Origin: a virus
IMG/VR virus record: IMGVR_UViG_3300042466_000159
Coordinates: 1-29,221 of that record
DNA: 29,221 nucleotides
Strand: one strand, 5' to 3'
Position 1 is the first letter of the stretch. Every line of letters starts with the position of its first letter. Positions 1 to 29,221 of this stretch are shown one piece after another. The position numbers and the translations under genes were made by a program. The notes beneath the pieces were generated by a model that searched no databases, was not told where the DNA came from, and saw only the letters and a program-made list of their open reading frames with translations.

Positions 1-618
1 ATGACGCAATTAGTTCGGAAAATTAAACGCACAAGCATAGTCACGACAGAGCCAATAACATTGGCAACTGCTCGATTACATTTGCGTCTTGATGCTGTTG
101 GCTCTCCTGCGGCGCATCCTGATGATGCTTTGGTAACTGCTTTGATTAAGACTGCGCGTGAAGCCGTTGAAGCATATACAGAGTTGACTGTTGCACAAAC
201 AACTTATGCAATGGCTCTTGATGAATTTCCTGTGAATGAAATTGAACTAGGTACAAGTCCAGTTAATTCAATCACAAGCATCATGTATACAGACACGAAT
301 GGTGCGACTCAAACACTAAATGCCAATCAATATATATTTGATTCATACAGCAATCCCGCAAAGATTTTCCCTGTAACAACTTGGCCTCATACCAAAGTTG
401 TTCCAAATGCTGTGGTTGTTCGGTTTGCGGCAGGATATACAGACAGCATGAGTCCTAACGAATATCCAATGCCAAGTGCTTTGAAGCAAGCCATGTTGCT
501 ATACATTGGTGAGCTTTATGAGAATCGTGAAGCAATCAATGTGGGAAATATCGTTACAGCAATTCCATTCGGGATGATTCATCTGATGACTCCTTATAGA
601 ATCAATATGGGTGCGTGA
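1..618 (+). CDS. head-tail connector protein (HK97 gp6 / phiE125 gp8-like)
   Basis: A 205-residue protein. The helical stretch with ALVTALIKTAREAVEAYTE, the strand segment around LGTSPVNSITSIMYTD and the late helices PSALKQAMLLYIGELYENRE form the usual pattern of the small connector that docks under the portal ring and starts the head-tail interface. Its place directly before closure, gp10-like and tail-terminator genes supports this. The window begins exactly at an ATG, so a longer upstream start cannot be excluded. Its stop overlaps the next start in the arrangement TGATG, which implies translational coupling. Confidence 0.85.
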   Translation: MTQLVRKIKRTSIVTTEPITLATARLHLRLDAVGSPAAHPDDALVTALIKTAREAVEAYTELTVAQTTYAMALDEFPVNEIELGTSPVNSITSIMYTDTNGATQTLNANQYIFDSYSNPAKIFPVTTWPHTKVVPNAVVVRFAAGYTDSMSPNEYPMPSALKQAMLLYIGELYENREAINVGNIVTAIPFGMIHLMTPYRINMGA

Positions 619-968
619 TGCGAATTTCAAAACTGCAACAGCGCGTTACTGTTCAGCGCAGAAGTGCTACGCTTGATGCGTATGGCCAAGAGATAAATTC
701 TTGGATCAATATTGGCACTGTATGGGCTGAAGTGAAGCCATTGAGCGGTCGTGAAAAATTGCGTTCAAATTCAATGGTAGTTGAATCACAATTGACGCAC
801 CAAGTTACAGTCAGATATTCAGAATTATTTGTTCCTCCAACTACTGCTGATGCATGGCGTATTTTATTTGGAACACGCATATTCAACATTACGGCATCTA
901 TGAATGTTGATGAGGCTGATAAAACAATCATCTTTGATTGCACAGAGGGAAGTTTAGATGGCCAGTGA
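618..968 (+). CDS. head closure / head-tail adaptor protein (SPP1 gp16-like)
   Basis: A 116-residue protein with the signature order of the small head-closure family: an N-terminal LQQRVTVQRR segment, then INIGTVWAEVKPLSGREKL, then HQVTVRYSE. The family forms the ring that closes the connector after packaging. The ATG at 618 overlaps the upstream TGA by one base. A GTG at 615 is a possible but less likely start. The gene overlaps the next one by 11 bases. Confidence 0.85.
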   Translation: MRISKLQQRVTVQRRSATLDAYGQEINSWINIGTVWAEVKPLSGREKLRSNSMVVESQLTHQVTVRYSELFVPPTTADAWRILFGTRIFNITASMNVDEADKTIIFDCTEGSLDGQ

Positions 969-1473
969 TCAAAGCATTTCTATAAATGGGCTTGCAGAGT
1001 TGCAAAAAATGCTTGATGAACTACCCGCTAAATTAGAAGCCAATATCATGCGAGGTGCTTTGCGGCAGGGCGCAAACATTTATAGAGATCGTGCTAGGGC
1101 TAATGCTCCAATCGGTAAAACTGGTAAATTGAAAAAAAGCATCAAAGTCAAAACAACTTTAAGAAAAGGCAAAGCCGTTTCACAAATCGTTGCGGGTGGC
1201 GGTGACGCATGGTATGCTAAATTTGTTGAATTCGGAACTGCATCTTTTTATGAGGGTACTGGTAGAACTGTTGGAGCACCATATAAAATAGAGCCTAAGA
1301 ACAGGAAGGCTATGAAATTTGGAAATGTCTTCACAGAATCCGCAGTCCATCAAGGTGTCAGGCCAACTGCATTCATGCGTAAAGCATTTGATGGTGGAAC
1401 GACAGAGGTGATTGAAGATGTGGCGGCATATATTCGTATGCGTATTGGGCGAGAGATGATTAAAGCATTATGA
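958..1473 (+). CDS. HK97 gp10-like tail-completion protein
   Basis: A 171-residue protein. Features typical of the HK97-gp10 family are the N-terminal ISINGLAELQKMLDELPAKL helix, a basic stretch (GKTGKLKKSIKVKTTLRKGK), the WYAKFVEFGT core and the C-terminal RPTAFMRKAFD motif. Members sit between the head closure protein and the tail terminator and act in joining head and tail. The ATG lies inside the previous gene and the stop overlaps the next start (ATGA). Confidence 0.88.
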   Translation: MASDQSISINGLAELQKMLDELPAKLEANIMRGALRQGANIYRDRARANAPIGKTGKLKKSIKVKTTLRKGKAVSQIVAGGGDAWYAKFVEFGTASFYEGTGRTVGAPYKIEPKNRKAMKFGNVFTESAVHQGVRPTAFMRKAFDGGTTEVIEDVAAYIRMRIGREMIKAL

Positions 1474-1868
1474 ATCCAGAACTAATAATTGCCGCAATGC
1501 TAAATACAGCAGGAATTACCACATTGGTAAGCACTCGCAAAGCGATGTCGCAATTGCCACAGAATACCGCCTTCCCTGCGCTCGTATATACAGTTATTGA
1601 TGCTGTGCCATTGCCGCACATAAATTTCGCCACAGAACGCCAAATGGCAAGAGCAAGAGTGCAGATCAATCCGCTTGCTAAAACAATGGCAGAGGTGAAA
1701 GCAATCCATGACCAAGTTCGCTTGGCGATGGACTTTAAATTACAACAGACATTTGCGGGTAAGACAGTTATCAGTAGTCGCCTAGATTTATTCGGAACAC
1801 CTGAAAAAGATTTAGATACTGGTACTTGGACTCAATCCGCAGATTATTTGGTGTCTTACTATGAGTGA
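1470..1868 (+). CDS. tail terminator / tail completion protein (DUF3168-like)
   Basis: A 132-residue protein starting with a helix (ELIIAAMLNTAG), then FPALVYTVIDAVPLP and a C-terminal strand ending in TWTQSADYLVSYYE. This pattern and position match the DUF3168 family, whose hexameric ring caps the tail tube at the head-proximal end. It overlaps the gp10-like gene by four bases. The following 82-base gap carries a terminator-like hairpin before the major tail protein gene. Confidence 0.82.
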   Translation: MNPELIIAAMLNTAGITTLVSTRKAMSQLPQNTAFPALVYTVIDAVPLPHINFATERQMARARVQINPLAKTMAEVKAIHDQVRLAMDFKLQQTFAGKTVISSRLDLFGTPEKDLDTGTWTQSADYLVSYYE

Positions 1869-1905
1869 GACACAAAACAGTTTCAGGCATTTGCTTGAAA
1901 ATTCT

Positions 1906-1930
1906 GCTCACATCCCTGTGGGCTTTTTTT
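1906..1930 (+). terminator. terminator-like hairpin just before the major tail protein gene
   Basis: The arms GCTCACA (1906-1912) and TGTGGGC (1917-1923) form a 7-bp stem with one G-U pair around a TCCC loop, followed by seven T residues (1924-1930). That is the full shape of a Rho-independent terminator. Only about 20 bases separate it from the ATG at 1951, too few for a new promoter, so antitermination or a role as an mRNA 5'-end stabiliser must also be considered. Confidence 0.7.
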
Positions 1931-1936
1931 AAAACC

Positions 1937-1945
1937 GAGAGGAAA
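1937..1945 (+). promoter_or_regulatory. strong ribosome-binding site of major tail protein
   Basis: GAGAGGAAAAGACC immediately precedes the ATG at 1951, a good Shine-Dalgarno match directly downstream of the hairpin at 1906-1930. It fits high expression of a tube subunit. Confidence 0.6.
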
Positions 1946-1950
1946 AGACC

Positions 1951-2427
1951 ATGACAGTCCGCACATCCGCAGGGACAACACTTCGTGTTACTGCGTCAGC
2001 ACCCGCTACCTTCAATAGCGCAGGGTATAACACCCTGTTTACAACATCTCCCGTCCCCGCACTCGTTGGTGAAATCACCGACTTGGGCGAGTTTGGTCGT
2101 GAGTATGCTCTGGTCACGCATATGCCAGTTGGCTCGCGTGGCACACAGAAGTTCAAAGGCTCATTCAACGAAGGCACAATCACTTTGTCTTTGGGTTTGG
2201 ACACCGATGACGCAGGTCAGATTATTATGAAAGCCGCAAGCATTTCTGATAACGACTATTCGTTTATGGTGACCACACAGAATGGTGACAAATACTATTT
2301 CAGGGCGCAAATCATGTCTTGGAAAGTAGGCGTTGGCTCTGTTGATTCAATCACTACTGCAACTGCAACATTGGAAATCACAACCAATGCCGCAGGAGTT
2401 GGTATTGTTGAAGCACTAGCCGCTTAA
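1951..2427 (+). CDS. major tail (tube) protein
   Basis: A 158-residue, mainly beta protein with few charged helices. Strand-rich segments include EITDLGEFGREYALVTHM, TITLSLGLDTDDAGQIIM and DSITTATATLEITTN. The size, the position between tail terminator and chaperone genes, the strong ribosome-binding site and the stand-alone spacing (about 80 and 112 noncoding bases on either side) all fit the major tail tube protein of siphoviruses. The tube fold recognition is by pattern only. Confidence 0.8.
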   Translation: MTVRTSAGTTLRVTASAPATFNSAGYNTLFTTSPVPALVGEITDLGEFGREYALVTHMPVGSRGTQKFKGSFNEGTITLSLGLDTDDAGQIIMKAASISDNDYSFMVTTQNGDKYYFRAQIMSWKVGVGSVDSITTATATLEITTNAAGVGIVEALAA

Positions 2428-2474
2428 AGAATTGCCGTAAATGGCAACACGCGCACCTACTCGGGTCAGTTCGC

Positions 2475-2532
2475 ATCCTTCGCGGGGTGCGGCTGATTCG
2501 AGCAAGGGCAATAACTCTCCCCGCGAAAGGAT
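2475..2532 (+). promoter_or_regulatory. long RNA stem that buries the chaperone ribosome-binding site
   Basis: ATCCTTCGCGGGG (2475-2487) pairs with CCCCGCGAAAGGAT (2519-2532) over 13 base pairs, with a single bulged A at 2528 and a 31-base loop. The right arm contains the GAAAGG that is the obvious ribosome-binding site for the ATG at 2540. The structure could hold down chaperone translation relative to the major tail protein, or protect the 3' end of an upstream mRNA. There is no T-tract, so it is not a simple terminator. Confidence 0.65.
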
Positions 2533-2539
2533 TACTAAA

Positions 2540-2944
2540 ATGTTTGATATCTCAGAACTAGCAGTCAAAGACACAGCCATCGTTGAATTGGAAACAGTTG
2601 AAGGCGATGCATTGCTTGATGTTAATGGAAACCAACTTTCAATCACAGTCTATGGTCCAGGAAGTAAGGCTTTCCAAAAAGCACAAAGCATCCGCAATCG
2701 TGCCATCCTTGAGTATGTGAAGAAGGGTGGAAAGAAGATGAAAGAAGGCGAACAGCGTGAGCTTGATGCTGAGTTTTTATCAGCTTGCACAGTCAGCTTC
2801 AATGGATTTGGATATAAAGATTTCACAGGAGTTGAAATGTTTAAAGCCGCTTATCTTGATTCAGCCATCGGCTTCATTACTGAACAAGTAAATAAAGCCG
2901 TTGGTGATTGGGCAAATTTTACTCAGGCATCATCGAAGACCTAA
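2540..2944 (+). CDS. tail assembly chaperone, short form (lambda gpG-like)
   Basis: A 134-residue protein, MFDISELAVKDTAIVELETV onward, encoded directly before the tape measure gene as tail-assembly chaperones are. It holds the tape measure protein soluble and recruits tube subunits. I chose the ATG at 2540 because GAAAGG lies 9 bases upstream and the residues before it (reading back to 2441) look like translated noncoding sequence. Near its 3' end the frame contains the slip heptamer A AAT TTT (2914-2920), 22 bases before the TAA at 2942. Confidence 0.82.
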   Translation: MFDISELAVKDTAIVELETVEGDALLDVNGNQLSITVYGPGSKAFQKAQSIRNRAILEYVKKGGKKMKEGEQRELDAEFLSACTVSFNGFGYKDFTGVEMFKAAYLDSAIGFITEQVNKAVGDWANFTQASSKT

Positions 2945-3396
2945 GTCTTTATGCGAGACAACTGGCTTGGTTCAGATCAATACCAGTTGTCAAGCAAGAG
3001 AAATCGGTTGCATCAGGTGATAAGCAAGCTGAGTTAACACGCGCTGAGAAGATTCAAAAAAATGGCGGGAAGCCATTGATGCCTGATGTTGGTGATGCTG
3101 AATATGTGATAACCTATTGGCAAGATTTAGGCATGGTAGAAATGGGCGGGATGGGTTCAATACCATTGACCGCAAAAGAAATAATATCGTGGCAACAATG
3201 CACAGGCGTTGAGCTTTCAGCTTGGGAATACAGAGCGATCAAACAAATGTCACAGGCATATTTGATGCAAGCTAAAGAGAGCGAAAAGCCAGAGTGCGAG
3301 CCGCCATTCGGTGATCCAGTAAATGAGTTCGATAGAACTATCGTGAGCAAAAAAGTCGGCAATGCTTTCAGGGCATTCATTCAGGCAAAAAGGTAA
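2908..3396 (+). CDS. tail assembly chaperone extension (gpT-like part, read by -1 frameshift)
   Basis: This frame overlaps the end of the short chaperone in the -1 register and has no good start of its own; only a TTG at 2908 without a clear ribosome-binding site. A slip on A AAT TTT (2914-2920) continues as TAC TCA GGC into this frame. It gives a fusion of about 285 residues spanning 2540-3396 (127 residues before the slip and 158 after). The extension contains helical segments such as LARQLAWFRS-type sequence and EYRAIKQMSQAYLMQAKESE. The arrangement is the classic G/G-T pair made in a fixed ratio. Confidence 0.85.
   Translation: MGKFYSGIIEDLSLYARQLAWFRSIPVVKQEKSVASGDKQAELTRAEKIQKNGGKPLMPDVGDAEYVITYWQDLGMVEMGGMGSIPLTAKEIISWQQCTGVELSAWEYRAIKQMSQAYLMQAKESEKPECEPPFGDPVNEFDRTIVSKKVGNAFRAFIQAKR
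2914..2920 (+). promoter_or_regulatory. -1 programmed frameshift site A AAT TTT
   Basis: In the chaperone frame the codons are GCA AAT TTT ACT. The heptamer A AAT TTT fits X XXY YYZ exactly, so both tRNAs can re-pair after slipping to AAA TTT. A small hairpin AAGAC-CTAA-GTCTT (2936-2949) lies 15 bases downstream and encloses the zero-frame stop codon. It may help, though the spacing is longer than usual. Confidence 0.8.
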
Positions 3397-3399
3397 GTC

Positions 3400-6300
3400 A
3401 TGGCAACAACAGTCGGGCAACTAACAATCGAGATGGCGGCTAACATTGTTAGACTCCAACAAGATTTAGATAAAGCCAAGAACTCTGTTCAATCGGCTAT
3501 GTCTTCAATACAGAAGTCAGCAAGCGTTGCGGCTACTGCATTGGGTGCGATTGGAGTTGGCTTATCGGTTGCCGCTTTTACTGGATGGATTAAAAGCGCG
3601 ATAGATGCCGCAGACGAAACCAATAAGATGGCGCAGAAAATTGGTGTCGCTGTCAAAGATGTAGCAGGGCTTCAGCTTGCCTTTAGACAGGCGGGTATTG
3701 ATAGCGGTGCGCTACAAACAAGCATGAGTAAATTGTCTGTCGCTATTGCGAATGGCAATGATGCTTTTGTTGCTATGAACATCAGCACTCGGAATGCAGA
3801 TGGATCGCTAAAGTCCACTCGTCAAGTCTTGGGCGAAGTCGCTGATAAATTCAAATCATACGAAGATGGTGCAAGCAAGACTGCATTGGCTGTCCAGTTG
3901 TTTGGCAAAGCGGGTGCTGATTTAATTCCATTGCTTAATGCAGGAGCAGACAGCTTAGATCAGTTTGATGAGATGGCTCGTAAGCTAGGTTTAACAATTA
4001 GCGATGAGACAGCCGCAAGAGCCGAGAAGTTTAATGACACATTGGATTTGATGGGTCAAGGATTCCAAGGTATTGCAATGCAAGTAGCGGCTGAATTGTT
4101 GCCAACTCTTGAAGGTCTTGCAGATCAATTCTTTTCATCAATGACAGAAGGCGACCGCTTGAAACGAATTGCTGAAGCATTAGCTATTGGGATGAAAGGT
4201 CTGTACATAGTTGTTGTCTTAGTTTACGAAGCTGTTGCCACAATGGTTGATACGCTATACACAGCAGGTCGACAAATCTACGCTGTGATGACGGGTGATT
4301 TTAAAGGTGCTGTGCAGTTGGGTACTGATTACGCTAATCGCCTGAAAACAAATTGGACTGGTGCATTAGAAGAAGTTGACAAAGCATGGAACGCTAACGG
4401 AAGCACAGCAGTTTCCACAATGACAGCGATCTCTAAGGCGGCAAAGAAAGAAGCACCTTATGTGAGCGATGCTTCAAAGAAACAAGCGGATGAGTTAAAG
4501 AAGTTAGAAGAAGCATATAAAAAGTTATTGACTAGCGTTGATGAAAAGATTGCAACGAACAAAGCTGAAGTTGATTCAACTGAAAAATTAACTGAGTCAC
4601 AAAAGCTAGAGATCAAATACACAAATGAAATTGCGGCAGGAACGCTGAAGCTGACTAAGGCGCAGAAAGATAATTTATTTGAAAAGCTGAAGCTCTTAAA
4701 GATTACTGAAGATGCAATTGCTCTTGCCAAGTTAGAGAAAGAAATTCTGGATGAATCCGCAAAATCTAATTATGCGGTTTATGAATCAATCGTCAAAAAG
4801 AACAAAGCTCTTACTGATGAAGTTATAAAACAGAAAGAATCTAATGATGCAATTTTCTTAGGTGCTGAAGCCATTGCAAAATTAGAAGTTGAAAAGTTAC
4901 ATGAGCAAGCAACGACCGCAAAGCGTAATGCTGAACTTGCAGAAGAAGCATGGTTAAGCGAAGGCGTTGTTGATGGATACAGAGATCAGGCTAAAGCACT
5001 TACTGAATTAGCTCTTGCCAAGGAAAAAGGTATTGGACTTAAAGCCGCCAAAGAAGCACAAGATGCTTGGGACAAAGCGGCAAGCTCAATCACAGAAGGA
5101 CTGACTGACGCATTGATGCGTGGCTTTGAATCAGGCAAAGGATTCGTGGACAACATCTTGAGCTTCATTAAAAACAAGTTCAAGACAACTGTCGCTGAGT
5201 TCATCATTCGCCCAATCATGTCTCCAATCGGAAATGCTTTTGCATCGATGATGCCGACAGCCGCAGGAGCCGCAAGCGGTGGCGGTGGAATGTTCGGTTC
5301 TATCCTTGGTGGTGCAAGCCAGATGGGTTCTTTGTTTGGCTCTGGCTTTAGCGGAACAATGGGCGGTGCAGGGTTCATGGACATGATGGGTGCATCAGGC
5401 TCTGTCATGGCTAATCAGGGCGTGATGAGTGGCGCGGCTATGGGTGCGGGTGCAGTCATGCCTTATGTCCTAGCGGCGGCGGCTTTAGTATCTTTGATTA
5501 AATCAATGGATGACTCAGGCACTATGCATACAGGTGGCGCGGCAACAGCGAGCGCATCGGGTGCGACAAGAACAACTGGCTCTGAGCTTAACTTTGTTGT
5601 TGATGTGAACAAAGAAATGCAAACGCAAATCGTCAACATGGCGGGAAGCATTGCAAATACTTTGAACGGATTAGAGCGAGCATTTGGTCGAGCAGAGGAA
5701 GTTGTTGTTGGTCTTGGCTTCGCAGATGACTCAAGCGCAGATGGTGCATGGGGTGCATTAAAGATTCTTGCAAGCGGTAAGAGCCTTGTTGATTGGGCGC
5801 AAGGAGCCGATAAGTGGCCTGGATTTGAGTTCTCGGATTCAGCCGCAGGATTTGAAGAATTCACTTTGAAGATCGCGACAGATGTTCGCACGATGGTTCA
5901 GAGTATGCAGTTGCCTGAGTGGGCGGCTAATCTTGCGGCAACAATTAAAGAAGGCGCGACACTTGAAGAAGTCTTAGCTGTTGTCAATGCCATTGCTGAA
6001 TTGAAAGCGGCATTGGTTGGAGCATCTGAAACTCTGACATTGATGGGTGGTCCGTTTGAGGCTTTGGCTTTGAGTGGTGAAGATGCTGTCCTTGCGGTAT
6101 CCAATCTTGTTGGCGGTATTGATCAACTGATTGCCAAGGCACAAGGCTTCATGGCGAACTACTACACGGAACAAGAGCAAGCGGGTGTCATTGCCACATC
6201 ACTTGTTCAGGCTTTGCAGAAAGCAGGGTTTACAGAACAGCAGATCGCGGCATTGCAACAGAGGCAAGACTTTAGAACCTTGCTTGAAAGCATTGATGTA

Positions 6301-7092
6301 AGTACGACTCTAGGTCAAGAACAGTTTGCGGCATTGATTAACCTTCAGCAGAATTTTGCTGATGTTCAGGGATTGTTGGACACTCAGAATTTGACATTGC
6401 AAGAGCTTGCAAAGATGGCTCCGACAAATACATTGCTTGATCAAATTAAAATTTTGACAGAAGCAGATACGGCAACAGCAACAGCCAATGCTGAAGTTCA
6501 AATAAACACATTGACCAGTATTGATGTTGGTATTGTTTCTGTGGCAAGCGCAGTTGAATCTTTAGAAGGTGCGACAAATAGCGGATTCACTCAAGTAGCT
6601 AATGCAGTTGGAAGCGCGTTCAATGAAGCTAAAGCAGAGATTGCATCAGCTAATGCATCAGCCGCCGCCGCTTGGAATAATGCGGCATCAGCCATTGATC
6701 GCGCAAACCAGATTGCATCTGACTCTATCGCATTTGTAAGCCAGATTAGTTCGGCATCAATCAATCAAGATTATGGCGATTACATTCCGCAATTTGCATC
6801 AGGCGGTTCTTATGGTGGTGGCATGGCTTTAGTTGGAGAGAATGGTCCTGAACTAATTAACTTTGGAAAATCAGGAACTATCTATGACACAACAACATCA
6901 GCATCAATGATTGGCGGTGAGGTTGCGGGTGAGATAAGGGCTTTACGAGAAGAAGTCAGTCAGCTAAGATACGAGGCTAGATCAACAGCAGTTAACACTA
7001 GCAAGATATTTAAACTGCAAGATAACTGGGATGTTCGTGGTCTTACTGTTAAGACAGATGCTGATCAACCTTTGGACACAGTAACAGTATGA
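3400..7092 (+). CDS. tape measure protein
   Basis: A 1230-residue protein. The N-terminus (GQLTIEMAANIVRLQQDLDK) and the long coiled-coil parts around residues 365-560 are typical, as are hydrophobic segments near residues 44-64, 267-290 and 683-700. A glycine-rich patch lies at about 625-680, and the C-terminal SGGSYGGGMALVGENGPELI motif is frequent in tape measure proteins. It sets tail length and later helps DNA entry. At roughly 0.15 nm per residue a tail near 185 nm is expected if it is not processed. The start has AAAGG upstream. Confidence 0.93.
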   Translation: MATTVGQLTIEMAANIVRLQQDLDKAKNSVQSAMSSIQKSASVAATALGAIGVGLSVAAFTGWIKSAIDAADETNKMAQKIGVAVKDVAGLQLAFRQAGIDSGALQTSMSKLSVAIANGNDAFVAMNISTRNADGSLKSTRQVLGEVADKFKSYEDGASKTALAVQLFGKAGADLIPLLNAGADSLDQFDEMARKLGLTISDETAARAEKFNDTLDLMGQGFQGIAMQVAAELLPTLEGLADQFFSSMTEGDRLKRIAEALAIGMKGLYIVVVLVYEAVATMVDTLYTAGRQIYAVMTGDFKGAVQLGTDYANRLKTNWTGALEEVDKAWNANGSTAVSTMTAISKAAKKEAPYVSDASKKQADELKKLEEAYKKLLTSVDEKIATNKAEVDSTEKLTESQKLEIKYTNEIAAGTLKLTKAQKDNLFEKLKLLKITEDAIALAKLEKEILDESAKSNYAVYESIVKKNKALTDEVIKQKESNDAIFLGAEAIAKLEVEKLHEQATTAKRNAELAEEAWLSEGVVDGYRDQAKALTELALAKEKGIGLKAAKEAQDAWDKAASSITEGLTDALMRGFESGKGFVDNILSFIKNKFKTTVAEFIIRPIMSPIGNAFASMMPTAAGAASGGGGMFGSILGGASQMGSLFGSGFSGTMGGAGFMDMMGASGSVMANQGVMSGAAMGAGAVMPYVLAAAALVSLIKSMDDSGTMHTGGAATASASGATRTTGSELNFVVDVNKEMQTQIVNMAGSIANTLNGLERAFGRAEEVVVGLGFADDSSADGAWGALKILASGKSLVDWAQGADKWPGFEFSDSAAGFEEFTLKIATDVRTMVQSMQLPEWAANLAATIKEGATLEEVLAVVNAIAELKAALVGASETLTLMGGPFEALALSGEDAVLAVSNLVGGIDQLIAKAQGFMANYYTEQEQAGVIATSLVQALQKAGFTEQQIAALQQRQDFRTLLESIDVSTTLGQEQFAALINLQQNFADVQGLLDTQNLTLQELAKMAPTNTLLDQIKILTEADTATATANAEVQINTLTSIDVGIVSVASAVESLEGATNSGFTQVANAVGSAFNEAKAEIASANASAAAAWNNAASAIDRANQIASDSIAFVSQISSASINQDYGDYIPQFASGGSYGGGMALVGENGPELINFGKSGTIYDTTTSASMIGGEVAGEIRALREEVSQLRYEARSTAVNTSKIFKLQDNWDVRGLTVKTDADQPLDTVTV

Positions 7093-7988
7093 AAGTCATA
7101 AAGCCAGTTACAGTTACTCCTGCAATGATTCTTTCGAGCAATGCGACAGAGGCATATGCAAATTGGAGTTCAGCAACAACATATAGCAAAGATCAGAAAG
7201 TTGATTACGGAATTGGTTACTACAAAAGTTTAGTTAACTCTAACACTAATAATTTACCTGATGCAGTTGGTTCAACTTTTTGGGAATTCATTGGTCCTGA
7301 TAACAAACACGCGATGTTTGATGGGCAAGTAAGCACGACAACAACTAAATCTGTCGCGCCTCTTACAGTAACAGTCGCAACTGGAATTGTGAATAGTGTC
7401 GCAATGATTGGCTTGGTGGGACAGAGCGTAACAATTACAGTTACTAATGCAGGGGCAAGTCCTCCAGTTTACACAAGGACAATCGGTCTTGATGGCACAA
7501 TCATCTTAGACTGGTATATGTATTTCTTCGAGCCATTTGTTCAGCTTGGTGAAGTTGTCTTGACTGACTTGCCTCCTTATCTGAATGCTAGAATTACAAT
7601 GACATTGAATTCTGGAAGTGCTGTCGCTATTGGAGAATTATTGTTTGGAACTGTTTATACATTAGGCGCATTCGGTACTGAGATCGGTGCAACTGTCGGC
7701 ATCATTGATTACAGTCGCAAAGATACAGACAATGAAACTGGCAAAACAACATTCGTTCAACGAGCTTTCAGTAAGCGAATGAGTGGTCAGTTCTTGGTGA
7801 ACAATGACAGCATCAATGGCGTTCAAAGAATCTTGGCAGATGTTCGCGCTATTCCTAGTGTTTATATTGGCTCTGAAGAAGTTGCTTACGCGCCATTAGT
7901 TGTATATGGTTTTTATCGAGATTTCACAATTGACATTGCTTATCCAACTAAGAGCTGGTGCAGACTTGAAGTTGAAGGTTTGATTTAA
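7089..7988 (+). CDS. tail tip protein with chitin-binding-like N-terminal module
   Basis: A 299-residue protein overlapping the tape measure stop by four bases. Residues about 24-68 (NWSSATTYSKDQKVDYGIGY, then a segment ending FWEFIG) look like a family 5/12 carbohydrate-binding module, a common accessory on tail proteins. The remainder is beta-rich without a motif I can name. Its position suggests a distal-tail or baseplate-hub role, linking the tube end to the fibres. No lambda M, L, K, I or J homologue is recognisable nearby, so this protein may carry several of those tasks. Confidence 0.6.
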   Translation: MKVIKPVTVTPAMILSSNATEAYANWSSATTYSKDQKVDYGIGYYKSLVNSNTNNLPDAVGSTFWEFIGPDNKHAMFDGQVSTTTTKSVAPLTVTVATGIVNSVAMIGLVGQSVTITVTNAGASPPVYTRTIGLDGTIILDWYMYFFEPFVQLGEVVLTDLPPYLNARITMTLNSGSAVAIGELLFGTVYTLGAFGTEIGATVGIIDYSRKDTDNETGKTTFVQRAFSKRMSGQFLVNNDSINGVQRILADVRAIPSVYIGSEEVAYAPLVVYGFYRDFTIDIAYPTKSWCRLEVEGLI

Positions 7989-7999
7989 AGGAAACAAAT

Positions 8000-8656
8000 A
8001 TGGCTATCAGTCCATTACCAACGCCACCGAGTCGGGAAGACCCGACAAACTTTGCGACTCGAGCCGATGCTTTCTTGGGTGCATTGCCAACATTCCAATC
8101 TGAAGCTAATGCTTTGCAAGTGGATGTAAACACAAGACAGACAACGGCAAGCACAGCCGCGACAACCGCAACAACTCAGGCGGGTATAGCGACAACCCAA
8201 GCGGGGATTGCAACGACCCAAGCGGGTATTGCTACCACTCAGGCGGGTATCTCAACAGCAAGCGCAACATCTGCATCTGAATCTTGGGATTTGTTTGATG
8301 ACAGGATGCTAGGCGCGAAGGCTTCAGACCCGACACTTGATAATGATGGCAACCCCATTCTTACTGGTGCGCTTTACTTCAGTACCACAGTAAATAGAAT
8401 GAAGGTATATGACGGAACAGCATGGCAACTGGCTTATGTTCCTGCGGGTGACTTTGTAACTGGTGCGGCTAGTTCACAAACAAATACAATTGTTCTGTTT
8501 GATGGAACAACTGGTAAGCTAGTTAAACAAGCGACAGTTGGAACAGCGGGACAGTATTTGCAAAGCAATGGTGCAGGAGTAGCTCCAACATGGATCACAC
8601 CTCCAGTTCCAGAGATTCCACAAGACAATGCACTTCTTTATTATTTCATGGGTTAA
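8000..8656 (+). CDS. tail fibre-like protein with TTQAGIA repeats
   Basis: A 218-residue protein with an AAAGGAAAC ribosome-binding site. Residues 58-85 are four tandem copies of the heptad TTQAGIA, likely a trimeric fibrous shaft. Then comes a segment often seen in phage fibres (PTLDNDGNPILTGALYFSTT, followed by KVYDGTAWQ), and near the C-terminus GTAGQYLQSNGAGVAPTW, another recurrent fibre motif. It is probably a structural shaft or connector to the larger adhesin that follows. Confidence 0.75.
   Translation: MAISPLPTPPSREDPTNFATRADAFLGALPTFQSEANALQVDVNTRQTTASTAATTATTQAGIATTQAGIATTQAGIATTQAGISTASATSASESWDLFDDRMLGAKASDPTLDNDGNPILTGALYFSTTVNRMKVYDGTAWQLAYVPAGDFVTGAASSQTNTIVLFDGTTGKLVKQATVGTAGQYLQSNGAGVAPTWITPPVPEIPQDNALLYYFMG
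8171..8254 (+). repeat. four tandem 21-base repeats inside fibre gene
   Basis: Units begin at 8171, 8192, 8213 and 8234 and are variants of ACAACTCAGGCGGGTATAGC plus one base, encoding TTQAGIA/S. The copies differ mainly at third codon positions, so selection acts on the peptide. Unit number could vary between relatives by slippage. Confidence 0.9.
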
Positions 8657-8665
8657 GGATAAATC

Positions 8666-11029
8666 ATGGCACAAACTCCAATCTCAACATCTGTAATCTA
8701 CAATTCAAGAACACCAACAAATATCTATACAGTACCATCGGCAAGAACAGCCGTTGTTAAATCTGTCTTGGCATCTTCTCTGATTACTACTTATGACACA
8801 GTAACAATCAATAAGGTTTCAGGTGGTGTTACTTATCCTATTGTTCAGAATAGAACAACTGGCTATCCATCTGTATCAAGCACATATACTGCTTATCCTC
8901 CTAAAGAGTCAGTAAATTTATTGGATAGTCCAATCACTTTAGTTGCGGGTGAGTCTCTATCAATATCAACAACCACATCCGCACAATATAAATTTATAAC
9001 CTCTGTGAATGGAACAACGCATCCGAATTTGCGAGTCAATAATATTCACTATTTAAACAGCACTTACATCGCAGTTGGATTTGATGCAACGAACGGAAAT
9101 GGTTTAGTGATCACAAGTACAGATGCAATTACTTGGACAAAACAAAACTTCCCATTCGGCTTAACGATTACTGATATTGCTTTTGACGGAACTAATTATG
9201 TAGTCGTTGGCAGGGGTAGCGTAGGCTTTCTTTATTACAGCACCAACCTAACATCGTGGACTCAAGTCGCGGCTCCAAATACAAGTGATATGAATTGCAT
9301 CACATTTGGAAATAGTAGATTTGTTGCGGGTGGTACTAGCGGTGTTATTTGGTATGCTACAACCCCGACTTCTTGGTCAACAGCTACAACTCCGATTGCC
9401 GCAGATATAAATGCTGTGCTGACTATCGGAACTAATTGGGCTTTTGGATCAACTGGTGCATATTGCTATACATCTAATTTCACAACTTTCACAGCACCAT
9501 ATTTTTTCAAGCCAATCACAGCTTCAGTCGCAAGTGGAATCAATGGCTTTGCTATGGATAGTGCGGGGAAAATGTATATTGGAAATACAAGCACAAGTCC
9601 AAACGCTAGTGCTACTACTGCAATTTGGTCATCAACTGATCTTGGTAAAACTTTCACGGCTTATGATTTAAGTGGTCTATCAGGTAGGCCAACAAATTCA
9701 GTTTTCCCTCATGCTTTTGGTAATGGAGGAAAAGTGTTTTGGATGTTTACGCATCCTGCTACTAGTCCATATCTGTCATCATCAGATGGAGTCTCAATAA
9801 ACTCGCAAAGTTTCACAGGAACTTACGCAACATCAAGCTCTAATTGGTACACGATAAATGGAACAGGTGGCATTGGTTCAACATATAACTATATGATGTC
9901 ATACCTTACTGGTGGAACAGCTAGTACATATGGTGCTTTGCAAATTGGAACAGTAGCATCTAATGGTGTCTACACCGATACGCTCTCGTTCTTACTGGCG
10001 AATGCTCAAATAATTGCACCAAATCAATATGGACATGGCGCGATGGCCGCAAGTCCATCTACTGGGACTTGGATTTTTGCGGCTACATTTCAAAATGATA
10101 CGAATTACGGAGCATGGCTACGAGGTACATCAGCATCTAATGGTGCTGTTGGGCAAGGTATGGCCTATGCTTGGTATATCCCATCTTTAGGAAGTGTATA
10201 TTCAGCTTGTCACAGACCTAATCATGCGGGTTTTATCATGGGTACAAATAGTGGATACCTGATGACTATTGAAACGCCTACTTCAACAGAGACTGTTGAA
10301 AGAGGTAGACCATTTCCTGACAATGGAGTTGTGTGTGCAATAACTCCAAGCGGCACTACATCCCAAAGCAAGATACTGGCAATATCTGCGGGTGGTTATA
10401 TTGCATCGTCAACAGACCAAGGTGTAACTTGGACTTATGTATCTCGCATCTCTGCATCATTTTCTCCATTCACTTATGTTGGTGGGAATAAATCACTTCA
10501 GTATTCAAATGGATACTGGATGGCTTTTGATAGTTCTGGTGGAGTTTATTATTCAACCGATGGTTTAACTTGGTTGGGGAATCCATTGAACATTGGAAAT
10601 ATGTACACGCTCAATTCCAATAATATTTTTATTAAAGCCAATACAGGAATTACATACACAGCAGGAACAAGTCCTGATGTTTTTGTAAATGCTACAACTC
10701 AAAATTTAGGTGATCATGTTTCTGTCCGTAGGATGGCTTATGTCAATGGATCATATTTAATAGGTGGTGCAGGAGTAATTTATTCATCAACTGATTTGCT
10801 TACTTGGACAGGCCTTTCAATTGCTAATAAACAAATTAACAATAGCACTTTTTACAGTCCAAATAATTGCACCGCCATTGTTTACACAGGTGCAGGAAAC
10901 AATATTGTTGTTGGTAATGCACTAAGGGCAACAACTAGCGCAACTGACTTCAGCATAAGTCAACCAACTCTATTGAGTGCATCCTTAGTAACTGGCGCGG
11001 CAACAGCAGGAATTGTTGAAATATCTTAA
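8666..11029 (+). CDS. receptor-binding tail fibre with Asp-box-like beta-propeller repeats
   Basis: A 787-residue protein with AAGGAT upstream. After an N-terminal domain of about 110 residues there are at least seven repeats of the type S-T-D-x-x-T-W. Examples are ITSTDAITWTKQNF, YYSTNLTSWTQVA, WSSTDLGKTFTAY, ASSTDQGVTWTYV, YYSTDGLTWLGN and IYSSTDLLTWTGL. This resembles Asp-box (BNR) blades of sialidase-like propellers. As the last and largest tail gene it is the best candidate for host recognition. I see no catalytic residues that would argue for an enzyme. Confidence 0.75.
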   Translation: MAQTPISTSVIYNSRTPTNIYTVPSARTAVVKSVLASSLITTYDTVTINKVSGGVTYPIVQNRTTGYPSVSSTYTAYPPKESVNLLDSPITLVAGESLSISTTTSAQYKFITSVNGTTHPNLRVNNIHYLNSTYIAVGFDATNGNGLVITSTDAITWTKQNFPFGLTITDIAFDGTNYVVVGRGSVGFLYYSTNLTSWTQVAAPNTSDMNCITFGNSRFVAGGTSGVIWYATTPTSWSTATTPIAADINAVLTIGTNWAFGSTGAYCYTSNFTTFTAPYFFKPITASVASGINGFAMDSAGKMYIGNTSTSPNASATTAIWSSTDLGKTFTAYDLSGLSGRPTNSVFPHAFGNGGKVFWMFTHPATSPYLSSSDGVSINSQSFTGTYATSSSNWYTINGTGGIGSTYNYMMSYLTGGTASTYGALQIGTVASNGVYTDTLSFLLANAQIIAPNQYGHGAMAASPSTGTWIFAATFQNDTNYGAWLRGTSASNGAVGQGMAYAWYIPSLGSVYSACHRPNHAGFIMGTNSGYLMTIETPTSTETVERGRPFPDNGVVCAITPSGTTSQSKILAISAGGYIASSTDQGVTWTYVSRISASFSPFTYVGGNKSLQYSNGYWMAFDSSGGVYYSTDGLTWLGNPLNIGNMYTLNSNNIFIKANTGITYTAGTSPDVFVNATTQNLGDHVSVRRMAYVNGSYLIGGAGVIYSSTDLLTWTGLSIANKQINNSTFYSPNNCTAIVYTGAGNNIVVGNALRATTSATDFSISQPTLLSASLVTGAATAGIVEIS

Positions 11030-11039
11030 AGGAATAAAA

Positions 11040-11246
11040 ATGACTGATGAAGCATGGAAAAAATTAGAAATAACTTTGGCATTCAAAGGTGATGAAGTGC
11101 AGGCTCTTGTTGAGGCTCTTGCTCATTTGCCATTCCATTTGAGCGCAAAGTTTATTACGAATATTCAAAATCAAACAGCACCGCAAGTTATGCATTTTGA
11201 ATCGAAGATGGCAAAAGAACAGGAAGATCAGAAGGATACTGTATGA
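11040..11246 (+). CDS. small hypothetical protein downstream of tail fibre
   Basis: A 68-residue protein starting MTDEAWKKLEITLAFKGDEV. I chose the ATG at 11040 because AAAGGA lies at 11028-11033. The sequence is mixed helix with a charged C-terminus (ESKMAKEQEDQKDTV) and no membrane segment. It overlaps the next gene by four bases. A role in fibre assembly or as a link to the lysis region is possible, but no family is recognised. Confidence 0.65.
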   Translation: MTDEAWKKLEITLAFKGDEVQALVEALAHLPFHLSAKFITNIQNQTAPQVMHFESKMAKEQEDQKDTV

Positions 11247-11482
11247 CTTATGTAGCACTCAAAATGAACATCGTAGTTTCAATTGAAAAAGATGGTGTCA
11301 TTGATAGAAGCATGGAGCATGATGTTGTTGTTGATGTTCCTGAATCATCCAATCCAAAAATGGGATGGATATATTCCAAGCCTCCTGTAATTTATGATGG
11401 AGTCATCTGGTTTTATCCAACTGATACAACTTACTTTGATCGCACTCCAAAAGAATCAGGTCGAGTTTTTGTTTCATCATGA
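11243..11482 (+). CDS. small hypothetical protein
   Basis: A 79-residue, probably beta-rich protein (KMNIVVSIEKDGVIDRSMEH, then VIWFYPTDTTYFDR). It overlaps both neighbours by four bases (ATGA), so it is translated as part of a coupled string running from the fibre to the holin. I do not recognise the family. Confidence 0.65.
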   Translation: MTYVALKMNIVVSIEKDGVIDRSMEHDVVVDVPESSNPKMGWIYSKPPVIYDGVIWFYPTDTTYFDRTPKESGRVFVSS

Positions 11483-11697
11483 CTTCAACAGTTAATGAAG
11501 CCATAGTCACCAAAGCCGCAACAGCCGCCACTTATGGCGGCTCAGGAGTAGCCGTAATATTTGGCTTAACAGCCAATGAGTTTGCCGCTATCTCTGGCGT
11601 TGTGATTGCTTTGGTTGGTCTATTGGTAAACGTCTACTTCAAGCATCAGCACTTGAAGCTCGCGAGAGAATCAGCGAAAGCTGACGAACAAGAGTAA
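11479..11697 (+). CDS. holin, two transmembrane segments
   Basis: A 72-residue protein. TATYGGSGVAVIFGL-type sequence (about residues 14-30) and AAISGVVIALVGLLVNVYF (about 36-54) form two hydrophobic segments, followed by the basic tail KHQHLKLARESAKADEQE. This is the build of small class II holins in Gram-negative phages, which permeabilise the inner membrane to release or activate the lysin. The location at the head of the lysis region agrees. Confidence 0.8.
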   Translation: MTSTVNEAIVTKAATAATYGGSGVAVIFGLTANEFAAISGVVIALVGLLVNVYFKHQHLKLARESAKADEQE

Positions 11698-11789
11698 TGG
11701 AAGATTGGGCTGTCGCTTTCCTTGCGGCAGTCACATTAGTCGCCACTATTCTGTGGTGCGTCTCAATTTTTATTTGGTACTGGTCATGA
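11697..11789 (+). CDS. 30-residue membrane peptide
   Basis: ATG at 11697 shares its A with the holin TAA (TAATG). The product MEDWAVAFLAAVTLVATILW plus ten residues is essentially one transmembrane segment with an aromatic end (FIWYWS). Coupling to the holin suggests a holin modulator or antiholin, but this is inference from position and size alone. The next gene starts inside its stop (ATGA). Confidence 0.5.
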   Translation: MEDWAVAFLAAVTLVATILWCVSIFIWYWS

Positions 11790-11812
11790 CTTTTGTCATG
11801 ATCTTTTTTTTT
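11782..11812 (+). terminator. terminator-like hairpin overlapping a gene start
   Basis: GGTCATGAC (11782-11790), a TTTT loop and GTCATGATC (11795-11803) form a 9-bp stem with one G-T pair, followed directly by nine T residues (11804-11812). The ATG at 11786 lies in the left arm, so the first codons of the 41-residue gene are the terminator itself. It could dampen expression of everything downstream in the lysis region unless RNA polymerase is antiterminated or ribosomes melt it. Confidence 0.65.
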
Positions 11813-11911
11813 GCCTCAGTAGAATATCGGTGTGTCCGATGGGCATGGACAGGAGATGTCTATAACCGAAAAGTAGTGTGCCTTGAGTGGCAAAAGGTTG
11901 AGAGAAAATGA
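11786..11911 (+). CDS. 41-residue single-pass membrane protein
   Basis: ATG at 11786 overlaps the previous TGA. The product has a short hydrophobic N-terminal segment (MTFVMIFFFASV) and a conserved-looking soluble part, CVRWAWTGDVYNRKVVCLEW, with a charged end. The compact conserved tail argues against a chance reading frame. It overlaps the next gene by four bases. Function unknown; membrane location is predicted from composition. Confidence 0.55.
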   Translation: MTFVMIFFFASVEYRCVRWAWTGDVYNRKVVCLEWQKVERK

Positions 11912-12402
11912 TTGATCCGATGACAGCCCTTGCGGGAATACAGTCGGCCATTTCGATGGTCAAGAAGGCTAGTGCCGTAGCCAATGATCTTGGTTCTTTA
12001 GCCCCAATGATTGGGAAATTATTTGACGCCAAGTCAACAGCAACTAAAGCCCTGATTGAAACGAAGAAGTCTAAAGGTTCCAATATGGGAACTGCTCTTC
12101 AGATTGAGATGGCTCTGGAACAAGCTCGTGCCTTCGAGGAAGAACTGAAGATGCTGTTTATGACCACAGGCAAGATCGATGTGTGGAATAAAATTAAAGC
12201 TCGGCAAGATCAGATGGACATTGATGATGCTAGAGAGCTTCGCGCATTAGAGAGAGCAGAAAAGAAAGCCAAAGAAAAAGAAGCAGAGTTAAACGAGTTG
12301 GCTGTGATTCTTGGAGGCTGTGCGTTTGTTCTGTTCTTAGTGGTAATCGGTATCTATGAGTTGATGGAGTTCTGTCAGCAAACAAGAAGGTGCGGTCGGT
12401 GA
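11908..12402 (+). CDS. coiled-coil protein with C-terminal membrane anchor
   Basis: A 164-residue protein. The N-terminal half is helical (AGIQSAISMVKKASAVANDL), a charged coiled coil follows (ARELRALERAEKKAKEKEAE, about residues 109-128), and then a transmembrane segment LAVILGGCAFVLFLVVIGIY (about 131-150) with a short basic tail. Similar proteins occur near lysis genes of aquatic phages, but I know no tested function. Coupled to neighbours by ATGA and GTGA overlaps. Confidence 0.65.
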   Translation: MIDPMTALAGIQSAISMVKKASAVANDLGSLAPMIGKLFDAKSTATKALIETKKSKGSNMGTALQIEMALEQARAFEEELKMLFMTTGKIDVWNKIKARQDQMDIDDARELRALERAEKKAKEKEAELNELAVILGGCAFVLFLVVIGIYELMEFCQQTRRCGR

Positions 12403-12554
12403 ATGAATATCAAAAGACCTTTGACTTATGCTTGAAGATTTTTTGTTATGGGTGCGTGGCTTTATATGCGCTCGGCTTTTTGAAATTCCTTCCTGATGAT
12501 CTTAGCGATAAGATCGTTAATTTATTTTTGGGTCGCATAGGATTAGGCAAATGA
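12399..12554 (+). CDS. 51-residue membrane protein with GTG start
   Basis: GTG at 12399 overlaps the previous TGA (GTGA) and reads MNEYQKTFDLCLKIFCYGCV, continuing ALYALGFLKFLPDD. One transmembrane segment lies at about residues 12-31, with a soluble tail of about 20 residues. The ATG at 12403 is in another frame and stops after 10 codons, so GTG is the likely start. The next ATG at 12551 again overlaps the stop. Function unknown. Confidence 0.5.
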   Translation: MNEYQKTFDLCLKIFCYGCVALYALGFLKFLPDDLSDKIVNLFLGRIGLGK

Positions 12555-12727
12555 AAATATCTGCTTATCAGCAAAATGCTAAGATGCAATGGGAAGTTCA
12601 GAGACTCACCCATCAACAGAACATGGAACATTTAGCGAAGCTGAACCGACAAGCTGATCAACAGCAAAAGGTTCAAGATATCAAATCACATTGGGTCAAG
12701 GTCAATCAAGTGGATGTAATGGCATGA
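12551..12727 (+). CDS. 58-residue glutamine-rich helical protein
   Basis: ATG at 12551 overlaps the previous TGA. The product (MKISAYQQNAKMQWEVQRLT onward) is hydrophilic, rich in Gln and Asn, and predicted to be one long helix. Overlaps at both ends (ATGA) make it part of the coupled lysis-region string. No family recognised. Confidence 0.5.
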   Translation: MKISAYQQNAKMQWEVQRLTHQQNMEHLAKLNRQADQQQKVQDIKSHWVKVNQVDVMA

Positions 12728-12930
12728 GATATATTCTGCTTCTGCTATTGCTTACTGGATGCAAAGATGTTTACCGCTATCCATGTCAGAACCCTGATAA
12801 CTTTGTCTTGCCTGAGTGTCAGAAGCCGAAGTGCTTGTTCACTCAGCATTGTCCTGAATACTTAGTCGCCCCAATCTTGGAAAAGAAAGTAACAGATGTC
12901 CAACAGCCAGAAGCCAAACCTAACAACTGA
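12724..12930 (+). CDS. small lipoprotein
   Basis: A 68-residue product from the ATG at 12724, MRYILLLLLLTGCKDVYRYP. The hydrophobic stretch ends in the lipobox LTGC with Cys13 as the lipidation site. Five further cysteines in the mature part (CQNPDN, PECQKPKC, QHCPE) could form disulfides in the periplasm. The upstream in-frame codons back to 12691 lack signal character, so the ATG at 12724 is preferred. It may be a second outer-membrane lysis or exclusion factor; function is unproven. Confidence 0.65.
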   Translation: MRYILLLLLLTGCKDVYRYPCQNPDNFVLPECQKPKCLFTQHCPEYLVAPILEKKVTDVQQPEAKPNN

Positions 12931-13426
12931 AGAATTTGAAGTTCGCGTTTGGGGCTTTGTTGTCGTAGTCGTGACTTGCATCCTTTGCTTCATTGTCATT
13001 GCACTCTTGTATTCTGTCACCTTCGTGACACAGCCAATCAAGAGCATGGCTCCAATTGACCAAGCCTATACCAAGATGCTGAACGACATTGTTCTGCTGA
13101 TCGTTGGCGGCATCGGCGGAGTTATGACCAAAAGGGCGGCAGGGGCAGTATCTAGGGCGTTCAATCCTGCTCAACAATCGCAACCTATGTGTCACACCTA
13201 CCAAGGACAGGGCGTCGGTTTTGGTATGTCAAACAATTCAGGATATAACCCGCCATCAGCTTATGGGGGTTTGCCGAGTCAGCCGTTCGGGGCGATGCCT
13301 GTATTCACGAATCCGCAACTGGATGAAAACTGGACACCTCCACCGCCTCCAACCACACCCCCAGAGCATCTAGAATCTGATGCCGAGAGGGAACAAATTG
13401 CTATAGCAAGAACTGAGGCTGACTGA
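12896..13426 (+). CDS. two-TM membrane protein with proline-rich tail
   Basis: A 176-residue protein. The first membrane segment is VWGFVVVVVTCILCFIVIAL (about residues 18-42), the second IVLLIVGGIGGVMT (about 65-78), followed by a long soluble tail with a proline run (TPPPPPTTPP) and an acidic helix at the end. It overlaps the lipoprotein gene by 35 bases and the i-spanin gene by one. It could be a second holin-like or pinholin-like protein, as gene order suggests, but the sequence does not decide. Confidence 0.6.
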   Translation: MSNSQKPNLTTEEFEVRVWGFVVVVVTCILCFIVIALLYSVTFVTQPIKSMAPIDQAYTKMLNDIVLLIVGGIGGVMTKRAAGAVSRAFNPAQQSQPMCHTYQGQGVGFGMSNNSGYNPPSAYGGLPSQPFGAMPVFTNPQLDENWTPPPPPTTPPEHLESDAEREQIAIARTEAD

Positions 13427-13926
13427 TGTTTCCAATTCCTTTGCCGTGGATAATCGTTGGTGTAATTATTTCCTTGTTCGGAACTTATCAAGTTGGCCAT
13501 CATTACGGATGGCTTGAGCGCGATAATGACATGAAGATTGCCATTGCAAAAAAGAATGAGGAAGCAAGGGCGACTGAGCAGAAGCTCGGTGAACAACTCA
13601 ATACCAATGCAACAAAGTTACAGGAGGCAACCAATGTCATTAATCAAAAGCAGTCTGCCCTTGATCGCGCTATCCGTTCTGGCAGGGTGCGCATCCCAAC
13701 CGCAAGTTGTCAGCAAGCCGCCTCAAGTCCCGCCATTGCCGCCACAGATAGCAAAGAAACAGGAAGCCAACCTGACGGAAAGACTGACCAAGCTTCTGAT
13801 GCCGAACGAGAAACCCTTATCGCCATCGCAGAAATAGTCGCGCAGGGTGACAGAAATACTTTGCAACTCAACGCTTGCATCGATGCTTACAATGAAGTGA
13901 GGAATCTTTTAAATGGTGAGTCCTGA
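13426..13926 (+). CDS. i-spanin (Rz-like)
   Basis: A 166-residue protein. N-terminal membrane anchor PLPWIIVGVIISLFGTYQVG (about residues 5-24), then a long periplasmic coiled coil with Lys/Glu/Gln heptads (AKKNEEARATEQKLGEQLN, LQEATNVINQKQSALDRAI). This is the standard build of Rz, which reaches across the periplasm to the outer-membrane o-spanin and fuses the membranes in the last lysis step. The o-spanin gene is nested in another frame inside it. Confidence 0.85.
   Translation: MFPIPLPWIIVGVIISLFGTYQVGHHYGWLERDNDMKIAIAKKNEEARATEQKLGEQLNTNATKLQEATNVINQKQSALDRAIRSGRVRIPTASCQQAASSPAIAATDSKETGSQPDGKTDQASDAERETLIAIAEIVAQGDRNTLQLNACIDAYNEVRNLLNGES
13622..13627 (+). promoter_or_regulatory. AGGAGG ribosome-binding site of nested o-spanin
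   Basis: AGGAGG lies six bases before the internal ATG at 13634 and inside the i-spanin reading frame. It fixes the o-spanin start and excludes the longer reading back to 13538. Confidence 0.85.
13634..13837 (+). CDS. o-spanin (Rz1-like lipoprotein), nested in the i-spanin gene
   Basis: A 67-residue lipoprotein read in a different frame and wholly inside the Rz-like gene. The start at 13634 has a perfect AGGAGG (13622-13627) upstream. The signal MSLIKSSLPLIALSVLAGCA ends in the lipobox LAGC with Cys19, and the mature part is proline-rich (KPPQVPPLPPQ), as in Rz1. It is anchored in the outer membrane and pairs with the i-spanin. Confidence 0.88.
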   Translation: MSLIKSSLPLIALSVLAGCASQPQVVSKPPQVPPLPPQIAKKQEANLTERLTKLLMPNEKPLSPSQK

Positions 13927-14527
13927 ACAATTACGACAACTCAAGATTGAACAATCGTTGGCTGATCCATTCAATGAAACATTTGAACGCTTCGGAATTC
14001 TGACTCCAGTTCAGCAAGCCGCATGGCTCGGACAATGTGGCCATGAGTGCAATAATTTTAGAGTCCTTGAAGAGAACCTGAACTATCGTGCGCCAACCCT
14101 GCTAAAGCTGTTTCCATTGACAGCGAAGAGAGCATGGGGCTTCACGCCTGAATCGGCGGCACAGTATGAGCGTCAGCCAGTTAAGATTGCCAATCGCATT
14201 TACGGCTCTCGTATGGGCAACAGGGATGAGGCATCGGGAGATGGATTCTTGTACCGAGGCTCTGGATTTTTACAGTTGACGGGCGCGGCAAATTTTTTCC
14301 ATGCAGGAAAAGCATTGGGTGAGGACTTCGTTCGCAATCCCGATTTGGTAAGGACACCAAAATATGCGAGTCTTACTGCGGGATGGTTTTGGCAAACCCA
14401 CAATTTGAATCAGTACGCTGACAAAGAAGATTGGCTGATGCTGACAAAAAGAATCAATGGCGGCACGATTGGATTAGAGGATCGCAAGAAGCATATCGCA
14501 CACGCCATTGACGTCCTCACTTCTTAA
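13913..14527 (+). CDS. endolysin, glycoside hydrolase family 19-like
   Basis: A 204-residue protein. WLGQCGHECNNFRVLEENLN carries the Glu of the GH19/chitinase-like lysin active region (HE at about residues 43-44), and GDGFLYRGSGFLQLTG is the second hallmark motif. It cuts glycan strands of peptidoglycan. No signal peptide is visible, so it depends on the holin. The start ATG overlaps the i-spanin end by 14 bases, with GAGG at 13899-13902. Its 3' end overlaps a convergent gene by 11 bases. Confidence 0.88.
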   Translation: MVSPEQLRQLKIEQSLADPFNETFERFGILTPVQQAAWLGQCGHECNNFRVLEENLNYRAPTLLKLFPLTAKRAWGFTPESAAQYERQPVKIANRIYGSRMGNRDEASGDGFLYRGSGFLQLTGAANFFHAGKALGEDFVRNPDLVRTPKYASLTAGWFWQTHNLNQYADKEDWLMLTKRINGGTIGLEDRKKHIAHAIDVLTS

Positions 14528-14834
14528 CAGCTTTCCATTCTCTCTCGCTACGATTGGCATTTGATTTAACTTTATTCCCTGTCAATTCAATCAAGCCTAG
14601 ATCGTGCATTTCATTGAGCCGCCTTGCCACTTGATTACCATCAAGATTGGTGCATTGCGCTATGCCATCTTTCCCTAGAGGTCCAAATGCAAGCAAGCAA
14701 TCAACAATTCTTTGGTAATGTTGCGGTGCATACTCTCTTATTGAATCAGCCGCTTCAAAAGAAGTAGCAGGGTCACTAGCTCTGACTCTTGGGAAAGAAG
14801 TAAATATCTTGTCAAACATTTTTTTGTAATGCAT
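14517..14834 (-). CDS. winged-helix DNA-binding protein, last gene of leftward operon
   Basis: A 105-residue protein from the ATG at 14834 with GGAG upstream; a TTG at 14846 is a weaker start. The core HYQRIVDCLLAFGPLGKDGI, then QVARRLNEMHDLGLIELTGN, is a helix-turn-helix plus wing, as in small MarR- or ArsR-size phage regulators. The preceding DPATSFEAADSI motif is common in phage HTH proteins of this kind. It meets the endolysin gene tail to tail, so strong leftward transcription would produce antisense RNA to the lysin end. Confidence 0.7.
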   Translation of the reverse strand: MHYKKMFDKIFTSFPRVRASDPATSFEAADSIREYAPQHYQRIVDCLLAFGPLGKDGIAQCTNLDGNQVARRLNEMHDLGLIELTGNKVKSNANRSEREWKAVKK

Positions 14835-14871
14835 GATCTTCTCCAATAAGGTAAGGGTACTGGCGTTCGTC

Positions 14872-14885
14872 CGACATTGCTGTCG
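14872..14885 (-). promoter_or_regulatory. GCAA-tetraloop hairpin in leftward operon gap
   Basis: On the leftward RNA, CGACA-GCAA-TGTCG forms a 5-bp stem closed by a GNRA tetraloop, in the 73-base gap between the SSB-like gene and the winged-helix gene. There is no T-tract after it, so it is more likely an RNA stability or translation element than a terminator. Confidence 0.45.
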
Positions 14886-14907
14886 CGTTTTCCCCTCAGG
14901 TTAAATT

Positions 14908-15147
14908 TTAGAACGGCACATCGTCATCTTCAAGCTGTGGCAAGCCATCCTCACCTTTAGGGGTATTCAGATATGCCCATCCATTCCAACCCCCTGCATC
15001 TGTTAGAGGGGTGCAATCAAGTTTTAGCATCGGTCCTTTCTTGGTATCAATAACTGAACCAACCCTCAGATACCGATTTTTATTTACACCATCTTTGTTA
15101 ACATAAGTGCCTGTAATAACAGATACTTCATAAATTGTCTTTGCCAT
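14908..15147 (-). CDS. small SSB-like single-strand DNA-binding protein
   Basis: A 79-residue protein. The strands KTIYEVSVITGTYVNKDGVN and RYLRVGSVIDTKKGPMLKLD suggest a small beta-barrel, and the last residues LEDDDVPF copy the acidic, Phe-terminated tip that bacterial SSB proteins use to recruit partners. It sits next to the YqaJ nuclease and the ERF annealing protein, and overlaps the exonuclease gene by 20 bases. It probably coats single strands during phage recombination. It is shorter than classical SSB (about 110 residues or more). Confidence 0.6.
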   Translation of the reverse strand: MAKTIYEVSVITGTYVNKDGVNKNRYLRVGSVIDTKKGPMLKLDCTPLTDAGGWNGWAYLNTPKGEDGLPQLEDDDVPF

Positions 15148-15757
15148 TGTTTTCTTTCAGTTGGTTAAGGGTAGTTAGCGTCACATCAACTTCTGCCAAA
15201 AATAGCAGAACTTCTGTCTCTAACTTGTTTGCATATTCGGCATCGTATGGATAACGCTGTACGAACATTTGCAACTCTTGCGGTAGCCTTGGGTCAAAGC
15301 TAATGAAATCGCACCACTTGCGACCAGTACAAATCATTTGCCAAGTCATCTGAGCTTTGTGCTTGTTTGGAATCTTGCCACTCAGCAGGGTTTCAATATG
15401 TGTATTGGTCTGTGGGCATTTGATCTCAATCAAACCATCTTGGCCAACCATGCCATCAGGCGAAGCCCCCGCCATCATAGTCGGGTGCTGAACAAATCCA
15501 ACCTCATCAACTAAGATGCTGTTCTTCATCTCATAAGCCGCCCGAGCAAGTGGCTCTGTCTCTGTGCCATGCGCCATTGCCGCAGTCGAAAATGATTCTG
15601 CGCCCTTGCCTGTCAAGCGTTCACAGATAAGCTGTGCCAAGTAGTTGTCGCGGCTCGCGGCATATCCTGTTTTGGTACGAGCCACAATGTCTTGCACCCT
15701 GCTAGCAGTTACCCGCCCTAGACGCGCGGCAAACCATTCTTCTGTGCCTTGTTCCAT
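15128..15757 (-). CDS. YqaJ/lambda-exonuclease-type recombination nuclease
   Basis: A 209-residue protein with the family hallmarks: GTEEWFAARLGRVTASR at residues 4-20, MAHGTETEPLARAAYE, GASPDGMVG (the catalytic Asp) and IEIKCPQTNTH (the E-x-K of the PD-(D/E)XK site). It degrades one strand of duplex ends to give a 3' overhang for annealing by the ERF partner. Located three bases after the ERF gene, as in many phage recombination modules. Confidence 0.9.
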   Translation of the reverse strand: MEQGTEEWFAARLGRVTASRVQDIVARTKTGYAASRDNYLAQLICERLTGKGAESFSTAAMAHGTETEPLARAAYEMKNSILVDEVGFVQHPTMMAGASPDGMVGQDGLIEIKCPQTNTHIETLLSGKIPNKHKAQMTWQMICTGRKWCDFISFDPRLPQELQMFVQRYPYDAEYANKLETEVLLFLAEVDVTLTTLNQLKENNGKDNL

Positions 15758-15760
15758 GAT

Positions 15761-16315
15761 TTAACCTTGACTTTCTGCAAGAGCTTTTTTACGAGCATCT
15801 TTTCTTGCAATAAATTTTTTCTGCGATTCAATGTTGCCATTGGCAAATTGATAAGCCGCAGTAAAAGCGGTTTTCAAATCCTCTTCTGTTGCAGATTCAT
15901 CAATTGCGGCAAGATGATCAAGCATTTTTGACTCATCAATTTTCTGAACAGCCGCATTGCCATCGTCATCCTCTGGGGCGATGCCGCAAGCCGACATGAC
16001 GCTGTATCTCCGAGCGTATGTCAACGCGCTACCAAAGCCCTGCGCGTCATGCTTCACAGCGGGAATATGAATCTTGCCGCAATTTAATATTTCCCCTGAT
16101 TCGTGAATAAACAATGTTTCCACAATCACGCCTGAATCGCATTCGCTTAGTTGTTGAACTAGGGCAATGCCGTTATTGTTCAGCGCATCAATAACCGCCT
16201 CAATACAAGCCGACAGATCAGCATATTTAGATTTGAAATGCGGGTTCTTTGAATTCTTGAGCGCAGGACCGAATTCTTTTTGTGCTTTGACTAAAGCTGT
16301 TGCTATTTGTTTCAT
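15761..16315 (-). CDS. ERF-family single-strand annealing protein
   Basis: A 184-residue protein. LVKAQKEFGPALKNSKNPHF followed by KSKYADLSACIEAVIDAL, and the motif QGFGSALTYARRYSVMSACG, are diagnostic of the ERF family, which anneals complementary strands together with an exonuclease. The C-terminal third is charged and likely flexible. The start overlaps the previous gene's stop by four bases, and the exonuclease follows at once. Confidence 0.92.
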   Translation of the reverse strand: MKQIATALVKAQKEFGPALKNSKNPHFKSKYADLSACIEAVIDALNNNGIALVQQLSECDSGVIVETLFIHESGEILNCGKIHIPAVKHDAQGFGSALTYARRYSVMSACGIAPEDDDGNAAVQKIDESKMLDHLAAIDESATEEDLKTAFTAAYQFANGNIESQKKFIARKDARKKALAESQG

Positions 16316-16512
16316 TTGATGGCATCCAGTTGTTGTTTAATTTCAGAGATCAATTCTTCGTGGAGATTGACGATGTAGCAAAGCTCGCGTATCTTGCCCT
16401 GCAACATTCCGACCTGATAGGAAAGCCTATCTCTTGGCTCGCCCCCTTCAAAGAGGCGAGATGAATCCTGCGCTATAGAAGCGATAATGTAATCAGCGTT
16501 AACTTGAGTCAT
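16312..16512 (-). CDS. small helical hypothetical protein upstream of ERF
   Basis: A 66-residue protein with AAAGGAATTCTAAG before the ATG at 16512. The sequence (SYQVGMLQGKIRELCYIVNL, then HEELISEIKQQLDAIK) predicts a coiled coil. Its stop overlaps the ERF start (ATGA), so it may aid ERF expression or assembly. Family not recognised. Confidence 0.65.
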   Translation of the reverse strand: MTQVNADYIIASIAQDSSRLFEGGEPRDRLSYQVGMLQGKIRELCYIVNLHEELISEIKQQLDAIK

Positions 16513-16531
16513 CTTAGAATTCCTTTAATTT

Positions 16532-16723
16532 TTATTCTGCGTTTTCTAAATAAGCAGTCAATCGTTTTATTCTGTCAGCGTGATAATCTGACATACGGCG
16601 AGCGTATTCCATCCCTGATTGGGCATCAAGGAAACGCCTCTTTGCTTCTTCAAGCTCCTTTGCCGCCATTTCATTCGGAGATGGCATACGCCACAAATCC
16701 TGTATCTTGTATAGCAAGTTCAT
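16532..16723 (-). CDS. small helical hypothetical protein (DLWRMPSP type)
   Basis: A 63-residue protein from the ATG at 16723, with GGAGGGG upstream; the upstream in-frame codons look like noise. MNLLYKIQDLWRMPSPNEMA then charged helices (KELEEAKRRFLDAQSGMEYA and a C-terminal YHADRIKRLTAYL). Proteins with this LWRMPSP start recur in early regions of betaproteobacterial phages. Function unknown. Confidence 0.65.
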   Translation of the reverse strand: MNLLYKIQDLWRMPSPNEMAAKELEEAKRRFLDAQSGMEYARRMSDYHADRIKRLTAYLENAE

Positions 16724-16725
16724 CT

Positions 16726-16818
16726 TCAGCCCCTCCAAGCAAGCATTACGCCAATGCCGCCAAAGATGACGATGGCTAAAACACATTCAACTAAGGCAGT
16801 AATAATTTTTTGTTTCAT
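16726..16818 (-). CDS. 30-residue membrane peptide
   Basis: ATG at 16818 with AAAGGGAA seven bases upstream. The product is MKQKIITALVECVLAIVIFG plus GIGVMLAWRG, a single transmembrane helix with a positive N-terminus. It ends two bases before the ATG of the following gene, whose ribosome-binding site lies in its last codons. The tight fit and good start support a real gene; role unknown. Confidence 0.5.
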   Translation of the reverse strand: MKQKIITALVECVLAIVIFGGIGVMLAWRG

Positions 16819-16836
16819 TTCATTTCCCTTTTTAAA

Positions 16837-17040
16837 TTAGATGAAAAAATTGCCGTCTTTTATTGATTCCCAAATGTCTACTACTTCAACATACTGGCCA
16901 TAAGCAACGGCTCTGTCAAAATCTGTCTTGTCTGTAATTTGGTTTGTTCCATTATTAGAAACAAATCCCCACACTTGCTCCATGTGGTTGATCTTGTTTT
17001 CTAATTGAGTAAGTAAATTTTCTTTGCTGAAGCGAATCAT
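16837..17040 (-). CDS. hypothetical protein
   Basis: A 67-residue protein from the ATG at 17040, which overlaps the previous TGA (ATGA) and has GGGGAG upstream; an ATG at 17055 in frame lacks a ribosome-binding site. MIRFSKENLLTQLENKINHM then WGFVSNNGTNQ and DRAVAYGQYVEVVDIWESIK. Mixed alpha/beta; no family recognised. Confidence 0.6.
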   Translation of the reverse strand: MIRFSKENLLTQLENKINHMEQVWGFVSNNGTNQITDKTDFDRAVAYGQYVEVVDIWESIKDGNFFI

Positions 17041-17243
17041 AATAAATCTCCCCATTCTTTCGCGTCGGTTTGTTCGTTGTAGCCCTGTGTATAGGCGGCT
17101 CGTTCTTCTGCATTCAAATTAAGAACATATTCAGAAGCCAATGAATCGCCAACAAAATAATGCGGATTGAAATCGCGTCCGTAATATTTGTCAGCTGACC
17201 CTCTGTCGTATGCACCGCCATGTCGTGTGTATTCTGTTTTCAT
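17037..17243 (-). CDS. hypothetical protein with Tyr/Asp-rich N-terminus
   Basis: A 68-residue protein. MKTEYTRHGGAYDRGSADKY, then YYGRDFNPHYF and a C-terminal helix (NAEERAAYTQGYNEQTDAKE). Related short proteins with a GSADSYYGR-like segment occur in phage early operons, without known function. The ATG overlaps the preceding stop and a GAGGAGAGG run precedes it. Confidence 0.62.
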   Translation of the reverse strand: MKTEYTRHGGAYDRGSADKYYGRDFNPHYFVGDSLASEYVLNLNAEERAAYTQGYNEQTDAKEWGDLL

Positions 17244-17407
17244 GCTGTCCTCTCCTCAAGAACTAAACCAATGGCATGATCACTCATGCCGTCGTTGCCT
17301 GTGCCAAGTTTTTCGTATGCGGCATAGGCTTCTGCGTAGTTGGCATAAGTTCCAATGATTTGATCAGTGTCTTTGTGGACAATGTGGTGTGGGCGGTCTT
17401 CAATCAT
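17240..17407 (-). CDS. 55-residue hypothetical protein
   Basis: ATG at 17407 with GGAGCAACAG upstream, reading MIEDRPHHIVHKDTDQIIGT, then YANYAEAYAAYEKLGTGNDG and ending LVLEERTA. Both ends overlap neighbours in the ATGA arrangement, which is strong support for a real gene despite its size. The pattern (strand, strand, helix) suggests a small globular fold. Function unknown. Confidence 0.6.
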   Translation of the reverse strand: MIEDRPHHIVHKDTDQIIGTYANYAEAYAAYEKLGTGNDGMSDHAIGLVLEERTA

Positions 17408-17604
17408 GCTGTTGCTCCTTCGTGGTGCATTTCGTAGTAGGCTTGAGCATCTTCAGCAGTTGATGCTTCCCATTCGCGGCAGATTGCAACCTCATGGCCA
17501 TTGTTGAAAACAGCCATCCAAGCCGCAGGAATAGTGCAGTTCAGGCGGTGATGGAAATATTCCGCTTGAAGGTAAACTTCTGTGATTTTGAATTGTTTGA
17601 ACAT
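17404..17604 (-). CDS. 66-residue hypothetical protein behind the repeated leader motif
   Basis: ATG at 17604 with AAAAGGAATCAAG upstream. Reads MFKQFKITEVYLQAEYFHHR, then LNCTIPAAWMAVFNNGHEVA and a C-terminal acidic helix. It is the first gene after a 117-base gap with a strong hairpin, a TATAAT box and the shared TCTTTTAAAAGGA leader. It could therefore start its own transcript. Family not recognised. Confidence 0.62.
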   Translation of the reverse strand: MFKQFKITEVYLQAEYFHHRLNCTIPAAWMAVFNNGHEVAICREWEASTAEDAQAYYEMHHEGATA

Positions 17605-17609
17605 CTTGA

Positions 17610-17629
17610 TTCCTTTTAAAAGACCCCGA
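17610..17629 (-). repeat. leader motif copy 1 (TCTTTTAAAAGGA type)
   Basis: On the leftward strand this is TCGGGGTCTTTTAAAAGGAA, identical over 20 bases to the copy at 19034-19053 and over 16 bases to the one at 19342-19357. It contains the ribosome-binding site AAAAGG and the 10-base palindrome CTTTTAAAAG. Confidence 0.75.
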
Positions 17630-17651
17630 CTGAAATTGCAGGGCATAGAAG

Positions 17652-17657
17652 AATTAT
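17652..17657 (-). promoter_or_regulatory. possible -10 box TATAAT
   Basis: A perfect TATAAT on the leftward strand lies about 50 bases before the ATG at 17604. The best -35 at 17-base spacing is TTCGAA, a poor match, so promoter activity is uncertain. Confidence 0.35.
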
Positions 17658-17683
17658 AAGCCAGATTATTTAGGATTCGAACA

Positions 17684-17711
17684 CCCCCCATCAAATTATT
17701 TTGATGAGGGG
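17684..17711 (-). promoter_or_regulatory. strong 12-bp hairpin after DUF932 gene
   Basis: On the leftward RNA, CCCCTCATCAAA pairs with TTTGATGGGGGG over 12 base pairs (one G-U) around an ATAA loop, starting 10 bases after the DUF932 stop. No T-run follows on this strand. It most likely marks the 3' end of the DUF932 message by blocking exonucleases, or weakens read-through. Confidence 0.55.
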
Positions 17712-17721
17712 AAACCCTTGC

Positions 17722-18693
17722 TTATGCCAACAGCAGGGATTCGGCCTCGCTTTTCATGCGGTTGCCATTGCCAAACCATGCGTTGTTCATGCGGCTGTCG
17801 ACATTGTGGCCTTTGTCGTGGTCAATGTATTGGGTGACAGCATTGAGCAAGCCCCATCGCGTACCCCCTGCGCCCTGCAAATCTGCGCCCATGCCCTTTC
17901 CCTCAAACAACTCAAGTACCTTGTTGTAGCCGCGAGATGGCTTGAACTCGGCAGTCTTTGGGTCAAAGTTTGCGGGGAATAAATTTGTCAAGAAGTCTTT
18001 GACAAAAGTGACACCGACTTGCTGACGGGCAAGATGGCGGTACTTGTCCATCATGCCGTCAAAGCCGCTAACCACTAGGCCGAGCCTGTCACGCATCAGG
18101 CTCGCATCAAACTCGCGACCATGCGTAATATTGAACCGACTAGGGGCAAACTCATTGTCAGCGGCTGAAAGCGTATTGTTGCAGACCACACGGACGCTAG
18201 TGAATTGGCCAACAGTTGCCGTAGAGCCATCAAAGCTAGTGGACAACAGCAAATAACCGCGAACGGCATCATCGCCAAGGACACAGGCCTCTTTGTTTGT
18301 GTTTGCCAATGCCCAAATGCGTTTACCGCCTTTAATCGCCCCTGCGACCTCCAGTTTGAATCCTGCGCTTTGCATCAGCACATTGAAGAAGTCCAGAACA
18401 TCTTTGGGCTGATGGAGCTTGTAGCGGTCTGTGACCAAACCGAGCGGGGCAAATGTGTCGCTACGATAGACAACATTCTGGCCATGAACGCGCAAGGTGT
18501 CCTGTACTTCATTGAATGGTTGAAAGCGAACTGGTGAAACTTTCGCCTCCCAATCAAGCCCCGCCATTTTTGACCATGTGTCAATGTCAGCGTCAGGGTT
18601 CAATTCCTGACCGAGACCATGCCAAGGCTTCTGACCAACATAAGCGATCTCTGCCATACCTGTCGTTGCGTTTGTTTCGATTAAATGTGCCAT
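17722..18693 (-). CDS. DUF932 / phage-plasmid-like protein
   Basis: A 323-residue protein with the DUF932 start (MAHLIETNATTGMAEIAYVG, QKPWHGLGQELNPDADIDTW), the middle RVVCNNTLSAA and the C-terminal NAVTQYIDHDKGHNVDSRMN. The family is widespread in phages and plasmids of Proteobacteria and is thought to act in DNA metabolism or in countering host functions, but no reaction is established. It has a good AAAGGAAAT ribosome-binding site and noncoding hairpin-bearing gaps on both sides, suggesting separate regulation from its neighbours. Confidence 0.88.
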   Translation of the reverse strand: MAHLIETNATTGMAEIAYVGQKPWHGLGQELNPDADIDTWSKMAGLDWEAKVSPVRFQPFNEVQDTLRVHGQNVVYRSDTFAPLGLVTDRYKLHQPKDVLDFFNVLMQSAGFKLEVAGAIKGGKRIWALANTNKEACVLGDDAVRGYLLLSTSFDGSTATVGQFTSVRVVCNNTLSAADNEFAPSRFNITHGREFDASLMRDRLGLVVSGFDGMMDKYRHLARQQVGVTFVKDFLTNLFPANFDPKTAEFKPSRGYNKVLELFEGKGMGADLQGAGGTRWGLLNAVTQYIDHDKGHNVDSRMNNAWFGNGNRMKSEAESLLLA

Positions 18694-18730
18694 GATAAAT
18701 TTCCTTTAATTAAATTTCAGAGTTGAGGGC

Positions 18731-18746
18731 GGGGGCTTGCGCCCCC
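18731..18746 (-). promoter_or_regulatory. GC-rich GCAA-tetraloop hairpin between two leftward genes
   Basis: GGGGGC-GCAA-GCCCCC on the leftward RNA is a perfect 6-bp G/C stem with a GNRA loop, lying just after the stop of the upstream gene. No T-run follows. It repeats the hairpin-in-gap pattern of this operon. Confidence 0.5.
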
Positions 18747-18753
18747 TATTTGA

Positions 18754-19026
18754 TTAACCGATCAGCAATGTCACATCTTCAACATCTTGAAGATTTGCAA
18801 GGCGACCATTGTTGTTGATGCTGTATTCAACTTGAGCAATCGTTGGAACGCGCAACAATGAATAGTCAACACCTTGAATACATTGGCTTGTTCCTTCGTA
18901 CCAAGTCAAAGTAACCATCAATCCATCAATGCTTTCAACTGTTCTCACTTGCGCTTCAGCAGAGTCGCTAGTGACAACTAATTGACCGACACGGATTTCA
19001 GACAGTTTGATTCTTGCGTTTTTCAT
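18754..19026 (-). CDS. hypothetical protein behind leader motif copy 2
   Basis: A 90-residue protein from the ATG at 19026 with AAAAGGAAATTGAAA upstream; the 21 codons before it translate the leader and are not protein-like. KLSEIRVGQLVVTSDSAEAQ, then RTVESIDGLMVTLTWYEG: a strand-rich, SH3-like or KOW-like pattern. The rest (YSLLRVPTIAQVEYSINNNG) is mixed. Function unknown. Confidence 0.65.
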   Translation of the reverse strand: MKNARIKLSEIRVGQLVVTSDSAEAQVRTVESIDGLMVTLTWYEGTSQCIQGVDYSLLRVPTIAQVEYSINNNGRLANLQDVEDVTLLIG

Positions 19027-19033
19027 TTTCAAT

Positions 19034-19053
19034 TTCCTTTTAAAAGACCCCGA
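19034..19053 (-). repeat. leader motif copy 2
   Basis: Leftward TCGGGGTCTTTTAAAAGGAA, identical to copy 1. Here the preceding CCCC makes CCCCTCGGGG directly before TCTTTT, a small terminator-like hairpin (19048-19057) in front of the ribosome-binding site. Confidence 0.75.
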
Positions 19054-19065
19054 GGGGATTGTTGT

Positions 19066-19107
19066 GATGTGACAGATTGCACATCTCAAGGCTCACAGCA
19101 TGAGCCT
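19066..19107 (-). promoter_or_regulatory. two tandem hairpins in the gap between leftward genes
   Basis: AGGCTCA-TGCTG-TGAGCCT (19089-19107) and GATGTG-CAATCTGT-CACATC (19066-19085) are perfect 7-bp and 6-bp inverted repeats. They lie one after the other in the 93-base gap, followed by CCCCTCGGGG at 19048-19057. Three consecutive structures in so short a gap suggest a leader or 3'-end element. Confidence 0.5.
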
Positions 19108-19119
19108 CAAGATATGTAA

Positions 19120-19335
19120 TCAGGCAACGATGTTGAAGTGGAAATGCACTCCGTATTGCATTGCACTAGTGCCGATGAAGCAAGGGAAGAAGCGGCCATC
19201 TGTATGGGTCAAAACCATGTAACGCAATTGATTAAAATCAAATTTGTCAGAAGGGAAAACTTTCTCAACAGCTTTGATTGCATTTGCAACTGTTGCGTAA
19301 GTTTTGTTTGGTGTGAGTTGAACTTGAGTTGACAT
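19120..19335 (-). CDS. first gene of the leftward operon, hypothetical
   Basis: A 71-residue protein with AAAAGGAAATCAAA before the ATG. MSTQVQLTPNKTYATVANAI, then KAVEKVFPSDKFDFNQLRYM and a strand-rich end (GRFFPCFIGTSAMQYGVHFH). A small alpha/beta fold is likely. As the promoter-proximal leftward gene it would be among the first expressed after infection, so an anti-host or regulatory role is possible but unproven. Confidence 0.65.
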   Translation of the reverse strand: MSTQVQLTPNKTYATVANAIKAVEKVFPSDKFDFNQLRYMVLTHTDGRFFPCFIGTSAMQYGVHFHFNIVA

Positions 19336-19341
19336 TTTGAT

Positions 19342-19357
19342 TTCCTTTTAAAAGACC
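19342..19357 (-). repeat. leader motif copy 3
   Basis: Leftward GGTCTTTTAAAAGGAA in front of the ATG at 19335. It shares 16 bases with copies 1 and 2 but lacks the preceding CGGG part. Confidence 0.7.
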
Positions 19358-19471
19358 ACAAGATGTTTGCGGCATGAATGAATTTTGCATCAGAAATAAT
19401 AAAAAACGTATTTATTCTAAAAATATTTATAAATTCCCTTATTTTTGTATGTTTCGTTGTTTTTTTGGCAC

Positions 19472-19489
19472 AGTTTACAGCTGTCCACT
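19472..19489. promoter_or_regulatory. operator-like palindrome AGTTTACAGCTGTCCACT
   Basis: An 18-base imperfect inverted repeat with the perfect centre ACAGCTGT and matching ends AGT/ACT (7 of 9 positions symmetrical). Its location between the divergent early operons and its length fit a binding site for a dimeric HTH repressor such as the Cro-like protein. Confidence 0.45.
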
Positions 19490-19510
19490 CAGGGTTTCTA
19501 CTTATTTGCG

Positions 19511-19518
19511 TTAGCTAA
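19511..19518. promoter_or_regulatory. short palindrome TTAGCTAA upstream of the Cro-like gene
   Basis: A perfect 8-base palindrome eight bases before the TATAAT box, where a bound protein would cover the promoter. Its spacing to the palindrome at 19472 is about 35 bases. Too short to be certain. Confidence 0.3.
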
Positions 19519-19525
19519 ACTTGCT

Positions 19526-19531
19526 TATAAT
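19526..19531 (+). promoter_or_regulatory. -10 box TATAAT next to the Cro-like start codon
   Basis: A perfect -10 hexamer ends seven bases before the ATG at 19538, so transcription would begin at or next to the start codon. No consensus -35 is seen at the right distance (TTTGCG is the nearest), suggesting an activated or operator-controlled promoter. Confidence 0.5.
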
Positions 19532-19537
19532 GGAGAC

Positions 19538-19693
19538 ATGAAAAAAAATGATGCTATAAAACTTGCAGGAAGTATCAAAGAGCTTGCGCTTCTATTGGGC
19601 ATTTCTCAACCCGCGATTTCCATGTGGAAAGAGGATGTGCCAAAGATGCGTGTCTTTCAACTTCGTGCTTTGAAACCTGAATGGTTTTTGTAA
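19538..19693 (+). CDS. Cro/YdaS-like transcriptional repressor
   Basis: A 51-residue protein, MKKNDAIKLAGSIKELALLL, then GISQPAISMWKEDVPKMRVF and QLRALKPEWFL. The helix-turn-helix is at about residues 13-33 (IKELALLLGISQPAISMWK), and the C-terminus resembles small Cro/YdaS proteins that read the operator from the rightward early promoter. GGAG lies just upstream of the ATG, and the TATAAT box is so close that the message may be leaderless. Codons upstream of this ATG are not protein-like. Confidence 0.82.
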   Translation: MKKNDAIKLAGSIKELALLLGISQPAISMWKEDVPKMRVFQLRALKPEWFL

Positions 19694-19709
19694 TTTGAAA
19701 CACGGCTAG

Positions 19710-19773
19710 GATGGATTAATTACCCATCTGAAAAGAGTTCTCCCCCTCTCCTGCCGAGGTTTCTTTTAGGGGG
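19710..19773 (+). promoter_or_regulatory. structured leader with competing hairpins before the DUF1376 gene
   Basis: Hairpin GATGG/CCATC (19710-19728) is followed by CCCCCT (19742-19747), which can pair with AGGGGG (19768-19773). The overlapping CCTC (19745-19748) can instead pair with GAGG (19756-19759) ahead of TTTCTTTT. The two pairings exclude each other, as in an attenuator. It lies where lambda has tR1, between cro and the replication genes. Confidence 0.35.
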
Positions 19774-19792
19774 CTGTTTGAAAAGGGCGGCT

Positions 19793-20545
19793 ATGCACTA
19801 TTACCAGTTCAATATTGGTGACTACCACACGCACACACTACATCTGAACGAGATGGAGGATTTGGCTTATCGCCGAATGCTTGATTGGTGCTACTTACAT
19901 GAAAAAGAATTGCCTTTGGACTACGAGCAGATCGCAAGACTGATTCGGATGCGGTCGCATACGGATTGCATTGCAGTAGTAGTGCAAGAGTTCTTTACGC
20001 GACACAATGATGGTTGGATTAGCGACAGGGTATTGCAAGAAATTGAACACTACAAGGCCAAAGTTGAACAGGCATCAAGGGCGGGTAAGGCATCTGCTGA
20101 ACGCAGAGCCAACGGCAGTCCAACGGGCGTTCAACCAACCAATAACCAACAACCAATAACTAACAACCAACAACCATTGGATTTAGATGCTAACGCATCT
20201 TTGGCGGAAGAGGGTCTTCCACCCTGTCCACACAAAGAGATTATTCAGCTATACAAGAAGCATTTGCCGCACCTGACACAGCCGCGAGTTTGGGAAGGGA
20301 ATAGGCAGACAGTTTTGAAAAGCCGATGGATACAAGCCTCAAAGCCATCCAATTATTCCCCTGACGGATATAAGACGCGAGAAAGTGGTTTGAAGTGGTG
20401 GGATAGTTTTTTTAGTTACATTGCCAATGATTCATCTTTGGTTAACGGATACAAAAGCAAAGATAGAACATGGTTGCCTGATTTGGAGTGGATAACGACA
20501 GCTTCAAATTTTGCAAAAATAATTGATGGGAAATATGCGAAATGA
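19793..20545 (+). CDS. DUF1376 replication-associated protein
   Basis: A 250-residue protein from the ATG at 19793 (AAAAGGG upstream; a TTG at 19778 is unlikely). The N-terminal domain is a clear DUF1376: MHYYQFNIGDYHTHTLHLNE, MEDLAYRRMLDWCYLHEKEL, ending near residue 100. A low-complexity linker of Asn-Gln-Pro repeats (PTNNQQPITNNQQP) leads to a C-terminal part (KSRWIQASKPSN, GLKWWDSFFSYIANDS, RTWLPDLEWITTASNFAKII) typical of phage primosome-like proteins. It probably helps load the host replication machinery at the phage origin. Confidence 0.78.
   Translation: MHYYQFNIGDYHTHTLHLNEMEDLAYRRMLDWCYLHEKELPLDYEQIARLIRMRSHTDCIAVVVQEFFTRHNDGWISDRVLQEIEHYKAKVEQASRAGKASAERRANGSPTGVQPTNNQQPITNNQQPLDLDANASLAEEGLPPCPHKEIIQLYKKHLPHLTQPRVWEGNRQTVLKSRWIQASKPSNYSPDGYKTRESGLKWWDSFFSYIANDSSLVNGYKSKDRTWLPDLEWITTASNFAKIIDGKYAK
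20131..20180 (+). repeat. Asn/Gln/Pro-coding low-complexity repeat
   Basis: Imperfect units of CCAACCAATAACCAACAA type encode TNNQQP twice and form the linker of the DUF1376 protein. Being rich in A and C, it is also the kind of iterated sequence that often marks origins lying inside lambdoid replication genes, but I see no clear iteron pattern. Confidence 0.5.
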
Positions 20546-20631
20546 AAAATAGATATATTTTCGGAGCATTGTTTTTAATGCTGACTATCTTTTGGACTTG
20601 GGTTCATTGGCTTATTTGGACTCACATATGA
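20542..20631 (+). CDS. 29-residue membrane peptide
   Basis: ATG at 20542 overlaps the previous TGA. The product is MKNRYIFGALFLMLTIFWTW plus VHWLIWTHI, one transmembrane helix rich in Trp. Its stop overlaps the next ATG (ATGA). The unbroken chain of overlaps from 20545 to 21124 supports it as a real tiny gene. Function unknown. Confidence 0.45.
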   Translation: MKNRYIFGALFLMLTIFWTWVHWLIWTHI

Positions 20632-20723
20632 CATGGCCATTTCCTCCATTTCCAAATCCAAAACATAAAGATCAGCGTCAGCCGAAATTTAATCCCGACA
20701 ATTTTGAGGACGCGCCGCTATGA
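20628..20723 (+). CDS. 31-residue proline-rich peptide
   Basis: ATG at 20628 and TGA at 20721-20723 both overlap neighbours. MTWPFPPFPNPKHKDQRQPK then FNPDNFEDAPL is soluble, proline-rich and probably unfolded. It may be a real small protein or only a coupling frame that carries ribosomes to the next gene. Confidence 0.4.
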   Translation: MTWPFPPFPNPKHKDQRQPKFNPDNFEDAPL

Positions 20724-21124
20724 CTAAAGACGAAGCATTGAAGCTGGCGCTGAAGGCGTTGGAAACATCTATGTATCCGCAACAAAAACAATTGCAAGCC
20801 ATCACCGCCATCAAAGAAGCCTTGGCACAACAAGCCCTAGATAGGAAGGCAGAGAACGCCCGTGAGTTGGGGCTGGACTATGAGCCAGAGCAAGAGCCTG
20901 TGGGACTGATTGAGAGCCTGAAAGATGCACAACCGTGTTGCGGAGAATATCAAACCTGTTGGCGTGCTTGCACACCTCGCGGAAAGTTCTTAGCACAGCG
21001 CACATGGGTTGGGCTGATGCGTGGCGTGCGCGTGGAGGGTGACACCGTGGTGATCAGCGTCAAGGGCGGCAACGATGCGGCTAGAGAGTTGTGCGGTGCA
21101 TTGATCGAGGAGATGAATCGATGA
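20720..21124 (+). CDS. phage early hypothetical protein (KDEALKLALKALE type), probably mosaic
   Basis: A 134-residue protein. The N-terminal helix pair (TKDEALKLALKALETSMYPQ, QKQLQAITAIKEALAQQA) is a common start in phages of Burkholderiales. The C-terminal part (TWVGLMRGVRVEGDTVVISV, then a helix ending LIEEMNR) looks like a separate small module. The last third is far richer in GC than the surroundings (73 of 120 bases at 21001-21120), so it seems to be a recent join. Function unknown. Confidence 0.65.
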   Translation: MTKDEALKLALKALETSMYPQQKQLQAITAIKEALAQQALDRKAENARELGLDYEPEQEPVGLIESLKDAQPCCGEYQTCWRACTPRGKFLAQRTWVGLMRGVRVEGDTVVISVKGGNDAARELCGALIEEMNR

Positions 21125-21843
21125 CCCCGTTAATTCGCGAGACTATCAAAATGGCTTTTGACGGCGGCATTGACCCTACCGAAATTCAGTGGTTTGATTT
21201 GTCGGGTTATGTTGACGATAGAAGCCATGCGGTTACTGAACCATTAATGAAGTACCGCCCTCCGTTTGAAAAAAACATTGTGGTTTGGCGCGGTAAAACC
21301 AAAACTTATGCGTCTTATGACACTATTTTTATGGTGGTTGGTACTAACCCTGAAGAAGGCATTGTGGTATCTACATGGAAAGGTGTAACAGGGCGTATGC
21401 CAACTAAATTCCCGCCTATGGTTTATGTGGTTGATGGCAATATGTTGCGTTACGGGCCAATAGACGATGGCAAAGAAATATCTAAAGAAATGGCAGAAAC
21501 AATGCTTTCTTTTTGCGGTATTTGGCTTGAATCGTTAACGCAATCAGTACAAGCGCATCAACCTTTTACAAAACCTACATTTACTAATCAACGAAAAATT
21601 AAAGAAGGCAAAATGCCTACTTACGACTGGACTACGGTGGTGGTGGAAGCCTCTAAGCCCAAAAATGAGCATCAAGGGGGCACACACGCAAGCCCTAGAT
21701 TGCATGACCGTAGAGGGCATTTGAGGCGTTTGAAAACGGGCAAAACTTGCTGGGTCAAGGCGCATAAAGTTGGCGATGTGACCAAGGGTATTGTGTTCCA
21801 CGATTATGTTATTGAAGCCAAACTCAAGGAGAAGAAAACATGA
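21121..21843 (+). CDS. conserved phage protein with HxSPR-RRGHxR motif
   Basis: A 240-residue protein from the ATG at 21121 (ATGA overlap); the in-frame start at 21091 would lie inside the previous gene. The C-terminal part has THASPRLHDRRGHLRRLKTG and KTCWVKAHKVGD, then a strand ending in HDYVI. The His/Arg-rich motif recurs in many otherwise unrelated phage proteins and hints at nucleic-acid contact. The N-terminal domain (SYDTIFMVVGTNPEEGIVVS) is of unknown type. No function is established. Confidence 0.68.
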   Translation: MTPLIRETIKMAFDGGIDPTEIQWFDLSGYVDDRSHAVTEPLMKYRPPFEKNIVVWRGKTKTYASYDTIFMVVGTNPEEGIVVSTWKGVTGRMPTKFPPMVYVVDGNMLRYGPIDDGKEISKEMAETMLSFCGIWLESLTQSVQAHQPFTKPTFTNQRKIKEGKMPTYDWTTVVVEASKPKNEHQGGTHASPRLHDRRGHLRRLKTGKTCWVKAHKVGDVTKGIVFHDYVIEAKLKEKKT

Positions 21844-22034
21844 TGCATTCAATTGCACTTGGCGCGAATCAGCCATTACATAAATTTAAACTTTGCTCAC
21901 GATGCGACACAAGCAAGCCTCCAGAGGGCGGCATCGATATGGGGTCTAAATGGATTTGCCAATCCTGTTGGAATAAAAAGATAACAGGAAAAAATCTAAA
22001 GCAAAATCGAATTTCTCAAAAGGCTAAACAATGA
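21840..22034 (+). CDS. small zinc-ribbon protein
   Basis: A 64-residue protein with two CxxC knuckles, Cys19/Cys22 (LCSRC) and Cys40/Cys43 (ICQSC), a zinc-ribbon arrangement, followed by a basic tail (WNKKITGKNLKQNRISQKAK) that could contact DNA or RNA. Both ends overlap neighbours by four bases. Specific function unknown. Confidence 0.65.
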   Translation: MMHSIALGANQPLHKFKLCSRCDTSKPPEGGIDMGSKWICQSCWNKKITGKNLKQNRISQKAKQ

Positions 22035-22261
22035 GCTTTGCTAAACCAGAATCAAAAAGAAAAGAAGAATTTGAATTTTCTATTTACTGCTCAGTAGATG
22101 GTTGCGGGAGTAGATGGGCTGTTCATTGTGATGGGGAAAAACCTAAATGCTCGTACCACCAATGGCAGAACAGTAAGCCTCAGAAAAAAGCTCTTTCATC
22201 TTTACCAGACCTTAAGCCAAAGACAGTAGCTCAATGGTATGAAGAAAAGGATGAATTCTAA
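22031..22261 (+). CDS. Cys/His-rich zinc-binding hypothetical protein
   Basis: A 76-residue protein. Cys20, Cys25, Cys33, Cys40 and His43 (IYCSVDGCGSRWAVHCDGEK, then PKCSYHQW) make a likely zinc site. The CSVDGCGSRWAVH segment looks like a conserved family core in phage early regions. The C-terminus is a flexible basic/acidic tail. Overlaps the previous gene (ATGA). Function unknown. Confidence 0.65.
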   Translation: MSFAKPESKRKEEFEFSIYCSVDGCGSRWAVHCDGEKPKCSYHQWQNSKPQKKALSSLPDLKPKTVAQWYEEKDEF

Positions 22262-22262
22262 A

Positions 22263-22517
22263 ATGAATTATTTTGATGCAATGCGAATCTTGGACAAAGT
22301 TTATGACGGAGCCATTTATCCTGAGAATATTATTGACAAAGCTCTTGAAGCAACAGGGGACTTAGATGGACAAGGAACACCTAAAAGACAGCGAAGCGAG
22401 GGAATGGATTGCCAGATACAGAAAGAAGCAACTGGAAGAAGGCAAGGGCGAAGCATTAGAGTGGTGGCGCAAGATATTGTCGGACATAGCAAAGAGGCGT
22501 GGTCAGTCTGCCGCTGA
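22263..22517 (+). CDS. small hypothetical protein with long out-of-frame overlap
   Basis: ATG at 22263 follows the previous stop by one base. MNYFDAMRILDKVYDGAIYP, then ENIIDKALEATGDL is a good helical core. The remaining 50 or so residues run over the next gene in another frame and look like noise (basic, no pattern). At 22362-22366 a TAG in an alternative frame adjoins the next ATG, so a small indel may have removed the natural end near ATGDL. Function unknown. Confidence 0.5.
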   Translation: MNYFDAMRILDKVYDGAIYPENIIDKALEATGDLDGQGTPKRQRSEGMDCQIQKEATGRRQGRSIRVVAQDIVGHSKEAWSVCR

Positions 22518-22572
22518 TGATTTGAGAAAAAGAATGAATATTCAAAGGAAAAAAAATGCAACAAGACATTGA
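22366..22572 (+). CDS. DUF7696-like small helical protein
   Basis: A 68-residue protein, MDKEHLKDSEAREWIARYRK then EGKGEALEWWRKILSDIAKR, RGQSAADDLRKRM. The EAREWIARYRKK and WW-IAKRRG-A-LR-RM pattern is recurrent in phages and prophages of Burkholderiales. It is highly charged and helical, suggesting a nucleic-acid or replication-complex adaptor. It overlaps both neighbours. Confidence 0.65.
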   Translation: MDKEHLKDSEAREWIARYRKKQLEEGKGEALEWWRKILSDIAKRRGQSAADDLRKRMNIQRKKNATRH

Positions 22573-22732
22573 CATTGAAGCATTGTTGATGAAGGAGCGA
22601 GAACAATGTGTAATTGAATTGCTCAGATGCTTTGTCACAACTGATCAGATGCCAACATCCCGCGATGCTGTCACACACAATGAGGCGGTAAAAGAATGTA
22701 TTGATGCTTTGATTGCGAGGAAAGACAAATGA
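22556..22732 (+). CDS. 58-residue hypothetical protein
   Basis: ATG at 22556 with AAAGGA upstream. MQQDIDIEALLMKEREQCVI then ELLRCFVTTDQMPTSRDAVT and a last helix (EAVKECIDALIARKDK). Three helices and no known motif. The stop overlaps the next gene (ATGA). Confidence 0.55.
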   Translation: MQQDIDIEALLMKEREQCVIELLRCFVTTDQMPTSRDAVTHNEAVKECIDALIARKDK

Positions 22733-22995
22733 GATATGCCGCAAGAGTGGATGCAAATCAAGCAGAGATAGTCAAAGCCTTGCGTGATGTTGGCGCATTT
22801 GTTTGGATTATTGGTTTGCCTGTGGATTTGCTCGTTGGCTACAGAGGCCATTCATTCTTGATAGAAATCAAAACAAATTCAAAGAAGCGTTTAACAGACT
22901 TGCAGAGCGATTTTTTTCTCAACTGGAATGGTGGCACAGTTTGCCGAGTGGATGGTGTGGAATCGGCTTTGCGTATGATTGGAGTAGCAAAATGA
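22729..22995 (+). CDS. PD-(D/E)XK nuclease, VRR-NUC / Holliday-junction-resolvase-like
   Basis: An 88-residue protein. An N-terminal helix (DANQAEIVKALRDVGAFVWI) precedes the catalytic strand pair PVDLLVGYRGHSFLIEIK, with Asp33, Glu46 and Lys48 as the D-ExK triad. LTDLQSDFFLNWNG with a conserved Gln follows. It is a minimal nuclease common in phage early operons, probably cutting branched recombination intermediates or host DNA, next to the NinB gene. Confidence 0.78.
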   Translation: MRYAARVDANQAEIVKALRDVGAFVWIIGLPVDLLVGYRGHSFLIEIKTNSKKRLTDLQSDFFLNWNGGTVCRVDGVESALRMIGVAK

Positions 22996-23408
22996 TGTAT
23001 CACCTTGAAACAAGTGAACAGGCAACATCTTTGATGCAATCTTTATGGCCAAAAGTCAAAACAGCATTGCAAGCGGGAAGAAAACTTTCCCTTGAAATAA
23101 AGCCTGAGAAAAAAAGCCGCGACCAAGAAGAAAAATATCACGCCATGATTGGCGAAGTTGCCAAGCAAGCACAGCACATCGGAAGCAAATGGAGTTCCGA
23201 AGATTTCAAACGCTTATTGATTGACCAATGGGCAAATGAAACAGATCGCAAGATTGGGCGACTCGTTCAAAGTTTAGACGGAGAGCGTATTGTTCAGCTT
23301 GGGATGCAGTCGCGCAAATTCACGAAAGAAGATGCAAGCGAATTTATAGAATGGTTGGAAGCATGGGGTGCAACCAACGGAATTATTTTTTCAACAAAAG
23401 GGGAATGA
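22992..23408 (+). CDS. ninB: NinB-like recombination mediator
   Basis: A 138-residue protein from the ATG at 22992, which overlaps the nuclease stop. The KPEKKSRDQEEKYHAMIGEV segment, KWSSEDFKRLLIDQW and SRKFTKEDASEFIEWLEAWG match NinB (lambda Orf), which helps load annealing proteins onto SSB-coated single strands. This fits the ERF/YqaJ pair in the leftward operon. The in-frame extension to 22803 overlaps the nuclease and is spurious. Confidence 0.88.
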   Translation: MMYHLETSEQATSLMQSLWPKVKTALQAGRKLSLEIKPEKKSRDQEEKYHAMIGEVAKQAQHIGSKWSSEDFKRLLIDQWANETDRKIGRLVQSLDGERIVQLGMQSRKFTKEDASEFIEWLEAWGATNGIIFSTKGE

Positions 23409-23410
23409 TT

Positions 23411-23641
23411 ATGTATAACTATACTTACTACACAACGATTGGTGAGGGCTTGGAGCCTGTTTATGTTGCAATTGAATTTGACAGAGATGAAGATTCAACA
23501 TTTGATAGAAGTATCGTTTCAATTAAATTGGGTCAGACAGAAATTAGCGGATGCTTTACGGCTGAAGTGCTAGACGATCTTGCTAAGAAGGGTGCTGATC
23601 TTTATATGGCAGAGATTGCTCGCGGAGATCGTAATGTCTAA
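23411..23641 (+). CDS. small acidic hypothetical protein
   Basis: A 76-residue protein. I prefer the ATG at 23411 because AAAAGGGG (23396-23403) is seven bases upstream. The ATG at 23405 overlaps the NinB stop but is too close to that site. MYNYTYYTTIGEGLEPVYVA, then DEDSTFDRSIVSIKLGQTEI: two strands and a C-terminal helix. No family recognised. Confidence 0.6.
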   Translation: MYNYTYYTTIGEGLEPVYVAIEFDRDEDSTFDRSIVSIKLGQTEISGCFTAEVLDDLAKKGADLYMAEIARGDRNV

Positions 23642-23804
23642 AAGAATAACATTACCAATCTCAGAAAAATTTGATGAAATAAAAAATCAACTTGAAGCAG
23701 ATTTAGGAATTGAATTAACTTACTCGCAAGTATTTAATATTTTGATTCATTCTTATTCATCAAAAAATGCACAGCCAAAAACACAATGGAGGGCAATCAA
23801 ATGA
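23634..23804 (+). CDS. ribbon-helix-helix-like small regulator
   Basis: A 56-residue protein from the ATG at 23634. SKRITLPISEKFDEIKNQLE is a strand plus helix, and TYSQVFNILIHSYSSK a second helix, the plan of ribbon-helix-helix (Arc/CopG) repressors. It overlaps the previous gene by eight bases; AGATCG-type sequence before it is a weak ribosome-binding site. The target operator is unknown. Confidence 0.6.
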   Translation: MSKRITLPISEKFDEIKNQLEADLGIELTYSQVFNILIHSYSSKNAQPKTQWRAIK

Positions 23805-23962
23805 AGAGTCTTGCAATATCTTTTGGCGTATCTTATTTTTTTGCGGCATTTATCAATTGGCAATATGACCCATCTGAGTGGAGTGAATTTGCGCGTTTTG
23901 GATTGATCTTGTTTGGATTTGTAGTTTTTGGGATGGTCAATGCTTCAAAGAAAAACAATTAA
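23801..23962 (+). CDS. 53-residue two-TM membrane protein
   Basis: ATG at 23801 overlaps the previous stop; GGAGGG (23788-23793) is a strong ribosome-binding site. MKSLAISFGVSYFFAAFINW and a second hydrophobic segment FGLILFGFVVFGMV are joined by an acidic loop (DPSEWSEFAR). It is probably an inner-membrane protein made early; superinfection exclusion or host membrane modulation would be possible roles. Confidence 0.55.
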   Translation: MKSLAISFGVSYFFAAFINWQYDPSEWSEFARFGLILFGFVVFGMVNASKKNN

Positions 23963-23965
23963 ATC

Positions 23966-24424
23966 ATGCGAAAGAAAACAAAAAGAAAGCATTGGGGATT
24001 AGTTAACCCAATTGAACACGCCATCACAGGTGTCGCATTTATTGAGCGAAAAGATTTGAACAAATTGCGTTTATCAGAACTGACGGCTTTGGACGCTATG
24101 ATTCGCGGAATGGGTACTGTTCAGGATTGGCGTACTCTGGTGGATGTTTTGAATCTAACTGAGATGATGGCAAGCAATGGCATAGGAAACGAAGCATTAC
24201 AAAGTTGTAATTTAGCTCAGACAGCTTTGCATGAGGCGGCAATACGCTATGAGAAAACAAAAAAAATGGGACTGAGTGGAATCGGGATTCAGGCGATTAG
24301 AGATTTGCTTGAATATGCCGATCTTCAACAGGCAAGTATTCCTAGATGCGATTTTGAAAAAATGATTCAGAAAACCAAAAACTACATTAAATCTAGGAAC
24401 GACAAAGTTGTTGAAATAGCATGA
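23966..24424 (+). CDS. conserved phage early hypothetical protein
   Basis: A 152-residue, all-helical protein. The basic N-terminus (MRKKTKRKHWGLVNPIEHAI) is followed by ELTALDAMIRGMGTVQDWRT, LVDVLNLTEMMASNGIGNEA and ALHEAAIRYEKTKKMGLSG. Proteins of this layout sit between ninB and DUF1364-type genes in many phages of Burkholderiales and pseudomonads. No biochemical role is known to me. Confidence 0.68.
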   Translation: MRKKTKRKHWGLVNPIEHAITGVAFIERKDLNKLRLSELTALDAMIRGMGTVQDWRTLVDVLNLTEMMASNGIGNEALQSCNLAQTALHEAAIRYEKTKKMGLSGIGIQAIRDLLEYADLQQASIPRCDFEKMIQKTKNYIKSRNDKVVEIA

Positions 24425-24768
24425 AATTCCCTAAACATCAATACATCCGTAGCACCACTTTGCTCCGCAATGCAAGAGAAATTGCTTGTCAGAATTGTGG
24501 TGCTGATGACGGAACTGTAGTTGCGGCACATACTAATTTTGGAGGCGGCAAAGGGCGTTCTATCAAAGCTGATGACAACCTGATTGCAAGCCTTTGCTAC
24601 AGATGCCACATGGAGATCGACCAAGGTAGCAACTTGTCTAAGGAGGAAAGGCAAATACTCTGGCAGAAGGCTCACCGCAAGACTGTTCAGCGTTTGGTGA
24701 TGCTTCAATTGTGGCCTCACAACATTGAAGTCCCTGATTTGCAAAATTATTTTGAAAAAGAGCGATGA
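24421..24768 (+). CDS. DUF1364 family, HNH-like zinc nuclease
   Basis: A 115-residue protein. Cys23/Cys26 (IACQNCG), the AAHTN motif (His37), GRSIKADDNLIASLC, and Cys59/Cys62/His63 (LCYRCHMEID) form a treble-clef finger with a likely catalytic His. Members occur in lambdoid nin-type regions and are thought to be structure-specific nucleases. Overlaps the previous gene (ATGA). After it comes the only long gap of the rightward early region. Confidence 0.8.
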   Translation: MKFPKHQYIRSTTLLRNAREIACQNCGADDGTVVAAHTNFGGGKGRSIKADDNLIASLCYRCHMEIDQGSNLSKEERQILWQKAHRKTVQRLVMLQLWPHNIEVPDLQNYFEKER

Positions 24769-24874
24769 GTGGGGGGGGTGGTGGTAAGGCATACAGAAAA
24801 AAAAATTAGGGGGTGTCTTGTTTGGGAATATATAAGGTATATGCTAAGATTCCTTATCTAATCAGAAGGCGTAT
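24769..24874 (+). promoter_or_regulatory. module boundary with G8 and A9 tracts and a promoter-like region
   Basis: A 106-base gap. It begins with a run of eight G (24771-24778) and GGTGG repeats, then nine A and a GGGGG tract. It ends in a promoter-like stretch: TTGTTT, 16 bases, TATGCT. An inverted repeat ATAAGG (24832-24837)/CCTTAT (24852-24857) covers the presumed -10 area and could be an operator. AGAAGG precedes the ATG at 24875. It probably starts a separate transcript for the modification genes. Confidence 0.4.
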
Positions 24875-25480
24875 ATGACAAACAAATTGGCAATCAAATA
24901 TAAGGCAACTGAACAGTTGATTCCCTATGCACTCAACAGCCGCACACACTCTGAATCGCAGATTGCACAATTAGCCGCAAGTATCCGTGAGTTCGGGTTC
25001 ACGAATCCTGTCCTATTGGATGGAGAGAATGGCATCTTGGCAGGGCATGGGCGGGTAATGGCGGCAAGATTGTTGAAGTTGGAAAGCGTTCCGACTATTG
25101 AAATTTCACATCTGACAGCAACTCAGAAAAAGGCCTATGTCATTGCTGACAACAAATTGGCTCTGAATGCAGGGTGGGACATGGATATCCTTGGCCTTGA
25201 AATTGAAGAATTGAAAAATTGTGACTTTGAAATTGAATTGCTCGGTTTTGATGAATCAGAACTGGCTAAAAGCGCAATTGATTATTCTGTCCTTGATGAC
25301 GAGGATGTTGATGACAAGATTCAAGACATGGCTGATGGTGTCAGAAAGGCAATACAAATTGAATTTGAGCCTGAACACTATTCAGAGGCGCAAGAACTGG
25401 TCAAATATTGGCGTGGTCAGAACGCTTATGTCGGGTACATGATCTTAGATTTCCTGCGGAAACAAAAAGATAAAGTTTGA
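24875..25480 (+). CDS. ParB-like nuclease-domain protein
   Basis: A 201-residue protein. The N-terminal ParB/sulfiredoxin-like domain has PYALNSRTHSESQIAQLAAS, IREFGFTNPVLLDGENGILA and GHGRVMAARLLKLESVPTIE, including the GHGR motif. ALNSRTHS-type ParB domains in phages are usually fused to or beside DNA methylases. Here the C-terminal 90 residues are an unknown acidic domain (LDDEDVDDKIQDMADGVRKA) instead of a methylase. The gene leads the base-modification cassette and may target or regulate the modification machinery. Confidence 0.82.
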   Translation: MTNKLAIKYKATEQLIPYALNSRTHSESQIAQLAASIREFGFTNPVLLDGENGILAGHGRVMAARLLKLESVPTIEISHLTATQKKAYVIADNKLALNAGWDMDILGLEIEELKNCDFEIELLGFDESELAKSAIDYSVLDDEDVDDKIQDMADGVRKAIQIEFEPEHYSEAQELVKYWRGQNAYVGYMILDFLRKQKDKV

Positions 25481-25481
25481 A

Positions 25482-26003
25482 ATGAAAATCTTTGTAACCA
25501 TTGGCGGCTCTGGCACAAGGATGAAGGAAATCAGTCCTGTTGATAAACAATTTATTTATTACAGGGACAAACGCATCATTGAGCATATCTTTAAGATTTT
25601 CCCTTATGCAAATCTGCTAGGTAACGCAAAAACAAACAGCAGGAAAGATACGCTGACAGAAATAGCGCATGAGCAAGATTGCTTGATTGTTGACTGTGAC
25701 ATCATCCCGTTTGGTTTGCCAGAATTGAATTTTGATGGCGACACACTATTTTTCTTCAATAGCGAGAAGCCTAAATACGGCTCAATTCTGATTGAGGATT
25801 CAAGATTGATTGCTGTGAATGAAAAAGACAACATTTCAAAAAATAAATGTAGTGGAATTTATTTCGTCAAATCCATGTCTAATTTATTAGACAACATGAG
25901 AGATGTGAACAGTTTGGCATCAGGAATGATTGGCGCGAAAGTTATCCAAGAAAACACATTTATCAAATTAGGTGATGTGGAAGATTATTACGAGGCACTA
26001 TGA
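25482..26003 (+). CDS. short nucleotidyltransferase (sugar-1-phosphate / LicC-like)
   Basis: A 173-residue protein with the GT-A nucleotidyltransferase signature FVTIGGSGTRM (residues 4-14), the following basic residue in PVDKQF (Lys22), a metal-binding VDCD (Asp71, Asp73), SGIYFVKSMSNLL and an ending GDVEDYYEAL, as in RmlA/GlmU/LicC enzymes. It would activate a phosphorylated sugar or alcohol with an NTP. It is shorter than bacterial relatives (about 230-290 residues) and has no C-terminal extension. It overlaps the HAD-kinase gene by four bases. Confidence 0.75.
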   Translation: MKIFVTIGGSGTRMKEISPVDKQFIYYRDKRIIEHIFKIFPYANLLGNAKTNSRKDTLTEIAHEQDCLIVDCDIIPFGLPELNFDGDTLFFFNSEKPKYGSILIEDSRLIAVNEKDNISKNKCSGIYFVKSMSNLLDNMRDVNSLASGMIGAKVIQENTFIKLGDVEDYYEAL

Positions 26004-26938
26004 TCGTTGTTGTTGATTTTGATGGGACATTGGCAATTGGAAATACGCGCATCATGGACAGGATGCCTAATCTTGCGTTGATAAAACGCTTGCAGGATTT
26101 GAAAAGCACAATCAATCCAACAATCAAAATTGTGACAGCGCGTGGCTCAAGATTCGGTTTGTCAGAGAGTCAAAAGATTGAAAAATATCATAAAGATATT
26201 CAAACTTGGCTCAATTTGCACAATGTTCCGCATGATTGCATTTCTTTCAACAAAGAATATGGCGCGATCTACATTGATGACATGACTGTAAGCCAAGACG
26301 CTGATTTTACAAGCCTATTGAGTCCTTTCACAAAAAATAAGCTAATCTTCACAGACAGCACAGTAATCAAGAAAACAAAAAACGCAGAATTGGAATACGC
26401 TTGGTATCAGGCGGCAGATAGCATCGTGCAGACACCGAGAATATTATTCTGCAACGATGAGATGATCATTCTTGAAAGAGTGAAAGAACACAAGAAGCCA
26501 ACAGCGCATGAAATTATTGATTTGATTGAGTCGTACAAGAATAAATCAATTAAAAATTATTCTTTTGACAGCTACAAACGGAATTTGCCAAGAATTGAAT
26601 ACGCGACAGCCAAAGTGCAGACCATCATTGATGGGTTAGAAGAACATGAATCATCTTTCTTTCATGGCGATCTTTCAACAACTAATATTCTTGTCCAAGA
26701 CAATAAATTATTTTGCATCGATCCGAACTACAAAGGTATTTTTGGAAGCTATCTGACGGATGCAGGGAAGGCTTTTTTCAGTTTGCTTGCATACGAGCAA
26801 AGTTATTCACAGGCAAAAATAATTTCAGATAAGTATGGCCAAGATGTAATCAGATATGCCATTGCAGAAGGATTGCGGGTTTGCAAATACAACAGCAAAT
26901 ACATTTCTGTTGTTAACAACATGACGGATTTGATATGA
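26000..26938 (+). CDS. HAD phosphatase fused to a choline/aminoglycoside-type kinase
   Basis: A 312-residue two-domain protein. Residues 1-110 are a HAD domain: VVVDFDGTL with Asp6 and Asp8, VTARG (Thr46) and YIDD (91-94). Residues about 115-312 form a small kinase domain: HGDLSTTNILV (222-232) is the catalytic loop with Asp224 and Asn229, and CIDPN (239-243) takes the metal-binding Asp position. The domain is compact compared with typical APH or LicA enzymes, and its nucleotide-binding lobe is poorly defined (KKTKNAELEYAWYQAAD). With the flanking nucleotidyltransferase it suggests making an activated donor molecule. Confidence 0.75.
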   Translation: MIVVVDFDGTLAIGNTRIMDRMPNLALIKRLQDLKSTINPTIKIVTARGSRFGLSESQKIEKYHKDIQTWLNLHNVPHDCISFNKEYGAIYIDDMTVSQDADFTSLLSPFTKNKLIFTDSTVIKKTKNAELEYAWYQAADSIVQTPRILFCNDEMIILERVKEHKKPTAHEIIDLIESYKNKSIKNYSFDSYKRNLPRIEYATAKVQTIIDGLEEHESSFFHGDLSTTNILVQDNKLFCIDPNYKGIFGSYLTDAGKAFFSLLAYEQSYSQAKIISDKYGQDVIRYAIAEGLRVCKYNSKYISVVNNMTDLI

Positions 26939-27663
26939 AGATTGCAATACCAACTCATCGGAGATCAGATTCAATAAACAAACTTACTTTGAGTTTGCTA
27001 TCTGATTTCGATAAGAAAGATATTTATTTATTCATAAGCGATGAGCAAGATATGGCTCTTTATAAGCAAATTTGCCCAGAGTACAACCTTGTTATGTGCC
27101 AAACAGATAACGCAACTGATAAATTTAATTACATTCAAAATTATTTCGATGTCGGAGTTTTTGTAATTGTCATTGAAGATGACATCAAGCAGATACAGTC
27201 TTTGATGACAAAGGATTTGAAGAAGCTGTTTGGATTCATAACAAATTATTGCAATAATAAACAAATCAATTCTTTTGGTGTCTATCCAAGCTCAAACAAA
27301 TTTTTTATGAGCAAGACAATCGATATAGGTGCAACATACATTGTTGCTAATCTTTTTGGCTTCAAATCAACCAAAGACCATAGGGTTCTGTGCCAATTGA
27401 AAACAAAGACGGACTATGAGAGAAGCGTAAAGTTTTATAAGCACATGGGAAATATTGCGCGTTTCAATTTCATATCTTGCCTGACAAACAACTACACCAA
27501 TAAAGGCGGTATGCAAGAGATCGCAGATAGAGCAACCCTTGAAAGACAAGCCTCTCTGATGCTTTGTAAGTTATATCCCGATATTTTTTCTATCAATGAG
27601 AATAGAAAATCTAAATACACAGAGATTCAAATGGCCAAGAATGTTGTGAAAGAACAGTTATGA
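26935..27663 (+). CDS. GT-A-like glycosyltransferase, candidate TET-associated type
   Basis: A 242-residue protein. The start MKIAIPTHRRSDSINKLTLS, the strand DIYLFISDEQDMALYKQIC and the acidic motif VIVIEDDIKQIQ (Glu81-Asp82-Asp83 in the usual DXD place) fit a GT-A fold. The IPTHRR opening and the neighbouring dioxygenase resemble glycosyltransferases described next to TET/JBP enzymes in phages. It would transfer the donor group to a hydroxymethylated base in DNA. Two sampled 60-base stretches have only 16 and 18 G/C, far below the dioxygenase gene. Overlaps both neighbours by four bases. Confidence 0.65.
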   Translation: MKIAIPTHRRSDSINKLTLSLLSDFDKKDIYLFISDEQDMALYKQICPEYNLVMCQTDNATDKFNYIQNYFDVGVFVIVIEDDIKQIQSLMTKDLKKLFGFITNYCNNKQINSFGVYPSSNKFFMSKTIDIGATYIVANLFGFKSTKDHRVLCQLKTKTDYERSVKFYKHMGNIARFNFISCLTNNYTNKGGMQEIADRATLERQASLMLCKLYPDIFSINENRKSKYTEIQMAKNVVKEQL

Positions 27664-28457
27664 ACTATGTGGAACTCAAACAGGTCAAGCACAGCATAAA
27701 GATTGGCGATGTATGCGGTGATATTGAGCCAAATGTCACAGAGGACACAATATTTCTGTCAGACGATAAGATTGTTGGCTTCTACATCAAAGAGATGACA
27801 GGGCGTGTCAAACAGCTTGCTGATGTTGCCAATGCTGAATTCCTATCTGAGAGAGTGCCAAAGTCTTTCATGGACAGGAAGAAGCCAATGGGTCAAGATG
27901 AGAATGGCAAGAACAAGTACCAGATCATTCGGCAATACAGCACAATACTTGGATCAATAGCACCCAAGCCACATATGAAGAGGGTGTATCCTGCGATCTC
28001 TAGCGTACATCAGGTTAAGTCAGCGCAGACATTTGTCAAAGCCATGCTCCTGCTATGCAAAGAATCTGAGAAGCTCATGCAAGAGATCGCTCCTGAGCTT
28101 TATGAAACGCAGAAAAGAATCATCACAGAACAAGTCCCGCCTGAATTCCGCTTTGGAGAGTTGTTCACATCAAGTATCAGCAACTTCAATATCTCCGCAC
28201 CTTTCCACAGAGATGCCGCTAATCTAGAAGGATGCGTCAATGTGATTATTGCCAAGAAGAAGAACGCTAGAGGCGGCAATACAACTGTTCCTGACTATGG
28301 GGCAACTGTTGACAGCAGGGACAATTCAATGTTGGTGTATCCTGCATGGCGTAATGTGCATGGAGTAACACCAATCCATCCGATAATAGAAGGTGGATAC
28401 AGGAACTCTTTGGTCTTCTATCCACTCAAAGCATTTGCCAACCATTGGAAACAATAG
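27660..28457 (+). CDS. TET/JBP-type 2-oxoglutarate/Fe(II) dioxygenase
   Basis: A 265-residue protein. The Fe(II) ligands are HRD (His183, Asp185) and the distal His234 in WRNVHGV. Arg248 in YRNSLVFY is placed to bind 2-oxoglutarate. Between them lie NVIIAKKKNARGGNTTVPDY and SMLVYPAW, as expected for the double-stranded beta-helix. The N-terminal part (KIVGFYIKEM, AEFLSERVPKSFMDR) resembles phage members of the TET/JBP group, which hydroxylate the methyl of thymine or 5-methylcytosine in DNA. The last gene of the cassette, with higher GC than the three genes before it. Confidence 0.82.
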   Translation: MNYVELKQVKHSIKIGDVCGDIEPNVTEDTIFLSDDKIVGFYIKEMTGRVKQLADVANAEFLSERVPKSFMDRKKPMGQDENGKNKYQIIRQYSTILGSIAPKPHMKRVYPAISSVHQVKSAQTFVKAMLLLCKESEKLMQEIAPELYETQKRIITEQVPPEFRFGELFTSSISNFNISAPFHRDAANLEGCVNVIIAKKKNARGGNTTVPDYGATVDSRDNSMLVYPAWRNVHGVTPIHPIIEGGYRNSLVFYPLKAFANHWKQ

Positions 28458-28464
28458 GCTAAAG

Positions 28465-28836
28465 ATGGATTATGTTGACTTCTTTGCCCTACAAGAGGGT
28501 GAGCACAAGATAGATGCAAGACTAAAGAATTGGTCTGTGTATGTCCGACCTCGCAGGGGCTATGGGTCAGTACATCCAATGTTCCGTTGGTATCGTCCGA
28601 CAGAAGTATGGAATGGCAATCCGAACAGCTTTTCCCTTGATTTGCCTGATGCCGAGCTACTTGAGGGGGCAATGCGTCATCTGTCCAATGTGAATAGAAT
28701 CGCAATCAAATGGTTCTATGTTGAGAACACATCGCCAACTAAAGTATGCAAAATATTAGATATCAACCTACATACATTAAAAAATTATGTAAGTAGTGGT
28801 AGAAAACAGTTGCAAAGTTATGTGGAAGTGATCTAG
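28465..28836 (+). CDS. sigma-region-4-like / antiterminator-type late regulator
   Basis: A 123-residue protein from the ATG at 28465. IDARLKNWSVYVRPRRGYGS and RWYRPTEVW are followed by a region-4-like helix-turn-helix: NRIAIKWFYVENTSPTKVCK and ILDINLHTLKNYVSSGRKQL. Proteins of this plan sit just before terminase genes in many phages and are taken to control late transcription, in the place of lambda Q or RinA. It could explain how the late transcript passes the hairpins at 1906 and 11782. Confidence 0.68.
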   Translation: MDYVDFFALQEGEHKIDARLKNWSVYVRPRRGYGSVHPMFRWYRPTEVWNGNPNSFSLDLPDAELLEGAMRHLSNVNRIAIKWFYVENTSPTKVCKILDINLHTLKNYVSSGRKQLQSYVEVI

Positions 28837-28884
28837 AATGCAATCGTCAAGAGCGCATACGCATAAGTTGACCACTATCTTTGC

Positions 28885-28890
28885 GGAGGT
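28885..28890 (+). promoter_or_regulatory. GGAGGT ribosome-binding site before an ATC start
   Basis: GGAGG (28885-28889) is a perfect Shine-Dalgarno site seven bases before ATC at 28897, with no ATG, GTG or TTG in a usable position. It is the main reason to place the HNH start at ATC. Confidence 0.55.
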
Positions 28891-28896
28891 TTCATC

Positions 28897-29193
28897 ATCT
28901 CTAAACGCATAAGCGGATGGCGGCTTCAGAAGGTTCGTCATCTCAGAATGATGGAGTCTCCGCTATGTACGCATTGCCAAGCCAAGGGAATAGTCAGGCT
29001 AGGAGAGGAGTTGGATCACATCATGCCCTTGTCAAAGGGTGGCGATAACGATCCGACCAACCTCCAAATGCTCTGTAAGGAATGCCATCACATCAAAACA
29101 CTTGATGATATGGGGTTCAAGCCTAAACCGCGAATCGGTTTGGATGGATGGCCTGAAGAGGAAAATAAAATCCTCGGAATGGGGGGGCTGTGA
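28897..29193 (+). CDS. HNH endonuclease with probable ATC start, next to terminase
   Basis: A 98-residue protein if read from ATC at 28897, giving (M)SKRISGWRLQKVRHLRM before SPLCTHCQAKG. The zinc ligands are Cys24/Cys27 and Cys60/Cys63; the HNH core is LDHIMPLSKGGDNDPTNLQM with Asp40-His41 and Asn55, then CKECHHIKT. The KRISGWRLQ opening is the normal family N-terminus, yet no ATG, GTG or TTG precedes it in frame back to the TAA at 28864. The ATG at 28948 would cut it off. Such HNH proteins assist cos/terminase cleavage. Confidence 0.8.
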   Translation: MSKRISGWRLQKVRHLRMMESPLCTHCQAKGIVRLGEELDHIMPLSKGGDNDPTNLQMLCKECHHIKTLDDMGFKPKPRIGLDGWPEEENKILGMGGL

Positions 29194-29202
29194 AAAAGTA
29201 AA

Positions 29203-29221
29203 ATGACTCCCTACCCAAAAC
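29203..29221 (+). CDS. start of a further gene, possibly terminase small subunit (partial)
   Basis: After the HNH stop, an ATG at 29203 opens a frame MTPYPK that runs off the window. GTGAAAAAGTAAA precedes it, a weak ribosome-binding site. Terminase small subunit commonly follows this HNH gene, so that is the expectation from gene order only. Confidence 0.3.

Follow-up and report, generated by a model that had tools for sequence, protein, structure and literature searches.

The window, by which we mean the whole 29,221-nucleotide stretch of viral DNA that was analyzed, contains tail, lysis, and recombination genes around the gene described here, and near-identical viral contigs are present in IMG/VR, in agreement with the earlier placement of this gene in a phage. 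With respect to phage kinship, the tape-measure protein gave nothing stronger than weak hits of partial coverage, with 27% identity over 24%. At 13538-13837 an Rz1-like lipoprotein frame is fully nested, in another frame, within an Rz-like spanin gene (13426-13926), and this pair adjoins a glycoside-hydrolase-like endolysin in the classic arrangement. The gene of interest is the third in a cassette of five.

24875-25480, plus strand: ParB-like N-terminal-domain protein of 201 aa, first gene of the cassette (phrog_15396, phrog_620, and Pfam ParB_N)
25482-26003, plus strand: short RmlA-fold nucleotidyltransferase of 173 aa (AlphaFold, Foldseek, and motifs)
26000-26938, plus strand: predicted bifunctional HAD phosphatase-APH-fold kinase of 312 aa with an ATG start (motifs, profiles, and model)
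26935-27663, plus strand: TET-associated glycosyltransferase (TAGT) of 242 aa (PF20691 and phrog_842)
27660-28457, plus strand: TET/JBP 2-oxoglutarate/Fe(II) oxygenase of 265 aa (PF12851 and HxD...H motif)

Overlaps of 4 nt join the last four genes, including those between the HAD-kinase gene and both of its neighbors, and the cassette has the sequence layout of an operon. The reading frame at 26000-26938 is a real gene and not a chance product. Purifying selection is seen across the nucleotidyltransferase, HAD, and kinase segments, with dN/dS of 0.06-0.16 in four comparisons; for the HAD and kinase halves the values were 0.07-0.16. The HAD-kinase protein has the following domains and catalytic positions.

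26000-26323, plus strand: HAD phosphatase domain, residues 1-108 (TIGR01689, invariant residues, and match to the RB69-type profile)
26015-26023, plus strand: HAD motif I, D6xD8, invariant in the homolog alignment
26135-26137, plus strand: HAD motif II, T46, invariant in the homolog alignment
26252-26254, plus strand: HAD K85, invariant in the homolog alignment
26276-26281, plus strand: HAD D93/D94, invariant in the homolog alignment
26324-26935, plus strand: APH-fold kinase domain, residues 109-312 (Foldseek matches to MTR kinase, LicA, APH, and FN3K, and match to the RB69-type profile)
26369-26371, plus strand: kinase K124, invariant in the homolog alignment
26663-26686, plus strand: kinase motif HGDLSTTN
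26717-26725, plus strand: kinase motif IDP

All of the HAD superfamily motifs I-IV (DxD, T, K, and DD) are present in the N-terminal half, and residues D6, D8, T46, K85, D93, and D94 show no variation in an alignment of 23 homologs. The N-terminal half matches the NCBIfam EcbF-BcbF model TIGR01689 with 39 bits (E = 6.7e-10), short of the curated cut-off of 162 bits, and is by its sequence a remote EcbF/BcbF relative and not a member under the curated rule. A literature search on EcbF/BcbF biochemistry turned up nothing useful. The fold of this half was assigned from profile matches to solved structures, the HAD family profile matching PDB 1xpj (E = 9e-19) and PDB 9iqw, which is named 'capsule biosynthesis protein' (E = 4e-8).

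The C-terminal half contains the APH-fold catalytic set of HGDxxxxN, IDP, and an upstream lysine. Residues K124, H222, G223, D224, and D241 do not vary among the 23 aligned homologs, and N229 hardly varies. Matches to NCBIfam Bud32 TIGR03724 (E = 2.8e-6) and Pfam RIO1 (E = 3e-4) lie under the family cut-offs, as does that to Pfam PF01636 (13.2 bits, E = 0.077; cut-off 23.2 bits). An AlphaFold model of the whole fusion, built from a 23-sequence alignment, had a pLDDT of 93.3 and a pTM of 0.85. Foldseek searches with the kinase part of the model matched many APH-fold kinases with E values of 3e-7 to 1e-5. The top solved match was 5-methylthioribose kinase (PDB 2pyw, E = 3e-7), an anomeric furanose kinase, and further close matches were LicA (PDB 4r7b), PDB 3dxq, and aminoglycoside kinases. 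The C-terminal half is, on the modeled structure, an APH-fold small-molecule kinase; we know of no member of its clade with known biochemistry. Profiles, invariant residues, and the confident model thus agree with the earlier note that an HAD phosphatase is fused to a kinase. The active-site motifs named there are present, and the kinase fold is retained in the structure prediction, with APH-fold kinases as the nearest solved structures.

The nucleotidyltransferase carries an RmlA-type motif pattern (GGxGxR ... DxD), with GGSGTR at residue 8, DCDI at residue 71, CSGIY at residue 123, and LGDVEDY at residue 163. It scores 14.8 bits against Pfam NTP_transf_3, under the 27-bit cut-off. Its AlphaFold model (pLDDT 89.9, pTM 0.87) has RmlA glucose-1-phosphate thymidylyltransferases as top Foldseek matches, with E values down to 2.7e-11. 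The TAGT protein passes the PF20691 cut-off (30.2 bits; cut-off 27.5) and matches phrog_842, β-glucosyl-HMC-α-glucosyltransferase, with E = 6e-8. In phages T2 and T6, TAGT puts glucose on already glucosylated cytosine (PMC13216743; PMC13390438). The oxygenase likewise passes the PF12851 cut-off (40.3 bits; cut-off 34.9), and its HxD...H motif comprises HRD at residues 183-185 and the distal histidine in VHGV at residues 233-236. The ParB-like protein matches phrog_15396 and phrog_620 with E values down to 2.5e-54 and Pfam ParB_N at E = 1.6e-4, under the cut-off. Because TAGT and TET, two neighbors absent from the earlier note, adjoin the HAD-kinase gene, the most probable reading of the locus is a cassette for DNA base hypermodification that brings its own donor-sugar module. 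PADLOC found no anti-phage defense match for four cassette proteins. Directly behind the TET gene lies a small protein (28393-28836) with a weak match to sigma-70 region 4, and a similar gene stands behind TET in another record (L008); this protein is a possible regulator of the cassette operon or of late genes.

The five-part set recurs in phage relatives, in the window order in two of them (L009, L025) and in another gene order in three (L027-L029). A ParB-like gene likewise opens the cassette in L009, L025, L027, and L028. In cyanophage S-CBWM1 (L002) the TET, TAGT, HAD, nucleotidyltransferase, and kinase are five neighboring separate genes, and no adjacent ParB was seen. Beside TET or thymidylate-synthase-type base modifiers the trio of HAD, kinase, and nucleotidyltransferase occurs as separate genes, as an HAD-kinase, as a nucleotidyltransferase-kinase, and as a three-domain protein, a recurrence that is established at the level of gene content. 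In Agathobaculum phage AB434P2, beside an annotated deoxyuridylate hydroxymethyltransferase, and in L038, beside a TAGT relative, the HAD-kinase is accompanied by an RfaE/TagD-like nucleotidyltransferase. A lone HAD and a nucleotidyltransferase-kinase fusion lie near TET or a thymidylate-synthase-family enzyme in four records (L040, L041, L042, and L054). The three-domain form, nucleotidyltransferase-HAD-kinase in a single chain of 601 aa, is encoded on a 192-kb viral contig (L056:5182-6984) and is, judged by its domains, a one-chain version of the pathway. Such swapped fusions are strong evidence, at the level of domain architecture, that the three activities belong to a single pathway. Many relatives that carry both a nucleotidyltransferase and an HAD-kinase have them among general glycosyltransferase genes, on contigs without TET or thymidylate synthase. 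The donor is therefore not used for DNA only, and the module resembles a general-purpose source of sugar that has been recruited here to DNA.

Relatives outside phages bear on the substrate. A scan of cellular genomes gave only two relatives of the HAD, in polysaccharide-type loci of Levilactobacillus and Nitrosopelagicus. The search of capsule loci proposed earlier thus recovered the module; the fusion in both of these loci joins the kinase to the nucleotidyltransferase, and the idea that HAD and kinase are directly fused in capsule loci of cells was rejected. Using the Levilactobacillus nucleotidyltransferase-kinase as the query against 399 Bacillota genomes, we obtained four non-self matches, all of which carry a KpsF/GutQ-type SIS sugar-phosphate isomerase; in L081 and L082 it follows the kinase in the same chain, and in L079 and L080 it is encoded by the adjacent gene. 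An HAD gene is adjacent in two of the four (L079, L082). L018, a close HAD-kinase relative of the window protein, also has a GmhA-like isomerase on its contig. This linkage of fused or adjacent isomerases is established in the relatives and points to an aldose phosphate as the substrate. No SIS sugar-phosphate isomerase was found in the window or in its TET-cassette relatives, records that may be fragments; if they are complete, the host has to supply the sugar phosphate.

We consider it likely that the phage encodes an NDP-sugar pathway supplying the glycosylation of DNA bases, in which the fusion relocates the phosphate. The starting compound would be an aldose n-phosphate drawn from host metabolism. 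The tail phosphate would be taken off by the HAD domain and a phosphate added at the anomeric C1 by the APH-fold kinase, in either order, giving an aldose 1-phosphate that the RmlA-fold nucleotidyltransferase would convert to an NDP-sugar. The TET/JBP oxygenase would make hydroxymethyl-pyrimidine in the phage DNA, TAGT would move the sugar from the NDP-sugar onto this base, and the ParB-like protein may bind or target DNA. What we infer in this scheme is that phosphorylation is anomeric, the order of the steps, which sugar and which base are involved, that the sugar is transferred to DNA, and that the modification protects against host nucleases. The channeled bis-phosphorylated intermediate suggested earlier would belong to only one of the two possible orders of the HAD and kinase steps.

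No PF00145 C5-methyltransferase was found in the window or in its TET-cassette relatives, nor in S-CBWM1, Cr30 (L014), MED4-184 (L015), Rich, Bumble, CloverMinnie, or Kozie (L083-L086), the last four being actinobacteriophages with TET or TAGT genes. These TETs may thus oxidize either 5-methylcytosine made by the host or thymine. A fuller version of the proposal, which we put forward as tentative, builds on the absence of this enzyme from the window and from these seven TET/TAGT phage genomes: in it, a dedicated NDP-sugar unavailable in the host is produced by a one-chain, ATP-driven, irreversible phosphate shifter and a minimal nucleotidyltransferase, which feed TAGT in TET-initiated hypermodification of a base that may be thymine, giving a base J-like sugar-hydroxymethyluracil, and not 5-methylcytosine.

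A likeness to the choline LicA/LicC pair, also raised in the earlier note, has become less likely. In such a route the kinase would act on choline, ethanolamine, or a polyol, a CDP-alcohol would be made, and the phospho-alcohol would be transferred to the base. The top kinase fold matches do include LicA and a protein of the choline/ethanolamine kinase family, the window nucleotidyltransferase weakly matches IspD and ribitol-5-P cytidylyltransferase, and the nucleotidyltransferase of some relatives also resembles glycerol-3-phosphate cytidylyltransferase (TIGR01518). However, the kinase fold matches include sugar and aminoglycoside kinases besides LicA, and the nucleotidyltransferase is RmlA-like, its fold matches being sugar-1-phosphate enzymes. 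Among the HIGH-type nucleotidyltransferases of relatives, heptose-1-P adenylyltransferase is the best match for three of the four tested. The partner of the fusion is the TAGT glycosyltransferase, sugar-phosphate isomerases are fused or adjacent in relatives, and a LicA/LicC route does not need a phosphatase. We therefore regard this route as unlikely.

It is distinctly improbable that the NDP-sugar made by the trio is destined for a glycan of the surface or the virion (host lipopolysaccharide, capsule, or the phage particle) and that the TAGT/TET neighborhood is a mobile-gene coincidence. The operon overlaps of 4 nt with TAGT and TET, together with the recurrence of the set with TET and TAGT in diverged phages and in varied gene order, argue against this reading, although several large-phage relatives have glycosyltransferases and sugar epimerases around the nucleotidyltransferase and HAD-kinase and lack TET in their records, and the cellular relatives are in polysaccharide-type loci. 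An end-healing, Pnkp-like polynucleotide kinase-phosphatase acting on nucleic acid ends is highly improbable, and this identity was rejected: HAD and kinase do share one chain and the HAD half weakly matches the polynucleotide kinase phrog_415 (E = 0.004), but the kinase has the wrong fold, being APH-type with HGDxxxxN/IDP and not P-loop, and the linked genes encode a nucleotidyltransferase and a glycosyltransferase.

Returning to an NDP-sugar pathway for DNA, we conclude that the virus probably produces a special sugar of its own, with which it disguises its DNA. If this is true, some TET phages carry their own sugar-donor pathway and do not merely borrow host UDP-glucose, and TET/TAGT cassettes could install rarer sugars unseen by host type IV restriction enzymes and DNA glycosylases. 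The HAD-kinase fusion would then be a compact enzyme for sugar-1-phosphate production.

Among known systems, phage ParB-TET-TAGT cassettes (in Gordonia phage CloverMinnie, mycobacteriophage Rich, and others) have TET and/or TAGT near the genome start, and in CloverMinnie TET/TAGT adjoins ParB. The cassettes examined have no adjacent HAD-kinase or nucleotidyltransferase, and the neighbors are annotated as adenylate kinase, deacetylase, and terminase. GDP/ADP-heptose synthesis (GmhA, HddA or HldE kinase, GmhB HAD, and HddC or HldE nucleotidyltransferase) has the same four activity types, and relatives of the window genes carry GmhA-like and RfaE-domain-II-like members. The analogy drawn earlier between this pathway and a kinase, phosphatase, and nucleotidyltransferase trio gains support from the KpsF/GutQ, GmhA-like, and RfaE-domain-II-like homologs, and the earlier interpretation as a whole is partly supported. 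In heptose synthesis the kinase acts first; HddA is a GHMP kinase and HldE a PfkB-type kinase. The GDP-heptose pathway (HddA/GmhB/HddC) thus differs from the window in having a GHMP-type kinase in place of an APH-fold one.

Of the characterized trios with these enzyme classes, MupP-AmgK-MurU is the closest; its AmgK is an APH-fold kinase. In Pseudomonas this phosphatase-first route leads from MurNAc-6-P through MurNAc and MurNAc-1-P to UDP-MurNAc, so that an HAD phosphatase, an anomeric kinase, and a nucleotidyltransferase shift phosphate from C6 to C1 and activate the sugar (PMC5371407). It differs in consisting of three separate proteins, in that MupP is a Gph-like HAD_2 protein and not of EcbF/BcbF type, and in serving peptidoglycan recycling and not DNA.

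DNA of phage RB69 (Mosigvirus) carries arabinose (PMC6024577; glycosylated DNA is also covered in PMC13390438). The RB69 module comprises genes 51 (HAD), 52 (kinase), 53 (nucleotidyltransferase), and 55 (arabinose-5-phosphate-isomerase-like); by sequence, gene 51 encodes an HAD and gene 52 a kinase of the APH type. Comparison of window-type and RB69-type profiles with hhalign gave 99.9% (E = 3e-34) for the HAD, 98.6% (E = 9e-16) for the kinase, and 98.4% (E = 1.1e-14) for the nucleotidyltransferase, whereas all nine mismatched domain pairs in this profile-profile comparison were below 1%. All three domains are therefore homologous, and a DNA base-modifying set stands beside both modules. At the level of sequence, the same kind of pathway in the window and RB69 is supported, and some of its steps in RB69 may already be proven in the literature. 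The two modules differ in that the window HAD is fused to the kinase, the window nucleotidyltransferase has only 173 aa, and RB69 has an isomerase gene where the window record has none. The window base is predicted to be oxidized by TET, whereas the RB69 base comes from a thymidylate-synthase-family enzyme. The kinases also belong to different clades, forming two separate, long-branched groups in the kinase tree, and the window sugar therefore need not be arabinose.

A glycosyltransferase assay of Shewanella phage Thanatos TH1_060, a homolog of RB69 ORF53_52, was without result (PMC12838424). The gene-52 half (RB69 gene 52, L013:4595-5635) is an APH-type kinase by profile (HGDPNFSN, IDPRG), and a sugar kinase/nucleotidyltransferase assay would fit TH1_060 better. 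EcbF/BcbF-type HADs are labeled 'phosphoheptose isomerase' in RB69 gene 51 (L013:4209-4595), NC_055907 (Enterococcus phage 9183), and phrog_1238; on phage HADs this label looks like a naming error that has been carried over. The RB69 and Thanatos donor genes gain a testable reading, in which an HAD, an APH-type kinase, and a nucleotidyltransferase would act in series after an isomerase. The parts of the window cassette are of known kinds; a cassette with its own sugar supply is unusual and is a variation on the known TET/TAGT and RB69-type systems.
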